A stretch of DNA of 64,000 nucleotides from Chloroflexota bacterium (GTDB taxonomy: Bacteria; Chloroflexota; Anaerolineae; Anaerolineales; Anaerolineaceae), in the NCBI GenBank assembly GCA_021779955.1, contig JAJXZS010000034.1, positions 62,001 to 126,000 on the forward strand, written 5' to 3'. Both the position numbers and the translations under genes were made by a program. This document shows positions 1-64,000 of the stretch, piece after piece (position 1 is the first letter of the stretch; each line of letters opens with the position of its first letter). Under the pieces are notes generated by a model. The model made no database searches and was not told the DNA's origin. It worked only from the letters and a program-made list of their open reading frames with translations.

Positions 1-1
1 T

Positions 2-82
2 ATCATCAACCAGGCCGGGACCCACTTCGACCCCGATGTCGTCGACGCGTTCGTGAAGCTGCTTCAGGAAGAAGGCGAATGA
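2..82 (+). CDS. HD-GYP domain protein, C-terminal fragment
   Basis: Only the last 26 codons before a TGA are inside the window. They read IINQAGTHFDPDVVDAF and then a short acidic tail. The GTHFDP-x-VVDAF pattern is the end of HD-GYP domains, where a conserved 'G(T/S)-x-FDP-x-(V/L)V-x-AF' helix closes the fold. HD-GYP proteins usually hydrolyse cyclic di-GMP and are often fused to response-regulator receiver domains; which architecture applies here cannot be seen because the 5' part is missing. An HD-domain protein of another kind with the same terminal helix is possible. Confidence 0.7.
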   Translation: MINQAGTHFDPDVVDAFVKLLQEEGE

Positions 83-89
83 CAAAAAT

Positions 90-162
90 GCCCTCCAGTT
101 AGCAACGCACCCCTTTCTGTCGGTTTTGTCCAACTTTTGGGGTGCTGTTCAGTTCGGAGGGC
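90..162. terminator. Nested inverted repeat between convergent genes
   Basis: An outer 7-bp pair (gccctcc at 90-96, ggagggc at 156-162) encloses an inner 7-bp pair (gcacccc at 107-113, ggggtgc at 139-145). It sits between the stop of the HD-GYP gene and the stop of the convergent cyclophilin gene, with T-rich DNA at 175-181. It probably ends transcription in one or both directions, though no long T-run directly follows the stem. Confidence 0.4.
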
Positions 163-179
163 GTTTCTGATACAGTTTT

Positions 180-695
180 TTATTCTTCAGTGATCGTCAC
201 GGTCAGGAGCTTGACCCCGGGGGATTGAGGGCGCTGCGGATCTCGTTCTGGGATCGAAAACAGTACATCCAATCCCTTCACCACCTGCCCAAAGATCGAA
301 TGCTTATGATCGAGCCAGGGTGTGGCGATGTGTGTGATGAAGAATTGCGAGCCATTGGTGTTGGGTCCTGCGTTGGCCATGGAAAGCACACCCGGTCCGT
401 TATGCTTGAGAGAAGCATCGAATTCATCATTGAACTTATAGCCAGGACCACCCATACCGGTTCCGGTTGGATCGCCGCCTTGCACCATAAAGTTATTGAT
501 CACTCTGTGGAAGATGGTGTTATCGTAGAATCCTTCACGCGCCAGGAACACGAAATTATTCACCGTGTTCGGCACCTTATTGGCATATAAGCTGCAAACG
601 ATATCGCCTTTTTCTGTCTTGAAGGTGGCAGTGTATTTCTTGGTGGGATTGATCTTCATTTCAGGTGGTTTTGACCACTGCTTGGTTTGAGCCAT
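180..695 (-). CDS. Peptidyl-prolyl cis-trans isomerase, cyclophilin type
   Basis: A 171-residue single-domain cyclophilin that isomerises X-Pro peptide bonds. Visible active-site elements are FHRVI (catalytic Arg), [21 protein letters not shown] and the substrate-pocket region [13 protein letters not shown], where the usual Trp is present. There is no signal peptide, so it should be cytoplasmic. I chose the ATG at 695 because GAAAGGA lies upstream at a good distance; a 12-codon longer frame (to 731) has no comparable site. It lies 54 bp downstream of znuB on the same strand; a TACAAT hexamer in the gap may give it its own promoter. Nothing suggests a link to zinc uptake. Confidence 0.93.
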
Positions 696-749
696 GAGTC
701 TATTCCTTTCTTTTGACGCGAGTTTAATCATTGTAGCATATCCGTAAAA

Positions 750-1601
750 TCACGCGCTGCGATTTGCAGCCAACCTTGCACCGAGCGTACGTGTTGACCA
801 GACGATCACGAAGATCAGGGTACAGGTCAGGACGATTGCAGAGCCCGAAGCAATGTTGAGGTAGTACGACAAGTACAGGCCGGTGATGCCCGAGAAAGCA
901 GCAATGACGGCCGAAATCAGCATCATGCTCGGAAGGTGGCGGCTGAGCAGCGAAGCTGTGGCAGCGGGCGTTACCAACAGGGCTACCATGAGCGCCACTC
1001 CCACCACCTGGAGCGAAACGACGATTGCCATGGCAACGAGCCCAATCAGCATGAATTCCAATACGCGGGTTGGCAGGCGCAATGTGGCGCTCAGCACAGG
1101 GTCGAAGGAGAGCACCAGGAACTCTTTGTAGAAGAGGAAGATTCCAAGCAGGATCACCGCGCCAAAAATGGCAGTGCGGATGAGGTCACCCGTGCCCACA
1201 GCCAGCACATCGCCGAAGAGAAAGTGGGTCAGGTCGGCGGTATAGTTCCTCACCGTGGAGATGAGGGCAATGCCGAGGGCAAACATGCCTGCAAAGATGA
1301 TGCCGATGGCTGTGTCTTCCTTGATCTTCGAGGTGCGGGTTACGATGCCAATTCCCAACGCGCTCAAGAGCGCGGTGAGCATGGCCCACCAAAAGACCGG
1401 TTCGCGCGCTCCTCCGCTGATGAGATACCCCACTGCCACACCGGGCAGAACTGCGTGCGACAGCGCATCGCCAAGGAAAGCCATCCCGCGCAAAATGATA
1501 AAGCAGCCCAGCACTGCGCTGACGACGCCAACCAGGATGGCGGCAGCCATGCCGCGGACCATGAATGCGTATTGCAGGGGGGCTGTGAGGAACTCAAGCA
1601 T
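750..1601 (-). CDS. znuB: Zinc ABC transporter permease (ZnuB/TroC family)
   Basis: A 283-residue polytopic membrane protein of the ABC-3 family that forms the channel for Zn (or Mn/Fe) import. It has the family's N-terminal block MVRGMAAAILVGVVSAVLGCFIILR-type hydrophobic start, a GDALSHAVLPGVAVGY segment (conserved in the family) and about eight hydrophobic helices. Start at 1601 is set by GAGGAAGGA just upstream; this gives an 8-bp overlap with the end of the ATPase gene, as expected for coupled translation. It is the last gene of the regulator-znuA-znuC-znuB unit. Metal identity is inferred mainly from the binding protein and regulator next door. Confidence 0.92.
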   Translation of the reverse strand: MLEFLTAPLQYAFMVRGMAAAILVGVVSAVLGCFIILRGMAFLGDALSHAVLPGVAVGYLISGGAREPVFWWAMLTALLSALGIGIVTRTSKIKEDTAIGIIFAGMFALGIALISTVRNYTADLTHFLFGDVLAVGTGDLIRTAIFGAVILLGIFLFYKEFLVLSFDPVLSATLRLPTRVLEFMLIGLVAMAIVVSLQVVGVALMVALLVTPAATASLLSRHLPSMMLISAVIAAFSGITGLYLSYYLNIASGSAIVLTCTLIFVIVWSTRTLGARLAANRSA

Positions 1602-2445
1602 GAGGATGTCCTTCCTCTTCGCAGCATGTATCGTCGAAAGCGGTTGTGCCGCCTGTCGTTGGGCGTATCTGCAGTTTCCCCGAATAAGCATCTTCCAGGA
1701 TATCTTCGCGGAATACGTCTGCCGGTAAACCGAATGCGAGCTGCCTGTGATTCAACAGCAGCGCCTTGTCGAAACGCTCAGACGCCATTTTTAAATCATG
1801 CAAGGCGACCATGACAGTTACCTTTTGCGGACGTAGATCATCCAGGATTTTGAAGAGCTCTTCCTGCGAAGGCTTGTCCAGCCCGCTGAACGGTTCATCC
1901 ATCAACATCAGCTCGGCATGCTGAGCGAGTGCCTGGGCGATGAACATGCGCTGCTGCTGACCTCCCGAAAGCTGGCTGATCTGACGATCTGCCAATGATA
2001 CAAGATGAACCACAGAAAGCGCGTGATGCACGATTTCTCTATCTCTTTTCCCCGGCCAGTGCATTAAGCCCAACCGGCCGGTACGTCCCATCATGACGAC
2101 ATCGAAAACCCTGACCGGAAAAGTCCAATCCACAAGGCTGCGCTGAGAGATATAAGAAATACACAGATGCCCGCCCGGCTCATGACCTGCAATGCGAATG
2201 GAGCCCGCAGTCGGCTTGAGCAGCCCGGCAATCGCCTTGAACAAAGTGCTTTTGCCTGCGCCGTTAGGTCCGACAACGGCAAGCCTGTCAGCCTGGTTCA
2301 ACTGAAAAAAGATCTGGTCGATGGCCATGATTTCGCCATATTTGACCTGAAGATGATCCACGTTAAGGATTGGCACCCCAGGTTCGTGAGGGAAATACCT
2401 TTCTTCATCGCGTAGAGCAGGTTTACGAAAACGCGCAATGCTCAT
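1594..2445 (-). CDS. znuC: Zinc ABC transporter ATP-binding protein
   Basis: A 283-residue ABC ATPase powering metal import. Walker A is GPNGAGKST (about residues 59-67), the signature is LSGGQQQR, Walker B is LMLMDEP and the switch His is in VALHDL. Its start ATG overlaps the stop of znuA as ATGA (2442-2445). Two oddities: about 25 extra residues precede the ABC core, and the C-terminus carries a roughly 30-residue tail ending in CCEEEGHPHA. The Cys-Cys and His-x-His in that tail are typical metal ligands and could make the ATPase responsive to the transported metal, which is only a guess. Confidence 0.93.
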   Translation of the reverse strand: MSIARFRKPALRDEERYFPHEPGVPILNVDHLQVKYGEIMAIDQIFFQLNQADRLAVVGPNGAGKSTLFKAIAGLLKPTAGSIRIAGHEPGGHLCISYISQRSLVDWTFPVRVFDVVMMGRTGRLGLMHWPGKRDREIVHHALSVVHLVSLADRQISQLSGGQQQRMFIAQALAQHAELMLMDEPFSGLDKPSQEELFKILDDLRPQKVTVMVALHDLKMASERFDKALLLNHRQLAFGLPADVFREDILEDAYSGKLQIRPTTGGTTAFDDTCCEEEGHPHA

Positions 2446-3407
2446 TTGGAACCTGAGTTTCCGGTCAAACCCAACACAATTGCGTTGACATCGAAGCGCA
2501 TGTAATCCTGGTAAGTGGCCGCAGGACCGGAACTGTTCGTTAGCGATCCGGTGTAGATCTGAACGAGAGCGATGCCTGTGTCACCGGCAACCCGCTGTGC
2601 CAGCGACGAGTTGACATTTTGACCGAGGAAGATCGCTTTGACCTGATAGTTACGAATGGCATCTTCGAGGGCGGCAATATCTTGAGCAGAAGGCTCGGAT
2701 GAGGTTGAGTAGGACGGCACGATCGCTCCGACCTGGTCGAATCCATAACGAGAGCAAAAATAACCGAAGATCAGGTGATCGGTAATCATCTTGCGCTCAT
2801 CGGCAGGTATGACAGCGACCTGGGTCTTGATCCACTTGTCGAGAGCGGCGAGAGAATCAAGGGCGGTCTGAGCGTTTGCAGCATACTGCCGGGCGTGCGC
2901 CGGGTCGGCTTCGCTCAGCGCCGTTTCGATGTTCTTTACCCAGATCATGACGTTATTGGGATCTGTCCACACGTGGGGATCGCCTGCTTGATTCGAGGGG
3001 GTAGCATCCGGAGAATGTACATCGGATGAAGAAGACTGCGGCGTGATGCCATCGGAGACGCTGATGATTTTGGCCTTTCCACCCGCATTCTGGACGAGTT
3101 GATCCATGAATGTTTCGAGCCCAAGACCGTTTTCGAAGACAATGGTTGAATTGGCAACTTTGGCGACGTCCTGAGGGGTGGGTTGGTACTGGTGGTCGTC
3201 GGCGCCGATGGGAACGATGGCGTCAACAACGACGTACTCACCGCCGACTTGGCGGACGATATCAGCTACGATGGAGGTTGTGGCAGTCACCTGGAGTTTG
3301 GTGGATGCTGTGGGTTGCGCTGGAGGAGCAGCACAGGCCGCAAGCAGAGCAGAGAGAAAACTGACAGCGATCATTCCTGTGATCAATCGATAAAAAATGC
3401 GCGTCAT
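2442..3407 (-). CDS. znuA: Zinc-binding lipoprotein of the ABC importer (ZnuA-like)
   Basis: A 321-residue cluster A-I solute-binding protein. A short hydrophobic leader ends in the lipobox LLAAC (Cys25), so it should be anchored outside the membrane. Metal ligands visible are His72 (GADDHQY), His145 (DPHVWTDP) and His211 (ITDHLIFGYF). A His at the third position is typical of zinc proteins, whereas manganese proteins such as PsaA have Glu there. The fourth family position, Asp in the usual YTDSL motif, is Gly287 here (YTGSL). The His-rich loop common in ZnuA proteins is absent. It starts 13 bp after the regulator gene, so the four genes form one operon. Confidence 0.92.
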   Translation of the reverse strand: MTRIFYRLITGMIAVSFLSALLAACAAPPAQPTASTKLQVTATTSIVADIVRQVGGEYVVVDAIVPIGADDHQYQPTPQDVAKVANSTIVFENGLGLETFMDQLVQNAGGKAKIISVSDGITPQSSSSDVHSPDATPSNQAGDPHVWTDPNNVMIWVKNIETALSEADPAHARQYAANAQTALDSLAALDKWIKTQVAVIPADERKMITDHLIFGYFCSRYGFDQVGAIVPSYSTSSEPSAQDIAALEDAIRNYQVKAIFLGQNVNSSLAQRVAGDTGIALVQIYTGSLTNSSGPAATYQDYMRFDVNAIVLGLTGNSGSK

Positions 3408-3419
3408 CGAACCAAACCC

Positions 3420-3869
3420 CTATTCTTGAGCATTGGCTCTGCATTCAGGGCAGAGGCCGAAAAGCTGCAGCATATGATCTTCAACGGAGAAACCTGTTTC
3501 CAATGCAACCCTGTCGAAGAGGAGCTCGAGATGGTCGCCTTGAAATGAGACTGTCTTGCCGCAGGAGGTGCAAATGAGCAGGTGCTCGTGGCCATCGTTT
3601 TTGCGCATGATCATGTGGCATCCATCGGAGCGATGGACGCGCTGGATGAGCCCCAGGGATTCGAGCTGCTCGAGGGTGCGATATACCGTAACCAACCCGA
3701 GGTGTGGATCCTTCTTGCGGCAAAGCGCATAAAGGTCTGCAGGCTCCAACGCACGCTGCGCACATGTCAATTCCTCCACAATAATATTGCGGGCGGATGT
3801 AATCCGGCAGCCGCTTTTTTGCAGACTCAGCAGCCATTGTGATGCAAGAGTTTGATTCTGCATATTCAT
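3420..3869 (-). CDS. Fur-family metal regulator, probable Zur
   Basis: A 149-residue Fur-family repressor: an N-terminal winged helix (VTVYRTLEQLESLGL is the recognition region) followed by the metal-sensing dimerisation domain with HEHLLICTSCG and GLCPEC, giving the two structural zinc CxxC pairs (Cys100/103 and Cys140/143). The open frame extends to 3926, but the promoter (-10 at 3906-3911) and the Fur-type box (3881-3899) lie inside that extension, so translation must start at 3869 or at the ATG at 3863, which has a weak GGA upstream. Co-transcription with a three-His zinc transporter argues for Zur; the box resembles classical Fur boxes, so Fur or a mixed role is not excluded. Confidence 0.9.
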   Translation of the reverse strand: MNMQNQTLASQWLLSLQKSGCRITSARNIIVEELTCAQRALEPADLYALCRKKDPHLGLVTVYRTLEQLESLGLIQRVHRSDGCHMIMRKNDGHEHLLICTSCGKTVSFQGDHLELLFDRVALETGFSVEDHMLQLFGLCPECRANAQE

Positions 3870-3880
3870 CCATGTTAATT

Positions 3881-3899
3881 GAAAATGATTATCATTACC
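3881..3899 (-). promoter_or_regulatory. Fur/Zur box over the znu operon start site
   Basis: Read on the minus strand the 19 bases are ggtaatgataatcattttc. They match the classical Fur consensus gataatgataatcattatc at 17 of 19 positions and contain a 13-bp palindrome (3884-3896). With the -10 box at 3906-3911 the transcript should begin near 3899, so the box covers about +1 to +19. Binding there would block the operon encoding the regulator itself and the metal importer: a self-limiting loop. Confidence 0.85.
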
Positions 3900-3905
3900 A
3901 ATAGC

Positions 3906-3934
3906 AGTATACAAAAAAACCTCCATCCCGTAAA
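3906..3934 (-). promoter_or_regulatory. Sigma70-type promoter of the zur-znu operon
   Basis: On the minus strand TTTACG (3929-3934) is separated by 17 bp from TATACT (3906-3911). The -35 hexamer lies in the loop of the upstream htrA-like gene's terminator, so the terminator and this promoter share DNA. Confidence 0.6.
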
Positions 3935-3944
3935 GGGATGGAGG
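3913..3944 (-). terminator. Intrinsic terminator of the htrA-like gene
   Basis: A perfect 10-bp stem (3920-3929 with 3935-3944, 5-base loop) followed on the minus strand by seven T (3913-3919). It lies 19 bp past the stop of the HtrA gene. Confidence 0.93.
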
Positions 3945-3962
3945 AATATTCAGTTGAAATTG

Positions 3963-5159
3963 TTACGGGCGAGCGACCAATGTAACATTCACATTCATGG
4001 TCTTCCCTCCACGAATAATCGTCAGCGTGACGGTCTGGCCAGGATTCGTATCGAGGAAGATGTAGGTCAGCATGTCATCGAAAGTGTTCACATCGACATT
4101 ATCGATCTTTGTGATCACATCGCCACCGATCAGGGTTGGGATACCCAGCACGTCGACAGTGTTGTTGCTGCCCTGCAATCCTGCAGCAGCCGCGGGTCCG
4201 CCGGGTACAACCGTAACGACAAGTACACCGCGCTGAGTGGCAGGCAGATTCATGGCTGTTGCCAGGCTGCCGGTCAGGTCCTGACCGGAGATGCCGAGGT
4301 ACGAGTGGGTGACGCTACCATTAGCGATCAATTTATCCGCAATGGTCTTGACGATCAGGCTCGGGATGGCATAGCCAACACCAGAGCTGGAGCCGCTCAA
4401 GGTTTCGATTGCCGAATTGACGCCAATCACCTGCCCATCCATATTAAGCAGCGGGCCGCCAGAATTCCCCGGGTTGATCGGAGCATCGGTTTGAATGACA
4501 TCCGGGATGCTGAAGGTGGTACCGGTAGTCACTTCGGTCTGGGTCGAGGAACTCGTGTCAAGCAAGCGGCCAAGGCCGGAGACGATACCGGAGGTCAGAG
4601 AGCCCTGCAATCCGAACGGGTTGCCAATCGCCAGAACCATCTGGCCAACCTGGACGGTTGTTGAATCGGCCATGGTCAACGGCTTGAGCTGTGAGTAGTC
4701 TCCGGAGAGCTTGAGAACCGCAATGTCTGCAGCGGGGTCGGCTCCCACCACGGTAGCTGCCTGCTGCGACCCATCGGAGAATGTCACCACGATGCTCTGC
4801 GCGCCGGCAATTACGTGGTTATTGGTGACGATGTGGCCGTTTGTGTCATACACAAAGCCCGATCCGATCACTTCTGTAGGGGTCTGGGTTTGTGACGGGC
4901 TGGTTGAGGCGCTTTGGGATGGGATGACAGTGATATTGACCACCGATGGATTCGTGGCCTGATAGATCTGCATGAACAAGGTCTGCAGCGCCAGGTCAGA
5001 AGAGCTCGGTTGAGTCACACCAGTTGAAGTGGTTGGTGCCTGTGTTGGCGCCTGCGTGGGCGCCTGAGTAGTGGCCAAAGCTGTTGGCGAGGCTACGCAA
5101 GCTGCCAACAGGACCGATACAATTACAAATAAAGATAAAGTTCGAATAGTGCTTTTCAT
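3963..5159 (-). CDS. HtrA/DegP-type serine protease lipoprotein with PDZ domain
   Basis: A 398-residue surface protease. A lipobox LLAAC places the lipidated Cys at 21, followed by a spacer with repeated APTQ units. The trypsin-like domain (about 65-270) shows the triad His115 (TNNHVIAG), Asp145 (DIAVLK) and Ser233 (GNSGGPL); a PDZ domain occupies about 300-395. Such proteins degrade or refold damaged exported proteins. The ATG at 5159 is preferred because AGGTG stands 6-7 bases before it; the alternative GTG at 5168 is part of that same ribosome site. It is transcribed alone, with its own terminator. Confidence 0.93.
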   Translation of the reverse strand: MKSTIRTLSLFVIVSVLLAACVASPTALATTQAPTQAPTQAPTTSTGVTQPSSSDLALQTLFMQIYQATNPSVVNITVIPSQSASTSPSQTQTPTEVIGSGFVYDTNGHIVTNNHVIAGAQSIVVTFSDGSQQAATVVGADPAADIAVLKLSGDYSQLKPLTMADSTTVQVGQMVLAIGNPFGLQGSLTSGIVSGLGRLLDTSSSTQTEVTTGTTFSIPDVIQTDAPINPGNSGGPLLNMDGQVIGVNSAIETLSGSSSGVGYAIPSLIVKTIADKLIANGSVTHSYLGISGQDLTGSLATAMNLPATQRGVLVVTVVPGGPAAAAGLQGSNNTVDVLGIPTLIGGDVITKIDNVDVNTFDDMLTYIFLDTNPGQTVTLTIIRGGKTMNVNVTLVARP

Positions 5160-5282
5160 TTCTTTCACCTATATACCCTCTCGAATTTGTACTCATTTGA
5201 GCAACATGAATTGCTCAATACAAGACGAATGTACAATCGAGAACTTAGAACTCAATTAATGAAAGATTAATTGAACCTAAGC

Positions 5283-5314
5283 AAAAGAAAAGGCAGGGAA
5301 AGAACCCTGCCTTT
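5283..5314 (-). terminator. Intrinsic terminator of the LiaF-like gene
   Basis: A 10-bp stem (aaaggcaggg 5289-5298, ccctgccttt 5305-5314) followed on the minus strand by TTCTTTTG, 20 bp beyond the stop of the LiaF-like gene. The 120 bp between it and the htrA start hold the htrA promoter region but no further gene. Confidence 0.85.
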
Positions 5315-5334
5315 GATCTGCGAAATCTATTTGC

Positions 5335-6336
5335 TCAGTCGATGTTAATGCTTCCAGATCCGCGGTTCATCACCTGGATAAGGATCTTGTTTGCGGCTGT
5401 TGCGTAATTTGACGATTCCCAGGTGCCCACGCCATTACCGGCCGAGCTGATGCTTTGGAGATTCGATGGGAGGTTGAGTGAACCCGAGCCCGAGTCCGTC
5501 ACCTCGATACGCACAGCGGCATTCGAAGGGAGTGAAATGTTGACCGAACCGCTGGCGCTATCGAGCTGGAGAGTCAACGTGGTGGCTGCCGGCAGATTGG
5601 CATGAACCGACCCGGAACCGCTTTCGATCGAAGCCACATAGGCATTTTTCGATTGGGGAAGGGTAAAGTTGGAGCTGCCTGAGGCCATGGATGCCTGTAG
5701 TGCAGACAAATTGAGCCCGCTCAGGTCGGCGGCAACCGAGCCGCTGGCGCCATCGATCGTCAGGTCGACAGGCACGTCCGGGCTGATGCCGATATCCCAA
5801 TTGAGATTGGTGAATGAAAAATTGAATCTGAACCAGTTGGCTGGATTGGTCACCTGGGAAAGTTTGATCGATTTTACCTGGTCTCCAGTAACCGTGTAGA
5901 TGACCGTGCCGCTCCAATGGCCAATCGTCGCATCGAAGAGATTCGCTGAATTATTCAAGGCGTGGATATCTGAAGATTCGGAGGATAAGTTCAGAACCAT
6001 GTTGGCCAAAGAGGTGTTGTCGAGAGGCGTTGTAAACGTCTCAACCTGGGGCGTCTGAGCGGCGGAAGGAGCAGCAATTCCGAGCGCAGGGCCAAAGACA
6101 AGGAACGCGATCACCGCGCCGATTGCCAGCACTCCGATAACAGCACCGGCCCAGGGATTTTGATGACCGAAAAGAAGGTTCAGGCCAATCACGATCAGGA
6201 TCAATGGCCAGAGGTTGACCAGGTTATCCAGGCTGGCTACAGTGATGAGATTCAGGTTCGCCAGCAGCCAGATAGCTCCGACGCCAATCAAGATGATGGG
6301 CCAGAAAAATGAGCGATATCGTCGTGGGTTTTGCAT
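5335..6336 (-). CDS. LiaF-like membrane protein with toast-rack domain
   Basis: A 333-residue protein. The first 100 residues carry an Arg-rich start and three or four hydrophobic helices in the style of LiaI/LiaF-type regions (WPIILIGVGAIWLLANLNLI, then LWPLILIVIGLNLLFG). The rest is a Ser/Gly/Asn-rich beta-repeat domain with recurring 'SGSGS(V/L)' turns, typical of DUF4097/DUF2154 'toast rack' folds. In Firmicutes LiaF restrains an envelope-stress two-component system; no sensor kinase lies beside this gene, so that role is not supported here. ATG 6336 is chosen over 6342 because GAGGT directly abuts the latter. It is a single-gene unit with its own terminator. Confidence 0.75.
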   Translation of the reverse strand: MQNPRRYRSFFWPIILIGVGAIWLLANLNLITVASLDNLVNLWPLILIVIGLNLLFGHQNPWAGAVIGVLAIGAVIAFLVFGPALGIAAPSAAQTPQVETFTTPLDNTSLANMVLNLSSESSDIHALNNSANLFDATIGHWSGTVIYTVTGDQVKSIKLSQVTNPANWFRFNFSFTNLNWDIGISPDVPVDLTIDGASGSVAADLSGLNLSALQASMASGSSNFTLPQSKNAYVASIESGSGSVHANLPAATTLTLQLDSASGSVNISLPSNAAVRIEVTDSGSGSLNLPSNLQSISSAGNGVGTWESSNYATAANKILIQVMNRGSGSINID

Positions 6337-6383
6337 TTGCATACCTCATTTACTAGAGTTACCTAATATACGTCAGGTCTCTT

Positions 6384-6415
6384 AAAAACGTTGCAGCCGG
6401 TGACTCCGGCTGCAA
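6384..6415 (-). terminator. Intrinsic terminator of the DUF5054 gene
   Basis: A perfect 10-bp stem (ttgcagccgg 6391-6400, ccggctgcaa 6406-6415) followed on the minus strand by CGTTTTT. It lies 16 bp past the stop of the DUF5054 gene. Confidence 0.9.
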
Positions 6416-6431
6416 TAAGGTCTGCGAGATG

Positions 6432-8420
6432 CTATTCGAGCTCGAGTTCAAAACGGAAACGGCAATCCTCTTCGAACCACATCGGGAAGTTGGTGCCCCA
6501 CAGGTTGTTGAGCAAGTTGAAGTGTGCACCCTGGTCGATCACAGGCTGGTCATTGTTGAAATCGAGCAGCGAAGGCCGGCCTGGCGCAACCAGCGGGGCG
6601 TCGAGTGATTGGATTGCCAAAGTCCACCCCGGCTGCTTGAAGCGGATGAATCCACTTGATGCGTGTAAATGCCGGTTGCCATTTGGCACGACCTGCAGGG
6701 GGTCGATCTTTTCACCGAGTTTTTCGATTTCCAGAGATGCGTTTTCATGAAGCATTGGAACGAAGCTGAGCCAGATGGCTTCCGGCATGCGGCAGGCGCG
6801 CTTGTCGAACCACTGCAACTCGATGTGAACTTTTCTCCCCGAACCGTCCAATTGATAATGGAGATAGAAATTCGATGGGCAGCCAAAGGATTCGGCGCTT
6901 TTACCCTCGGCCGTCAGGTGGAACAGGATGTCGCCTGGTTTGGTGAAAGCCTGGCTGACAACCGGCTGCCACCAGCGGCTGACTGCGATCGAGTTTTCGA
7001 GACCCGGTTTGGTGAAATCGTCGCGCGACCAATTGTTGTTTTGTTCCCTGGGGAGGATATATTGGTGAAAGAAACGCTCATAATCTGCGGCAGAGAAAGT
7101 CTGATATCTCAGCCAGGCCAATGGGTGTTGCGCATCGGTGAATTGACGGGAAGCCTCACCGAACGTCCAGTCGACCATGGCACCGGTATGCGGGTCGAAA
7201 TGAAGTCGGGCCTTGCCTTGGTCCAGAATGACGCTTGATGGGTCACAGGCAGTCCAGTCCTGGATCCTGGGCTTGACGGGGCGAATGGAGGCAAGGCGTT
7301 CGCGGGCTTCATCTGCCAGGGGAGATTCGTCCAATGCGTCTACTGCGGCATTGATGATATTTCGTTTTTCCGCCCACGAAGCTTCGAATTTCTGAAAATT
7401 CGGCAGCCCGCGCCTGGCATCGAAATCTTCGTTATTATAGGCTTCGCGATCGCCCAACCAGGTTTTTTCATCCATGCCCCAGGTATGTTCCGGGACGAGC
7501 ATCAGTTTGTAATGAAAGGCATTGTAGAGAGCATTTCCCTGCGGCATCCTTTTGCTTTCCAGCCATTCCTTACGCTGGCGAAGCAACTCGCGGTAGCGCG
7601 CAACCTTGATTGGGTCAGTGCCCACGCCATGAATCCAGGTATCACCGATTTCCTGGGTGACAACAGGTAGGCGGCTGCGCAGGGGCTCGAGAGTGGCTGC
7701 AAAATCGTCGAGGGTAGAAGCAAACACGTGCGAACCGGGAATTGCTTCCTGCACTTCGCGATAGACCTGGAGTACTTGCTCGACCGATTGCGGGCCGAGA
7801 TTATCCCCGGTATGACCGAAAGCCAAAGAGTCATCACTGCCTTCGATGACGAATGCCGAGCCGTATCCGCTTTCGTACATGACCACCAGGTCGGCGCCGG
7901 AAGGATCGACCCAGCGAAAGAGCGGCGGCACTTGCGGAACGCTCGAACCCGGGTTGACCCCGATGTGCAAAAACCGGATGCCGGCTTCGGCCAGCATGGG
8001 CACGATGCCTCGGGTGTGGCCGGGCACATCGGTCAGCTTGGCAGCGATAGTGGTCTTGCCAAACCGGTTGTCGAGCTCCTGTGAAAGCGTCAAGCCAAAG
8101 CGGAAAAGGTCGGCATCTTCAAGCTCGGTGTGAGTTGTGAAGGGAAGGGCGTGCCATTTGATGTCGCCAGCAAGAATTGCGTCTTCCATCTCCTTGCGGG
8201 CAGAAGGGTACGCCCGGTCGAGGAATTCATAAATCAAATACGAGCCTGTTGTCCAGATGAAGCGCTGTTCGAGGCCAGATTCGCGCATTTCGCGCGCAAC
8301 CCGCAATGCAGACGGGATGTGCAGCGTGATGTAATCATTGATCACACGGGTGGCGTAGTTTGTAAAGCCTACATCGAGATGGGTCTTAAAGATCAAGTGA
8401 ATATTGCGTTGGGTGCTCAA
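6432..8420 (-). CDS. DUF5054 protein, GH38-like glycosidase fold
   Basis: A 662-residue soluble protein without signal peptide. Near the N-terminus it has FKTHLDVGFT, matching the metal-binding 'HxDxG' start of GH38 alpha-mannosidase catalytic domains, and later LTDVPGHTRGIVPMLAEAGIRFLHIGVNPGSS and GYGSAFVIE. A C-terminal beta-rich region follows, as in DUF5054 and GH38 enzymes. The likely role is hydrolysis of an alpha-linked sugar; the substrate is unknown. The start is a TTG preceded by AAGGAAAGG; no in-frame ATG fits as well. No sugar transporter or regulator adjoins it, and it ends in its own terminator. Confidence 0.8.
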   Translation of the reverse strand: MSTQRNIHLIFKTHLDVGFTNYATRVINDYITLHIPSALRVAREMRESGLEQRFIWTTGSYLIYEFLDRAYPSARKEMEDAILAGDIKWHALPFTTHTELEDADLFRFGLTLSQELDNRFGKTTIAAKLTDVPGHTRGIVPMLAEAGIRFLHIGVNPGSSVPQVPPLFRWVDPSGADLVVMYESGYGSAFVIEGSDDSLAFGHTGDNLGPQSVEQVLQVYREVQEAIPGSHVFASTLDDFAATLEPLRSRLPVVTQEIGDTWIHGVGTDPIKVARYRELLRQRKEWLESKRMPQGNALYNAFHYKLMLVPEHTWGMDEKTWLGDREAYNNEDFDARRGLPNFQKFEASWAEKRNIINAAVDALDESPLADEARERLASIRPVKPRIQDWTACDPSSVILDQGKARLHFDPHTGAMVDWTFGEASRQFTDAQHPLAWLRYQTFSAADYERFFHQYILPREQNNNWSRDDFTKPGLENSIAVSRWWQPVVSQAFTKPGDILFHLTAEGKSAESFGCPSNFYLHYQLDGSGRKVHIELQWFDKRACRMPEAIWLSFVPMLHENASLEIEKLGEKIDPLQVVPNGNRHLHASSGFIRFKQPGWTLAIQSLDAPLVAPGRPSLLDFNNDQPVIDQGAHFNLLNNLWGTNFPMWFEEDCRFRFELELE

Positions 8421-8543
8421 TGGACCTTTCCTTCGAAGCCAGAATTCGCTCGGTACGCTACCAATTATAAGTGCAACCGCCGATCGATACGTCGATTTCA
8501 GCCATTGACGAAGAAATTGATAGCAAAGGAACTTCGCGGAATT

Positions 8544-8888
8544 TTATAGAACCAGAAGGATTGCCAGGCCAATTTCAACAATCAGACTGATGGCGTTGCT
8601 TCGATCAGCCGATTTGTCGAGCGCAATGGATAAGGCGCGGATGACCGCTGTGGCAGCCCATGAAATGCCGAGCATCTTGAAAGCAAGCGGATTGTTCAGG
8701 ATCACTGTAGCTACAGAAAGGCCGATCAACGTCCCCCCCATGACGGCTCGTATCTCTGTAGTCCCCCGCGAGCCTGGCACTTCGAGCCCTGAAGACCAGG
8801 CGACCCGGCCGGGTTTGATCATTGCATAAAGGCCGATCAACAAGGAAATTCCGACAGCCAACCATTTAAGTATCTGAAGCAGATCCAT
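8544..8888 (-). CDS. DUF4345-like small membrane protein
   Basis: About 114 residues with four hydrophobic helices and the family-type segment GTTEIRAVMGGTLIGLSV after the first one or two helices. DUF4345 proteins are conserved bacterial membrane proteins without an assigned function. The open frame reaches 8915, but on the minus strand a TATAAT box ends two bases before that ATG, so the transcript should start downstream of it and the ATG at 8888 is preferred. It may be transcribed with nothing else; the MFS gene lies 60 bp upstream on the same strand. Confidence 0.7.
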   Translation of the reverse strand: MDLLQILKWLAVGISLLIGLYAMIKPGRVAWSSGLEVPGSRGTTEIRAVMGGTLIGLSVATVILNNPLAFKMLGISWAATAVIRALSIALDKSADRSNAISLIVEIGLAILLVL

Positions 8889-8948
8889 ACCGAGATTGCC
8901 CTCACTATGCTGCATTCATTATACAGAGAATATGGGCTCAAATCGGAA

Positions 8949-10145
8949 TTATGAAGACAATCCGATGATTTTGGAAGGTTCACGAGTCTCGGGCATGAAC
9001 CAGAGCACAGGAACGGCCAAAAGCATCACCATTGCGCTGATGATATAGCTCGTCTGAAGTCCGAAATGGTCGGCAGCCCAGCCAATGGCTACAACCACGC
9101 CAGAGCGCATGACGAAATTCAAGGACATGTAGATACCGTTGGCGAAGGCGCGGTAATTTGGAAATTTCTCTTGTACCCAGGCCATCATCACCGGATTGAT
9201 GGAAAGCATGGAAAAGCCCATGAAGAGCAGCGCCGGGATTTTCAACCAGGAATCCGCCAGGGTAAAGAGAAGCATAAAAAGAGGAGTAAGAATAAAGCCT
9301 GTATAAAGCACGGGTTTGCGTCCCAGCCGGTCACTGATCGGTCCAACAACCATCGCGCCAACAACGCCTGCGAGCTCATAAATGGTGAGCGCTGCACCGG
9401 CAAACCAGAGCGAAACCCCTTGTTCGGTGAGGTAAGTAGGAAGGAAGGTTGAAACAGCGCTCGAAACAAAATATCCTGTCAGTGAAATGGCGCCAAGGCC
9501 CAGCATGAACGGGGACATCTGGCGTAATGCCGGCTTCCAGTCGAAGGAGGGTGCAGGCGCATGGGCCGATTCAGGTAAACGCCTGAGTCGAAAGAAGAGA
9601 AAAACCGATACTGCAAGACCTGCTGTCATCAGCCAGGGGGTCGATCTCAACCCCAGGAACTGAATGGCTGTCACAACCGCCAGGGGGCCAAGCGCCCGTC
9701 CAAGCTCGCCCGCCACCATCCAATAGCTCATCCCCTTGCCCAACTGTGACCCCGAAAGCCTGCCCGCAATCACGGGCCCAACGGAGTGCATCCCTGCGGA
9801 CGAAAACCCTGTAATGACAAGCAAGAGGGCTATCAGCAAATAACTGGGCATCACACCGAGGAGGCTGCAGGCGACAGCGGTGACCGCAGGGGCGAGAATG
9901 ACAATCCAGCGCAGTCCCTTGCGATCGGCAAGTAAGCCGATGAACGGCTGGGAGAGCGATGGAAGCTGGCTGTAAGCGGAAAGCAGCCCTGCCTGAGTTT
10001 TGGAAAGAGCAAGGTTTTGAATAAAGATCGGGATAAATGACGGCAAGAAAGCCTGATAGGTATCGTGAAGGCCATGCGCCGTCGATATTGCGATGACTTC
10101 CGCATCCGCGAAGTCTTTTCTGGATCGGGTTGATTGATTTTTCAT
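8949..10145 (-). CDS. MFS transporter, fosmidomycin-resistance (Fsr)-like
   Basis: A 398-residue 12-helix major facilitator. The N-terminal block GLHDTYQAFLPSFIPIF, LSKTQAGLL and QPFIGLLADRKG follow the Fsr subfamily pattern (H-x3-D-x-Y-x2-FLP, then the A-loop LADR). The central loop has GPISDRLGRKP, the second-half A-motif. Fsr-like carriers export small drugs or metabolites; the actual substrate here cannot be told from sequence. The ATG at 10145 has a modest GGGAAG upstream. It stands divergent from sodA with 147 bp between. Confidence 0.85.
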   Translation of the reverse strand: MKNQSTRSRKDFADAEVIAISTAHGLHDTYQAFLPSFIPIFIQNLALSKTQAGLLSAYSQLPSLSQPFIGLLADRKGLRWIVILAPAVTAVACSLLGVMPSYLLIALLLVITGFSSAGMHSVGPVIAGRLSGSQLGKGMSYWMVAGELGRALGPLAVVTAIQFLGLRSTPWLMTAGLAVSVFLFFRLRRLPESAHAPAPSFDWKPALRQMSPFMLGLGAISLTGYFVSSAVSTFLPTYLTEQGVSLWFAGAALTIYELAGVVGAMVVGPISDRLGRKPVLYTGFILTPLFMLLFTLADSWLKIPALLFMGFSMLSINPVMMAWVQEKFPNYRAFANGIYMSLNFVMRSGVVVAIGWAADHFGLQTSYIISAMVMLLAVPVLWFMPETREPSKIIGLSS

Positions 10146-10218
10146 GTACGCTTCCCGAGGATTTTAGATTGATTCTACCTGATAACAGATTTCATACAAA
10201 ACGTTAAGACAAGGGGGG

Positions 10219-10246
10219 TTGAAATTGATGTAAATATGAGTATTAT
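10219..10246 (+). promoter_or_regulatory. Probable sodA promoter
   Basis: TTGAAA (10219-10224), 16 bp, then TATTAT (10241-10246), about 47 bp before the sodA ATG. No metal or redox operator was recognised in the 147-bp gap to the divergent MFS gene. Confidence 0.5.
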
Positions 10247-10292
10247 TATCTTAATCATATAAATTACAACTCATCTTGAAGAAAGGTGGATT

Positions 10293-10922
10293 ATGGAAAA
10301 GTCAATTGAAAGGATTTTCACGCTCCCGGCGCTCAAGTTCTCGTTCGACGCGCTGGAACCGGTTATTGACGCCCGCACGATGCAGATTCATCATGATGGA
10401 CACCATGCGGCATATGTGAATAACTTGAACAAGGCTCTCGAATCGGTTCCCGAGTTTTATTCACGATCGATCGAAGACATTTTGCGCAATATCAATACTG
10501 TTCCCGAATCCATTCGCACGGCCGTGCGCAATAACGGCGGCGGTCATGCGAACCATTCGATGTTCTGGGAAATCTTGAACCCCGGCGGCGCCAGGGCTCC
10601 ATCAGGCAGTTTGCTGGCTGAGATCGAAAGGACATTCGGCAGCCTGGACGGATTTATGGATAAATTCAGCTCCGCTGCTGCAACACGCTTTGGATCAGGC
10701 TGGGCCTGGCTGGTCGTGGACAACGACAAGCGGCTCCAGATCTACTCCACACCCAATCAGGACAGCCCGCTGATGGACGGTCATACGCCCATTCTTGGAT
10801 TGGATGTTTGGGAACATGCCTATTACCTGACTTATCAGAACCGCCGTCCTGAATACATCAAGGCGTTCTGGGGCCTGGTGAACTGGTCGTATGTTGAGCA
10901 GCAGTATCAAAAAATCCGGTAA
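10293..10922 (+). CDS. sodA: Superoxide dismutase, Mn type
   Basis: A 209-residue Fe/Mn-family superoxide dismutase turning superoxide into oxygen and peroxide in the cytoplasm. Metal ligands are His33 (IHHDGHH), His88 (NHSMFW), Asp171 and His175 (DVWEHAYY). The motif [12 protein letters not shown] and NQDSPLM with its Gln after Asn follow manganese enzymes rather than iron enzymes (which have AAQ-x-WNH and an Ala/Gly-Gln pattern). The loop between QDSPL and DVWEH is about six residues shorter than in E. coli SodA. Start ATG follows AAGGTGGA. It is monocistronic with a strong terminator downstream. Confidence 0.96.
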
Positions 10923-11057
10923 GCCGTTGCATCCTTTCCGGATGACGCGTTTGTGAGTCCAGAGACGTGGCGTAACCTGATGAGGGCGGAAGCGGGTGAA
11001 CCAGCAGCAATCAGTGGATTCCATTTCGTAGAACCGTGAAAGGTGACCAACTTATAC

Positions 11058-11081
11058 ATCCCCCGGTATCCGGGGGATTTT
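11058..11081 (+). terminator. Intrinsic terminator of sodA
   Basis: A perfect 8-bp GC-rich stem (11059-11066 with 11070-11077, TAT loop) then TTTT. It lies about 135 bp past the sodA stop, leaving an unusually long 3' untranslated stretch for this window. Confidence 0.85.
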
Positions 11082-11087
11082 GGTATT

Positions 11088-11121
11088 AAAAAAACGAACC
11101 CCAGTTCACAAGGGCTCGTTT
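11088..11121 (-). terminator. Intrinsic terminator of the cupredoxin gene
   Basis: Stem of nine pairs including one G-T (11093-11101 with 11112-11120) followed on the minus strand by seven T. It faces the sodA terminator back to back. Confidence 0.85.
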
Positions 11122-11143
11122 TGTCGATGATCAAAAAAGTAGT

Positions 11144-11521
11144 CTACGGCGTAACAATAATTGTGCCGACCATAGCCGGCTGGTGGATCGTGCACTTGTA
11201 GTCGTATGTTCCGGCGGTGTTGAATGTGTAGCTGAAAGTGCCTCCAGGTGCAATATTGCCTGAAGCGAAGGAGCCGTCATCGGCCGTTACGTTATGATCG
11301 ACCTGATCTTTGTTTGTCCAAACCACAGTGGTGCCAACTTTAACTGTCACAGTTTGAGGGACGAATTGGATCTGCGACATCTCTACATTGACAACAGCCG
11401 GCGTGGTGCCGCCTGTTGTACCACCACCGCTTGGGGCGGTTGGGGATGGAGTACCCGCCGTGCAGGCAGCAAGAACTAAAGCCAGCACGATAAATATACT
11501 TATTCCGCTAAAGCGTTTCAT
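11144..11521 (-). CDS. Cupredoxin (plastocyanin-like) lipoprotein
   Basis: A 125-residue exported blue-copper protein. The leader ends in LVLAAC, followed by a Pro/Ser/Gly/Thr linker. The single cupredoxin domain carries the ligands His (DQVDHNV) and Cys-His-Met (YDYKCTIHQPAMVG), the classical type 1 copper set. It probably shuttles electrons on the outer face of the membrane; a partner enzyme is not encoded nearby. ATG 11521 is chosen for its perfect GGAGGT four bases upstream; the longer frame to 11566 lacks a site. It is a single-gene unit. Confidence 0.9.
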   Translation of the reverse strand: MKRFSGISIFIVLALVLAACTAGTPSPTAPSGGGTTGGTTPAVVNVEMSQIQFVPQTVTVKVGTTVVWTNKDQVDHNVTADDGSFASGNIAPGGTFSYTFNTAGTYDYKCTIHQPAMVGTIIVTP

Positions 11522-11643
11522 ACATACCTCCAAACGTGTAAACCTGGCAAAAGCCTGTTCATACAATCGTCATCATTAATGATTATAGAAATTCAGATAA
11601 GGGCGGCATTAACGCTTCGATCCCTTGAAACGCGAAAGAAAAC

Positions 11644-12543
11644 TCAACCGAATCTTCCGGTGACATAGTCTTCGGTTTGTTTATTACGCGGATTGGTAAA
11701 CAGGTTGGCAGTCTTTCCAAATTCCACCAACGACCCGGCGCGGTGTTTGTTGAGCATCATAAATGCGGTGAAATTCGAGACGCGTGCAGCCTGCTGCATG
11801 TTATGGGTAACGATGATGATGGTATAGCTGGATTTGAGTTCCTGCATCAATTCCTCGATCTTCAGAGTCGCGATCGGGTCGAGAGACGCAGCCGGTTCGT
11901 CCATCAAGATGACCTCGGGCTCCACGGCGAGCGCTCGGGCGATGCACAGCCTCTGCTGCTGCCCGCCGGATAACGCCATTCCCGATTGGGAGAGCTTGTT
12001 TTTAACCTCGTCCCACAAAGCAGCCTGCTGCAAGCTTGATTCGATGATGTCATCGAGAATGCTTCGGTTGCGGATGCCGTATAACCGGGGGCCGTAGGCA
12101 ACATTGTCATAAATGCTCATCGGGAAGGGATTGGGACGCTGGAAGACCATACCAATGCGCCGGCGCAGGTCAACGACGTCAACACTTGGGGCATAAATAT
12201 CCTGATCATCCAGCAAAACTGAACCTTCGATGTGGGTTCGCGGGATCAGCTCAGTCATGCGATTGAGAGAACGAAGCACGGTGGATTTGCCGCAGCCGGA
12301 TGGGCCGATAATCGCCGTGATCTGGTTTGTGGGGAATTCCAGGGTAAAATCTTCGACCGCGAGAAATTTATTATAGAAAATGGACAATCCCCTGGTTTCC
12401 ATCTTGGTCTTCAGCTTTGCAGGTGTTTTATCCTGCGAAAAGGTGAAGGATTCCACATTGATCAATCCCTTTGGCGTTTCATTTGGATCGATCGTAAAAT
12501 CAGAACTTTGCGTTTTACCTGATGAAGACATGCTTATATTCAT
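11644..12543 (-). CDS. pstB: Phosphate ABC transporter ATP-binding protein PstB
   Basis: A 299-residue ABC ATPase for high-affinity phosphate import. Walker A is GPSGCGKST, signature LSGGQQQR, Walker B VILMDEP, and the PstB-specific [13 protein letters not shown] segment is present. Its frame overlaps the end of pstA as ATGA (12540-12543). The canonical PstB start aligns with [13 protein letters not shown], about 47 residues in, so the protein has an unusual Ser/Thr/Lys-rich N-terminal extension, unless translation begins at that inner ATG. An ATG at 12531 is a third option. No phoU follows. Confidence 0.95.
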
Positions 12544-13505
12544 CCTCTTAGTTTTGCCGCACGGCTTTCCACCCAGGCCCTGGCAATGATGTTGATGACC
12601 AGGATCAAAAGCAGCAGCACGAACGCTACAGCCCAGGACTGGTTAATCCGATCGATGCTGGGGTCCTGGCTGTATTTGAACAGGGTCAGTGCGAGCGAGT
12701 CGGTGGGTTGCAGCAGGATATTCCCGATGATGGCAATAACGGATTGCCCGGATGCAATTCCGCCATTGATCAGCCGGGCAATATCGAAATTGGTATTGCC
12801 CAGGGCGGTGAAGAGCAAAGGTGCCGTCTCTCCTGAGGCGCGCGCGAGGGAAAGCAGGAAGCCGGTGACGATACCGCTCAGTGCTGCCGGAAAAGTCACT
12901 TTGAATGCGGTTTTCCACTCTGAGGAACCCAGGGCAAGCGAGCCTTCGCGCAGATTGGTGGGCACCAGCTTGATCATCTCTTCGGTTGTGCGAATGGTTG
13001 TGGGCAGCATGATGATCGCCATGGCAATGCCACCTGCCAGCAACGAGAAGTGACCCGTTGGGCGAACCACGAGGGCATATCCAAAGATACCTACGACAAT
13101 TGAAGGAATACCGGCAAGCACATCGGTGCCAAAGCGCAGGGCTATTCCCAATGGCGTGTTGGGGTGGTATGCCGCGTAGAATGCCGAAAGTGAGCCTATC
13201 GGAATTGCGATCACACCAGCGACGATAGTCAGCATGATTGTGCCTTCGATGGCATTCAAAACACCCCCGCCTGGTATGCCTGCCGGACGAGGCAGTTGGG
13301 TAAAGAAGTCAATGTTGATATACTGTCCGCCCTTGAGAAGCACATAACCGATAATCCAGAAGAGGGGGATCAGGGCAAGAAGCGTGACTGCGCCGGTGAG
13401 GACCAGCATCAGCGCATTGACTGAACGACGCCGCACAAACCCCTTTCGACTGGAAATATACTTCGCTTTTTTTGTGGAAGCTGCAGCTGGAAACATGGCG
13501 GCCAT
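12540..13505 (-). CDS. pstA: Phosphate ABC transporter permease PstA
   Basis: A 321-residue six-helix permease of the phosphate importer with the inner-membrane signature [25 protein letters not shown] (EAA-type loop for PstB docking). An open frame runs further upstream to 14168, but that stretch is the shadow of pstC. The real start is the ATG at 13505, whose A is shared with the pstC stop (TAATG), with GGAGG about ten bases before it. Confidence 0.94.
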
Positions 13506-14515
13506 TAAGTTCTTGCCTCCGCGGGAAACCTGCGTGATACACGCCAAACAAGCAGGCGGGCGATGATGTTCAATGCCAGTGTCATCAAAAAGAGTACCAG
13601 GGCGACTTCGATCAGCGCGGATGTATTCAATGCATTCACCGATTCGGCAAACTGATTTGCGATCAGACTCGACATGGTATAGCCAGGCTTCAGTAATGAG
13701 ATGGAGCTGTTCAGGCTGTTGCCGATCACCATGGTGACTGCCATTGTCTCGCCCAAGGCGCGCCCCAGGCCAAGGATCACTGCCCCGAGAATGCCCGAAG
13801 TTCCGTAAGGGACCAGCACCCTGCCAATGGTTTCCCAGCGGGTGGCACCGAGAGCCAGCGACGCCTCGCGTTGAGACGATGGGATAGCCAGAAATACATC
13901 GCGGCTGACTGCGGCGATGGTCGGGATGATCATGATCGCCAGGATAATGCCGGCCGCCAACCGGCTGGAGCCTGAAGCCGCAATCGGACCGGCAAAGAAG
14001 CCGCCCAAAAGCGGAATGCTGCCCAGTGCATCCCCAAGGAAGATGCCAACGGGCGTGATCACAGCAGGAAGGAAGACAAAGATCCCCCAAAGCCCATAAA
14101 CCACGCTGGGAATTGCCGAAAGCAGTTCTACGAGCATGCTCAATGGGGCACGCAGCCATGGCGGGCATAGCTCAGATAGGAAAATGGCGATGCCAATACT
14201 CAAGGGAACCGCGATCACGATCGCAACCAACGAAGTAATGAGCGTGCCATAGATGAACGACCAGGTGTTGTAGGTGTTATTGACGGGATCCCAGGTTGGC
14301 GCCGCAAAAGGAGATAGAAATGACAGGCCGATCTGCTGACGGGATACCGCAGACTGGTTCCACAACAATATTCCAATCAACACCATGATCGCGACAACAA
14401 TCACGCTCATGGCGATATTTAGTCCTATCCAGACACGATCGCCATGTTCTAGCGCAGACTGGAACTTTCGAATGAAGGCAGGCTTATTGTGTTGTTTCGA
14501 GATCGCTTTTTGCAC
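13505..14515 (-). CDS. pstC: Phosphate ABC transporter permease PstC
   Basis: A 336-residue permease, partner of PstA. A long N-terminal tail precedes the first helix, then WSFIYGTLITSLVAIVIAVPLSIGIAIFLSEL and the EAA-like loop DVFLAIPSSQREASLALGATRWET are visible. The start is a GTG with GGAG seven bases upstream. It follows pstS after a 73-bp gap containing a strong hairpin. Confidence 0.94.
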   Translation of the reverse strand: MQKAISKQHNKPAFIRKFQSALEHGDRVWIGLNIAMSVIVVAIMVLIGILLWNQSAVSRQQIGLSFLSPFAAPTWDPVNNTYNTWSFIYGTLITSLVAIVIAVPLSIGIAIFLSELCPPWLRAPLSMLVELLSAIPSVVYGLWGIFVFLPAVITPVGIFLGDALGSIPLLGGFFAGPIAASGSSRLAAGIILAIMIIPTIAAVSRDVFLAIPSSQREASLALGATRWETIGRVLVPYGTSGILGAVILGLGRALGETMAVTMVIGNSLNSSISLLKPGYTMSSLIANQFAESVNALNTSALIEVALVLFLMTLALNIIARLLVWRVSRRFPAEART

Positions 14516-14543
14516 TCAGATCTCCATGCTCAAGAACGCATTA

Positions 14544-14570
14544 GAGCACGGACCTCCCGGGTCCGTGCTC
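14544..14570 (-). promoter_or_regulatory. Stem-loop between pstS and pstC
   Basis: A perfect 11-bp GC-rich stem (14544-14554 with 14560-14570, 5-base loop) in the gap between pstS and pstC. No T-run follows on the minus strand, so it is unlikely to be a full terminator. In binding-protein operons such stems commonly protect the upstream mRNA, giving more binding protein than permease; that is the inferred role. Confidence 0.65.
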
Positions 14571-14588
14571 ACAATTGACTGAAGAGAC

Positions 14589-15707
14589 TTACTTGAGAAC
14601 CGGCTGGCCGTTGCATGTTACCTGGCCAAGGGCAGTCAGCACGGTGGGTTGCACACTCCCGGGCAGGGTGGCGAACCCGAGGTTGGTGGCAATCTGAGCA
14701 GCCGTGGGACTGGTAAGTGCCCAATTGATAAACTGCAGGAGTTTCAACTCTTTGGTGCAGTCTGTCGATGATGAGGTATGCAGGATGATGTAGGTATATC
14801 CGGCGATCGGCCAACTCGTTTGCCCTGGGGCATCGACGATGGTGTTGGTCAGCTTGTCGTTAAAGTTCGTTGCAAAGTCGTTCATTGCAGATGCAAGGGT
14901 ATCTGCGCTGGCAACCACGAGAATTCCGGCCTGGTTGATCATTGAAGCAAAGGCGATTTTATTCGAAATTGCGTATGAGAATTCTACATAGCCGATTGAA
15001 TTTGGTGTGTTCTGAACTGCGGCTGCCACTCCGGGGTTACCCTTACCTCCAATGCCGTTCCCTGCAGTATCCACAGGCCACTGGATCGAAGTTCCAGACC
15101 CTGCCGTCCAGGACGAACTGAAAGCGGAGAGAGCCAGGGTGAAGAGCTGAGTTGTGCCTGACCCATCCGAGCGGTGCACGGCGGTGATCTTTGCGGCTGG
15201 AAGGAAGCTCGCCAGGTCGGGATTCAGTGCGAGGATGGCCGGATCGTTCCACATGGTGATTGTGGCGTTATAGATGCCGGCCAGGGTCTTGCCATTGAGG
15301 ATGAGCGGTTTGTTCGCAGGAGGCGTGCCATTGAAAGTGATATTGTAGATGGGGACAATTGCCCCTGCCATAATCGGATACATCTGCAGGTCTTTGCCCT
15401 GGGTGTATTGGGCGGCTGTGAGCAATGCGTCGGATCCGGCAAAGTCAATCGTATTATCAAGGATCGCCGTGATTCCGGCACCGGAGCCTGTGCCCTGATA
15501 ATTGAGTGTAACGGATGGATCAACGGATTGATAAGCATAGATCCAGGCATCGTAAACGGGCTGGGCAAAAGTGCTTCCCGCACCGTTGATTTGAACGGAT
15601 GCCGGCGCAGAGGTTCCCGCAGGAGTGCCAGTTGAGGGCGCGCAGGCGGCTAACAAAATCGCCGCAATAGCCAAAATTGACACTATGGTTAACCGATTCG
15701 AATGCAT
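14589..15707 (-). CDS. pstS: Phosphate-binding lipoprotein PstS
   Basis: A 372-residue phosphate-binding protein. The leader MHSNRLTIVSILAIAAILLAAC ends in a lipobox, then the typical PstS blocks follow: INGAGSTFAQPVYDAWI, YQGTGSGAGI, FAGSDALL, and HRSDGSGTTQLFT, which together form the phosphate pocket. The ATG at 15707 is preferred for AGGAG at seven bases; the frame open to 15779 is a chance extension across the promoter. First gene of pstSCAB. Confidence 0.95.
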   Translation of the reverse strand: MHSNRLTIVSILAIAAILLAACAPSTGTPAGTSAPASVQINGAGSTFAQPVYDAWIYAYQSVDPSVTLNYQGTGSGAGITAILDNTIDFAGSDALLTAAQYTQGKDLQMYPIMAGAIVPIYNITFNGTPPANKPLILNGKTLAGIYNATITMWNDPAILALNPDLASFLPAAKITAVHRSDGSGTTQLFTLALSAFSSSWTAGSGTSIQWPVDTAGNGIGGKGNPGVAAAVQNTPNSIGYVEFSYAISNKIAFASMINQAGILVVASADTLASAMNDFATNFNDKLTNTIVDAPGQTSWPIAGYTYIILHTSSSTDCTKELKLLQFINWALTSPTAAQIATNLGFATLPGSVQPTVLTALGQVTCNGQPVLK

Positions 15708-15757
15708 TTGAATCTCCTTGGTTTTCTGTTTTCTCATGATTTCATCATACGGATAAA

Positions 15758-15786
15758 AGATTAAATGTTCTTGTTCCATACGTTAA
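15758..15786 (-). promoter_or_regulatory. pstS promoter
   Basis: On the minus strand TTAACG (15781-15786), 17 bp, then TAATCT (15758-15763), about 50 bases before the pstS start. The -35 hexamer is also the downstream half of the direct repeat described at 15781-15797. Confidence 0.5.
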
Positions 15787-15797
15787 CATCTTGTTAA
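15781..15797 (-). promoter_or_regulatory. PhoP/PhoB-like direct repeat at the pst promoter
   Basis: Read on the minus strand: TTAACA, five bases, TTAACG. This equals the direct-repeat form of the B. subtilis PhoP box (TT-A/C/T-A-C/T-A with about 5-base spacing, 11-bp period) used at phosphate-starvation genes. The same bases also read as an inverted repeat (TTAACA-N3-TGTTAA), so a dimeric repressor is the alternative. No pho two-component genes are in the window. Confidence 0.55.
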
Positions 15798-16056
15798 GCG
15801 TGGAAAGAAGCAAATTCTGCTCAATTTGAAGTGAGATACTAGAAATTTGCATTAAAAATGGGATAATATGAGAGTAGCCGGATCGCGGCGCGGACCTGAA
15901 ACCTTAAAGAAATGCTATTGCGCCCTCACAGGTATGGACGAACGCGATTTTGGTTGTACAATTGGGAATTAGAACATATGCGTTAATCGATATATATGCA
16001 TATAAAAATGCATTCAAGCAACATTGTGACATGATTCGTGCTTAATGGAGACCGCG
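15798..16056 (+). promoter_or_regulatory. Upstream region and probable leader of the nuo operon
   Basis: Together with the pstS promoter this makes a gene-free stretch of about 350 bp between divergent pstS and nuoA. It holds an extended -10 element (TG at 15859, GATAAT at 15862-15867) that would start a leader of about 180 bases; the early leader can pair GGCGC with GCGCC around a 27-base loop. Closer to nuoA are two ATGCAT palindromes six bases apart (15996-16001 and 16008-16013) next to AT-rich DNA that might hold a second promoter. No known riboswitch was recognised. Confidence 0.4.
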
Positions 16057-16413
16057 ATGTTGACCGATTACCTTCCCATATTTGTCATTCTGATCCTTTC
16101 CATAGCTGTTGGCGTGCTCATCCTGTTCATCGATAGGATATTCGGACCTCACCGCCCGACAGTAGTCAAGAGCAAACCGTACGAATCGGGAATGGTGCCA
16201 TACGGCGAAGGCACGCGCCGGATGCGGGTGCGGTATTACCTGCTCGCCGTGTTGTTCATCCTGTTCGACGTCGAGGTCATCTTCTTCCTGCCCTGGGCAG
16301 TTTCCTTCAGAAAGCTTGGACTATTCGCATTTATCGAAATGTTGATTTTTGTCGCGATCCTTATGGTCGGTTTTGTCTATATCTGGAAGAAGGGAGCGAT
16401 CGAATGGGAATAG
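16057..16413 (+). CDS. nuoA: NADH-quinone oxidoreductase subunit A
   Basis: A 118-residue, three-helix membrane subunit of complex I at the junction of the peripheral and membrane arms. It has the conserved YESGMVPYG loop (family: YECG), [22 protein letters not shown] and the Glu/Asp residues of helix 2. The usual Cys of that loop is Ser, a common change. ATG 16057 is preferred over 16045 because GGAG stands seven bases before it. First gene of the operon; it overlaps nuoB by 10 bp. Confidence 0.95.
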
Positions 16414-16886
16414 AACGCAAAACCGGCAATATGGGTATTCTGACCACAACAGTCCAGAGTCTGATGAACTGGTCGCGTACGAAGTCGATGTGGCCTATGT
16501 CGTTTGGCCTGGCTTGCTGCGCGATCGAGATGATGGCAACCGAAGCTTCGCACTACGATATGAGCCGCTTCGGCATGGAGCTGATGCGCGCCAGTCCGCG
16601 ACAGTCCGATTTGATGATCGTGGCCGGCCGGGTAGCTCAAAAAATGGCGCCGGTTGTACGAAATCTGTACGACCAGATGCCTGATCCCAAATGGGTCATC
16701 GCTTTGGGCGACTGCGCCGCGTGTGGGGGTGTGTTCAACAATTATGCCATTCTGCAGGGGGTGGACGAGATTATACCAGTGGATGTGTACATTGCAGGCT
16801 GCCCACCGAGGCCAGAAGGTCTGCTCAACGGCATTCTGCTTGTGTATGACCTGGTAAATAAAGAAAAAGCCTCTGACTGGAAATAG
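16404..16886 (+). CDS. nuoB: NADH-quinone oxidoreductase subunit B (cluster N2)
   Basis: A 160-residue peripheral subunit that binds the terminal 4Fe-4S cluster N2, the electron donor to quinone. Ligands Cys38, Cys39, Cys104 and Cys133 have the same spacing (65 and 29) as in E. coli Nuo[11 protein letters not shown] and AGCPPRPE are fully conserved. Confidence 0.97.
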
Positions 16887-16894
16887 GGGACAGT

Positions 16895-17407
16895 ATGAAT
16901 GAGACTCTTCAAACTGCCGTAAATGGTATTTCGAGCCGGTTCAAAGTGCAGGTTAGCGAATTTCAGGGCGATGTCACTTTGCTCGTGCCAAACGAGCAGA
17001 TCGTAGACATCTGCCGCGCTTTGCATGACGAGTTCGGCTTCGACACCCTGCCGCTGGAAACCGCTGTCGATTATTATCCTCAAACCTCTCCGCGGTTCAA
17101 CATGGTCTATGGCCTTTATTCGGTGAAGGCACACCAGTATTTGTTTCTGAGAGCCCCTGTGGATGGTGATACTCCCCATATCCATACGGTGGAGGAAGTG
17201 TACAAGTCCGCAAATTGGCGCGAGCGCGAGGTCTACGATCTGTTCGGCATCATCTTCGACGGACATTCCGACCTGCGCAGGCTCGAGATGCCCCCCGGCT
17301 GGGAAGGTCACCCCTTGCGCAAGGATTATCCGCTGGGTTATGAAGAAGTCCAATACACGTTCAACTTCGATGAGATCGATTTACGCAAGCCCAAGGGCGA
17401 GCGCTGA
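16895..17407 (+). CDS. nuoC: NADH-quinone oxidoreductase subunit C
   Basis: A 170-residue peripheral subunit (30 kDa family), here separate from NuoD rather than fused as in E. coli. The family signature region WREREVYDLFGIIFDGHSDLRRLEMPPGWEGHPLRKDYPL is intact. GGGGACA precedes the ATG. Confidence 0.96.
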   Translation: MNETLQTAVNGISSRFKVQVSEFQGDVTLLVPNEQIVDICRALHDEFGFDTLPLETAVDYYPQTSPRFNMVYGLYSVKAHQYLFLRAPVDGDTPHIHTVEEVYKSANWREREVYDLFGIIFDGHSDLRRLEMPPGWEGHPLRKDYPLGYEEVQYTFNFDEIDLRKPKGER

Positions 17408-17422
17408 GCGGGAGGGAAACGG

Positions 17423-18652
17423 ATGCGAGAGATTCAGGAATTTTCACTGGACGAATTGAAGCATTTGCTTTCTCCCCGGGCTTTGACGGGCGAGACGGTG
17501 GTGCTCAACATGGGACCGCAGCATCCATCGACCCACGGGGTTTTACGACTGATCCTCGAGCTCGATGGCGAGACAATCATCAACTGCATTCCTGATATCG
17601 GTTATCTGCACACGGGTATCGAAAAGAACATGGAATCCAAGACGTATACGAAGGCCGAGGTGATGACCGACCGCATGGATTATCTGTTCACGGTGGGCAA
17701 TAACCTGGCCTATTGTCTTGCAGTCGAGAAGTTGATCGGCCTCCCGGTGCCGCCGCGCGCAGATGCGATTCGCGTCATTCTTACCGAGTTGGGGCGCATT
17801 CAGTCGCACCTGGTGTGGATTGGCACTTCGGCGCTCGACCTTGGCGCAATGTCGGTGTTCCTGTATTCCATGCGCGAACGCGAAATGGTCATGGATATTT
17901 ACGAGCTTGTCTCCGGGCAGCGCATGATGACAACCTATATCCGCCCCGGCGGTGTTTGGCGCGATGTGCCGAGCCAGTTCAACGAGCTGGTGCAGCGGTT
18001 TGTCGATATCATGCCCAAACGCATCGACGAGTACGAGTCACTGCTGACACACAATTCGCTCTTCCTTGAACGCACCCAGAACATCGGCAAAATCGATGTT
18101 CCCACTTGCCTGAACTGGAACGTCTCAGGTCCCACTCTACGCGCGGCTGGGCTCGCCCATGACGTGCGCAAGGCCAATCCTTACTGCGGCATCGAACAGT
18201 ACGATTTCGATATCCCGACACAAACCCAGGGAGATGTTTATTCCCGCTATCTCGTCCGCGTTGCCGAAATGCGTGAGTCTTTGAAGATCGTCAAGCAGGC
18301 GCTGGATAAGCTGCCCATGGGGCCTTCGCGCACCTACAATCCCAAATTCATTCCGCCGCCCCGGTCAGAGATCGGCATCAGCATGGAATCGCTCATCCAT
18401 CACTTCAAGCTGTGGACCGAAGGTTTTGCACCCCCTGCCGGCTCTGTGTACACGGCGGTCGAGTCGCCACGCGGTGAATTGGGCGTTTTCCTGGAATCGG
18501 ATGGGGGGACAAAACCCTACAGGGTGCATTACCGTACGCCGTCCATCCCGTTGATCTCCGCTTTTTCGGTAATTACCCCAGGGCATATGATTGCAGATAT
18601 GGTGTCAATTATCAGCAGTATCGACCTCGTATTGGGAGATGCAGACCGGTGA
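17423..18652 (+). CDS. nuoD: NADH-quinone oxidoreductase subunit D (quinone site)
   Basis: A 409-residue 49-kDa-type subunit, evolutionarily related to hydrogenase large subunits, that forms the quinone pocket with NuoB. Conserved blocks include GPQHPSTHGVLRLILELDGE (the His of this loop binds quinone), TYTKAEVMTDRMDYL, SPRGELGVFLESDGG and RTPSIPLISAF. GGAGG precedes the ATG. The end overlaps nuoE by four bases. Confidence 0.97.
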   Translation: MREIQEFSLDELKHLLSPRALTGETVVLNMGPQHPSTHGVLRLILELDGETIINCIPDIGYLHTGIEKNMESKTYTKAEVMTDRMDYLFTVGNNLAYCLAVEKLIGLPVPPRADAIRVILTELGRIQSHLVWIGTSALDLGAMSVFLYSMREREMVMDIYELVSGQRMMTTYIRPGGVWRDVPSQFNELVQRFVDIMPKRIDEYESLLTHNSLFLERTQNIGKIDVPTCLNWNVSGPTLRAAGLAHDVRKANPYCGIEQYDFDIPTQTQGDVYSRYLVRVAEMRESLKIVKQALDKLPMGPSRTYNPKFIPPPRSEIGISMESLIHHFKLWTEGFAPPAGSVYTAVESPRGELGVFLESDGGTKPYRVHYRTPSIPLISAFSVITPGHMIADMVSIISSIDLVLGDADR

Positions 18653-19161
18653 ACTCACTCGAAAAGAAATATCCAGATGAAGTGGCCAGCATCCTGGCGC
18701 GGTATCCGGAAGATCAAAAGCGAGCTGCCATCATTCCGCTGCTGCACCTGACTCAAAGGGATGCCGGCTTTATCTCGATCCATGCCATGAACGATGTGGC
18801 TGAGATCACCCGGCAATCGATCACTGACGTTGCGTCGATCGCAGGGTATTACACGCTCTTTCACGATCATCCTGAGGGGAAGATCCGGCTGCAGGTCTGC
18901 ACAGATGTTGCCTGCATGTTGAGAGGCGCGCAGGAATATCTTGCAGAATTGAGCCGGGGGCTGGGCATACAGCCAGGCGAAACTACGGCGGACGGGCTGG
19001 TCACGCTCGAAGAAGTGAAGTGCGTGGCAGCTTGCGATCACGTTCCCGTGTTCCAGTCGCAAATCGGCGATGCGATCGAATTTCATGAGAACCAGACCTC
19101 ACAAAAGACATTGGATTGGCTGCGCTCGATGAGCGCATCGATCAAAGGAGAGGGATCATGA
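18649..19161 (+). CDS. nuoE: NADH-quinone oxidoreductase subunit E (2Fe-2S N1a)
   Basis: A 170-residue thioredoxin-like ferredoxin. The 2Fe-2S ligands Cys84, Cys89, Cys125 and Cys129 have exactly the E. coli NuoE spacing (5, 36, 4). The start is a GTG overlapping the nuoD stop (GTGA), with GGGAGAT upstream. It overlaps nuoF as ATGA. Confidence 0.96.
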   Translation: MNSLEKKYPDEVASILARYPEDQKRAAIIPLLHLTQRDAGFISIHAMNDVAEITRQSITDVASIAGYYTLFHDHPEGKIRLQVCTDVACMLRGAQEYLAELSRGLGIQPGETTADGLVTLEEVKCVAACDHVPVFQSQIGDAIEFHENQTSQKTLDWLRSMSASIKGEGS

Positions 19162-20408
19162 GCGAAATCTTCCTCCTCCGGCACCGCGAAATTCCGGGCT
19201 TGAACCAGTTGCGCACATACACCGCCAACGGGGGTTTCGAAACCTGGATGCAGGCGGTGAAAACCCAGAAACCTGCCGATATCATCCAGATAGTCAAGGA
19301 TTCCGGTTTGCGCGGGCGCGGCGGCGCAGGTTTTCCAACCGGGATGAAATGGGCGTTCCTGCCAAATAATATCTGGCCGCATTATGTTGTGGCCAATGCC
19401 GACGAATCGGAGCCTGGCACATTCAAGGACCGCGAAATTCTCGAGCTCAACCCATTCCAATTCCTGGAAGGATTGATGATTTCATCCTTTGCCGTCCAGG
19501 CGCATGATTCTTATATCTACTTCAGGGGAGAATTTGCCGAGATTTACCGAAAATTTGAAGACCGCATCCGCGAACTGGAAGAGAAGGGATTCATTGGCGA
19601 GAAACTCTTTGGCACGGACTATTCACTCCACCTGCATTGCGTTTTAGGCGCCGGGGCATACATCTGCGGCGAGGAAACCGCGTTGCTCGAATCGATCGAA
19701 GGGCGTCTCGGACAGCCCCGTCTGCGTCCGCCGTTCCCCGCGGTTGCAGGGTTGTTCGAAAAGCCCACGGTGATCAACAATGTCGAAACACTGACCAACA
19801 TTCCCATCATCCTGAGCAAGGGTGTTGCTTATTTCCGCTCGCAAGGCACCGACAAAAGCCCTGGCACCAAGATCTTCTGCCTATCCGGGCGGGTAAAGAA
19901 GCCGGGGAATTACGAATTGCCGCTCGGGACCACCTTCAGAGAGTTGATCTATGGCCACGGTGAAGGGATCCTGAACGATGCGCAAATCAAGGCGATCATG
20001 CCGGCAGGCGCGTCCTCTTCACTCATCCCGGCGACAGAGCAAGCCCTGGATACACCGATGGATTACGAATCGGTGCCGGCATTGGGCGCTCAGCTTGGAT
20101 CGGCATCCGTGATCATATTGGATGAGACGATCAACATTGCCGACCTGGTCAACAGCACAGTGCACTTCTTCATGCACGAGTCGTGTGGAAAATGCACACC
20201 CTGCCGTGAAGGGACCTACTGGATGAGCCATATTACTCAGCGCATTGTGGAGGGGAAAGCATCCAAACCGGATATCGACCTCCTCAAGTCTGTGGCAACC
20301 CAAATGCAGGGGAATTGCTTCTGCGCCCTGGGAGAGTTCTCCATCATGGCGCCTCTCTCCGGGATCGAAAAATTCCGGGCCGATTTCGAAGCTCGCGTGG
20401 AGAAGTGA
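19158..20408 (+). CDS. nuoF: NADH-quinone oxidoreductase subunit F (NADH/FMN site)
   Basis: A 416-residue flavoprotein where NADH is oxidised. GRGGAGFPTGMKW binds NADH/FMN, GAGAYICGEETALLESIEG is the FMN region, and the N3 4Fe-4S ligands are ESCGKCTPCREGT plus the Cys in QGNCFCALGEF. ATG 19158 is chosen because AAAGGAGAGGG stands right before it and it overlaps the nuoE stop; the frame itself opens 42 bases earlier. Confidence 0.97.
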   Translation: MSEIFLLRHREIPGLNQLRTYTANGGFETWMQAVKTQKPADIIQIVKDSGLRGRGGAGFPTGMKWAFLPNNIWPHYVVANADESEPGTFKDREILELNPFQFLEGLMISSFAVQAHDSYIYFRGEFAEIYRKFEDRIRELEEKGFIGEKLFGTDYSLHLHCVLGAGAYICGEETALLESIEGRLGQPRLRPPFPAVAGLFEKPTVINNVETLTNIPIILSKGVAYFRSQGTDKSPGTKIFCLSGRVKKPGNYELPLGTTFRELIYGHGEGILNDAQIKAIMPAGASSSLIPATEQALDTPMDYESVPALGAQLGSASVIILDETINIADLVNSTVHFFMHESCGKCTPCREGTYWMSHITQRIVEGKASKPDIDLLKSVATQMQGNCFCALGEFSIMAPLSGIEKFRADFEARVEK

Positions 20409-20412
20409 GCAA

Positions 20413-22890
20413 ATGGATAAACTCGTATCTTTAACGATCGACGGCCGCGCCGTACAGGCACCAGCAGGTACGCTGATCATCGACGCAGCGAAGAAGGCAG
20501 GCATCGTCATTCCGGTTTTTTGCTACCATCCCAAATTGGAGCCGGTGGGGATGTGCCGCATGTGCCTCGTGGACATCGGCCGCCCGGCAATTGACAGGGC
20601 AACCGGCCAGCCCATTTTGAACCCGGATGGCACGCCAAAGATTCAGTTTGGAAAGCTCGATACCGCATGTACCACTCCCATTTCCGAAGGCATGGTGGTT
20701 TGGGGTGCCACGGAGAAGGTGATGTCCGCGCGTAAATCCATGCTCGAGTTTCTGCTCACTTCGCATCCATTGGATTGCCCCATCTGCGATAAAGGCGGCG
20801 AATGCCCGCTGCAGAACCAGACCATGAAGTTTGGTCCCGGAGATAGCCGCTTCATCTATGATGAGAAAATTCATCTGCGCAAGAAAATGCCGCTCGGCGA
20901 CCTGATCATGCTCGATCGCGAGCGATGCATCCAATGTGCGCGCTGCATCCGCTTCCAGGATCAGGTGGTGGACGAGCCGGTGATCGGCTTCTATCAACGT
21001 GGCCGCCCTCTTGAAATTGTGAGCTATTCGGAACCCGGCTTCGATTCGATCTTTTCCGGTAATACAACGGATATTTGCCCTGTCGGCGCACTGACGACGA
21101 CTGACTTCCGCTTTGGGGCGCGCCCCTGGGAGATGCAGCCCGAAGCCTCGATCTGCACTCAATGCCCGGTCGGCTGCAACATCAATTATGATGTGCGCCG
21201 CGAAGCCAGAAGCGCAGGCAAGATTGTGATCAAGCGGGTGATGCCGCGCCAGAATGAATCGGTCAACGAAATCTGGATTTGCGACAAAGGCCGCTTCACT
21301 TACCACTACGTTGAATCTCCCCAACGCCTGACCTCGCCGCTGGTGAGGCAAAATGGCGAATTGAAACCTGTCCCTTGGGAAGAAGCTTTGACGGCTGCAG
21401 CGGACAAGATCAGAACTGCCGGATCGAACCTGGTTACGGTTGCCGGAGGACGATTACTGAACGAAGACCTTTATGCCCTCAAGCAGATGAATCAAGCCAT
21501 CCATGGCAGTATCTTCCATTATTCGCGAATGGGCGGTGCGGGTTGGGTCAACCGCGTGGGAATGGCCCCCGGATCAAACCTGGCCGACTTGGGCAAGGGA
21601 GATGCGATTCTGGTTTTTGCCAGCGACCTGCACGAGGAAGCTCCCATCTGGTGGCTGCGGGTGAAACAAGCCGCTGACCGGGGCGCGGCGTTGATCGTCG
21701 CAAACGCCCGGCCGACCAGGCTGAACAAACATGCGGCTCACGGCATCAAATACCGTTATGGAGAAGAAGAGTCGGCCTTGCAGGAGTTGCTGGCCGGCGA
21801 AAGCGATGCCGCGAAAGCATTTTCTTCTTCCAAAAATGCGGTCATCTTCCTGGGCAGCGATGGGATGGGTGCAGCCCAGGTGGAAGCCGCAGCAGCCCTG
21901 GCATCTGAATTGCTGGTGAAGACCGATCATTTTGGCAAGCCGAATAACGGCCTGGTTGTGGTGTGGCAGGCCGCAAATGAATTGGGCGCGTCGATGTTGG
22001 GATTGAGCCCCAGTCCAACCCTTGGCGAAAAGCTCGGCGCAGCGATGGGTGTCTACATCGCGGGGGCCGACCCGGTGGCTGACGACCCCGATCTGAACGA
22101 CGCGATCCAACGCGCCGCTTTTGTGATCGTTCAGGATATGTTTTTGAGCGAGACCGCAAAGCTGGCGGATGTGGTTCTGCCGGTTCAGGCCGTGATGGAG
22201 CGCGAGGGCAGCCTGGTTTCGGGTGAACGCAGGGTTCAGCTTGTGTATCCGGCCATTCCTGCTCTCGAAGGAACCCGCCCCGATTTTTCGATCACAAACG
22301 AAATTGCGGCGCGGCTGGACGTTAAACTCGATTTGAGTGCGCCGGAGCAAATCTTCGATCGGCTGGCACAATCTGAACGGGCATTTAGCGGGTTGAGCTA
22401 TGAGCGCCTGGCTGAAACGCAACCTCAGTGGCCGGAAGTGGGCGACAAGGATTTGTATTTTGGCGGAACAAGTTTCAAGAACAAAGAAGGTCTTGGCGTT
22501 GTACCCGATTTATCCCATGAAATGGCAGAGCCATCTGCCGGCGCGAAGTTCCAGGAACGGGCTGCGGTTCAGTATGGAGAATGGCTTGCGGTTCCTGTGA
22601 CGAGCGTTTACCACCAGGATGTCTATGTGGCGTCCGCCGAACTTTTGAAGAACCGCATCCCCAGCGAGGCGATCCTGATGCACCCGGCGGATGCAACAGC
22701 GCTGGGCGCGAGTTCCGGCGGTAAACTAACGCTCAAATGGGGCATCCACAGCTACGAAGGCAGCCTGGCCGTAGACGCGAATCTGCCTCAGGGCGTCATA
22801 CTGGTGAGACGCGATATGGGCATTCCACTTCAGCAACCTACAGCCGTCCGGGTAACCCCGGCAACCAACCAATCGGAATCTGACAGGTGA
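20413..22890 (+). CDS. nuoG: NADH-quinone oxidoreductase subunit G
   Basis: An 825-residue iron-sulfur subunit. In order: a 2Fe-2S ferredoxin domain (FCYHPKLEPVGMCRMCLVDI), the His-ligated cluster (HPLDCPICDKGGECPL), two 4Fe-4S motifs (CIQCARCIRFQ with a later DICPVGAL), then CTQCPVGC and a distant Cys in WICDKGRF matching the optional N7 cluster, and a molybdopterin-oxidoreductase-like C-terminal domain without cofactor function. The last gap of N7 is 34 residues, longer than the 27 usual in E. coli and Thermus. ATG 20413 follows the nuoF stop by four bases; upstream open frame is nuoF shadow. Confidence 0.96.
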   Translation: MDKLVSLTIDGRAVQAPAGTLIIDAAKKAGIVIPVFCYHPKLEPVGMCRMCLVDIGRPAIDRATGQPILNPDGTPKIQFGKLDTACTTPISEGMVVWGATEKVMSARKSMLEFLLTSHPLDCPICDKGGECPLQNQTMKFGPGDSRFIYDEKIHLRKKMPLGDLIMLDRERCIQCARCIRFQDQVVDEPVIGFYQRGRPLEIVSYSEPGFDSIFSGNTTDICPVGALTTTDFRFGARPWEMQPEASICTQCPVGCNINYDVRREARSAGKIVIKRVMPRQNESVNEIWICDKGRFTYHYVESPQRLTSPLVRQNGELKPVPWEEALTAAADKIRTAGSNLVTVAGGRLLNEDLYALKQMNQAIHGSIFHYSRMGGAGWVNRVGMAPGSNLADLGKGDAILVFASDLHEEAPIWWLRVKQAADRGAALIVANARPTRLNKHAAHGIKYRYGEEESALQELLAGESDAAKAFSSSKNAVIFLGSDGMGAAQVEAAAALASELLVKTDHFGKPNNGLVVVWQAANELGASMLGLSPSPTLGEKLGAAMGVYIAGADPVADDPDLNDAIQRAAFVIVQDMFLSETAKLADVVLPVQAVMEREGSLVSGERRVQLVYPAIPALEGTRPDFSITNEIAARLDVKLDLSAPEQIFDRLAQSERAFSGLSYERLAETQPQWPEVGDKDLYFGGTSFKNKEGLGVVPDLSHEMAEPSAGAKFQERAAVQYGEWLAVPVTSVYHQDVYVASAELLKNRIPSEAILMHPADATALGASSGGKLTLKWGIHSYEGSLAVDANLPQGVILVRRDMGIPLQQPTAVRVTPATNQSESDR

Positions 22891-22900
22891 GGGCCACTCT

Positions 22901-23905
22901 ATGAACGCTTCGCTCGTATTGCAGTGGGTCATCAAATCGATCATCATCATTCTGGTGCTGACAGGTGGCTTCGCTTATGTCACATTGTATGAACGCAAGG
23001 TTTTGGCCCGCATGCAGGTGCGGATTGGGCCAAATCGGGCAGGGCCTGCCGGTTTGCTGCAGCCGATCGCCGATGCCTTCAAGTTGATATTCAAGGAAAC
23101 CTTTACGCCTGCCAAGGCAGACAAATGGATCTATCCGCTGGCGCCGTTGCTTACGGTTATCCCGGCGCTGATTATCACAGCAGTTATCCCTTGGGGGCCG
23201 CCTGTCACCATCGGCGGCAAAACCTTCACACTTTCGCTTGCCGATATCAACACAGGAGCGCTCTACCTGCTGACGGTCACGTCCATTTCGGTTTACGGAG
23301 TCACCCTTGCAGGCTGGTCTTCGAATAATAAGTATTCCATGCTCGGCGGGTTGCGCGCAACCGCGCAGATGATCAGTTACGAGTTGGCGCTCGGCATGTC
23401 TTACCTTGGACCGATCCTCCTGGCAGGATCGCTGAGTATCACCAGCATCGTCAACTCACAGCAGCACCTGTGGAATGTTGTGCTTCAACCGATCGGCGCG
23501 ATCATCTACATGATCGCGTCCATTGCCGAAGTCAACCGCTCGCCGTTCGATATGCCTGAGGCAGAGCAGGAACTGACCGCGGGCTACCTTACAGAATATG
23601 CCAGCATGAAGTTCGCCATGTTCTACATGGCCGAGTACATCAAGATGATCGCGGTCTCGATGATCGGGGCTTCCCTCTTCCTGGGCGGTTTCTGGGGACC
23701 CGGCGTGGCTTCGATTCCGTGGCTTGGTCCGATTTACCTGTTCATCAAGGTCGCGCTTCTGTTGTTTGGATTCATCTGGATCCGGGCGACCCTTCCACGC
23801 ATACGTTACGATCGTCTGATGTCTTTTGGTTGGAAAGTTCTCTTTCCGCTCTCGGTTCTCAATGTGATGATCACCGCGGGTGTGATCTTGCTGGTCGGAG
23901 GGTAG
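22901..23905 (+). CDS. nuoH: NADH-quinone oxidoreductase subunit H
   Basis: A 334-residue membrane subunit forming the entrance of the quinone channel. ERKVLARMQVRIGPNRAGPAGLLQPIADAFKLIFKE and EVNRSPFDMPEAEQELTAGYLTEYASMKFAMFYMAEY are the hallmark loops, with the acidic residues of the proton path. GAGGG precedes the ATG. Confidence 0.97.
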   Translation: MNASLVLQWVIKSIIIILVLTGGFAYVTLYERKVLARMQVRIGPNRAGPAGLLQPIADAFKLIFKETFTPAKADKWIYPLAPLLTVIPALIITAVIPWGPPVTIGGKTFTLSLADINTGALYLLTVTSISVYGVTLAGWSSNNKYSMLGGLRATAQMISYELALGMSYLGPILLAGSLSITSIVNSQQHLWNVVLQPIGAIIYMIASIAEVNRSPFDMPEAEQELTAGYLTEYASMKFAMFYMAEYIKMIAVSMIGASLFLGGFWGPGVASIPWLGPIYLFIKVALLLFGFIWIRATLPRIRYDRLMSFGWKVLFPLSVLNVMITAGVILLVGG

Positions 23906-23906
23906 G

Positions 23907-24398
23907 ATGATACGAGGTTTCTTCACTACGCTGAAGAGTCTGTTCACCAAACCGGTGACGATTCAGTATCCTGAGGTCAAGCGACCCGTGCGCGAACGAT
24001 ACCGCGGTCGGCATGAGCTAAAGCGCTATGACAACGGACTCGAAAAATGTATCGGCTGCGCCCTGTGCGCTGCAGCCTGCCCTGCGGATGCCATTTTCGT
24101 AGAGGCTGCCGCGAACACTGATGAGCAGCGCTACTCGCCGGGCGAACGCTACGCCAGCACGTACGAGATCAATATGCTGCGCTGCATCTTCTGCGGGTAT
24201 TGCGAGGACGCCTGTCCCACCGAGGCGATCGTCCTGGAGAAGGATTACGAGCTATCCTATGCAGACCGCAAATCTGCAATTTTCACCAAGGAAATGCTCA
24301 TCGTTCTGGTGCCGCCTGGCGGGAAACCCAGACCTCAGAAGACCGAGCCCGGTAAATTCACCCGCTCGATCCCTGAAATGAAGAACCCCACGGATTAG
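23907..24398 (+). CDS. nuoI: NADH-quinone oxidoreductase subunit I (2x 4Fe-4S)
   Basis: A 163-residue ferredoxin-like subunit carrying clusters N6a and N6b: CIGCALCAAACPADAI and CIFCGYCEDACPTEAI. The N-terminal amphipathic part binds the membrane arm. It starts one base after the nuoH stop, with GGAGGG inside the nuoH end. Confidence 0.97.
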   Translation: MIRGFFTTLKSLFTKPVTIQYPEVKRPVRERYRGRHELKRYDNGLEKCIGCALCAAACPADAIFVEAAANTDEQRYSPGERYASTYEINMLRCIFCGYCEDACPTEAIVLEKDYELSYADRKSAIFTKEMLIVLVPPGGKPRPQKTEPGKFTRSIPEMKNPTD

Positions 24399-24410
24399 AG
24401 AGGAGACCCC

Positions 24411-24929
24411 ATGACAGCTGAGTTGATTCTCTTCCTGATCGTGGCGCTGACGGCAATCGGCGCGGCGGTCGCTATGTTGATGAGCCGGAATACCGTTTAT
24501 TCCGCTCTCTTTTTGATTCTCAATTTCCTGGCGGTGGCGGTCTTCTATCTCATCCTGGGTGCTCCCTTCATCGCCCTGGCACAGATCACCGTCTATGCCG
24601 GCGCAATCATGATCCTTTTTCTCTTTGTGATCATGATGCTGGGTGCGGAACGGTTGAAGGAACTTGACCCCGTAAAATGGCAACGCCCTGCAGCCATCGC
24701 GATCACCCTGGCTCTGGCAGCCGAAGGCACCTATATAGTCTTCAGCAAGCTCAACCCGAGCTACGTTGTCGAGTCGTTCTCTGGGAACCTGGCAGATCCC
24801 GTCTCCATTGGAACCCTGCTGTTCGATAAGTATGCACTGCCATTCGAAGTCACGTCGCTGATCTTGCTGGCAGCCGTAATTGGTGCAGTGGTGCTTTCGA
24901 AGGCGGAGAAAAAGGAGAGTGAGCAATGA
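24411..24929 (+). CDS. nuoJ: NADH-quinone oxidoreductase subunit J
   Basis: A 172-residue five-helix membrane subunit. Helix 3 contains QITVYAGAIMILFLFVIMML, whose pi-bulge region couples quinone chemistry to proton pumping. AGGAG precedes the ATG; the end overlaps nuoK as ATGA. Confidence 0.95.
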   Translation: MTAELILFLIVALTAIGAAVAMLMSRNTVYSALFLILNFLAVAVFYLILGAPFIALAQITVYAGAIMILFLFVIMMLGAERLKELDPVKWQRPAAIAITLALAAEGTYIVFSKLNPSYVVESFSGNLADPVSIGTLLFDKYALPFEVTSLILLAAVIGAVVLSKAEKKESEQ

Positions 24930-25234
24930 GCGGGATTCCATTGGTGTATTACCTTGGACTGGCCGTGATCCTGTTCAGCCTGGGAGCAGCTGGAGTACTG
25001 ATCCGCAAGAATGCGCTGGTGGTCTTTATGTCGCTGGAATTGATGTTCAACTCGGCGAACTTGCTCTTCATCACCTTTTCAAACTACTACAAGGCTCTCG
25101 ATGGACAAATCCTGGTGATCTTTGTACTGGCAACGGCAGCGGCTGAGGTTGCGGTGGGTTTGGCTCTGATGGTGGCGATCTTCCGCTCGAAGGGCAGCAT
25201 CGACCTCGACCAGATGAACAAGTTGAAGGGATAG
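24926..25234 (+). CDS. nuoK: NADH-quinone oxidoreductase subunit K
   Basis: A 102-residue three-helix subunit (MrpC-like). The two conserved membrane Glu residues are in MSLELMFNSANL and ATAAAEVAVGLAL. It overlaps nuoJ by four bases. Confidence 0.96.
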   Translation: MSGIPLVYYLGLAVILFSLGAAGVLIRKNALVVFMSLELMFNSANLLFITFSNYYKALDGQILVIFVLATAAAEVAVGLALMVAIFRSKGSIDLDQMNKLKG

Positions 25235-25247
25235 GTAGGAGAAGCCG

Positions 25248-27200
25248 ATGAATACAAGTCAACTATTTGCCCTCGCTCCCTGGGTTGTGCTCATTCCCGT
25301 CATCGCATTATTGATCAACCTCATCGTCAGCGGCAGATTGGGCGAAAAGTTTGCGGGGATACTTGCCAGTTCTGCCGCGGCCCTCTCTTTTGTCGTTTCG
25401 ATTTTGCTTGCCATCGCATTGGGGTCCGACCCGATGGGTTCGACCATTTCTCTTGGCACGTGGATTAACATCGGCAATCTATCCATCGATTGGGCATTCA
25501 GGGTGGATACGCTCTCGGTGATGATGATGCTTGTCGTTTCAGGCGTAGGCACACTGATCCATATCTATTCCATCGCGTACATGCATGCCGATGTGCGGCT
25601 CAACGGTGACCTCAAGCGGTATACACGCTTCTTCGTGTTCATGAATCTGTTCATCGCATCGATGATGCTGCTGGTCAGCGCCGATAACTTTCTGATGATG
25701 TTCGTAGGTTGGGAAGGTGTAGGTCTCTGCTCTTATCTTTTGATCGGTTTCTGGTTCGAGAAAGGCAAGGACGGCACTGCGAACGCTGCAGCCGGCAAGA
25801 AGGCATTCATCACCAACCGGATCGGCGATTTTGGCTTCCTGGTGGCCATATTCCTCATCTACTGGAATTTTGGCTCGCTTCAATTCGACAAAGTGTTTTC
25901 GATGGCCCCAATGGTGGCAACGGCGATGCCTGGCGCGGCGCTGGCAATCACCCTGTTCATGCTGCTTGGGGTCACGGGCAAGTCGGCACAGCTCCCGCTG
26001 CACGTTTGGCTTCCGGATGCCATGGCTGGCCCAACCCCGGTCTCGGCGCTCATTCATGCCGCCACGATGGTCACTGCCGGAGTGTACCTTGTGGCGCGAA
26101 GCGCCCCCATCTTTTCACAGGTCCCCGGAGGGCAGACAGCCGTCACCTGGGTGGGGACGATTACCGCATTGTTTGCCGCAACGATCGCACTTGGCCAGAA
26201 CGACATCAAGAAGGTGCTCGCCTACTCCACCATCAGCCAGATCGGATACATGGTTGCGGCGGTAGGCATGGGCGCCTATGTCGCGGCCATGTTCCACCTG
26301 ATCACCCACGCCTTTTTCAAGGGGCTGCTCTTCCTTGCAGCCGGGTCCGTCATTCAGGCGGTCGAACGCGGGGAAGAAGCAGCGCACAGCGAGGAAATCG
26401 ACCCGCAGGATATGCGCCAGATGGGCGGCCTGCGTAAGCGGTTGCCGTTGACTTTCTGGACCTATCTCATTGGCGGGCTTTCGCTTGCGGCGATCGCGCC
26501 TTTGGCCGGCTTCTTCTCGAAAGATGAGATCGTGGCTTATGCCTCGGCGAATCATGCTGCAGTATTCTGGATTCTGTTGATCGCGGCGTTTTTCACAGCC
26601 TTATATGTCGGCAGGCAGATCAGCATGGTGTTCCTCGGCTCTCCGCGAAGCAAAGCCGCCGGCCACGCCACGGAAAGTTCTCCGACCATCACTGTGCCGC
26701 TGGTGATCCTGGCGGTACTGGCTGCCTTCGGCGGGGTATTGAATCTTCCAGGTTTGCAGTGGCTGGAGACGTGGTTGGCGCATACGTTCGGAACGGTAGC
26801 CCCAAGCCAATTTGTCTGGCTGGTTGCACTCGGTTCGCTAGCGCTTGGTTTGGTTGGACTGGCGATCGGATGGCTCATTTACGGGCGCACTCCGGTCAAG
26901 GTAGGAAAACCCGATCCTCTGAAGAAACCGCTCGGCTTTATCTTCACCGGGATGCAAAACAAATGGTTCGTGGATGAGATCTATAACTTCCTCATCATCA
27001 CGCCGTTCAATGCATTGGCCCAATTCTTTGCGGGTCCAATTGACCTGGGGTCGATCGACCGGGTCGCCAACGGTCTCGCTTCTGGAACCCAGGCGGTTGC
27101 GGGCGGGATACGTAAATTCGAGAACGGTTTTGTCCGGTCATACGCATTCTGGATGCTGCTGGGATTGGCAGCCATCATGACCTACTTCATCTTGAGATAA
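25248..27200 (+). CDS. nuoL: NADH-quinone oxidoreductase subunit L (antiporter-like)
   Basis: A 650-residue distal proton-pumping subunit with about 16 helices, including the long lateral helix and its final anchor, so the protein is full length. Conserved blocks: FVGWEGVGLCSYLLIGFW (the Glu of the proton channel), LPDAMAGPTPVSALIHAATMVTAGVYLVAR and KKVLAYSTISQIGYM. AGGAG precedes the ATG. Confidence 0.97.
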   Translation: MNTSQLFALAPWVVLIPVIALLINLIVSGRLGEKFAGILASSAAALSFVVSILLAIALGSDPMGSTISLGTWINIGNLSIDWAFRVDTLSVMMMLVVSGVGTLIHIYSIAYMHADVRLNGDLKRYTRFFVFMNLFIASMMLLVSADNFLMMFVGWEGVGLCSYLLIGFWFEKGKDGTANAAAGKKAFITNRIGDFGFLVAIFLIYWNFGSLQFDKVFSMAPMVATAMPGAALAITLFMLLGVTGKSAQLPLHVWLPDAMAGPTPVSALIHAATMVTAGVYLVARSAPIFSQVPGGQTAVTWVGTITALFAATIALGQNDIKKVLAYSTISQIGYMVAAVGMGAYVAAMFHLITHAFFKGLLFLAAGSVIQAVERGEEAAHSEEIDPQDMRQMGGLRKRLPLTFWTYLIGGLSLAAIAPLAGFFSKDEIVAYASANHAAVFWILLIAAFFTALYVGRQISMVFLGSPRSKAAGHATESSPTITVPLVILAVLAAFGGVLNLPGLQWLETWLAHTFGTVAPSQFVWLVALGSLALGLVGLAIGWLIYGRTPVKVGKPDPLKKPLGFIFTGMQNKWFVDEIYNFLIITPFNALAQFFAGPIDLGSIDRVANGLASGTQAVAGGIRKFENGFVRSYAFWMLLGLAAIMTYFILR

Positions 27201-27210
27201 AGGACGGGCT

Positions 27211-28719
27211 ATGAATCTAGGGAGCACACCACTAATCTGGGTGACGTTCTTCCCGCTCGCGGGAGTGCTCATCATTCTCTTTCTGAAGCCGGAATGGAAG
27301 AAGGCCATCCGGTGGACCGCCCTGATCACATCTTTGGCGGTATTTGGCCTGTCCGTCTGGGTGCTGGCTCTATTCAATGCCGCCAACCCCGATGCTCAAC
27401 TCGGCGTCAATCAGGCCTGGTTTACCCTGGGCGGGAATCAAATCTCATTTCATCTTGGCGTGGACGGCCTGAGCATCCTGCTCCTGCTACTGACCACATT
27501 GCTCAGCCCGATCGCCATTCTTTCCACCTGGAAGGCGATCGAAGAGAAGGTCAAGGGTTTTATGATCTTCTTCCTGCTGCTCGAAGTTGGCCTTGTGGGC
27601 GTCTTTCTTGCCCTGGACATGGTGCTCTTCTACATCTTTTGGGAATTTACACTCGTCCCCATGTATTTCTTGATCGGTTTGTGGGGCGCTGAAAGACGCA
27701 TTTACGCAACTCTGAAGTTCTTCCTGTATACCATGGCGGGATCACTGCTCATGCTGGCGGGAATCCTGTTCGTGGGATTAAAATACGGCGGATTCGATCT
27801 GACCACGTTGACTTCCACGGCAAACATCCCGCTGACGGTGCAGATGTGGCTTTTTGTTGCTTTCGGCCTGGCATTTGCCATCAAGGTGCCTGTCTGGCCA
27901 TTACACTCCTGGCTGCCTGATGCGCACACAGAAGCACCGACGGCAGGATCCGTCATATTGGCGGGCGTTCTGTTGAAGATGGGCACTTATGGATTCCTGC
28001 GCTTCAACCTGCCTCTTTTCCCGCAGGCGACCATCCAGGCAGCGCCTTACGTGGCTGCGCTTGGCATCGTGGGCATTCTCTACGCGGCGATGGTGGCATA
28101 CCGTCAGCAAGATGTGAAAAGGCTGGTGGCATATTCTTCCATCGCTCATCTTGGATTCGTGATGCTTGGCTTGTTCGCGCTCGACCAGTTGAGCGTCGAA
28201 GGTGCGATCTTGCAGATGGTTAATCACGGTCTGTCCACCGGCGCCCTCTTCCTGATCATCGGATTCATTTATGAACGAAGGCATACCCATCAGATGGACG
28301 CATTCGGCGGGTTGTGGAAAGTGATGCCCGTGATGGGCAGCCTTGCCCTTGTGGTCACCCTTTCATCTGCAGGCCTCCCTGGCTTGAACGGTTTCGTCGG
28401 CGAATTCAACATTCTGGTGGGGGCTTTCGGGTCGAAAGCCCTGGGCAGCCCATGGTTTGCCGGGGTGGCCACCCTCGGTGTGATCCTGGCAGCGGTTTAT
28501 TTGCTGCACATGTTCCAAAGAGTGTTCCTTGGTCCTGTGACTCACGAAGAGAATCTCAAACTCAAGGATATGAGTCTGCGGGAAATCATTGTTCTCGTAC
28601 CCATTCTGATCCTCATCTTCTGGATCGGTATTGCGCCACAGACCTTCTTGAACTTGATCGCACCAGCAGTGGAGAAGCTGCTGAGCGTTGTTTCAGCCGC
28701 CGGACTGGCACTCGTATAG
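27211..28719 (+). CDS. nuoM: NADH-quinone oxidoreductase subunit M (antiporter-like)
   Basis: A 502-residue proton-pumping membrane subunit. FYIFWEFTLVPMYFLIGLWG holds the key Glu, and PLHSWLPDAHTEAPTAGSVILAGVLLKMGTYGFLR and KRLVAYSSIAHLGFVMLG are the lysine-containing channel helices. Confidence 0.97.
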   Translation: MNLGSTPLIWVTFFPLAGVLIILFLKPEWKKAIRWTALITSLAVFGLSVWVLALFNAANPDAQLGVNQAWFTLGGNQISFHLGVDGLSILLLLLTTLLSPIAILSTWKAIEEKVKGFMIFFLLLEVGLVGVFLALDMVLFYIFWEFTLVPMYFLIGLWGAERRIYATLKFFLYTMAGSLLMLAGILFVGLKYGGFDLTTLTSTANIPLTVQMWLFVAFGLAFAIKVPVWPLHSWLPDAHTEAPTAGSVILAGVLLKMGTYGFLRFNLPLFPQATIQAAPYVAALGIVGILYAAMVAYRQQDVKRLVAYSSIAHLGFVMLGLFALDQLSVEGAILQMVNHGLSTGALFLIIGFIYERRHTHQMDAFGGLWKVMPVMGSLALVVTLSSAGLPGLNGFVGEFNILVGAFGSKALGSPWFAGVATLGVILAAVYLLHMFQRVFLGPVTHEENLKLKDMSLREIIVLVPILILIFWIGIAPQTFLNLIAPAVEKLLSVVSAAGLALV

Positions 28720-28734
28720 GCATAAGGAGAAATC

Positions 28735-30189
28735 ATGATCCTCTCAGATGCACTCGCAATTCTTCCCTTGATTCTCCTGATTGTCTGGGCGATGATCGTG
28801 CTCCTCATCGACCTATGGATTCCCAAGGGCAGAAAAGGCATTACCGCCCTGCTGACTGTGATCGGTCTGGCAGTTGCCCTGGTGCTGACGGTGATGCAGG
28901 CAAATTCACCGACCTCTGCTTTTAGCGGGATGATCAAGGTCGATGGATTTTCGGTTTTCTTGAATATCCTTTATCTCGCCTCGGGAATCGCCGGAGTGGC
29001 GATCTCCTTTGACTACCTCAACCGGATGGATCTACAACACGGCGAGTATTACGTCCTAATGCTTTTCTCAATCGCAGGCGCAATGCTCATCTCTTACGCT
29101 GCAGACCTGATCATCATCTTCCTCGGAATCGAGCTTTTGAGCATTCCACTCTACGTGCTGGCAGGGATTGCCCGTTCGCAGGGTTCTTCTGAAGAATCAT
29201 CGCTCAAGTATTTCCTGCTTGGTACGTTTGCTTCAGCTTTTATCCTCTTTGGCATTGCCTGGCTCTACGGCGCAGGCGGTACCACCAACCTGGCAGGGCT
29301 CGTCACAGCGATTCCCGACGGATTAAATTCGGCAGGCGCCCTGCCGATGCTGCTGGCGGGAGCCGGGTTCCTGGTGGCCGGGATAGGGTTTAAGGTTGCG
29401 GTTGTTCCGTTCCATGCCTGGATGCCCGATGTCTATCAAGGCGCGCCCGCACCTGTGACCGGATTTATGTCTGTAGTGGCCAAGGCAGCCGGGTTTGCGG
29501 CGCTGATGCGCGTGCTTTTCATTGCCCTCACAACTGAAACAGGAGATGTTACCCCGGTTCTTGCTGCGATCGCCCTTTTGACCATGATCGTGGGTAACGT
29601 TGTCGCCATAGCGCAAAGCAACCTTAAACGGATGCTGGCTTATTCGAGTATCGCCAATGCCGGCTACTTGCTGATGGCGTTGGTTCCGTACAGCAACCCC
29701 GCCGTGCAGGCCGACTCGGTGGCATCTGCCCTGTTCTACCTGGCAGCCTATGCGCTCACATCTTTTGGCGCATGGGCGGTAATCACGATGATGGAAAAAG
29801 GCGAGATCCAGGGGTCCGAGTTCAGCGATATCGCAGGGCTGGGGAAAAAGAATCCTTTGCTGGCTGCCGCACTCAGCGTGATGATGCTCTCGTTTACCGG
29901 TGTTCCGCTAACGTTGGGTTTCTGGGGCAAGTTCTACCTGTTCCGCACGGCAATCGAAGGCGGATTCATCTGGCTGGCGGTTGCGGGTCTGCTCACGACA
30001 TTGGTTTCCGCATATTACTACCTGCGCGTTGTAGTGATGATGTTCTTCCGCGATGGCGATCCCGACCTGAAGTACAGCTTTTGGGCAAGCACAGTGGTCT
30101 TTTTCGGAGCATTGGGTCTCGTCGTGCTGGCGTTCTTCCCCGACATGATGTTCGGGCTGGCGACAAAGGCGGTGCTTTTGCTCAAGTGA
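28735..30189 (+). CDS. nuoN: NADH-quinone oxidoreductase subunit N (antiporter-like)
   Basis: A 484-residue proton-pumping subunit closing the operon. LIIIFLGIELLSIPLYVLAG, VPFHAWMPDVYQGAPAPVTGFMSVVAKAAGFAAL and KRMLAYSSIANAGYLLMAL are typical. AGGAG precedes the ATG. With it the operon holds all 14 subunits in the order A to N. Confidence 0.97.
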   Translation: MILSDALAILPLILLIVWAMIVLLIDLWIPKGRKGITALLTVIGLAVALVLTVMQANSPTSAFSGMIKVDGFSVFLNILYLASGIAGVAISFDYLNRMDLQHGEYYVLMLFSIAGAMLISYAADLIIIFLGIELLSIPLYVLAGIARSQGSSEESSLKYFLLGTFASAFILFGIAWLYGAGGTTNLAGLVTAIPDGLNSAGALPMLLAGAGFLVAGIGFKVAVVPFHAWMPDVYQGAPAPVTGFMSVVAKAAGFAALMRVLFIALTTETGDVTPVLAAIALLTMIVGNVVAIAQSNLKRMLAYSSIANAGYLLMALVPYSNPAVQADSVASALFYLAAYALTSFGAWAVITMMEKGEIQGSEFSDIAGLGKKNPLLAAALSVMMLSFTGVPLTLGFWGKFYLFRTAIEGGFIWLAVAGLLTTLVSAYYYLRVVVMMFFRDGDPDLKYSFWASTVVFFGALGLVVLAFFPDMMFGLATKAVLLLK

Positions 30190-30222
30190 AAAGCAGAGGG
30201 TAATGCGTAACAAGTGATAAGG

Positions 30223-30258
30223 AAAAAAGACCTCGCCTGTCTCGGACGAGGTCTTTTT
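30223..30258. terminator. Bidirectional terminator after the nuo operon
   Basis: An 8-bp stem (30228-30235 with 30247-30254) is flanked by A6 on the left and T5 on the right, so it can act for nuoN (plus) and for the convergent GYF-domain gene (minus). Confidence 0.9.
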
Positions 30259-30283
30259 GCTGCAATGGAGTTTTTCGATTCAG

Positions 30284-30952
30284 CTAAGCGGGCTTGTTTT
30301 CGCGAGCGTAAATGATGGCTGCTGCTGCGTTCTTGTACTGGTAGGTGAGGATGATGCCGAGGACTATCGCTGCGACGAATGGAATTCCAAGGAAGGATGT
30401 GATCAAGCTGATGACAAACCACAATGCAACGCCTTCACTGACCGGTTGGCCGGCGATGCCTTCCTTTGCCATGACCCGGTTGAGGTCCTTGGCAAGGCCT
30501 TTGAACGCAGGGAACCACCACCACCATTGAAGCAGCGGAATGAAGCTGAATGCGATTGCCTGGTCAGGAGTAGTGCGCGCTTGCCCGTCCTGCACAAGTG
30601 CCCAGCTCCTGTGGACGATGATCAGGAAGAGGACAGCTGAGGCGATCAGCGTGACCCCAAAGGTGAAAATGGCGAGAACCAGGCTGATCCACATCCAGGT
30701 GAACATCACGTTCAAGTGTTCCACCTCGCGGTTCACCAGCATGGCAGGCACCACGGTCGGGGCTCCGGGTTGGGCCGCTTGAACTGCAGATGCAGCACCG
30801 GCAAGACGGGTCTGCGAAAGCGGCAGCCAATTGACCATGCCGCTCGTCCATACCAGGGTATTGCCATTGATCGTTCCGCTGGCGGTCAGCGCTCTCATAT
30901 GAGCTTCATCGAGCGGACCGATTTGCTGATCATTCATCGAATAGTACCACAT
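30284..30952 (-). CDS. GYF_2-domain membrane protein
   Basis: A 222-residue protein. Residues 1-50 form a GYF_2/DUF4339 domain (MWYYSMNDQQIGPLDEAHMRAL...LVWTSGMVNWLPLS), a small module thought to bind peptides. After a linker there are four hydrophobic helices with a WWWWFPAFKGLAKDLNR motif between helices two and three. Proteins of this design are common in Chloroflexota and other phyla but have no known role. GAAGGAG supports the ATG. It stands divergent from mgtA, 176 bp away. Confidence 0.8.
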   Translation of the reverse strand: MWYYSMNDQQIGPLDEAHMRALTASGTINGNTLVWTSGMVNWLPLSQTRLAGAASAVQAAQPGAPTVVPAMLVNREVEHLNVMFTWMWISLVLAIFTFGVTLIASAVLFLIIVHRSWALVQDGQARTTPDQAIAFSFIPLLQWWWWFPAFKGLAKDLNRVMAKEGIAGQPVSEGVALWFVISLITSFLGIPFVAAIVLGIILTYQYKNAAAAIIYARENKPA

Positions 30953-31128
30953 GATGTTTTCTCCTTCATACTCACAAGACCTGAAAATAGTATAGCAATA
31001 CTTGAAGAGTAAATAAATTCTTCTTAGTGAACTTTAACGTCTAATGATGCATAATGATATACGATTGTTCGAGCGAAAAGTGGCATAGCCCGGATTCTCT
31101 TTTTGAGATACTGCCCCGGAGGGTGTTT

Positions 31129-33735
31129 ATGGAAAAAAAGCCGGTACAAGCATCCCATTCAAGCGTTCCTCCAGCATTGAAGGCTCTGTTGGATCAAAAA
31201 GATAACAGCCTCGAAGCTCTTTACAAGCAGCTTTCGAGTGATTCCAAGGGATTAAGCGACGAGGAAGTCGAAAAAAGGCAGCAAGAATACGGTCCAAACG
31301 TGGCGGTCAGCGAGAAGAGGACCACCTTCCTGACGCGATTGTGGCGAAATGTCAAGAATCCGCTTGTAATTCTGCTGGTGGTGCTCGCGGTCGTCTCTGA
31401 GGCGACCGGGGACTCGCGCGGAGCGATCGTGATTGCCTTCATGGTCTTCTTGGGCGTCTTCCTGCGTTTCATTCAGGAAGCCAGGGCAGACCAGGCGGCC
31501 GCCGACTTGAAGAAGATGGTCACCACAACGACAACGGTGATTCGGCACGGCGAGAAACACGAGATTCCCATTGCGCAGGTTGTACCTGGCGACGTTGTCT
31601 TTCTTTCGGCCGGCGACATGGTGCCTGCCGATGCGCGCATGATCATCACCAAAGACTTATTCGTCAACCAGGCGGTTCTGACCGGCGAGACGCTGCCTGT
31701 CGAAAAAACAGCAACCCCAGGTCCAATTAGCGGGCAGCAGGTTTTCGAAATTCCGGAGCTGGTTTTCCAGGGGACGAATATTCAAAGCGGCTCGGGTGAA
31801 GCCCTGGTGTATTCAACCGGAAGTCATACCTATTTTGGCTCACTGGCTGCCTCCCTGGTTACCCAGCGGGAGATGTCTAGCTTCGACAAGGGCGTCAACC
31901 GCTTTACCTGGCTGATGATCACTTTCATGGCCGTGATGGTTCCCGTGGTTTTTCTGATCAATGGCTTGTTTAGACATGACTGGGCCCAGGCATTCCTTTT
32001 TGCGGTGGCTGTGGCTGTCGGCCTGACCCCCGAAATGCTGCCCATGATCGTGACGGTCAATCTGTCAAAGGGCGCCATCAACATGTCGAAGAAGAAAGTG
32101 ATCGTCAAGCAGCTCAACGCGATTCAAAACTTCGGAGCCATGGATGTGCTCTGCACAGACAAGACGGGTACGATCACCCAGGGGAAGATTGTCCTCGAGC
32201 AATATATCGATCCCCAGGGCAAAGAGAGCGACCAGGTCCTCTATTTTGCCTTTCTCAACAGCTTTTACCAGACCGGATTGCGCAACCTGATGGACGAGGC
32301 GGTGCTCAACCACGTCGATCTCGAAAATCGAGCCAAAGTCGAAGACCAGTACCGCAAAGTGGATGAGATTCCCTTCGATTTTGTGCGCAGGCGCATGTCA
32401 GTAGTGGTGGAAGACGACGAGCACAAGCGGCTATTGATCACAAAGGGGGCTGTTGAAGAAATCTTGGCCATCTGCACCCAGGTGGATATCGACGGCAAGG
32501 GTCTTGCCAGGCAGCCAGATCGCGACCAGAAGCGGCTGAAGATGGTTGAAGGCCTGGCGAAGAAGGGTTTTCGCGTGCTTGCGCTGGCTTACAAACCGCT
32601 CGGAGGCAGCGAGGCGCTGACTTATTCGGTGGCGGATGAGTGCGACATGATTTTGATGGGTTTCCTGGCATTTCTCGATCCGCCCAAGGAGACAGCTCCC
32701 CAGGCCCTGAAGGAACTCGACAGATTGAACGTCGATATCAAGATTCTTACGGGCGATAACGACCTGGTGACCTCCACCGTATGTGAAAAGGTTGGGTTGT
32801 CTGTCAAGAAAATCCTTCTGGGCAGCGTTGTGGAGAACGCCAGCGATGAAGATCTGAGGCCGCTCGTGGAATCGACCACCATCTTTGCCAAGCTCAGTCC
32901 CGGCGACAAACAACGCATCATCAAGATTCTGCGGGAAAACGGGCATGTTGTAGGCTACATGGGGGATGGCATCAACGACGCACCAGCTCTCAAGATGGCT
33001 GATGTGGGTATTTCGGTGGATACCGCCGTGGACATTGCCAAAGAATCGAGTGAGATCATACTGCTCGAGCAAAGCCTGGCAGTGCTAGGCGAAGGGGTGA
33101 AGGAAGGCAGAAAAGTCTTTAACAACATCTCGAAGTACATCAAGATGGCTGCCAGTTCTAATTTTGGAAATATGTTCAGCGTGCTCGGAGGCAGCATTTT
33201 CCTGCCCTTTATTCCGCTCCTGCCGATTCAAGTGCTCACCAATAACCTGCTTTATGATTTCTCGCAGACCACCATCCCCACAGACGAAGTCGACCCCGAA
33301 TGGCTGGTGAAGCCGAGAAAATGGGAAATTGGCCAGTTGAGCCGTTTCATCCTCTTTTTTGGGCCGCTGAGCTCGATCTTTGACTATGTCACGTTTTACA
33401 TCATGCTTTTTGTATACAATTCTTTTGGGAATGCTGAACTCTTTCACACCGGTTGGTTTGTCGAAAGCCTCTTTACCCAAACCCTGATCATCCACGTCAT
33501 CCGCACCAACAAGATTCCATTCATTCAAAGCCGGGCAAGCAACGCGCTGATGGCCACATCGCTCATTGTTGCCGCGGTGGGCGCCTTATTGCCCTTTACG
33601 CCCGTCGCTTCCACGCTGGGTTTTGTTCCTCTTCCGCCCACCTACTGGCTCTATCTGGGCGGGATCATGATCGGCTATATCATACTCACCCAGTTCGTCA
33701 AAACGTGGTTTGTGCGTAAATTCGGAGATCGATAA
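31129..33735 (+). CDS. mgtA: Magnesium-translocating P-type ATPase MgtA
   Basis: An 868-residue P3B-type ATPase importing Mg2+. Visible: actuator loop VLTGETLPVEK, phosphorylation motif CTDKTGTITQGK, nucleotide-domain KGAVEEIL, TGDN, hinge GDGINDAPALKMADVGISVDTAVDIAKESSEIILLEQSL, and the MgtA-specific C-terminal segment MAASSNFGNMFSVLGGSIFLPFIPLLPIQVLTNNLLYD. About ten membrane helices. The ATG at 31129 has GGAGGG seven bases upstream; the frame is open to 31054 without a ribosome site. No M-box magnesium riboswitch was recognised in the 176-bp upstream gap. Confidence 0.93.
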   Translation: MEKKPVQASHSSVPPALKALLDQKDNSLEALYKQLSSDSKGLSDEEVEKRQQEYGPNVAVSEKRTTFLTRLWRNVKNPLVILLVVLAVVSEATGDSRGAIVIAFMVFLGVFLRFIQEARADQAAADLKKMVTTTTTVIRHGEKHEIPIAQVVPGDVVFLSAGDMVPADARMIITKDLFVNQAVLTGETLPVEKTATPGPISGQQVFEIPELVFQGTNIQSGSGEALVYSTGSHTYFGSLAASLVTQREMSSFDKGVNRFTWLMITFMAVMVPVVFLINGLFRHDWAQAFLFAVAVAVGLTPEMLPMIVTVNLSKGAINMSKKKVIVKQLNAIQNFGAMDVLCTDKTGTITQGKIVLEQYIDPQGKESDQVLYFAFLNSFYQTGLRNLMDEAVLNHVDLENRAKVEDQYRKVDEIPFDFVRRRMSVVVEDDEHKRLLITKGAVEEILAICTQVDIDGKGLARQPDRDQKRLKMVEGLAKKGFRVLALAYKPLGGSEALTYSVADECDMILMGFLAFLDPPKETAPQALKELDRLNVDIKILTGDNDLVTSTVCEKVGLSVKKILLGSVVENASDEDLRPLVESTTIFAKLSPGDKQRIIKILRENGHVVGYMGDGINDAPALKMADVGISVDTAVDIAKESSEIILLEQSLAVLGEGVKEGRKVFNNISKYIKMAASSNFGNMFSVLGGSIFLPFIPLLPIQVLTNNLLYDFSQTTIPTDEVDPEWLVKPRKWEIGQLSRFILFFGPLSSIFDYVTFYIMLFVYNSFGNAELFHTGWFVESLFTQTLIIHVIRTNKIPFIQSRASNALMATSLIVAAVGALLPFTPVASTLGFVPLPPTYWLYLGGIMIGYIILTQFVKTWFVRKFGDR

Positions 33736-33845
33736 CGAAATTGGCCATACCGACGCAATGAGGACCGGGTGCCATGCCTGGAATTGCCGCATACATTGCA
33801 TTGACCGGCGGATATAAAAATGTAATAAATTAAGCCTTCCCAAGC

Positions 33846-33874
33846 TTGACTTTCAATTACCAATTTGCTAAATT
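33846..33874 (+). promoter_or_regulatory. Promoter of the HtrA-lectin gene
   Basis: TTGACT (33846-33851), 17 bp, TAAATT (33869-33874). The start would lie about 105 bases before the ATG at 33988, giving a fairly long leader. GAAGGAG precedes the ATG. Confidence 0.65.
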
Positions 33875-33987
33875 TATCTGTGTCCACGCTTACACTCGCG
33901 AATTTTCTATGACCACGCCGGTGATCATCGAAGTGGCGATGGACACCATTCCTGAGTCCTGATAATTTATCCTAGAAGGAGAAGACC

Positions 33988-35661
33988 ATGTTTCGCAAAC
34001 CGCTTTATGTTTTGGTGGTTTCCGGCCTCATCTTTTCGTTTGTGCTGGCTGCCTGTACCAACAACGAACCAACTTCGACCCCGGCAACCAGTGGGGAAAC
34101 GCCGACCGAAGCAGCAACCGCTGAACCTGAAAGCGGCGCGATCGATAACGTCAACGATGCCGAAAGCGCTGTCATTCGCATCGTTGCGGAAGGAACGTAT
34201 GCGTATCCCGATTTCAGTGAATACACTGAACTGGGCTCAGGTTCCGGGTTCATCATCGATCCAAGCGGCATTGCTGTCACCAATAACCACGTTGTGACAG
34301 GCGCCGCCCGCATCAAGGTGTATTTCAGCGGAGATGACAAAGCCTACAACGCGAAAATCCTTGGGGTTTCAGAATGCTCCGACCTGGCCGTCATCGATAT
34401 CGAAGGGGACGGATACCCATATCTCGATTGGTACAAAGAACCGGCGGACCTCGGACTAACCGTTTATTCGCTTGGCTACCCTCTCGGCGACCCCAATTTC
34501 TCCAGGCATAAGGGTGAAATTTCAAAGGAAAAGGCCGACGGCAACACCAGTTGGACCGCCGTGACCCAGGTGATCGAACATGACGCCATTATCAACCCCG
34601 GGAACTCAGGCGGACCGCTCGTTACCCAAGACGCGAAGGTTGTCGGCGTGAACTATGCCGGAGCATCGCAATACGATCAATATTATTCGATCCCCGCAAC
34701 CACTGCACAGGATATCGTTGAAGAATTGCGGACCGGCAAGGATGTGGACTCTCTCGGGATCAACGGCGAAGCTCTTGTCGCAGAGGACGGCTCGTTCTCC
34801 GGACTGTGGGTTTACTCTGTCAGTTCAGGCTCGAATGCGGACAAGTCTGGCATCCAGGCAGGTGACTTTCTGACCTCACTCGAAGGAATCCAACTCGGCC
34901 GCGATGGCACGGTCACCGATTACTGCGACGTGATTCGCTCACATGATGCTTCCGATACGTTGAACGTCGAATTGATCCGCTTCTCCTCGGGCGAGACCAT
35001 GGAAGGTCAGATCAACGGCCGCGAATTGGAGGCTACCGGCTCCCTGGATAGCAGCAGCACCTCGAGCAGCGATACGAGCAGTTCATCAAGTTCGGGAGGA
35101 GCCTACTTTGTTGAAGATTTTGACAATCCCAACCTGGACAATTGGGATTACTTCTTCTTTGGGAACAGCGAGAACGACTTCGACTTCTACACTGAAAACA
35201 GCAAGTTTGTCTTCGACATCACTGCTGCTGACACCTACGTGTATGTCGATTATCTGCCTTATACTTACCCGGACGTACGTGTCGACGCGCTGGTAGAGAA
35301 TCTGGGCACGAACAATAACTACTTCAGCCTGTTTTGCCGTTATACGGAAGGGCAGGGGTGGTATGAATTCAATGTCTCCAGCGGAGGGTTATGGAGCATC
35401 TTGCGCTACGACGAAGGCGCCAACCAGTTCTATAACCTTTACAATGGCGGATCCTATTCTGTGAACATGGGGCGGGGTGTGCAAAATACATTCACAATGG
35501 TCTGTTTGGGGAATCAGATCAGCGTGTATATCAACGACAAGCTCATGCGCACTATTACTGACAATAATTTCACAGATGGAATGGTTGGCATGTCCGCTTC
35601 CTCATTCGATACGGGTTCGGCGAACGTTGGTTTCGATTGGTTTTCCGTCAGCGAGCCATAA
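33988..35661 (+). CDS. HtrA-type protease lipoprotein fused to a lectin-like domain
   Basis: A 557-residue exported protein. The lipobox VLAAC puts the lipid on Cys23, then an acidic Thr/Glu-rich linker. The trypsin-like domain has His101 (TNNHVV), Asp132 (SDLAVIDI) and Ser207 (GNSGGPL); a PDZ-like region follows (about 255-340). A Ser/Thr-only linker leads into a final domain (about 370-557) rich in aromatic and Asp/Asn residues (FYTENSKFVFDI..., NNNYFSLFCRYTEGQGWYEFNVSSGG, NQISVYINDKLMRTI), which resembles the concanavalin-like jelly-roll found in DUF1080/LamG proteins. It probably targets the protease to glycan. The second HtrA of the window, and much diverged from the first. Confidence 0.85.
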   Translation: MFRKPLYVLVVSGLIFSFVLAACTNNEPTSTPATSGETPTEAATAEPESGAIDNVNDAESAVIRIVAEGTYAYPDFSEYTELGSGSGFIIDPSGIAVTNNHVVTGAARIKVYFSGDDKAYNAKILGVSECSDLAVIDIEGDGYPYLDWYKEPADLGLTVYSLGYPLGDPNFSRHKGEISKEKADGNTSWTAVTQVIEHDAIINPGNSGGPLVTQDAKVVGVNYAGASQYDQYYSIPATTAQDIVEELRTGKDVDSLGINGEALVAEDGSFSGLWVYSVSSGSNADKSGIQAGDFLTSLEGIQLGRDGTVTDYCDVIRSHDASDTLNVELIRFSSGETMEGQINGRELEATGSLDSSSTSSSDTSSSSSSGGAYFVEDFDNPNLDNWDYFFFGNSENDFDFYTENSKFVFDITAADTYVYVDYLPYTYPDVRVDALVENLGTNNNYFSLFCRYTEGQGWYEFNVSSGGLWSILRYDEGANQFYNLYNGGSYSVNMGRGVQNTFTMVCLGNQISVYINDKLMRTITDNNFTDGMVGMSASSFDTGSANVGFDWFSVSEP

Positions 35662-35687
35662 GTCAACGAGATTTTGGATCTACAACA

Positions 35688-35723
35688 AGCGGGAGTGCAC
35701 ATTCGTGCACTCCCGCTCTTTTT
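35688..35723 (+). terminator. Intrinsic terminator of the HtrA-lectin gene
   Basis: A perfect 13-bp stem (35688-35700 with 35705-35717, 4-base loop) followed by CTTTTT. It also faces the convergent subtilase gene. Confidence 0.95.
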
Positions 35724-35764
35724 GTTTGCGTTGCAGGGCTTGACTTGAGCCCCAATCCTATTGA

Positions 35765-37690
35765 CTAAGGTTTGACGACGGTAATGACCGTGCCATCGCT
35801 GTCATTTTCCGGGTCAACGTTAGCAGCAGAGTCATAGACGTAGCCGCTCTTCACGATATTGGTCACGCTAAGGGTGACAGATGGCTTGGTCGTTTTGATA
35901 TTTCCGGTTGCGACCGAGCAAGTGCCATTTGTACCCGTCGTGCATGTGGCAGTCCCTGTTGTGCCGCCGCTCCAGGTACCGGTAACTACCGCACCCGAAA
36001 CAGCGAGACCGCCGGCGTCCCGCACGGTAATCGTTACCGTGGCTTTCCAGGCATTGGTCCGGACGAGTGTGGATACTCCGTCGAGATCGGATACGTGCAT
36101 GGCTGGCAGGCTGACTCCACCGGTCAGGTAAGTTAAAGCGGCTTTCGCCTGGACCAGGCCGTAGCCATAGGCATTGTCGCGCCCGGGTTCACCAAGATCC
36201 AGGGCAGATTCGGTCAAGGCAGCGCGGATCTCTGCGTTCGTAGCGTCTGGTTTGGCAGACCAGACCAACGCCGCAACCGCGGATACGTGCGGGGTGGCCA
36301 TCGATGTGCCGTCGTAGTACTCATAGCCGCTGACATTCGTATGGAGAATGCTCGTAACAGCAGCGTTTTGCCCGACTTGTGGCAGAAGCAATGATCCGTT
36401 TTCCTGGCTCAGGCTGAGAGCAATGATCGTGGAAGAATACCCGTCGCCAAGCGTGCCCAGGAAGTCACCCTCCACGTTGTTGTAGATCAACGCTGCAGCG
36501 CCGCCGGAGTTCTGCACATTCATAACCTTGTCATAGAATGAAATGACTCCGCGCTGGCAAAGGACGACTTTACCAGACCAGGCGCCTGTCGCATCGCATA
36601 GGCCGCCATCAACCAGGGCTCCAGATGCACTTCCGCGGGCTGAATACTCGATATGACCGCCAGCATAAGTGATGCCGTTCACGGTCACCGTGCTCTCATC
36701 GATATAAGGCACCGTGCTCAAGACGCCCACGCCCGGCGCGGCAATCTCGACCTGGTCGTTCTGCTGCGAGAAGGAAGCAACCACCATCGATGAATCGATG
36801 GCTGCCACCGACATGACCGAAGAATAAGAAGCTGGGTAGCTGTAGGCTGTGTTGCCGTCGTTGCCTGCTGCGGCAATCGAAAGGATGCCTTTGCTGTAGA
36901 GCGAATCGAAACCGCGGCGTTCTGTGGTACTGGCCTTCGTGCCTCCCAGGCTCATGCTGATGATGTTCGCATTGGCGCTCGCGCAGCGATTGGCAGCGTC
37001 GATCAGGGTCGATGCGTAGATCCAACTGCCGTCGTCGCCAAATACACGCACCATATAGATGTTAGCAGTTCCCGGAGTCACGCCAACGACGCCGAAGGCA
37101 TTATTCATGGCCGTGATCGTTCCGGTCACGTGCGTGCCGTGCCCAAGACCGTCGCTATCCCAGCCGCTGGGGTAACCGCCCAGGAAGTTGACGCCCTGGA
37201 AGTCCTCATGGCCGGTGAAGACACCGGAATCGATAATGCAGATCGTGCGATTACTGCCTGTGGGAGCTCCAGTGTCGATGACGCCGTCTTTATTGGCGTC
37301 CCAAACCTCTCGTGCCTGCACCATGTCCACGCCGTATGGCACAACCTGGTCCGTAAGATTTACAGATGCAGCCGAAGACGGCAGGATGCTGATCGGATAG
37401 CGCGGGGCATCCTCTTCAACCAGGATCACGTTCGGATTATTCTGTATACCCCTCAGTGCAACCTGCGGCAACGACACCGCGATGACATCCAGATCGCCGA
37501 ACTGGTAATGGATATCCCCGCCCGCTGCCAGGAGGGAGTTGGTCACATCTGCGCTTTTCCCGGGGGCGAATTGGACCATCACCCTTACTTTGCCCCCGTC
37601 AGAGCTTGAATAGGCTGATGTGACATTGAACATGCTCAGCGCCATAGCCACGATCAATATGACAGAAAACACGATACTTGCTTTTTTCAT
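35765..37690 (-). CDS. Secreted S8 subtilisin-like protease with PA domain
   Basis: A 641-residue exported protease. A signal peptide (about 1-26, ending TSA) is followed by an I9-like propeptide region (about 34-95), then the subtilase core with Asp154 (CIIDSGV), His184 (GHGTHVTGT), the oxyanion Asn277 (AAGNDG) and Ser463 (GTSMATPHVSAVAALVWS). A PA insert (about 340-450, GGAAALIYNNVEG) sits between Asn and Ser, as in many secreted subtilases that take large substrates. The last 100 residues form an Ig-like Thr/Gly-rich domain. GGGGAG supports ATG 37690. It is a free secreted enzyme rather than a lipoprotein. Confidence 0.93.
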   Translation of the reverse strand: MKKASIVFSVILIVAMALSMFNVTSAYSSSDGGKVRVMVQFAPGKSADVTNSLLAAGGDIHYQFGDLDVIAVSLPQVALRGIQNNPNVILVEEDAPRYPISILPSSAASVNLTDQVVPYGVDMVQAREVWDANKDGVIDTGAPTGSNRTICIIDSGVFTGHEDFQGVNFLGGYPSGWDSDGLGHGTHVTGTITAMNNAFGVVGVTPGTANIYMVRVFGDDGSWIYASTLIDAANRCASANANIISMSLGGTKASTTERRGFDSLYSKGILSIAAAGNDGNTAYSYPASYSSVMSVAAIDSSMVVASFSQQNDQVEIAAPGVGVLSTVPYIDESTVTVNGITYAGGHIEYSARGSASGALVDGGLCDATGAWSGKVVLCQRGVISFYDKVMNVQNSGGAAALIYNNVEGDFLGTLGDGYSSTIIALSLSQENGSLLLPQVGQNAAVTSILHTNVSGYEYYDGTSMATPHVSAVAALVWSAKPDATNAEIRAALTESALDLGEPGRDNAYGYGLVQAKAALTYLTGGVSLPAMHVSDLDGVSTLVRTNAWKATVTITVRDAGGLAVSGAVVTGTWSGGTTGTATCTTGTNGTCSVATGNIKTTKPSVTLSVTNIVKSGYVYDSAANVDPENDSDGTVITVVKP

Positions 37691-37900
37691 TATGAATTCT
37701 CCCCGAACTTTTTTGAATAGTTGAACCGAGCGGTGCAGGCACAACAAAATCTCCAACTCCTCCTCTCATTCGAACCGGCTTTCGAGCCGTTCAATTCGAC
37801 CTTGAGTCCATGAAGCGATTATCCGATGATCACGAAGCATGAAGCGTTTGGATCAAGAGATATGTCGAGTAGTTGCCTATATGATTGGCATACCTCTAAT

Positions 37901-37929
37901 ATTATGAAGAATCTGGAGTCAAAAGTCAA
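37901..37929 (-). promoter_or_regulatory. Promoter of the subtilase gene
   Basis: On the minus strand TTGACT (37924-37929), 17 bp, CATAAT (37901-37906). A second TTGACT lies seven bases nearer. The start near 37894 leaves a leader of about 200 bases containing a short hairpin (37772-37792) with a 4-base loop. The whole gap 37691-38048 (358 bp) holds no gene; besides this promoter it has only the terminator at 37978-38008. Confidence 0.65.
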
Positions 37930-37977
37930 CGACGCAGATTGATTTACCAATGAGCGAACCTGGCTGGCAGGAGCATC

Positions 37978-38008
37978 AAAAGGGGTGCATCATCAATGCA
38001 CCCCTTTT
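37978..38008. terminator. Terminator after the amylopullulanase gene
   Basis: A perfect 13-bp stem (37978-37990 with 37996-38008, 5-base loop) bounded by A4 and T4, so usable from either side; it lies 40 bp beyond the minus-strand amylopullulanase stop. Confidence 0.85.
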
Positions 38009-38048
38009 GTTTGATCTGTTCACGTGCGCATTGTGGTGCGCATTTGAT

Positions 38049-41000
38049 TTAGCCGCCGCACGGGACGACGTTACGCCATTGCAGCACCGTATCGTTGACG
38101 CTCATTGTGCCGTCTGCACCATAGCTCAAGGTGAGAACACGGTTCCCGATCTCGCCGCAGGCCAGGTCCTTTTCAACGTGATCCCAATCGCCCAGGGTGT
38201 ACTTGTACTCGATCTGAACGCCTTCCTGACCGGTTAGAGTGATTGTCCAATGGGTCGCATCGACACGCGTCAAGATCACGCCGCTGGCGTTCCATTGCGG
38301 CAAGCCGCCATCCAGGCGGTCGAGCGTACCGGCGATGTACACACTGCGTCCGGTGGCATCGGTTGTCTCAGGCACGGTAACGTTGATTGTGACTGTGACT
38401 GTGCGCATGACCGCTGTAGCCTCGACTTCGTTCGAATGGGCTGATCGATTGAACGAGAGGTCCAGCGCGAGCACTACGTAATAGTAGGTTTCGCCTTCGG
38501 TGATGGCGGTGTCTGTGTAATTGGTTGAGGTCACCCTGGCGATCATGGAGTACGATCCACCACTGGCATCCGCCCGAAGTACCTCATATGCTCCAAAGGC
38601 GGTTTCATCCGTTGAGGCGCCCCAGGCCAGGCTGATGCCCGACGGGGAAGCTGCAACGACCTGGAGACTTTGAGGCACAGTTGGCGGGGTGGTATCGCCG
38701 CTGGATATGACGGTCATTTTGCCCGGATTGGGAGGCAGGGTCACGCCGGTGATCGGGCCGTTCAAGTCGGCATAGTACCAGGTTGCTCCACCGGTCACCG
38801 AGTAGCGATAGAGGTAATCGAATTCGCCAACGCTTTCAGGAAGCATGGCAGCTTTGAACTCATCGTTGTTTCCGGCATCGACATTGAAGACAGCGTCGGT
38901 CCAGGTCCAGTCAGGGTTATCCATGGGGATGGTGCCCTGCGGGCCGTAGCCAAGTTGTGCCTTCAGCCCGGGTGTCACGCCTGCCTGGCTCGTTGCCCCG
39001 TCGATCCAGACTTGGCCGTAGACGTTTCCAGTGGTGTTGACCAGGCTGATCACGTGGTCGATGATGGTTGGAGGCCATTGCAGGTTTGCCCAGCCGATGG
39101 TCATGTGTGGCATGCCGCTGATCTCAGCCGACAATGCGCTTTCGTTGCCGATCTCATCCAGCGAAGTGACCGCGTAGAAGTAGGTCTGCCCATTATTGAG
39201 ACCCGTATCGGTGTATGTTGGGCCGACCACGCTGCCAACCTTAACCCAACCGCCGCCCGTCACAGGGCTGCGATAGATGTCATAGCCGGATGCGCCGTCG
39301 ACGACGTCCCAGGATAGGTTGATCTCGCCGCTCGCTTCAGTGAGTTGCAAGCCTGTGTGAATCGCTGGAGCGATCAGGTCGATCTCGCCGGTATCGAGCA
39401 GCCATGCGCTGCGCGGAGCGAGTTCGACTGTGAGCATTCCACTTTCAGAGGCTGGAGAGATGCTGCCGGCATTCCCGACTGCATATAGTGTAGAGAAACC
39501 AATCCCATCGGGCACGAAGCCGGCCACAGGGATTTGCACAGTCTGTGAATTGGACCCGCGATTGACGACCACGACGGCAGCACTTGTCGCATTCTTGCGC
39601 CCATAGGCAACGGTTTCTGCGGCATCGTCGGCCAATAACATCTGCATCTCGCCTGTTGAGAGGACTGAATTTTCTGAACGCAGATCCGCCAGGGTCTGGT
39701 AATGCGCGAACATGTCCATGTCGGGAGTGCCGCCCTTGTCCTCCCAGGGGTAGGCCCGCCGGTCATCAGGATCAGTATCGCCGGTCACCCCCACCTCATC
39801 ACCGTAGTAGATGGTAGGCGCGCCCGGCAGGGTAAATTGGATCAACGAAGCGAGCTTCTGCATTTCTTTACCAACCGCCAGGTTATCGGCGTTCAGTTCC
39901 TTATCTTCGGTTGTGGCTTCGCCAGGGGTAAGCACCCAAAGCAAGCGCGCGGTGTCGTGACTGTCAAGCAGGTTCATCAGGGTGTAGAAGGTGCCAGGAG
40001 CATAATCTTCCTGGATCGAGGATAGCCTGTCGGCAAATTCGCTGATGTTCAACTGGCGACCGCTGTCTGCAAAACCTTTGGCGTCGAATGGCCCCGGGGT
40101 GAGCAATCCAAGCACCGCGTCGCGCAGTCTATAATTCATGCTCGTGTCTGCCCGGTCACCCCGCAGGTAGCGCAAGGTGGAGCTGTCCTTCATCCACATC
40201 TCACCAATAATCAGAGTGCCCTGATCATAGGCTTTGACCACATTCCGGAAGGTTTCCCAGTAGCCATCGGGGAAGGAGGAATCACTCATTACATCCTGGC
40301 GCCAACCGCTCGCGCCATTGACAAGCCAGTAGCGCGCTACGCTCTTATCTCCGGTGAGGAAAAATGCCTGTACATTTGGATTGGATTTGTTAAGCACAGG
40401 AAGGGTATCGAAGCCCCACCAGCTATCGTAAGTGGCTGATTTTGGCCCGGCTGAACCGGCGCATTGGCCTGTTCCCGCGGGAACATCGTGGAATGTAAAC
40501 CACTCACGATAAGGCGAAGCGACTGATTCGCACGCTCCTACCGTACTATAGCGTTGGTAGCGGTCGAAGTAGGTACTATCGGATGAAACGTGATTGTATA
40601 CACCGTCGAGGATGATCCGTACGCCCAGTTTATCGGCGTGTTTGACAAGGTTTTGCCAATCTTTCTGGGTACCAAAATAAGGATCGATCTTGAAGTAATC
40701 CTGGGTGTCGTAACCATGATCCGAGGCTGAATCGAAAATGGGGTTGAAATAGAGGGTGTTCACGCCGAGTGAAACAAGATACTCCAGGTTCTGATCGACG
40801 CCTTTCAGGTCGCCGCCCTGGTAATCGCGGCTGCGTGCGCCTTCGATCGTGCTGGAATCTCCGGCCGGCGCGCCGAATCGCCATGGGCAATCCGTGGCGG
40901 CATCTGTATAAGAGCGGCAGTACCCTTCTGGCACCGTCCCCCAGGGCAGCTTCAATACCGGGTCGTCATATCGAATGTCACCGGTCTTCGGATCATTATC

Positions 41001-42245
41001 GGAGCGTCCATTGCGGAAGCGGTCGGGGAAGATCTGGTAGATGACCGCATTCTCCGCCCATGTGGGCGTGGTAAAGCCCGGCTCGTAGACCATCAGCGCA
41101 TAGCTGTTGTCGATGACATCATTGCTGGGCGCGCCCAATCCGCCGTCCAGAGCGGGCGTGTTGTCTGCGTAATAAACTGTCTTTGTCCCATCTTGCACGA
41201 TGAAGCGATACCAGATATTGTTGGGGGTGTCGTCCGGCAGGGTAACCGCATAGAAATCACAGGTGTATGGGCCAAGATCCTGATAGCAGTCCACATCACT
41301 GGCTGCCAGAGACATGGATTTGATGCTCTGTTTGCCTGAATTGAGGTCATAAAGCCGCACCTTGACGCTGGTGACATCGTTGTGGAAGGTGCGGAAGCGC
41401 AGAATCACGGGTGTTCCTGCGGGAACCGCGCCGCCCGGTGTGCGGTAAAGCAGATCGCGCGAATCGTGGCGCAGCCCGTCCCACCAGATATTGTTATCAT
41501 GCTGAGGTTGCGGGGCTACCACATCGATTGTCAGAACATGGGAAGTGCTGTTATAGGTAAATGTGGCTGTCGATCCATCCGCCACAACTGAGAAGGGGAT
41601 ATTCGGCCCGTTTTGTTCGCCGCCGGCGCCGTAATTCAGATCCCAGGTTTCATTGAGCGCAACTTTGCCTTCATAATCACCTACGGGCAGAGCAGTGGTC
41701 GTGAAGGTGTAAATGCCGTCGCCATCGATATCCTGCAGCCACGAGCGCATGCAACTTGGGTCCCAATCACCTGCGCAGCCTAATGCGGTCTGAAAGCTTC
41801 CGACAGCCGTTGCGATGACCGAATTGACGTTGTCGGTCACCCAATTGGTCTTGTGATCGTAATAGAACTTGACCGATGTGGCGGATCCGAGGTTCAAGGG
41901 GATGTTGTCTCCGCTTGAATTGGCATGAATTCCGTAATTCTCGTCCCAACTTGCATTGAGGGCAGCTTTATATTGCCAATTTCCGTCAGGCAGGTCGAAA
42001 GTTCCCCGCCAGACGTCAGCATTGGCATCGTAGGCCAGCATGGAGGCTGTGCAGGTGGGATCCCAGTCAGCCGCGCAGCCGATTGCAGTTTGCAGCGAAC
42101 CCACAATCGTTACGGTGCTTGGGTCAGGGGTGTTTGCTGCCTGAACCGCCGGAACGGCGGGGACGGCAAGAACAAGGATGCTGAGAAGCACCAGCAAGTT
42201 CCATGATAGGCGCGATACTTTTCTCCAGGAATTGTGGTTTTTCAT
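38049..42245 (-). CDS. Secreted amylopullulanase, multidomain GH13
   Basis: A 1398-residue exported starch/pullulan hydrolase. Order: signal peptide (about 1-36); two tandem X25 modules (about 43-140 and 142-242), each with VGS-(L/F)-QTA-(I/L)-GCA-x-DWDP and a Cys pair; a CBM34-like domain (about 250-390); the GH13 barrel (about 395-950) with DGVYNH, nucleophile Asp651 (GWRQDV), acid Glu682 (GEMW) and Asp764 (LLDSHDTAR); fibronectin III (about 958-1047); a 'GWANLQWPP' module (about 1048-1165); a second fibronectin III (about 1180-1275); and a CBM20 starch-binding domain ending DTVLQWR. This is the layout of amylopullulanases from thermophilic anaerobes, which cut alpha-1,4 and alpha-1,6 bonds at one site. 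AAGGAG supports the ATG. No cell-anchor motif is seen. Confidence 0.93.
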   Translation of the reverse strand: MKNHNSWRKVSRLSWNLLVLLSILVLAVPAVPAVQAANTPDPSTVTIVGSLQTAIGCAADWDPTCTASMLAYDANADVWRGTFDLPDGNWQYKAALNASWDENYGIHANSSGDNIPLNLGSATSVKFYYDHKTNWVTDNVNSVIATAVGSFQTALGCAGDWDPSCMRSWLQDIDGDGIYTFTTTALPVGDYEGKVALNETWDLNYGAGGEQNGPNIPFSVVADGSTATFTYNSTSHVLTIDVVAPQPQHDNNIWWDGLRHDSRDLLYRTPGGAVPAGTPVILRFRTFHNDVTSVKVRLYDLNSGKQSIKSMSLAASDVDCYQDLGPYTCDFYAVTLPDDTPNNIWYRFIVQDGTKTVYYADNTPALDGGLGAPSNDVIDNSYALMVYEPGFTTPTWAENAVIYQIFPDRFRNGRSDNDPKTGDIRYDDPVLKLPWGTVPEGYCRSYTDAATDCPWRFGAPAGDSSTIEGARSRDYQGGDLKGVDQNLEYLVSLGVNTLYFNPIFDSASDHGYDTQDYFKIDPYFGTQKDWQNLVKHADKLGVRIILDGVYNHVSSDSTYFDRYQRYSTVGACESVASPYREWFTFHDVPAGTGQCAGSAGPKSATYDSWWGFDTLPVLNKSNPNVQAFFLTGDKSVARYWLVNGASGWRQDVMSDSSFPDGYWETFRNVVKAYDQGTLIIGEMWMKDSSTLRYLRGDRADTSMNYRLRDAVLGLLTPGPFDAKGFADSGRQLNISEFADRLSSIQEDYAPGTFYTLMNLLDSHDTARLLWVLTPGEATTEDKELNADNLAVGKEMQKLASLIQFTLPGAPTIYYGDEVGVTGDTDPDDRRAYPWEDKGGTPDMDMFAHYQTLADLRSENSVLSTGEMQMLLADDAAETVAYGRKNATSAAVVVVNRGSNSQTVQIPVAGFVPDGIGFSTLYAVGNAGSISPASESGMLTVELAPRSAWLLDTGEIDLIAPAIHTGLQLTEASGEINLSWDVVDGASGYDIYRSPVTGGGWVKVGSVVGPTYTDTGLNNGQTYFYAVTSLDEIGNESALSAEISGMPHMTIGWANLQWPPTIIDHVISLVNTTGNVYGQVWIDGATSQAGVTPGLKAQLGYGPQGTIPMDNPDWTWTDAVFNVDAGNNDEFKAAMLPESVGEFDYLYRYSVTGGATWYYADLNGPITGVTLPPNPGKMTVISSGDTTPPTVPQSLQVVAASPSGISLAWGASTDETAFGAYEVLRADASGGSYSMIARVTSTNYTDTAITEGETYYYVVLALDLSFNRSAHSNEVEATAVMRTVTVTINVTVPETTDATGRSVYIAGTLDRLDGGLPQWNASGVILTRVDATHWTITLTGQEGVQIEYKYTLGDWDHVEKDLACGEIGNRVLTLSYGADGTMSVNDTVLQWRNVVPCGG

Positions 42246-42377
42246 TTGATTCGCTCCTTAATGGTTGCAGCGAAAGGGTGAAGGGAATGAAAGTAAAAAA
42301 ACGATGCATCCGCCGGCAGCTTGCCCCTTACAAGCCGGAAGAAAGCGCCAGATCGGTTGTACAAAAACCCTATGGCA

Positions 42378-42412
42378 GCTACTATAGTAGCAAATTCCCC
42401 GCTACAAGTAAA
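42378..42412 (-). promoter_or_regulatory. Amylopullulanase promoter with palindromic operator
   Basis: On the minus strand TTTACT (42407-42412), 17 bp, TACTAT (42384-42389). A perfect 14-bp palindrome, gctactatagtagc (42378-42391), is centred on the -10 box, where a dimeric repressor would block RNA polymerase. The leader of about 135 bases has no other clear feature. The regulator is not encoded nearby. Confidence 0.55.
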
Positions 42413-42503
42413 TATGCAAATCGGGCGGACCGGAAAAACATGACTGGATTATTGCGTGATTTTGGGATATTATACTAATAAGGTCTTTTTAGGAGGTTTA
42501 CCG

Positions 42504-43322
42504 TTGAAGGATTCTCTCTATGTTGAGTTCGGAGTATGCCGTTTGGCGTATGACGTTTCAGGCAAGGGCCCTTTAGTGATATGTGTTCCGGGCATGGGTG
42601 ATTTGCGCAGCGAATATCGTTTCATTGCTCCACGCCTGGCGGATGCAGGTTATCAAGTCGTCACGATGGACGTGCGTGGGCATGGTGACACCAGTGCTTA
42701 CTGGGATGATTATTCAGTAGCCGGGGTTGGCAGCGATATCCTGGCGCTTATCCGCGATATGGAGAGCGGACCTGCGGTAATCATTGGCGCTTCGATGGCA
42801 GCAGGAGCAGCGGTATGGGCTGCCTACGAATCTCCTGACTTGGTGCATGGCATGGTGCTGATCGGCCCGGCAGTGCGAGGGGAAGTGAAGGGCATTTACC
42901 GGTTGCTTATGGGAGCCCTTTTCATGCGCCCCTGGGGACCGGCCGCATGGAGGACTTATTACAGCCGCCTCTTTCCTCGCTATAAGCCGGAAGATTTTGA
43001 GAGTCACGCCGCTGCAATCGAGGCGAATCTCAAAGAACCCGGCAGGATGCGTGCTTTACGCAGAATGATCCTGGCTTCGAAAAAGGCTTCTGAGAACCGC
43101 CTTTCGCAAGTGAGAACGCCTGCGCTGGTGCTGATGGGCAGCTTGGATTCAGATTTTAGCGATGCTGCTGCCGAAGCGGATCGGGTGGCCGGCGCGCTGC
43201 GTGGCGAATCTCACTTGATCGCGGACTCGGGGCATTATCCGCATATCGACAAGATCGATGATGTGGTGCCGCTGGTCTTGCCTTTCCTGGAACGGCTGAC
43301 CGAGCAAGGGGCTGTTGCATAA
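42504..43322 (+). CDS. Alpha/beta hydrolase
   Basis: A 272-residue alpha/beta-hydrolase-fold enzyme. Nucleophile Ser is in VIIGASMAAG, the acid in LMGSLDSDF and the His in DSGHYPHID; the oxyanion region is VCVPGMGDLRSEYR. Substrate unknown; small esters or epoxides are typical for this family. The frame opens at 42456, but AGGAGG lies seven bases before a TTG at 42504, which I take as the start. It is the only gene of its unit, read away from the amylopullulanase. Confidence 0.85.
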   Translation: MKDSLYVEFGVCRLAYDVSGKGPLVICVPGMGDLRSEYRFIAPRLADAGYQVVTMDVRGHGDTSAYWDDYSVAGVGSDILALIRDMESGPAVIIGASMAAGAAVWAAYESPDLVHGMVLIGPAVRGEVKGIYRLLMGALFMRPWGPAAWRTYYSRLFPRYKPEDFESHAAAIEANLKEPGRMRALRRMILASKKASENRLSQVRTPALVLMGSLDSDFSDAAAEADRVAGALRGESHLIADSGHYPHIDKIDDVVPLVLPFLERLTEQGAVA

Positions 43323-43340
43323 GATCAACTACCGAACATA

Positions 43341-43372
43341 CCAATCCATGGAGGTTTCAATCCATGGATTGG
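43341..43372. repeat. Inverted repeat copy 1 (12-bp arms)
   Basis: Arms ccaatccatgga (43341-43352) and tccatggattgg (43361-43372) around an 8-base spacer, between the ends of the convergent hydrolase and cbiO genes. The same arms with another 8-base spacer recur at 46464-46495, on the far side of the cbi cluster. Without a T-run it is a poor terminator. Confidence 0.9.
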
Positions 43373-43413
43373 ACAATCTTATGCAAAATGCTTGAATTGC
43401 GGAATTTCAAATC

Positions 43414-44118
43414 CTAGCTCAAACCATGAGCCAGGAGAAGGCTTTCATCTGCAAGTATTTCGGCTGTTGGCCCATCCGCCGCGATCGCTCCCTGGTCGAG
43501 CACGACCGTTCTTGGAGTAAGATTTTCTGCCAGGGCCAGGTCGTGCGTTGCGATCAACATCGTTTGGGGTAATTCGCGTAACAACTCGATCAACTCACGT
43601 CGAGCGCGCGGATCCAATCCGGAGGTCGGTTCATCCAGGACTAAAATGCGAGGCTGCATGGATAATACCGTGGCAATTGCGATGCGCTTTTTCTCACCGC
43701 TGCTCAAATGGTACGGATTCCGGCCCGCATAATCACTCATGTGAACGGCAGCCAATGCCTGCTCTACTTTTTCTCTGACTACCTTTTCTCCCAAACCCTG
43801 GTAGATGGGTCCGTAGGCAACGTCTTCATAAACAGTCGGTGAAAAAAGCTGATCATCTGGATTTTGGAAAACCAGTCCCACCTGTCCGCGGATCAGACCA
43901 AGATTTTTCTTCTCTACTTCCATCCCGCCGATCAAGATTTGTCCGCTCCCCTCGAAGATGCCGTTGAGGTGCAAAAGCAGGGTGGATTTTCCGGCCCCAT
44001 TGGCGCCTACCAGGGCGATTTTTTCACCCGGCATGACTTTCAGAGAGATCTCGCTCAACGCAACTTTCCCGTCAGGATAATGGAAAGAGAGATGGTCGAT
44101 TTCGATGATGGGATTCAT
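43414..44118 (-). CDS. cbiO: Cobalt/nickel ECF transporter ATPase CbiO
   Basis: A 234-residue ABC ATPase. Walker A GANGAGKST, ECF-type signature LSSGEKKR, Walker B ILVLDEPTSGLD and the switch in IATHDL. It forms a homodimer driving the ECF importer. GGAGG precedes the ATG, 3 bp after the cbiQ stop. Last gene of the cbiMN-cbiQ-cbiO unit. Confidence 0.93.
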   Translation of the reverse strand: MNPIIEIDHLSFHYPDGKVALSEISLKVMPGEKIALVGANGAGKSTLLLHLNGIFEGSGQILIGGMEVEKKNLGLIRGQVGLVFQNPDDQLFSPTVYEDVAYGPIYQGLGEKVVREKVEQALAAVHMSDYAGRNPYHLSSGEKKRIAIATVLSMQPRILVLDEPTSGLDPRARRELIELLRELPQTMLIATHDLALAENLTPRTVVLDQGAIAADGPTAEILADESLLLAHGLS

Positions 44119-44121
44119 GTC

Positions 44122-44913
44122 TCAACCTCCGCTGAATAGTCCAAGCAGCCAAAGCATCGCCAGAAGGACCACACCCAGGGCGAGGAGTTGTCGATCGCCG
44201 TTCGAAAGAGGCCTGGTATCTGAAGCGGGCAGCTCACCGGTATATCCCCTGGACAACATAGCTGCATACACTCGATCGCTGCGTTCGAGCGAACGCAAGA
44301 ACAGGCTTCCGGCCATCCCGCCGGTCACCCCAGCCCGCCAGGACACGGATCCACCGTGATGGTGAGAGCCAGGCACGGTCGCGCTGCGGCTCGTGCGTGC
44401 TCGCGCCATTCGGGTGACCTCATCAACAATCACGAAGAGATACCGCCACATAAGTCCGACGATTGCGACGAACAATTTGGGGACTCGCAATTGTTGTAAT
44501 GCGGTCAATAAATCCGGAAAGCGGGTCGTCGCTGCAAGCAAAATTGCAACCTGAACCGAAATCCAGGATTTGACCGCAATACTGGCAAAACGCCCCAAGC
44601 CTTCAGGACTGTAGGTCAACTGAACCCCGCGAAAAACGTCCAGCGTGATATGGGGAGGCGGGCCGATGAAGATGAGAGGAACGGCCGCCAAAATGAAGGG
44701 CAATGCCAAAAGGGCACGCTTAAGCACAAATCCCAAGCCCAGGCGGGAGAAGAGCGCAGCTGATAGGATCAGGGTCAGGAACAGGATATAGGCGGGCCAC
44801 GCATTGAAGGGAGTCAGGCTCAAGAAGAGCACAAACGCAAGGGTGAAGATGACCTTCACCCTTGCATCCATTTGATGGATGATGCTGCGGTTTTGCCTGA
44901 ATAGTTCGCGCAC
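44122..44913 (-). CDS. cbiQ: Cobalt/nickel ECF transporter T component CbiQ
   Basis: A 263-residue transmembrane coupling protein. Hydrophobic helices are followed by the two coupling Ala-Arg-Gly-type motifs (MARARTSRS and AAMLSRGYTG) that grip the ATPases. A His-rich insert SHHHGG lies between them. The frame opens at 44985, inside cbiM, but a GTG at 44913, four bases after the cbiM stop and with AGGTAAAAGG before it, fits better. Confidence 0.9.
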   Translation of the reverse strand: MRELFRQNRSIIHQMDARVKVIFTLAFVLFLSLTPFNAWPAYILFLTLILSAALFSRLGLGFVLKRALLALPFILAAVPLIFIGPPPHITLDVFRGVQLTYSPEGLGRFASIAVKSWISVQVAILLAATTRFPDLLTALQQLRVPKLFVAIVGLMWRYLFVIVDEVTRMARARTSRSATVPGSHHHGGSVSWRAGVTGGMAGSLFLRSLERSDRVYAAMLSRGYTGELPASDTRPLSNGDRQLLALGVVLLAMLWLLGLFSGG

Positions 44914-44917
44914 CCTT

Positions 44918-45862
44918 TTACCTCTGAGAGTTCTCTTGCTTTGCGGTTCGTTTCTCGGCGCGGGCGATACCGTAGGCCACGCCAAAAACGATCACGACAC
45001 CCAGGACACCAGCTGCGATTGTGGCCAGCGCAGGATCAGAGATGCCATGCAAGGCATAGTCGGGAATGAGGTTGTAGAGCGCTGCTTTGGCTGACAGAAT
45101 AAATCCATTCTCTTGAGCTACCCATTCCAATCCATCCGGATGGCTCGAAGCCAGCGGCGATAGAACTACCAGCATCAGGGCAATCAGGCTGCCGCCCAAG
45201 AAGACACCCTTGTTGCCGGCCGGCCTGGGTTCTCCAAGCTTAAGCAGATCCTTGCGTGCAGCGAATAAGAAAGCCAGCGCGCCTGCCGTGATCAAGCCTT
45301 CTCCGATGCCGATGAGAGCGTGAATCGCTCCCATCGCAGGAATGGCAAGATTTGCCGGGGACGTGCCGGACAGGGCAAGTTGTAAAGCGCATGACAGCGA
45401 TGCGATGAAGATGGAGCTCCAGGCTGCCGCAAAACCGGCGACGAATACTCCCCAGGATTGCTCTTTGAAGAGCTGAATCAGCAAGGTATAGACCGCGTAA
45501 GCGACGAAGACGCCTACAATGGCCATATTGAAGAGATTCGCCCCCAAAACTAAAATCCCGCCATCCTGGAAAAGCAGTGCCTGAACCGAAACGACTGAGG
45601 TCATTACCAGGACAGCCGGCCAGGGTCCCAACAAGATGACCGCTATGGCTGCGCCCAACAAGTGCCCGGATGTGCCGCCGGTGACGCTAAAGTTGAGCAT
45701 CTGCCCGGCAAAGATTGCAGCCGCGAGAACGCCCATCAATGGCACATCACGCTCACCAAGCTCGCGACTCGTTTTCCGCAGGGCAATTCCGATCACGATT
45801 ACCGAAATGACCCAAAAAACAATCGAAACCAACACCGAGAGGAAACCATCCGGGATATGCAT
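44918..45862 (-). CDS. Cobalt/nickel ECF substrate component, CbiM-CbiN fusion
   Basis: About 314 residues. The first 215 are CbiM: MHIPDGFL, then GGTSGHLLGAAIAVILLGPWPAVLVM with the metal-site His, and IGIGEGLITAGAL. The rest is a CbiN-like part with the PDGLE motif (SSHPDGLEWV) and a second helix, normally a separate small protein. In CbiM/NikM the N-terminal Met and His2 themselves bind the metal, so the ATG at 45862 is favoured; yet the better ribosome site (GGAG) belongs to a TTG at 45892, which would add ten residues. Cobalt versus nickel cannot be told. Confidence 0.92.
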   Translation of the reverse strand: MHIPDGFLSVLVSIVFWVISVIVIGIALRKTSRELGERDVPLMGVLAAAIFAGQMLNFSVTGGTSGHLLGAAIAVILLGPWPAVLVMTSVVSVQALLFQDGGILVLGANLFNMAIVGVFVAYAVYTLLIQLFKEQSWGVFVAGFAAAWSSIFIASLSCALQLALSGTSPANLAIPAMGAIHALIGIGEGLITAGALAFLFAARKDLLKLGEPRPAGNKGVFLGGSLIALMLVVLSPLASSHPDGLEWVAQENGFILSAKAALYNLIPDYALHGISDPALATIAAGVLGVVIVFGVAYGIARAEKRTAKQENSQR

Positions 45863-45947
45863 GGGTAGCGGTGAAAAAATCGGTGATGACAAGGGCGACT
45901 ATCTCCGTTTGATCCATGGTGCTAGAATGGGAATATCTTGCTCGATT

Positions 45948-45991
45948 ATTATATAGCATATAAATGCAAATGCAAAGATTTGCACTATAAT
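45948..45991. promoter_or_regulatory. Divergent promoters and operator between cbiM and its regulator
   Basis: Minus strand: TTGCAT (45970-45975), 16 bp, TATAAT (45948-45953) for cbi. Plus strand: TATAAT (45986-45991) for the regulator gene with no good -35. Between them TGCAAA-GA-TTTGCA (45971-45984) is a 14-bp inverted repeat preceded by another ATGCAA (45964-45969). It covers the cbi -35 and the expected -35 zone of the regulator, and resembles the TTGCAA-type half-sites of nickel-responsive Nur. One Fur-family dimer could switch both genes. Confidence 0.65.
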
Positions 45992-45999
45992 TATACGGA

Positions 46000-46416
46000 A
46001 TGGAAAGAAATATGCGCGCATCTTCTGTCGATCAAATCATTATCGAAACATTATCCCAAGAGCATGCCCACCTGACATCCCATCAAGTGTATGCGGAAAT
46101 CCGCGAGCGACTGCCTGCTGTAAATCAGTCCACTGTCTATCGTGCTTTGGAGCGTTTGGTGAATCTTGGCAAAGTATCCGTTTCCGATATGGGTACCGGA
46201 TCGGCGGTCTACGAGTTGCTGACTGAGGGGATCCACCACCACCTGGTATGCCAAAAATGTGGGCGGGTCGTCACGATTGACCACGAGGAAGTGGAGGAGT
46301 TTTTCGCGGCAATTCATCACAAACATCACTTTGAAATCGTTACCAACCATTTGATCCTTTTCGGAATTTGTGAGAAATGCCAGACGGATGCCGATCCCAA
46401 AATCGGCGCGGGATGA
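46000..46416 (+). CDS. Fur-family regulator, probable Nur-like sensor
   Basis: A 138-residue Fur-family repressor with the winged helix (NQSTVYRALERLVNLGKV), HHHLVCQKCG (His79-81, Cys84/87), a second His group HHKHH (106-110) and the closing CEKC (Cys124/127). Placed back to back with a Co/Ni importer, it is most likely its nickel- or cobalt-responsive repressor. A TATAAT ends nine bases before the first ATG, so that start would be leaderless; the ATG at 46012 with GGAAAG four bases upstream is equally plausible. Confidence 0.88.
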   Translation: MERNMRASSVDQIIIETLSQEHAHLTSHQVYAEIRERLPAVNQSTVYRALERLVNLGKVSVSDMGTGSAVYELLTEGIHHHLVCQKCGRVVTIDHEEVEEFFAAIHHKHHFEIVTNHLILFGICEKCQTDADPKIGAG

Positions 46417-46463
46417 GCAAAACCCAAAAAGAGACTTTTGCTTAGAGCAAATTGAGTTACCTG

Positions 46464-46495
46464 CCAATCCATGGAATAAAGTGTCCATGGATTGG
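46464..46495. repeat. Inverted repeat copy 2 (12-bp arms)
   Basis: Arms ccaatccatgga (46464-46475) and tccatggattgg (46484-46495), identical to copy 1 at 43341-43372, again with an 8-base spacer of different sequence. It lies 48 bp past the regulator stop and directly before the arfB -10 box, so here it could act as an operator or as a weak terminator. Confidence 0.9.
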
Positions 46496-46496
46496 T

Positions 46497-46502
46497 TATA
46501 CT
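46497..46502 (+). promoter_or_regulatory. -10 box of arfB, leaderless arrangement
   Basis: TATACT ends six bases before the arfB ATG, so transcription should begin at or next to the start codon; there is no ribosome site. The -35 zone is occupied by the inverted repeat. Confidence 0.45.
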
Positions 46503-46508
46503 TATTCC

Positions 46509-46934
46509 ATGATCCGGGTCACTCCTTCGATTTCCATTCCCGATGACGAGATCATTCTCGATTTCATCCGCTCAACAGGCCCCGGCGGGCAAAATGTGAA
46601 CAAGGTCTCGAGCGCGGTTCAGCTTCGTTTCGACATTCGTAGTTCTCCGTCGCTGCCTGTCGAGGTCAAGGAGAGGCTGATCAAGCTGGCAGGCAGCGCA
46701 GTGACAACCGATGGCGTGCTCATTCTCACCGCGCGGCGCTTTCGCACGCAGGAGCAGAACCGCCTGGATGCTTTGCGCCGCCTGGGTGTGCTGGTGCAAA
46801 AAGCCGCCGAGGCGCCAAAGAAGCGCAGGCCAACCCGCCCGAGCGCTGCTTCGAGCGGAGCCCGATTAAAATCGAAAAAGCGGCGGGGTGAGGTCAAACG
46901 CATCCGCCGCTATCAGCCGGAAGATTGGGAGTAA
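46509..46934 (+). CDS. arfB: Ribosome-rescue peptidyl-tRNA hydrolase ArfB
   Basis: A 141-residue class I release-factor homologue. The catalytic GGQ motif is at residues 26-28 (STGPGGQNVNKVSS), and the Lys/Arg-rich C-terminal tail (KKRRPTRPSAASS..., KSKKRRGEVKRIRR) is the part that enters the mRNA channel of stalled ribosomes. It frees ribosomes stuck on broken mRNA. The frame is open to 46452 through the inverted repeat, but the ATG at 46509 gives the family start. Confidence 0.92.
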   Translation: MIRVTPSISIPDDEIILDFIRSTGPGGQNVNKVSSAVQLRFDIRSSPSLPVEVKERLIKLAGSAVTTDGVLILTARRFRTQEQNRLDALRRLGVLVQKAAEAPKKRRPTRPSAASSGARLKSKKRRGEVKRIRRYQPEDWE

Positions 46935-46961
46935 GTTCTTCCGATTTAGAGGATTTTCAAT

Positions 46962-48899
46962 CTACACCTGGTAAGGCACTTCAAGGATCACCAAACCGGG
47001 TTTGAAGACCAGGGCTGCGCGCAAGAGCAGCGCTGTCTGGTTATGCAGCAGATTCTCATACCAGTGGGCAGGAATGAACTGCGGCACCACGATGGTCAGC
47101 AGTTCGTTGGGCTGCCGGACTTCGAGCAGCTTCTGAATGTATGCCAGGATCGGCTCGACCAGAAGGCGGTATGGACTTTCGAGGATTACGAGGCGGGTCC
47201 CCCCTCCGTATTGATCCCACTTCTTGCGCACACTGTCGGTTTCTTTCGGATCGATGGATACATGTACGGCTGTGACGTCGGGTCCAAGCGATTGAGCATA
47301 TGTCAACGCTTCGAGCGAGCCGCGGTGTACACCGGCGATCAGAACGATGATGCGGTGGCGGGAGATTCGCGTGTGCGGGATATAGTTTTCGAGCGAGAGT
47401 CTCTTCGCCAATGTCTTGTAGTGATGGTGAATGGCAAAGAAGACTGACACCAACAGGGGGATGAGTACAATGATGATCCACGCGCCATCTTTAAATTTAG
47501 TTGTAGCAAAGACGATCATCACGGTGAGGGTGCTCAGGGAGCCAAAGCCGTTGATGATGATTTTTGTCTTCCAATTCTTGTCGTAAGTGATTGTCGAACC
47601 GGGTTCCACGATCTGTTCACCGGGCTTGAGGTGCCCCGATTTCCACCAGCGCCGCGCCATGCCTGCCTGTGAAAGCGTGAACGAGAGGAACACACCGATG
47701 GCGTACAGGGGGATCAATGCCGTTACGCTTGCCTGAAAGATGATGATCAAAACAGAGGCGATCATGGCAAGGGCGACAATGCCCGTCGAATATACCAGGC
47801 GGCTGCCCTTCATCGTCATCTGATGAGGCAGGAATCCATCACCTGCGTGCAATGCCCCAAGCCGTGGAAAATCGGCGAATGCGGTATTGGCTGCCATGAT
47901 CAGGATGATGGCGGTACCTGCGATGAGCGCCAGGTATAGGATTCCCTGCCCGCCATATACAGTACGCGCAAGCTGGGAGATGACGGTTTCATAGTTCGAA
48001 GGAGTGACCCCAATCTTGCCTGAAAGAAATGAAATTGAGAGGAACAACGTGCCGAGAATGCCGGACATCCAGAGCAAAGTGATCCCTGCGTTGTGGCTGC
48101 GCGGTTCTTTGAAAGCAGTAATACCGTTTGAAATGGCTTCGATACCCGTAAGAGCTGATGTGCCGCTTGAGAAGGCGTGCAGCAGCAGAAACGGAGTAAC
48201 CAAGGCAAGAGTTGAAGGAATCAGGTCGGTAGGCGGATTAACGACTGTGCCGAGCGAACCTGTCAGAAATCTGAACATGCCTACGGCGACGGTGATCGCC
48301 ATGGCGGCCACAAAGAAATACGTGGGAACGGCGAAAGCCTTGCCAGATTCTTTTACGCCCCTGAGATTCATAAGCATGATGAACATCACCATACCGACAG
48401 CGATAATCACCCGGAAAGGATCAAGGAACGGAAACGCCGATGTGATCTGCGCCACGCCCGAGGAGATGGACACGGCAACTGTCAGGATGTAATCGGTCAA
48501 CAATGCTGCACCTGCGGTTTGGGCAGGCAGTTCGCCGAGGTTATCGCGGGCAACGATATAGGCGCCGCCGCCGCCAGGATACGCATGGATCGTTTGCTGG
48601 TAGGAGACAGTGACGATGATCATCAATGCGACGATGGCGAGGGAAATAGGGAAAACGGCAACAAGCGCGCCGGCTCCTGCAGTGATCAGGATGGTCATGA
48701 TCTCTTGGGTCGCGTATGCGGTTGACGAAAGCGCATCTGAGGCGAAGACGGCCAGGCCGATGGTCTTTCCAATCGTCTGTGATGGTGCATCGGCTGTCTG
48801 AAGCGGATTCCCGATCAGCCAACCTCGAAGCCCTTTCTTTACGATGGGATTCAGATTGGGTTCAACGATCGTGGTGCCTGGATAGGTCTCTATCTTCAT
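46962..48899 (-). CDS. kimA: KimA-type potassium importer (APC superfamily)
   Basis: A 645-residue membrane protein with 12 helices and a cytosolic C-terminal domain (about 500-645). The block FASDALSSTAYATQEIM in helix 1 is the hallmark of KimA/YdaO and KUP-like carriers, in which Asp and Tyr residues take part in K+/H+ symport. The C-terminal part (RIIVLIAGVHRGSLEALTYA...) is the Usp-like dimer domain of KimA. Databases often label such proteins amino acid permeases, but neighbours KdpD/KdpE support potassium. In Bacillus KimA is controlled by cyclic di-AMP; no ydaO riboswitch is visible here. Confidence 0.82.
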   Translation of the reverse strand: MKIETYPGTTIVEPNLNPIVKKGLRGWLIGNPLQTADAPSQTIGKTIGLAVFASDALSSTAYATQEIMTILITAGAGALVAVFPISLAIVALMIIVTVSYQQTIHAYPGGGGAYIVARDNLGELPAQTAGAALLTDYILTVAVSISSGVAQITSAFPFLDPFRVIIAVGMVMFIMLMNLRGVKESGKAFAVPTYFFVAAMAITVAVGMFRFLTGSLGTVVNPPTDLIPSTLALVTPFLLLHAFSSGTSALTGIEAISNGITAFKEPRSHNAGITLLWMSGILGTLFLSISFLSGKIGVTPSNYETVISQLARTVYGGQGILYLALIAGTAIILIMAANTAFADFPRLGALHAGDGFLPHQMTMKGSRLVYSTGIVALAMIASVLIIIFQASVTALIPLYAIGVFLSFTLSQAGMARRWWKSGHLKPGEQIVEPGSTITYDKNWKTKIIINGFGSLSTLTVMIVFATTKFKDGAWIIIVLIPLLVSVFFAIHHHYKTLAKRLSLENYIPHTRISRHRIIVLIAGVHRGSLEALTYAQSLGPDVTAVHVSIDPKETDSVRKKWDQYGGGTRLVILESPYRLLVEPILAYIQKLLEVRQPNELLTIVVPQFIPAHWYENLLHNQTALLLRAALVFKPGLVILEVPYQV

Positions 48900-48959
48900 T
48901 ACCTTTACTTCCTTTCAAACGTTCACTAAAAATGTTGCCATGATGATGAACAAGATTTG

Positions 48960-49403
48960 TTACAAATCAAAGAGATGCCATTTGGAGGATGCCGGCATGG
49001 ATCGGGACGAAGAATGAGAAAATTCCTGAATGAAGAAGCGATCTGTGTTGCGCAGAGTTGCATAGTCATTTGCACCGGGCAAGCTGTTCAATTCCTTGGG
49101 AGCCACGATGGTGTCTTGCGGCCGGTACAGGCTTTTGATGGTTCTCACCCAATTGGTTTTGCCGACCAACTCGTAGTTGACGGTGGTCCCGCTTCCAGAA
49201 GTCAAGGCTATCATGGTGACCATTTCACGAATGATGGAAGCTTTCGATGGGTGACCCGAGATCGCCACCAGATAGATCACATCGGCTTCTTCACAGCTGG
49301 CAAGACGGGCAACTCTCCTTGCAAGGTCCAGGTCCCCTGCCCATTCTTCGGGAAGGAGAACCAACAACCTCGGTTTCTGGTCGGGTACCATTTTCGAAAT
49401 CAA
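48960..49403 (-). CDS. Stand-alone Usp-like protein
   Basis: A 147-residue protein that starts like a universal-stress-protein domain: KPRLLVLLPEEWAGDLDLARRVARLASCEEADVIYLVAI. The second half (about 60-147) is less typical and ends Ser-rich. It lies 60 bp ahead of kimA and 102 bp after kdpE, so it belongs to the potassium module. AAGGAG stands six bases before a TTG at 49403, taken as start; an ATG at 49391 is the alternative. It may bind a nucleotide and regulate KimA or the kinase, which is inference. Confidence 0.7.
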   Translation of the reverse strand: MISKMVPDQKPRLLVLLPEEWAGDLDLARRVARLASCEEADVIYLVAISGHPSKASIIREMVTMIALTSGSGTTVNYELVGKTNWVRTIKSLYRPQDTIVAPKELNSLPGANDYATLRNTDRFFIQEFSHSSSRSMPASSKWHLFDL

Positions 49404-49404
49404 A

Positions 49405-49433
49405 ACACTCTCCTTGATTGTCAAAGAGAGTGT
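49405..49433 (-). promoter_or_regulatory. SD-masking hairpin before the usp-kimA genes
   Basis: On the minus strand ACACTCTC (49426-49433) pairs perfectly with GAGAGTGT (49405-49412) across a 13-base loop. The ribosome site AAGGAG straddles the loop and the second arm, and the start codon follows one base after the stem. Folding should limit translation of the Usp gene, and perhaps of kimA by coupling. Confidence 0.65.
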
Positions 49434-49473
49434 ATTTCGCTGTAATAAATTCCGAACAAATATTGGAACGAGA

Positions 49474-49502
49474 TTTATAAAGAAAACATAAGGATTTCTA
49501 AA
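49474..49502 (-). promoter_or_regulatory. Internal promoter for usp-kimA
   Basis: On the minus strand TTTAGA (49497-49502), 17 bp, TATAAA (49474-49479), directly after the kdpE stop. It would give a leader of about 65 bases containing the SD-masking hairpin and would let kimA be induced apart from kdpDE. Confidence 0.55.
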
Positions 49503-49505
49503 CGG

Positions 49506-50204
49506 TCAATCCTCGCCTGTCTTGAACCGGTATCCGATCCCCGGTTCGGTCGCCAGGATTTGCGGATCGTCGGGATTGGCCTCCAGTTTTTTGCGCAGTT
49601 GACCGATATACACCCGTAGATATTCCACGTGATTCATATCGCTGTAACCCCACACCTGGGTAAGAATCGCCTGGTGAGTCAGCACACGGTCGGGATGAGC
49701 GGCCAGGTAGGAGAGAAGCTTGAACTCGGTGGCAGTCAGCCGAATTTCCTCCTCACCTTTGGTCACGAGGTGCTTCGCGAGATCGATGCTGATCGTGCCC
49801 GCTTTGATCACCGTCTCCTTGTTCCCGATGGTCTGCTCAGAGTGACGCAGCGCAACCCGGATGCGGGCCAGCAACTCCTCGATACCAAATGGCTTGGTCA
49901 GGTAATCATCTGCGCCCTTGTCGAGGGCAGCCACTTTGTCCTTCTCGTTGTCGCGGACCGAGAGGATGATGATCGGAACGCGAGACCATTCGCGGATCTG
50001 CTCGACGATCTGGATGCCGTCCATGTCGGGGAGGGTAAGGTCGAGGATGATGATGTCGGGAGGCTGAGCGACGGCCTGCGCCATGCCCATTTCACCGGTT
50101 GTGGCCGAGACGATTTGGAAATCATTTGCAGAGAGGATCGTCTTGAGCGCCCTCAAGATCTGCGGTTCATCATCGATGAGCAGGACCATGGGTTTCTTAT
50201 TCAT
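49506..50204 (-). CDS. kdpE: KdpE-like response regulator
   Basis: A 232-residue OmpR/PhoB-family regulator. Receiver domain with the acidic pair Asp11/12, phospho-acceptor Asp55 (IIILDLTLPDMDG) and Lys104; C-terminal winged helix (RLTATEFKLLSYLAAHPDRVLTHQAILTQVWGY). GGAGG supports the ATG at 50204, which overlaps the kdpD end by eight bases. In other bacteria KdpE turns on the KdpFABC pump; no such pump is here, so kimA just downstream is the likely target. Confidence 0.9.
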   Translation of the reverse strand: MNKKPMVLLIDDEPQILRALKTILSANDFQIVSATTGEMGMAQAVAQPPDIIILDLTLPDMDGIQIVEQIREWSRVPIIILSVRDNEKDKVAALDKGADDYLTKPFGIEELLARIRVALRHSEQTIGNKETVIKAGTISIDLAKHLVTKGEEEIRLTATEFKLLSYLAAHPDRVLTHQAILTQVWGYSDMNHVEYLRVYIGQLRKKLEANPDDPQILATEPGIGYRFKTGED

Positions 50205-51690
50205 CGGCCGCCTCCTTTGGAACTGCAGGAAGTGCGCCATCCAGCGTCAGCGGCAGTGTAAAGTTGAAGGCCACCCCTTCTTCCCAATTCTCCGCCCAAA
50301 TCCTCCCCCCATGAGCTTCGATAATGCCTTTGCATATGGAAAGCCCCAGTCCTGTGCCCATCACCTTATCGGCCAGGGTGATCCGGTTGAATTTGTCGAA
50401 GATGCGTTCGAGTTGTTCTTCAGGCACCTTAGGGCTTTGATTGGTCAAGCACACCTGCAGGCATTCATCTTCCACCCGGGCTTTGATCGTGATCGCAGTT
50501 CTTTCAGGCGCGTATTTGACGCTGTTGCTGAGCAGGTTCACAAACACCTGCTCGATCAGGATGTAATCGGTTGGAACCAGCGGCAAATCGGACGGCAATT
50601 CGATCGATAGATGGTGATTTTGCATTTCCTTACGCATCTTCGCCGCCGCGCTGTTGACGATCTCACCAAGCGAATTCCAGTTCCTTTGAGGTTTGAGAGC
50701 CCCCGATTCGATGCGCGACATGTCGAGCAGGTTGCCCACCAACAGATTCAGATGATCTGATTCTTCTTCGATCATGGCGAGCAGTTCTTCGCGGTCCGCA
50801 GTATTCCAGCCGACGGCTCCGCTGCGCAGGCTGGAAACGGATGCCTTAATGGCCGCCAGGGGCGAGCGCAGCTCATGCGAAACGGAATTCAGCAGTGAAG
50901 ATTTAAGCTTATCGCTTTCTTCGAGCACCCTTGCGCGAGCTTCGCCGCGTGCCAGGCGCACGCGCTCCATTGACAGGGCTCCCTGCGCTGTATACGCTTC
51001 AAGCAAGCGGTTCTCTTCTTTGGTGAGGCCATCTTTTCGCCAAATACTGATCTGGCCTTCCTGTCCCCTGGCGGTCTGCAATGGCACAGTAACCAAAGGC
51101 GCTGCGCGCGTCAAAGGCCTGCCGGCATTCATGGCGGAATAAGTATTCAATTTAAGATCATCAGAGGGGAGAACCACGTCAACGCGTTGCGCCATGAAGG
51201 TGTCAAGCGTGTAATCGGCCAATGCCTGGGCAATACTGGGAGTATCCTGCAGGCTGGCAAGTGATGAGATCAGCTCATACATGCGCGTGGCTTCCCACTC
51301 GCGGCTTTGTGATAGATGCAAAGCTTCACGAGCGCGAGCAATCAATTGGCTGATGATCCCCGAGACGATCAGGAAGATGATCAATGTGATCAAATCCTGG
51401 GTTCGGTGTACCTGGAAGGTGCCGTAGGGGGGAATGTAGAAATAATTGACCGTAAGAAAAGCTGCAATGGCTGCCAGAATCCCCGGTGTTAAACCCCACA
51501 AAACAGCAGCCAGCACTATGGGGAGCAAGAAAATCAGCGTGATGATCTGAACCGTCAAATAAGGCTCGAATGGAGTGAGTACGAGCTTGATTAGCGCAAT
51601 GAGGAGAAGTGCTGCCACATGACGGTAAAGAACGAGCCACAATTGTTTCTTGAAGAAATTACGCATCGGCGAAGAGAAGTTGATTCTCAC
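50197..51690 (-). CDS. KdpD-like sensor histidine kinase lacking the N-terminal sensor
   Basis: About 497 residues: four closely spaced helices of the DUF4118 type (ALLLIALIKLVLTPF... GIISQLIARAREAL), a GAF-like domain, the HisKA box SVSHELRSPLAAIKASVSSLRSG, and the ATPase domain with N-box (NLLSNSVKYA), IFDKFNR and GTGLGLSICKGI. Classical KdpD has in addition about 370 residues at the front (KdpD Walker domain plus Usp domain); both are missing. I take the GTG at 51690, overlapping the epimerase stop as GTGA; ATG 51666 lacks a ribosome site. Confidence 0.87.
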   Translation of the reverse strand: MRINFSSPMRNFFKKQLWLVLYRHVAALLLIALIKLVLTPFEPYLTVQIITLIFLLPIVLAAVLWGLTPGILAAIAAFLTVNYFYIPPYGTFQVHRTQDLITLIIFLIVSGIISQLIARAREALHLSQSREWEATRMYELISSLASLQDTPSIAQALADYTLDTFMAQRVDVVLPSDDLKLNTYSAMNAGRPLTRAAPLVTVPLQTARGQEGQISIWRKDGLTKEENRLLEAYTAQGALSMERVRLARGEARARVLEESDKLKSSLLNSVSHELRSPLAAIKASVSSLRSGAVGWNTADREELLAMIEEESDHLNLLVGNLLDMSRIESGALKPQRNWNSLGEIVNSAAAKMRKEMQNHHLSIELPSDLPLVPTDYILIEQVFVNLLSNSVKYAPERTAITIKARVEDECLQVCLTNQSPKVPEEQLERIFDKFNRITLADKVMGTGLGLSICKGIIEAHGGRIWAENWEEGVAFNFTLPLTLDGALPAVPKEAADE

Positions 51691-52694
51691 CTCTTGAATC
51701 CAATTTCGGCCGGCCACGCTCTGCTGTAGGCATCGAGTATGGTGTCGAAGAGCGCGTCGAGTTCAGGGCAAATCTTCTGGCGGGAAGGGTCAGCCATATG
51801 CCAGGCGATGATCTCCTCAGCGCCGCGGGAGAACGGCGTGGTGCAGATAAAATCAGGCACAAGCTGCTTGATCTTGCTGTTGTCGAAGATGGAGCTGTTT
51901 GCCTTGTCACCCAGCAGGTTATCACCCAGGGCTTTGTCGTAGGCAGCGATCAGGTCAGAAGGGACGTGGACAATTTGCGGCTCCACTCCGGCAGCCTTGC
52001 CAATGGTCTGGTAGATTTGATTCCAGGTGAGCCATTCGTCTGAGGTGATCTGGAAATCCTCGCCGATGGCACGGATATTGCCGAGCAGTCCGACGAAGCC
52101 CTTGGCGAAATCATTGCTATGGGTAAGCGTCCAGAGCGAAGTTCCGTCGCCTTGGACGATCACGGGCTGGCCATGCAGCATTCTGTTGAGCACGGTAAAT
52201 CCGCCCTCGATGGGGATGGAGGTGCGGTCATAAGTATGCGAAGGCCTCACGATAGTGATGGGCACTTTTTCATCGCGATAGGCATGGCGCAGCAATTCTT
52301 CACAGGCGATCTTGTCCCGCGAATATTTCCAGATGGGGTTATCCAGGGGCGTGGATTCGCGAATGGGCAGGTTCGCAACCGGGGTCTGGTAGGCGCTTGC
52401 TGAACTGATAAAGATGTACTGTCCCATCTTGCCGCGGAAAAGATCGAGATCCGCCTGCACCTGGTCGGGGGTATAGGCCACCCAATCGACCACCACATCG
52501 AACTTGCGCTCTCCCAATGCTGACTGGACTGATGTACCATTGCGAATATCGCCGATCACGACTTTTGTGCCCGCAGCGATGGGACGTTCCGTCTTGCCGC
52601 GGTTGAGCAGCGTGAGCTCGATGCCTTTTCTGACCGCCAGGTCGGAACAAGCCGTGCTGATGATCCCGGTTCCGCCAATGAATAAGACGCGCAT
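51687..52694 (-). CDS. NAD-dependent epimerase/dehydratase family protein (atypical SDR)
   Basis: A 335-residue extended-SDR protein. The Rossmann start is MRVLFIGGTGIIS; the middle has the SSASAYQ stretch and a YSRDK-like Tyr-x3-Lys, and the NAD-binding start GGTGxIS is the atypical form seen in CSP41-like, mRNA-binding or isoflavone-reductase-type SDRs. Substrate unknown. GGAGGTAGCC supports ATG 52694. It is translationally coupled to kdpD (GTGA overlap), though a functional link to potassium is not evident. Confidence 0.85.
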   Translation of the reverse strand: MRVLFIGGTGIISTACSDLAVRKGIELTLLNRGKTERPIAAGTKVVIGDIRNGTSVQSALGERKFDVVVDWVAYTPDQVQADLDLFRGKMGQYIFISSASAYQTPVANLPIRESTPLDNPIWKYSRDKIACEELLRHAYRDEKVPITIVRPSHTYDRTSIPIEGGFTVLNRMLHGQPVIVQGDGTSLWTLTHSNDFAKGFVGLLGNIRAIGEDFQITSDEWLTWNQIYQTIGKAAGVEPQIVHVPSDLIAAYDKALGDNLLGDKANSSIFDNSKIKQLVPDFICTTPFSRGAEEIIAWHMADPSRQKICPELDALFDTILDAYSRAWPAEIGFKR

Positions 52695-52785
52695 GGCTAC
52701 CTCCACTCGATCCATAGTGATCTTGAGTTTATTATAAAGAATACTACGGAGTTGGGAACAGGTTCAATTGAGTTGTCACGAACTT

Positions 52786-52815
52786 TTGTGCCTGGCTCGG
52801 TGTTCACCGTATAAT
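52786..52815 (+). promoter_or_regulatory. folE promoter
   Basis: TTGTGC (52786-52791), 18 bp, TATAAT (52810-52815), giving a leader of about 48 bases. A minus-strand TATAAT at 52731-52736 probably serves the divergent epimerase-kdpDE unit. Confidence 0.6.
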
Positions 52816-52869
52816 AAGGTCAGGCGATTCTACCTGTACCAGCGATAATATTGAGGAGAGGATTGAGAC

Positions 52870-53526
52870 ATGATTGAATACTCATCACCTGATGATTTCG
52901 ATGTTGAAGAGCTGCAGCAGCTTAACCGCAGGAATATTACAGATGAACAAAAGAAGAAATTCGAAGGCTACATCGCCGAGATTTTGACAGCTTACGGCCT
53001 GGATCTGAACACGCCATCCACGCACGAGACGCCGCGCCGGTTTCTGGATGCCCTCTATGAATCGACCAACGGTTATGACGGCGATCCCAAACTGATCAAG
53101 GCCTTTCCTACTGAATGCCGCAGCGAAGCTGACTGCCGCTTAAGCCAGGTGATCGAAGGACCGATCCATTTTCACGCCCTTTGTGAACATCACATCTTCC
53201 CCTTTTATGGTGAAGCTTATATCGGATATGTTGCCAGCGAACGAATCCTGGGGATTTCGAAATTGACCCGCCTGGTGCGGCTTTACACCAGGCGTTTCGC
53301 CGTTCAGGAACGCATCGGAAACCAGATTGCGGACACACTAGAAGGCATGATGAAACCCATGGGCATCGCCGTATTGCTGCGTGCCAAGCATATGTGCGTT
53401 GAAATGCGCGGCGTGCGTGAGATCTCGCCCGCCACCCGCACCACCGTTTTTCGCGGTGAGTATGCAGACAACCCTTCACTAAGGACGGAATTCCTCAGTG
53501 TGTGTGCTTTGACCAAATCATCCTGA
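52870..53526 (+). CDS. folE: GTP cyclohydrolase I
   Basis: A 218-residue enzyme making dihydroneopterin triphosphate from GTP, the first step of folate or tetrahydrobiopterin synthesis. Zinc ligands Cys105, His108 and Cys176 (CEHH, KHMCVEMRG) have the same spacing as in E. coli FolE, and His174 is the catalytic neighbour. TPRRFLDAL and RLYTRRFAVQERIGNQIAD are family blocks. GAGGAG supports the ATG. The 5'-nucleotidase-family gene follows 21 bp later. Confidence 0.96.
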   Translation: MIEYSSPDDFDVEELQQLNRRNITDEQKKKFEGYIAEILTAYGLDLNTPSTHETPRRFLDALYESTNGYDGDPKLIKAFPTECRSEADCRLSQVIEGPIHFHALCEHHIFPFYGEAYIGYVASERILGISKLTRLVRLYTRRFAVQERIGNQIADTLEGMMKPMGIAVLLRAKHMCVEMRGVREISPATRTTVFRGEYADNPSLRTEFLSVCALTKSS

Positions 53527-53547
53527 CATTCGAATATCGGGGAAATC

Positions 53548-54990
53548 ATGACTCGCCTCACTTTGCTGCATACCAATGATATTCATGGAAGAGTCAACCA
53601 ACTTCTGCGCATCGCAGGAATGGTGAAGCGCATCAAACGGGAAGTTGCCGAGGAAGGGGGCTACTGCCGTTACCTGGACGCCGGTGATGCTGAAGACACG
53701 CTGTTGCTCGAAAGCAGTCTCACCAGGGGTACAGCCATGGACGCAATCCTCAAAGCGTCGGAGGCCGATCATGTCGCGCTCGGGAATGCAATCCCCGTCC
53801 GTTACGGTCAGCAAGTGATCCCGGACCTTGCAGAATGGCTGGGCAAGCCGATCTTGTGCGCCAATCTTTTCGATCTGTCGGGAGTTTTGCAGCCCGGGCT
53901 CGAACCTTACCGGATAGAACAAATCGGACCGCTCAAAGTGGCCTGGATCGGGTTCACCGCTCAACTGGTGTATTACGCCCCGTTTTTTCACCTCGATGCA
54001 AGAGACCCGGTGAGCCTGCTTCCCGACCTGGTGCGGGAAGTAAGGGAACGTGGTGCGAAAACGGTGATCGTCGTTTCGCATATCGGTTCGAAGAAGGATA
54101 TCGAGCTTGCGGAGTTAGGTCTCGATGTCGAAGTCATCATCGGCGGTCACGATCATAAAATAATCGATCCCCCGCTTAAGGTCAAGGATACCCTCATCGT
54201 CCAAACCGGCGATTACGGGCGCTTCCTCGGGCGACTTGACCTTGAGGTCGACGATTCGAGCGGAAAGGTGACCGGGTTCAAGGGAAATCTACTGCCAGTG
54301 ACAGAGGATCTGCCTGAAGATACGGGGGCGCTGAACGCTTTCCATGAGCAGCAGGCTCGCGCCGGGAGGATGATGGCGGTTCCGGTGGGCGTTCTTGAGG
54401 AGCCATTGGAACTTTCGTCAACCAAAGAATGCCCTGCGGGCGATTTGCTCGCCGATGCACTATTGGATCGGGTCAAGGACGCCGAGATCTGCCTGGTCAT
54501 GGCGGGACATTGGACGTGCGGATTGGATGCGGGTACCGTGACCCAGGGCAAGCTCTATGCAGCTTTGCGCTCGACCGGAAATCCTGCCAGGGTGGAGATG
54601 ACAGGCGCAGAGATCGAACGATTCCTGTGTAAAGCGCTGCGTCCCCACCTGGACGAACGCCAGCTTATACGGCTGCGGCATAACCAGGTGGGCATGCCGC
54701 ATATCGCCGGTATAGAGGTGGTGGACGGAGATGTCGAAGAAGGTTGGCTCACGATCGTCAAAAATGGCGAGCCGCTTGAGCCTGACCGCAAGTACATTAT
54801 AGCCACCTCTGACCTCGAAATCTCGGAAATCCTGGATTATTTTGTCGTTCCCCTGGAAAAGGCGCAATTCGAAATGCCGACCATCCTTCCCGAAGTACTC
54901 GAGCAATATATCCAGGCGCATTCGCCTATAGCGGCGCCGAAAGACGGGAGATTGGCGGCTCACTTGTTTTGCAAAACCGGTTCGGTCTGA
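53548..54990 (+). CDS. 5'-nucleotidase/UshA-family phosphatase with altered active site
   Basis: A 480-residue two-domain protein without signal peptide. The metallophosphatase domain (about 1-240) has Asp11 and His13 (LLHTNDIHG), LDAGD, VVSHIG and GGHDHK, enough for the two-metal centre. The usual GNHE(F/Y)D loop is GNAIPVR: Asn80 stays, but the catalytic His is Ala81. The C-terminal 5'-nucleotidase domain (about 270-475) is complete. B. subtilis YunD-like relatives also change this loop. It follows folE closely, so a pterin or nucleotide phosphate is a possible substrate. It ends in a very strong terminator. Confidence 0.87.
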   Translation: MTRLTLLHTNDIHGRVNQLLRIAGMVKRIKREVAEEGGYCRYLDAGDAEDTLLLESSLTRGTAMDAILKASEADHVALGNAIPVRYGQQVIPDLAEWLGKPILCANLFDLSGVLQPGLEPYRIEQIGPLKVAWIGFTAQLVYYAPFFHLDARDPVSLLPDLVREVRERGAKTVIVVSHIGSKKDIELAELGLDVEVIIGGHDHKIIDPPLKVKDTLIVQTGDYGRFLGRLDLEVDDSSGKVTGFKGNLLPVTEDLPEDTGALNAFHEQQARAGRMMAVPVGVLEEPLELSSTKECPAGDLLADALLDRVKDAEICLVMAGHWTCGLDAGTVTQGKLYAALRSTGNPARVEMTGAEIERFLCKALRPHLDERQLIRLRHNQVGMPHIAGIEVVDGDVEEGWLTIVKNGEPLEPDRKYIIATSDLEISEILDYFVVPLEKAQFEMPTILPEVLEQYIQAHSPIAAPKDGRLAAHLFCKTGSV

Positions 54991-55001
54991 ACGCAGGAGC
55001 C

Positions 55002-55047
55002 TCAAGCAAAATAGAACTGCGCAGAAGCGCAGTTCTATTTTGCTTGA
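55002..55047. terminator. Bidirectional terminator, perfect 21-bp stem
   Basis: Arms 55002-55022 and 55027-55047 are exact reverse complements around the loop AGAA. The stem contains TTTT/AAAA stretches so RNA polymerase from either side meets a GC core and then U-rich arm. It sits between convergent genes. Confidence 0.93.
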
Positions 55048-55058
55048 ATAACTCGCGG

Positions 55059-55328
55059 CTAAAGGATCATTAACACTCTTGGATGGCTGCTGAGCTCGGC
55101 GTACAGTGCATCCAATTGCTCGCGGTTTTGGGCAATGAACTCGAAGGATACCGAGCGGTAATTGTTCTCGCCGGATAGCCGGCTCATGATATTTTCTTCT
55201 AATAATTCAGGCACGTGATTTCTCACGATTTCGATGACAAACGTTTCGAAACCCTCTTCGTCTCGCCCGATTACCTTAAGAGGGAACCGGATGGGATATT
55301 CGAGATGCGGCGTGGTTTTGGCTTCCAT
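55059..55328 (-). CDS. DUF493 family protein (YbeD-like)
   Basis: An 89-residue protein with the YbeD/DUF493 pattern: YPIRFPLKVIGRDEEGFETFVIEIV near the front and a ferredoxin-like ending YRSVSFEFIAQNREQLDALYAELSSHPRVLMIL. E. coli YbeD is thought to be a small regulatory domain related to ACT domains; the role is unknown. AGGT supports the ATG. It lies 34 bp after the acetyltransferase gene and likely shares its transcript. Confidence 0.88.
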   Translation of the reverse strand: MEAKTTPHLEYPIRFPLKVIGRDEEGFETFVIEIVRNHVPELLEENIMSRLSGENNYRSVSFEFIAQNREQLDALYAELSSHPRVLMIL

Positions 55329-55362
55329 TTTCTTTTACCTCGAGCCGAAATTCTAACTCTTT

Positions 55363-55986
55363 TTATCCACTTTTTCCATCAGAGTTTTCTAAGATTCCCA
55401 CCACCTGCAGCCATGAAGGCTCATCGAAGGGATTGCGTTCGATGCGCATTCTCAACTTGTGCATGACCCCAATCGATGCCGCGTTGTCGAAAGATGTCGT
55501 AGCGATCAGGCGCTCGAGGTGAAAATGAGAAAACGCATATTCCACGAGCAGCTCCGCAGCCTCCGTGGCAATGCCTTCTCTCTGATGCGTTGGCGTCGTT
55601 GCCCAGAAGAGGCCCACTTCCGCATTGGTCTTTTGGGGCACGCCATCGTCCTGTCCGGCCAATTTGGTCATGCCTGGAATTTGGGCAAACGAATCGAGGC
55701 ACGGCACGAAGCCCACGACCCCGACCAGATCCCCGGTTTCGCGCAGCACGATTGCCCTGTCGCCATATGGGAACTGGTACATCCTTGCATATTCGCTGTA
55801 GCCTGCGATCGTCCAGCGCAGCCATGTCTCGCGTTCTGCCAGTTCACGCGGCTCCTGCATCGTTTCCACATCCAGAATGCGATAGACATCCGCCAGGTCT
55901 TGAAGCAGGAAGGGACGCACGAGCAACCGTTTGGTCTCGACCGGCGGCATCCACATCGGATTGTCTTTAAATTCGGCAGGCAGCAT
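55363..55986 (-). CDS. GNAT acetyltransferase (RimJ/RimL type)
   Basis: A 207-residue N-acetyltransferase. Opening ETKRLLVRPFLLQDLADVYRIL and the acetyl-CoA loop (FWATTPTHQREGIATEAAELLVEYAF) with LERLIATTSFDNAASIGVMHKL are typical of the RimJ/RimL branch acting on protein N-termini or small amines. Substrate unknown. AGGA supports the ATG. The 249-bp gap upstream holds no gene and only a short AT-rich inverted repeat (56152-56174). Confidence 0.9.
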   Translation of the reverse strand: MLPAEFKDNPMWMPPVETKRLLVRPFLLQDLADVYRILDVETMQEPRELAERETWLRWTIAGYSEYARMYQFPYGDRAIVLRETGDLVGVVGFVPCLDSFAQIPGMTKLAGQDDGVPQKTNAEVGLFWATTPTHQREGIATEAAELLVEYAFSHFHLERLIATTSFDNAASIGVMHKLRMRIERNPFDEPSWLQVVGILENSDGKSG

Positions 55987-56235
55987 CTTAATTCATCCTG
56001 AAATATTTACACCCGGAATAATGCTCATGGCCGGACTTCAGATTCGCCGTTTGCGCGACCAGAGTTCAATGACATTTTGACCTACCCATGATAAGCTGAT
56101 TATAATCTTGAATTTCTGCCGTCATGGGGCCTGCTCGCACGCATCGATTATAATTATTGGAAGAAAGAATAATTGTGCTTTACAGGAAATTTGCTCAGAA
56201 TATTCGGAAGAAAAAATCGTCAAGACGAGGGGAAC

Positions 56236-57270
56236 ATGGCCAGGAACGTTGATGAATTATCACCTCAGATCGTTGCGCTCGAAAAGATCGCCTCGTATTA
56301 CGTCCACGGTAAAGGAAAGACGCTTCTAGAATCCTTACCTCAGGGGGATAGGCCTTTCTTTGTGGGGATGGGCGCAATTGCAGACGCGGCCGCCATTGCG
56401 GCCATGCAGTGCCAGCGCTGCGCTGTCGCAGCATCATCCATGGAGATGGCCGAGGTTCACTCGATGCCGGCTGCTCTGTTCAGTAAATTTTCACCACTCC
56501 TTTGCCTTTCGCGCTCAGGTGAGGATGCGAAAATCCCACAGTTCCTGCGAAAAGTGGAGCGGGGCCCATTGATCGCGATAACAAATGATGAACAAAGCAC
56601 GCTCGCCCAATCTGCAAACAGCGTGTTGCCCCTGTTTGGCGGCGATGAAACCTCGTTAACCAATAAGGCCTATCTGAATTCGCTTGCGTTGTGCTGGCTG
56701 GTGTGCCGCCGATTGTGCCATGCCTGGGACGGTACCGAAGATGAGCAATTGAAGAGAGCGATCAGCAGGGTGCGCGTTCTTCAGATGGGTAAGGCGTCCA
56801 TTCTCAAAGCCTGGCATGACGTGATGGATGGAACCCGGCACCTGATCTTCATTGGCCGTGGTCCTCAAGCGATTTCAGCCCGCCGAGGGGCTGCGGTGAT
56901 GGCAGTCATGGCGCGAACGCTCGTTCAAGCGATCTCGCTGGAAAGCATGCGTAACAGCTTTATCGAGCTTTCGGAGCCCGGCCTGGGCGTGGTCATTTTT
57001 GCCAACAGCGAAAATACACTTCAAGCGGAACTCGACCTGGCGGACGAATTGGACGGTTACGGCGTCAACGTACTGCTGGTAATCGACGGAATGCCGCGGC
57101 GAATTCGTGAGGATCCCCCGGTTCCAGTCGGCTTCGACCCATTTCTTTCGACCCTCCTGGATGCCATTTCTCCGCAGCTTTGGGCGATCGAGCTTTCAGC
57201 GGCGCTCGGCGGCGAAGGACAAAAGAGGCGAAAGAAGGCGGAGGGCAATTCGAATCGCCCCCTGGATTAA
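56236..57270 (+). CDS. SIS-domain sugar isomerase/deaminase-like protein
   Basis: A 344-residue protein with two SIS (sugar phosphate-binding) halves, as in GlmS isomerase and FrlB/AgaS-type deglycases. The first half shows FVGMGAIADAAAIAAMQCQRCAVAASSMEMAEVHSMP and LCLSRSGEDAKI (the Ser-x-Ser-Gly phosphate loop); the second starts LIFIGRGPQAISARRGAA. It lacks the N-terminal glutaminase of GlmS. The substrate is an aminosugar or glycated amino acid phosphate by family inference. GAGGGG supports ATG 56236. Confidence 0.85.
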   Translation: MARNVDELSPQIVALEKIASYYVHGKGKTLLESLPQGDRPFFVGMGAIADAAAIAAMQCQRCAVAASSMEMAEVHSMPAALFSKFSPLLCLSRSGEDAKIPQFLRKVERGPLIAITNDEQSTLAQSANSVLPLFGGDETSLTNKAYLNSLALCWLVCRRLCHAWDGTEDEQLKRAISRVRVLQMGKASILKAWHDVMDGTRHLIFIGRGPQAISARRGAAVMAVMARTLVQAISLESMRNSFIELSEPGLGVVIFANSENTLQAELDLADELDGYGVNVLLVIDGMPRRIREDPPVPVGFDPFLSTLLDAISPQLWAIELSAALGGEGQKRRKKAEGNSNRPLD

Positions 57271-57282
57271 CGGCGGATTGTT

Positions 57283-58122
57283 TCAACCGCGAGGGGGACC
57301 CTGGCGGATACGGTCGAGCACTGCGTCCATGGACTCTTGCTGCGCCATCTTTTCGCTCAGTTCCCAATTCGATTCGATCCACCATGTGGCGCCGGCTTCC
57401 GCAAATGCGCGGACTCTGGCGATCTCTGCAGCGGCATCTTTTCCCGGCGTCTGCCCTTCGACGACTATGTCAAAATCAGATGCTTGAGGTTCGCGTTCGA
57501 GCATGAATGTGCGAATCTCGCTCACATCCTGCGGAGTGATATCGACAAACTCGCGCTTCTCGTTTTGCCTGGCGGGAAGAATGCCATCGTACTTGACCAC
57601 TCTCCGCATCGACCTTGGATTCGGCCACAGTCCGACCACCCAGATGGGAATCCGCGGTTTTTGCGTAGGCGGGGGAGGCGGGTTAAATTGCGCCGGCCGG
57701 ATCTGGTAATGTTTGCCCTCGTAGCTAAAAGGTTGGCCCTTCCACAGCCCTGTAAGGATGCCGAGACTCTCGTCGAGCAGTTCCGCTCGGGTTTTGCGGT
57801 CGGTGACCTCGCCGAACGCTTCGAACCCGGTTTCCAACGCTCCAAGCCCCACCGAAAGGATCACCCTGCCGCCCGAAAGCTGGTCGAGCGTGGCAGTTTC
57901 ACTGGCAATTTTCCATGGCCGCATGCGCGAAAGCGGCGAGACCATTGTTCCCAGGCGAATTTGTCGTGTCACCATGGCAGCGGCTGTGAGCGAGACCCAG
58001 GCGTCCACGCCCCATACAGGCTCCCAAACGAAAAAGCCATTCCAACCAGATTCTTCTGCGATCCTGGCAGCTTCCGAGGCAAAACGCGCGCTCCCTCCAG
58101 GCAATACATAACCGAATTTCAT
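57283..58122 (-). CDS. Luciferase-like monooxygenase (LLM) family oxidoreductase
   Basis: A 279-residue TIM-barrel flavoprotein of the bacterial-luciferase superfamily. Typical are GWNGFFVWEPVWGVDAWVSLTAAAMVT, GTMVSPLSRMRPWKIASETATLDQLSGGRVILSVGLG and GLWKGQPFSYEGKHYQI. Members use FMN or F420; which one cannot be decided. AAGGAG supports the ATG. It is convergent with the SIS gene, with 12 bp between stops. Confidence 0.92.
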   Translation of the reverse strand: MKFGYVLPGGSARFASEAARIAEESGWNGFFVWEPVWGVDAWVSLTAAAMVTRQIRLGTMVSPLSRMRPWKIASETATLDQLSGGRVILSVGLGALETGFEAFGEVTDRKTRAELLDESLGILTGLWKGQPFSYEGKHYQIRPAQFNPPPPPTQKPRIPIWVVGLWPNPRSMRRVVKYDGILPARQNEKREFVDITPQDVSEIRTFMLEREPQASDFDIVVEGQTPGKDAAAEIARVRAFAEAGATWWIESNWELSEKMAQQESMDAVLDRIRQGPPRG

Positions 58123-58229
58123 GCACAGCTCCTTCCCCCGATAAGCGTTATTTAACCTTATCCGGCAGGGCCTGTCAAATTACCCTGATTTTGACCAAAG
58201 CTGGCTATAATGAACAGCTTGGAGTGATG

Positions 58230-59450
58230 ATGGAATCGATTCGAGAGATCTTTCGCATTGGACATGGGCCTTCGAGCAGCCATACCATGGGGCCGCAGCG
58301 TGCCGCGGAGCGGTTCAGGCACGAGCATCCCGATTTGCAGCGGGTAAGGGTGACCCTTTATGGCAGCCTGGCTGCAACCGGTAAAGGGCACCTGACGGAT
58401 GTTGCCGTCAGCCGTGTTCTTGCCCCGCTGGCTGTGGATTTCGTGTGGAAGCCCGATGAGGAGTTGCCCCAGCATCCCAATGGGATGATGTTCGAATCGC
58501 TTTCACCCGATGGCACTTCTCTCTGCAAGTGGCGGGTGTACAGCACCGGCGGCGGGGCGGTTGAAGCTGAGGGCGAGCAGAACCGCGCAAAGCAGGCGTA
58601 TTTGCTCAATTCAATGCAGGAAATTTTGCGTTATTGCACGCAGCGGGGAATTACCTTCTGGGAGCACGTCGAAGAAGTGGAAGGCGTCGAGATCTGGCCA
58701 TTTCTTGCCGAGATCAACCAGGCGATGCACGGATCCATCGAGCGCGGATTGAAAGCCGAGGGCGTGCTACCCGGGGGATTGGGCCTGGCGCGTCACGCCC
58801 GAACGATTTACCGCAACATTCAGGTGCGCGCCGATAAGCTGCGCAACGAAGGGTTCCTGCCAGCTTATGCGCTCGCTGTGGCCGAAGAAAACGCAGTCGG
58901 CGGGGTGATCGTCACAGCACCCACCTGTGGATCGGCGGGGGTGGTGCCGGCCGTGATCAGGCACATCGAATCTACGCTGGATCTTCCGGAGAGCGATCTG
59001 CTGCACGCATTGGCAACCGCCGGGCTGATCGGCAACCTGATCAAGTTCAATGCATCCATTTCGGGCGCCGAAGTGGGTTGCCAGGGTGAGATCGGGTCGG
59101 CATGCGCCATGGCCGCCGCCGCGGCTACCCAGTTGATGGGTGGCTCGATCCGGCAGATCGAATATGCAGCCGAAATGGGACTGGAGCATCACCTGGGGCT
59201 GACGTGCGACCCTGTCAATGGGTTGGTGCAAATCCCCTGCATCGAAAGGAATGCCTTTGCAGCCACGCGCGCATTGGACTGCGCTGCTTTTGCGCTCTAT
59301 TCCGATGGCAGCCATCGCATCTCGTTCGACGAGGTCGTCAGAGTGATGCGCCAAACCGGGCGCGACCTGCCGCATGTGTACCGCGAAACGGCTGAGGGCG
59401 GCCTGGCCATCGTCTACCGCTACCCGCCGCAAAACGGCAGAGGCTCCTGA
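58230..59450 (+). CDS. sdaA: L-serine ammonia-lyase, iron-sulfur dependent, single chain
   Basis: A 406-residue enzyme deaminating serine to pyruvate. The N-terminal beta domain starts with [12 protein letters not shown]; the alpha domain has [34 protein letters not shown] and [22 protein letters not shown], whose Cys residues bind the catalytic 4Fe-4S cluster. This is the one-chain form seen in E. coli, not the split form of Bacillus. GGAG stands five bases before ATG 58230, and TATAAT (58206-58211) lies just upstream. Confidence 0.94.
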
Positions 59451-59456
59451 CCGCGG

Positions 59457-60236
59457 TCATTCTTCCCAGTTTTTAAGCATTTCACGCACCGAACGGCTCA
59501 TTTCGCGCGCAAAGTCGGAAGCGAACTTGCGAAAGAACATTCTTTGGGCAATTTCATCGACGTCTTCAGGCCGAAATTCCGACGGGAAGGCGCGTTCGAC
59601 CGTCGGGCGCAGCATCTCTTCCATCCCCAAGCGGTCGATACTGTGATACCTGTCCCTGTGCACGATGAATTTCCGGTCATAGCGCGGAGTCAGGCGTACT
59701 TCATCTTTGACCACTGCTGGACGCCCGAAGCAGACCAGGGCAACCGGCACAACATACGGGGGTAAACCCAGTAATTCACGATGGGTTTCATACTGCTCCA
59801 AAATATCGCCGATGTAGCATGAGCCAATCCCCAGCGACTCGGCAGCCAGCACTGCGGTTTGGGCGGCGATCACTGCATCGCAGCAGGCCAGGAGCATATC
59901 GCCTACCTGAGGCTTGCGAAAGTCGATGCCCCTCTGCCGGCTTTTCTCTTCTGCTCCGCTCATGGTGTAGATATCGAACTGGCGTTGATAATCAGCGGCA
60001 AACAAGAGAAGCAGCGGCGCTTTGGCAATGAAAGGCTGATTGTCGCACGTGACCGCCAGCCTGTCTTTGAGCGCCTGATCTTCGATCTCGATGATCGAAT
60101 AAAGCATCAGGTTGCCCGCGGTTGGAGCGCGCATTGCCGCTCCGAGGATGGCGTCCTTTTCTTCTTCGTTTAGAGGGGGGGTTGCGTAGTTGCGCACCGA
60201 GCGCCGGTTGGCGATGACCTTGAGCGTATCGTTCAT
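59457..60236 (-). CDS. Nitroreductase-family flavoprotein
   Basis: A 259-residue FMN-binding NAD(P)H oxidoreductase. It opens with VIANRRSVRNYATPPLNEEEKDAILGAAMRAPTAGNLM (the FMN-binding RRSxRxY motif) and has ESLGIGSCYIGDI and VALVCFGRPA. Substrate unknown. GGAG seven bases before ATG 60236 supports that start. The DinB-family gene ends 14 bp upstream, so the two are probably co-transcribed. Confidence 0.9.
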   Translation of the reverse strand: MNDTLKVIANRRSVRNYATPPLNEEEKDAILGAAMRAPTAGNLMLYSIIEIEDQALKDRLAVTCDNQPFIAKAPLLLLFAADYQRQFDIYTMSGAEEKSRQRGIDFRKPQVGDMLLACCDAVIAAQTAVLAAESLGIGSCYIGDILEQYETHRELLGLPPYVVPVALVCFGRPAVVKDEVRLTPRYDRKFIVHRDRYHSIDRLGMEEMLRPTVERAFPSEFRPEDVDEIAQRMFFRKFASDFAREMSRSVREMLKNWEE

Positions 60237-60250
60237 TGGAGTCTCCATTT

Positions 60251-60751
60251 CTAAGCCAGGTGGTGCTTCTTCTTGATCTCCCGGATGGTCTGCAAATGCT
60301 CGTCCATATGTTCGCTGAGCATATTGAGTATGGCTTCGATATTGAGCGTTGCGCTCCGGCCGTCTTCGCCAATGAAAGTGGCTTCCTTCTCAAATACCCC
60401 CGGTACCGCAGCGACAAGCTCTGCCATGCTCTGCCTGTGCGCCTGAATCAGGTGCAATGATGAATTCACAGGCCGTGTCGCATACCCCAGGGCGTTGCTC
60501 CAGGGTTCATTGCCCGGGTAACCCTCGAAGCGGGTTGGCGTACCGGGTGAGGCAATGGCTCGTTTGACGATGTTGCTGTAAACATCGCAATCATCTGCGA
60601 GATGGTGGACGATCTGCCGCGTGCTCCATGCGCCTTCTTCAAGCGAGAGATCGAGCTTCGATTCATCCATCCCTTCGAGTAGGGAACTCAATTGATCGGC
60701 GCCCCCGCGGAATCTCTCCAGCGTTTCATTTTCACGGCCTGCAATTTCCAT
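60251..60751 (-). CDS. DinB/YfiT family protein
   Basis: A 166-residue four-helix-bundle protein. WSTRQIVHHLADDCDVYSNIVKRAI and LHLIQAHRQSMAELVAAV carry the three His positions that bind a metal in DinB/YfiT folds. Such proteins are thiol transferases or metal hydrolases; the function here is open. GGAGGA supports ATG 60751. Confidence 0.85.
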   Translation of the reverse strand: MEIAGRENETLERFRGGADQLSSLLEGMDESKLDLSLEEGAWSTRQIVHHLADDCDVYSNIVKRAIASPGTPTRFEGYPGNEPWSNALGYATRPVNSSLHLIQAHRQSMAELVAAVPGVFEKEATFIGEDGRSATLNIEAILNMLSEHMDEHLQTIREIKKKHHLA

Positions 60752-60780
60752 GATTCCTCCATAGGCAAATGACCAGTGGG

Positions 60781-61989
60781 TCAATGTGTGATCGAAAAAG
60801 TGTCGAGCAGCTTCCCTTCAGGCGCTTGAGCCGTGACGGTCAATGTGTTGCCGGTGATGACCACCTGGAGGTAATGATAGTCCATGGCCACGACCTGAAT
60901 ATTCGGGTAGCTGGCGATGGGATTGTAGAGAGGCGCTCCACCGCCCCCCGTGGTGATTTGGTAGACGCCGTCCACCTCTGCTCTCGCGTAGTAATGATTG
61001 TGCCCGGCAAAAATGATCGATACGCCGGTGTGGTAAGCGATAGGCTGGATGATATCCTGTACAACAGTGTTGTTTTCATGTGTTCCTGCTGACCAACCGG
61101 GCTCATGGAGCAGGATAAACTTCCAGGATTTGGTCGATGAAGAGAGGTCTTGTTTCAACCAGGTCCATTGCGGGGAGGTTGGAGAAACATCCCCGTACTG
61201 GTCGACGACAGCGACGTGTACCGGGCCGTAATCGAAAGACCAGTAGAAATTCCCGGCAAATTTATATGGGAAGTACTTGGTGAACAACTTGGTGCCGTCA
61301 TGATTCCCCATGGCGTTGATCATGGGAATTTCCGCCATCATTTGACGGGTTGACGAATACTCCGGATCGAATTGGTTCGATTGCAGGCTCTCTTCTGAAG
61401 CGACACTCATGATATCCCCGCTGAAGAGCAGGAAAGACTGAGCAACAGGGTCGCTGGCGATACCATTCAGGATATCGGCATCGATGGCATCCTGGATCTG
61501 GGGGCCATTGCGAGAGTCGCCGTAAACCCAAAAATTCAGGTTGGCGGCGTCCGGGTTCGAGGTAATAAACGAACCCGTGGCCTCCGATTTTCCGTCGGTG
61601 ACGCGGTAGAAATAGTGAGTACCCGCCTGCAGGCCGGTCAATTTGGCTTCCTCTACGCCGTCGTCCGAAATGGAAACCGGCGTGACTTTGCCAAGGGAAT
61701 AACTCTCGTCGGTCCCGTAAACCAGCCAGTAATTCGCAGCATCCGGATTCTGCCATAGGACATTCATCGATGTGGAATCAGCACCCGGAACCAGGTAAGG
61801 CCCCTTTTCGAAAGCGGCAAGAGCGAGAGGCGCGGAGGTCGGCGATGGGAGGGCAGTTGGGATCTGAGTGGCGGTTGGCGTGGTCGGGGTTGCAGTTGGG
61901 TTAGCCGTGGGCGAAACCACAAGTTGAGGCGCAGTGCAGGCTGTAACGATAAAAGCGATCAGTAGAAGGCTTAAAATTTTGATTTTCAT
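60781..61989 (-). CDS. Metallophosphoesterase lipoprotein, purple-acid-phosphatase-like
   Basis: A 402-residue exported phosphatase. The lipobox (IVTAC) is followed by a Pro/Thr linker of repeated TAT/PTP units. A fibronectin-like N-terminal domain (about 65-150, YWLVYGTDESYSLGKV... GLQAGTHYFYRV) is typical of purple acid phosphatases, then the metal motifs YGDSRNG, LFSGDI, NAMGNHDG, LLHEPGW and FAGHNHYYAR. It likely frees phosphate from organic esters at the surface. A TAGAAT lies six bases before the ATG, with GAGG overlapping the gap. Confidence 0.9.
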   Translation of the reverse strand: MKIKILSLLLIAFIVTACTAPQLVVSPTANPTATPTTPTATQIPTALPSPTSAPLALAAFEKGPYLVPGADSTSMNVLWQNPDAANYWLVYGTDESYSLGKVTPVSISDDGVEEAKLTGLQAGTHYFYRVTDGKSEATGSFITSNPDAANLNFWVYGDSRNGPQIQDAIDADILNGIASDPVAQSFLLFSGDIMSVASEESLQSNQFDPEYSSTRQMMAEIPMINAMGNHDGTKLFTKYFPYKFAGNFYWSFDYGPVHVAVVDQYGDVSPTSPQWTWLKQDLSSSTKSWKFILLHEPGWSAGTHENNTVVQDIIQPIAYHTGVSIIFAGHNHYYARAEVDGVYQITTGGGGAPLYNPIASYPNIQVVAMDYHYLQVVITGNTLTVTAQAPEGKLLDTFSITH

Positions 61990-62050
61990 GCCTCAATTCT
62001 ACCGTGAAAAACAACCCAAAACTTCAGGTTCGTCAAGGTAAAATGAGTGT

Positions 62051-63067
62051 ATGAATTGTTTGCCTGAAACGCAAGAAATTGAATCGATGCTTGGGAAGAG
62101 TTTGAACGCCCGGCGGGAAATGCTGGAAAATGGAAAAACCAACGCGCTGCGCTTGTTTTCCGGTTTTTATGAGGGCTTTCCCGGGTTGGCGGTCGATTTG
62201 TACGACCGGACATTGCTATTGTTCGATTATCGCGTTACCCTCTCTGCCCTGGATCCCTGGATGGATGCTGTGCAGTACTTTTACCTGGCCCGGCTGCCAC
62301 AAATCGATTGCGTGCTGCGGAAATCCCGCAATTCGCCCGATCCCCTTCAGAAGAATGGGATCGTGACTTATATCGGTTTACCGTCTCAGCAGGTGACCGA
62401 AAGCGGCGTCCATTACGCGATTGACCTCACGCTCAACCGGGACGCCAGTTTCTACCTCGATATGCGCAACCTGCGCAACTGGCTGCTGGAGACCAGCGGC
62501 GGCTGTTCCATCCTCAACACGTTCGCGTACACCGGTTCACTGGGTGTGGCGGCCCTGGCGGGAGGAGCAGCGGAAGTTGTGCAAACCGATCTCAACAAGA
62601 AATTCCTGGCCATAGCCCGCAAGTCGTGCATGCTCAATCACCTCGACCTTGGGAAGATGAAGCTGCGTCCCGTGGATTTCTTTGTCGAGATCGGCCAGTT
62701 GAAGAAGAGCGGACAGCTATTCGATCTCGTGCTTCTTGACCCTCCATTCTTCTCGACGACTGAGAAGGGCAGGGTGGACCAGGTGGCATCCTCTATGAAG
62801 CTGATCAATAAAGTCAGACCGCTCGTTAAGGATGGCGGCAAGATCGTGGCGGTCAACAACAGCCTTTTTCTATCGGGTGAAGAGTACATGCGCACGCTGA
62901 ACGAGCTTTGTGCCGGTGGATATCTGCAGATTGATCAGTTGATCCCGGTTCCGGAGGATGTGACCGGATTTCCAGATACGCACGTTTCGAGCCCGCCTGT
63001 CTCACCGGCTCCATTCAATCATCCGACAAAGATTGCTGTCTTGAGCGTAAAGCGGAAACAGGTTTAA
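62051..63067 (+). CDS. Class I SAM-dependent rRNA methyltransferase (RlmI-like)
   Basis: A 338-residue methyltransferase. It begins with the EEHEED-type domain seen in RlmI (NALRLFSGFYEGFPGLAVDLYDRTLLLFDY) but has no PUA domain, then the Rossmann core with LNTFAYTGSLGVAALAGGAAEVVQTDLN and the catalytic LLDPPFFS. RNA cytosine C5 or a related base is the likely target. TAAAAT ends seven bases before the ATG and no ribosome site is seen, so the mRNA is probably leaderless. Confidence 0.88.
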   Translation: MNCLPETQEIESMLGKSLNARREMLENGKTNALRLFSGFYEGFPGLAVDLYDRTLLLFDYRVTLSALDPWMDAVQYFYLARLPQIDCVLRKSRNSPDPLQKNGIVTYIGLPSQQVTESGVHYAIDLTLNRDASFYLDMRNLRNWLLETSGGCSILNTFAYTGSLGVAALAGGAAEVVQTDLNKKFLAIARKSCMLNHLDLGKMKLRPVDFFVEIGQLKKSGQLFDLVLLDPPFFSTTEKGRVDQVASSMKLINKVRPLVKDGGKIVAVNNSLFLSGEEYMRTLNELCAGGYLQIDQLIPVPEDVTGFPDTHVSSPPVSPAPFNHPTKIAVLSVKRKQV

Positions 63068-63184
63068 GCACTTCTGCGGCAATTCCGATTAAACGTTATC
63101 GCAATTCATATCTAAATTGTGTAAAATAATCCTGAAAACAGGGTGCGTGAATTTCATCCTGGCTATCAGAATTGAGGAATAATA

Positions 63185-63958
63185 ATGACAAGCAATCGTC
63201 TTCCAGTTATCTTCTTTGGGCATGGCAGTCCTATGAATGCCATCGAATCGAACGATTATAGCAAGAGCTGGAAGGAAATCGGCGAATCTTTGCCAAAACC
63301 GAAAGCGGTTCTTTGTATTTCTGCGCATTGGGTATCGTACGGCCTCGAAGTCACGGGGATGGAGAAACCCCGTACGATTCATGATTTTCTGGGTTTTCCC
63401 GAGGAATTAAGTGAGTTTCAATATCCGGCTCCTGGCTCGATCGAATTGGCGAACCAGGTAGTCGAGCAACTGCGTCCGCACTCGGTTCACCTGGATACGC
63501 GCTGGGGGCTCGACCATGGAAGCTGGGTGGTATTGCACTGGCTGTTCCCCAAGGCAGATGTGCCTGTGGTGCAGCTCAGTGTAGACCACAGTCTGAGCTT
63601 CGAAGAGCACTATCACCTGGGGCGGATGCTGCGCGACTTCAGAGATGAGAATATTTTGGTGATTGGCAGCGGCAATCTGGTTCACAACCTGTCGATGGCT
63701 TCATGGGACGTCAAAGCTTACGACTGGGCCCTGAAATTCGACGAGAAAGTGAAATACTGGATCATGGAAGGTCAGCATGACCCGATCATTCATTATGAAA
63801 GGCAAGGATCAGAGGCTGTATTTTCTGTGAGCAGCAAGGAACACTACATTCCTCTGCTCTATGTGCTTGGCGCCTCTTATCCGGAAGAGAAAATCGCGTT
63901 CTTCAATGAAGATGTGATGGCGGGGTCAATTTCGATGCGGGGAGTACGGATCGGATAA
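63185..63958 (+). CDS. LigB/YgiD-family extradiol dioxygenase
   Basis: A 257-residue class III extradiol dioxygenase of the 4,5-DOPA dioxygenase (YgiD) type. Metal ligands are in FFGHGSPMNA and CISAHWVSYG; TIHDFLGFPEEL, LDHGSWVVL and GSGNLVHNL are conserved family blocks. It opens aromatic diols; the natural substrate in bacteria is often unknown. Remaining bases to 64000 hold no visible feature. Confidence 0.9.
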   Translation: MTSNRLPVIFFGHGSPMNAIESNDYSKSWKEIGESLPKPKAVLCISAHWVSYGLEVTGMEKPRTIHDFLGFPEELSEFQYPAPGSIELANQVVEQLRPHSVHLDTRWGLDHGSWVVLHWLFPKADVPVVQLSVDHSLSFEEHYHLGRMLRDFRDENILVIGSGNLVHNLSMASWDVKAYDWALKFDEKVKYWIMEGQHDPIIHYERQGSEAVFSVSSKEHYIPLLYVLGASYPEEKIAFFNEDVMAGSISMRGVRIG

Positions 63959-64000
63959 ACCGAAAGCCTGGAAATCTGCGAATTTGTCATCGTTACCGGT

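Follow-up and report, generated by a model that had tools for sequence, protein, structure and literature searches.

A short KdpD/KdpE pair and a candidate KdpE-type operator beside the potassium importer gene kimA in a Chloroflexota bacterium

KdpDE is the textbook two-component system for K+ and is usually taken as the regulator of the Kdp pump. In the window analysed here (the whole stretch of DNA, 64 kb in length), a short KdpD and a KdpE probably switch on the importer KimA in place of KdpFABC at K+ limitation, and the same rewiring appears to hold in many relatives. The sequence-only reading had already suggested that the pair drives KimA, and this gained support from the linkage of the genes in three orders and from a candidate operator found before both linked and separate kimA genes.

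Genes of the locus and potassium importers of the genome

All coordinates are positions within the window. The genes of the locus were as follows:

51663-50197, minus strand: kdpD, short sensor kinase, 488 aa from ATG 51663; ORF open from GTG 51717
49506..50204, minus strand: kdpE, OmpR-type response regulator; ORF open from 50240
48960..49403, minus strand: usp-like ORF, 147 aa from TTG 49403, C-terminally truncated; ORF open from 49424
46962..48899, minus strand: kimA, KUP-family K+ importer, 645 aa, carrying a C-terminal cytosolic domain

The layout of short KdpD, KdpE, usp-like ORF and KimA given by the sequence-only reading was borne out, with all four on the minus strand. The interval 49404-51690, to which the module had been assigned, contained kdpDE, but the greater part of the usp ORF and all of KimA (48899-46962) lay outside it. 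The kdpE start at 50204 was picked by comparison with a relative. The usp-like ORF probably starts at TTG 49403, which has a Shine-Dalgarno-like AAGGAG upstream, rather than at 49424.

The Pfam scan of the window kinase showed DUF4118 (membrane sensor), HisKA and HATPase_c as the only domains above cut-off. Neither the N-terminal serine-kinase domain PF02702 nor the Usp domain PF00582 was matched, which agrees with the earlier view of a kinase without the two N-terminal domains of KdpD; PF00582 was detected in the KdpD chain of a full-length relative (L041). H-, N- and G-box motifs were all found and the top solved-structure match was 6lgq ('Histidine kinase KdpD'). KdpD was also the best NCBIfam family, but with 271.5 bits compared to an equivalog cut-off of 1123. 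All 23 kinase members scanned had DUF4118, HisKA and HATPase_c. Pfam matched GAF in one of the 23, and a stretch of GAF length is present after the sensor.

The window KdpE consisted of a receiver and a winged helix, and its closest solved structures were those of KdpE (6lgq, 4kny and 4kfc). KdpE was the best NCBIfam family, but at 249.2 bits against an equivalog cut-off of 325. In the alignment, R193, R200 and T215, which are DNA-contact residues of E. coli KdpE, were kept. The window KimA matched the solved KimA 6s3k (E 3.3e-134), and its residues 24-644 aligned with B. subtilis KimA so that both the transporter and the C-terminal domain were covered. The K+-site residues of B. subtilis KimA, which we take to be D36, Y43, D117, T121, S125, T230 and E233, all had kept equivalents in the window protein (D55, Y62, D136, T140, S144, T251 and E254).

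The genome holding the window has a total length of 2.83 Mb in 56 contigs and a completeness score of 100%. A kdpFABC operon elsewhere in this genome had been named beforehand as counter-evidence, and none was found; the search gave no KdpA in the 2.83 Mb and had matches in 5 of 14 control genomes. PF02702 had no match across the genome at E ≤ 0.001. TrkH/KtrB was absent from the 21 genomes searched, this one included, with 11 of 14 control genomes positive. Kup as an additional importer was rejected, as the sole Kup-type match in the genome was below cut-off and was the second KimA. Most Kup-type matches listed for other genomes also fell on KimA genes, and a few (e.g. G006:C19 and G040:C297) coincided with no KimA place among those listed.

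Conservation of the neighbourhood and of the kinases

The survey set comprised 151 genomes, the window's own included. KimA was present in at least 105 genomes, KdpA in 20, PF02702 above its cut-off in 29 and DUF4118 at E ≤ 1e-8 in 66. The 92 DUF4118 places consisted of 57 short kinases (about nine of which were fragments, at contig ends or without retrieved sequence) and 35 full-length KdpD. Among the KimA places listed, KimA lay within 6 kb of at least 32 of the 57 short kinases and of at least 7 of the 35 full-length ones, while KdpA lay within 9 kb of 16 full-length kinases and one short fragment. The 32 short kinases near KimA include a HisKA_3 kinase (G073:C32, the same as L038/L159) that shares DUF4118 alone.

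Gene order was kdpDE followed by kimA in 39, kimA followed by kdpDE in nine and divergent in seven of 55 loci, a set which includes some contigs present twice from two collections. Conservation in relatives had been proposed as a check of the neighbourhood, and it was found in many genomes and in all three orders; because it recurs so widely, the neighbourhood is more than chance. In addition, nine further short pairs adjoined a distant KimA-like permease that was 24-26% identical to KimA and kept the same seven K+-site positions, with one T-to-S change (L050). A tenth short pair (L055) adjoined a permease 42% identical to KimA.

The kinase tree was built from 88 of 101 rows after dropping short kinases of less than 430 residues, full-length kinases of less than 800 residues and identical rows. 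A total of 48 short kinases, including that of the window, formed one group (100/98) in which none was labelled KdpA-linked. The KdpA-labelled kinases were full-length and were placed outside this group. Several short KimA-adjacent kinases (L008, L009, L013/L195, L127 and L182) also fell outside it and separately from each other, and the short or full-length label required eight changes on the tree. Loss of the N-terminal domains is unnecessary for the pairing with KimA and was ruled out as its cause, because full-length KdpD also adjoins KimA in at least seven places.

Excerpts of PMC11018627 describe that the KdpD N-terminal domain phosphorylates KdpB and that separate HK chains are seen in Chloroflexota. 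Both Walker motifs of this domain were intact in 14 of 14 KdpA-linked full-length KdpD compared to 10 of the 21 others. The latter were made up of 4 of 8 KimA-linked proteins and 6 of 13 linked to neither, some of these 13 possibly belonging to a Kdp operon on another contig. Decay of the Walker motifs away from KdpA would be expected if the serine-kinase domain is useless without KdpB.

The Usp-like protein

The sequence-only reading had also suggested that the free Usp protein perhaps replaces the lost Usp domain of the kinase. In a wider form, the Usp-like protein would be a working third part of the system, either as this stand-in or as a regulator of KimA, and this is rather doubtful. In its favour, 30 of the 31 annotated loci that contain the usp-like gene have it next to kdpDE, as do 9 of 10 additional short stretches, with some contigs counted twice, and the gene lies downstream of the candidate operator. 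In relatives, the protein is about 200-250 residues long and is predicted to comprise a Usp-like core followed by a hairpin of two long hydrophobic helices at the C-terminus. For the predicted model of one relative, L121 (pLDDT 83), the first seven Foldseek rows were Usps. With VIA, the top match was a Usp (Z 11.1), followed by the KimA C-terminal domain 8b71 (10.0) and the KdpD Usp domain 7ji4 (9.3), but proteins of the same broad fold scored nearly equal (argininosuccinate synthase 9.5 and FAD synthetase 9.2). The modelled structure places the family in the Usp fold.

At the level of sequence, the window ORF had no Pfam, NCBIfam or PDB match, three relatives likewise had no Pfam Usp match and no Usp ATP motif was seen by eye. 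Profile-profile comparison showed no similarity of the family to KdpD Usp domains or to the KimA C-terminal domain. An origin by transplantation from KdpD (Usp domain) or KimA (C-terminal domain) was rejected, since the likeness is one of fold only and has no support in sequence. The C-terminal hairpin of the relatives also speaks against a replacement for the kinase domain.

The distribution of the family was narrow. It was found in 23 of the 151 genomes, own included (some matches partial). In a sample of 400 genomes from the phylum it occurred in at least 10, all from the same order. Within the genus it was found in none of the 15 further genomes, nine of which carried kdpDE-kimA without usp. 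The window copy covered the family only over residues 5-114 (positions 8-117 of 213), and its model was confident for about residues 10-110 with the last 36 residues at pLDDT <50. A lost tail behind the usp stop was considered and rejected, as the reading frame onward gained only about 1 bit with the family's own profile; the profile search of genomes did pass one TAA, with an alignment reaching model position 161. The window copy is clearly truncated at its C-terminus, and no clear remnant of the hairpin was seen. The most likely reading is a copy that has been shortened and may be decaying, and replacement of the kinase domain is for this reason unlikely here.

Candidate operator and proposed regulation

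The gap between kdpE and usp contained the following features:

49477..49492, minus strand: KdpE-type candidate operator, pair 1, CTTAT-N6-TTTAT, 11-bp repeat
49445..49460, minus strand: KdpE-type candidate operator, pair 2, TTTGT-N6-TTTAT, 11-bp repeat
49429..49434, minus strand: -10-like box TACACT, at the same distance after pair 2 as in relatives
49405..49433, minus strand: terminator-like hairpin, 13-bp stem and T tail, its 5' arm overlapping the -10 box

In the window and its relatives, the gap followed the pattern TTTAT-N6-TTTAT, TTTGT-N6-TTTAT and a TAnnnT box, with no clear -35 before the -10 box. Pair 1 of the window had one mismatch in its first half-site. The four-half-site pattern had a single match in the 64 kb, at 49492-49445, with a mismatch at 1 of 20 letters and 0.00 matches expected; pair 1 alone had four matches compared to 1.59 expected, which was not significant.

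For the promoter sets, identical stretches were de-duplicated and regions shorter than 120 bases were excluded. Pair 1 was found at 9 or more of 10 letters in 31 of 32 promoters of the kdpDE-kimA order (first-order shuffles 1.75, largest 4), a count that is partly circular as the half-site was first noticed by eye in the same promoters. It was perfect in 26 of the 32 (first-order shuffles 0.02, largest 1), and extending the regions by 25 bases gave 32 of 32. Perfect repeats singled out spacing 11, with at most three promoters at any other spacing from 6 to 21. At 9 or more of 10 letters, other spacings were common in the T-rich regions (spacing 7 in 26 of 32 and spacing 21 in 20 of 32).

More independent tests came from paralogous and separate KimA genes, from the regions upstream of kdpD and from the E. 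coli site in the literature. Pair 1 was found upstream of kdpD in 1 of 29 regions at 9 or more of 10 letters and at 1 of 20 KimA paralogs in 18 genomes that have short kdpDE; the window's genome had no operator before its second KimA. In the other arrangements it was found in 3 of 7 regions for kimA before short kdpDE, 3 of 5 for divergent genes, 1 of 8 for KimA before full-length KdpD and 9 of 15 for the stretch following kdpE where a short kdpDE locus lacks KimA. In E. coli, the KdpE site determined by measurement, TTTATA-N5-TTTACA as given in the excerpts of PMC3264566, has a half-site spacing identical to that of pair 1 in the window and its relatives.

Unlinked KimA genes had pair 1 in 7 of 70 cases (shuffles 1.52, largest 3). 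Five of the seven belonged to genomes in which the short kdpDE has no adjoining KimA (G025, G082, G098, G108 and G087), and in these genomes pair 1 was present at 5 of 5 KimA genes. It was found at none of ten other unlinked KimA tested from the same genome set as G025, at least four of the ten being of the same genus in genomes without a DUF4118 match. The kinase of G098 (L062) was split across two ORFs, and in G087 KimA was located about 16 kb from kdpDE on the same contig.

It is unlikely that the kinase pair is a mere neighbour of KimA that controls other genes, with KimA being constitutive or under c-di-AMP. A diadenylate cyclase is encoded in the genome and the second KimA without an operator would fit such a view, but the three linked gene orders and the operator before both linked and separate KimA argue against it. 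In addition, a c-di-AMP riboswitch upstream of KimA was rejected after searches of the genome and of 25 loci with KimA found none.

A second repeat type, CTTGA-N6-CTTGA, was found at 5 of 8 KimA before full-length KdpD, 6 of 11 kdpFABC, 4 of 7 KimA before short kdpDE and 1 of 5 divergent loci, compared to 0 of 32 window-type promoters and 3 of 70 unlinked KimA. In one group, therefore, KimA and kdpFABC have a common repeat type, and in the other KimA has a type of its own. KdpE proteins were sorted by repeat type, the TTTAT group including a few KdpE beside KdpA or full-length KdpD, and the recognition helix of this group (n=47) carried E190 in 41, Y195 in 35 and Q198 in 42, compared to H190 in 12, N195 in 11 and N198 in 11 of the CTTGA group (n=12). 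E. coli KdpE has H190 and Y195. R193 and R200 were invariant in both groups, and T215 was kept in 44 of 47 and 12 of 12, respectively.

Terminator-like hairpins were found in 17 of the 32 kdpDE-kimA regions (shuffles 1.6, largest 3). In 11 of these the hairpin directly preceded the operator and its T tail extended into pair 1. In five it overlapped or followed the -10 box, as it does in the window, and in one it lay further upstream. None was found at the five separate KimA promoters. We infer that the hairpin would block transcription reading through from kdpDE and leave transcripts that begin inside it unaffected. An origin of the TTTAT repeats as tails of terminators or as a feature of AT-rich promoters, with no regulator site, as the hairpins with T tails into pair 1 and the many spacings reaching 9 of 10 letters might suggest, is very improbable given that perfect repeats are frequent solely at spacing 11, that pair 2 and the -10 box lie at a fixed distance, that 5 of 5 separate KimA carry the repeats without a hairpin and that the other KdpE group has a different repeat at the same spacing.

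In the preferred reading, in which KdpDE switches on KimA, low K+ would bring the DUF4118 membrane kinase into its kinase state and KdpE would be phosphorylated. KdpE would then occupy both tandem pairs of 11-bp repeats between kdpE and usp and recruit RNA polymerase to the -10 box, from which usp-kimA would be transcribed. With kdpDE read-through blocked by the hairpin, expression of the importer would depend on KdpE. Fast shut-off may be by c-di-AMP acting on KimA, as in Bacillus, the cyclase being encoded. The N-terminal serine-kinase domain may be gone because KdpB, its known substrate, does not exist here. The DUF4118 kinases could also sense something other than K+.

Compared with E. coli KdpDE-kdpFABC, the KdpE DNA-contact residues, the 11-bp half-site spacing and the DUF4118 sensor with its kinase core are alike, whereas here KdpFABC is absent, the kinase has no serine-kinase or Usp domain, the apparent target is kimA and the candidate operator is doubled. 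In the split KdpD of Acidobacteriota and Chloroflexota, described in the excerpts of PMC11018627, the serine-kinase chain is a separate polypeptide; its HK chain likewise has sensor domains and no N-terminal domain, but the genome analysed here has no PF02702 match and KimA is the adjoining gene. B. subtilis KimA (6s3k) is likewise a KimA-type transporter with a C-terminal domain and is described in the same excerpts as being under the ydaO c-di-AMP riboswitch, whereas here no riboswitch was found and transcription is apparently controlled by a two-component system. The predicted Usp-like core resembles universal stress proteins and the KdpD Usp domain as described in the excerpts of PMC8214093, but differs in having no Pfam Usp match, a two-helix tail in relatives and a truncated copy in the window. 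Short kinases in Chloroflexota have already been noted in PMC11018627. Searches of the open-access literature found no account of KimA control by KdpDE, of the pairing of the two or of such an operator, in Chloroflexota or elsewhere. The KdpE-type candidate operator between kdpE and usp-kimA appears to be new.

More broadly and only tentatively, Anaerolineales may hold a general KdpE-controlled cassette. In it, a dedicated clade of short KdpD/KdpE, using a DNA dialect of its own (TTTAT repeats; usually E190, Y195 and Q198 in the KdpE recognition helix), would drive KUP-type importers, either KimA or the distant KimA-like permease and often with a partner of 330-390 residues. A membrane-anchored Usp-like protein would couple either the importer or the kinase to a nucleotide signal. 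KdpDE would have switched importer several times, with the KdpB-directed serine kinase lost or decayed.

Overall, if KimA is under KdpDE in a lineage where none of the other importer types sought was detected, KdpD sensing would be separated from pump function, and the loss or decay of the serine-kinase domain where KdpB is missing would be accounted for. The two KdpE recognition dialects, with their matching helix changes, would form a testable pair.

A kinase beside KimA, and c-di-AMP riboswitches

Among the 80 named loci, 13 (L128, L138, L139, L152, L156, L161, L165, L167, L172, L174, L176, L183 and L192) have a kinase gene of about 1100 residues immediately 5' of KimA or of a KimA pair. 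Pfam domains, scanned in the L139 copy only, were dCache, HAMP, GAF, PAS and HisKA. This kinase is a candidate for another kinase partner of KimA. The search for c-di-AMP riboswitches gave hits in 2 of 61 genomes (G017:C232, G017:C208 and G027:C1) and no others were found there.

Additional KimA copies

In locus L026 (G014:C34), a tandem pair of kimA genes follows the short kdpDE and each gene carries its own perfect pair 1, the first TTTAT-N6-TTTAT repeat of the predicted operator. The second KimA of the window's own genome (L047, G000:C11:18123-20057) was 61% identical; no kdpDE was present in the 14-kb stretch around the gene and the operator was not found in front of it. KimA paralog L213 (G090:C324) showed a perfect match to the CTTGA-N6-CTTGA repeat. 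Genome G090 also encodes a full-length KdpD with KdpA. Control of L213 in trans is therefore possible, although the region upstream of the kdpFABC genes of G090 had just 7 of the 10 letters of this repeat.

Possible metal importer in the window

43414-46416, cbiO, cbiQ and cbiM transporter genes (minus strand, read by eye) with a divergent Fur-family regulator

The regulator had a Pfam FUR match, and the region perhaps encodes a nickel or cobalt importer with its regulator.

A distant permease behind short kdpDE

In seven loci (L049, L050, L052, L053, L056, L057 and L059), short kdpDE was followed by a gene of 330-390 residues and then by a KimA-like permease. The usp-like gene was present in the first four and absent from L056, L057 and L059. 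The 330-390-residue gene matched no Pfam family above the cut-off in the two copies scanned. Operator pair 1 was found after kdpE in 6/7 of these loci. The permease had 24-26% identity to KimA and kept its K+-site residues except for one T-to-S change, and may, on sequence grounds, represent a second type of K+ importer.
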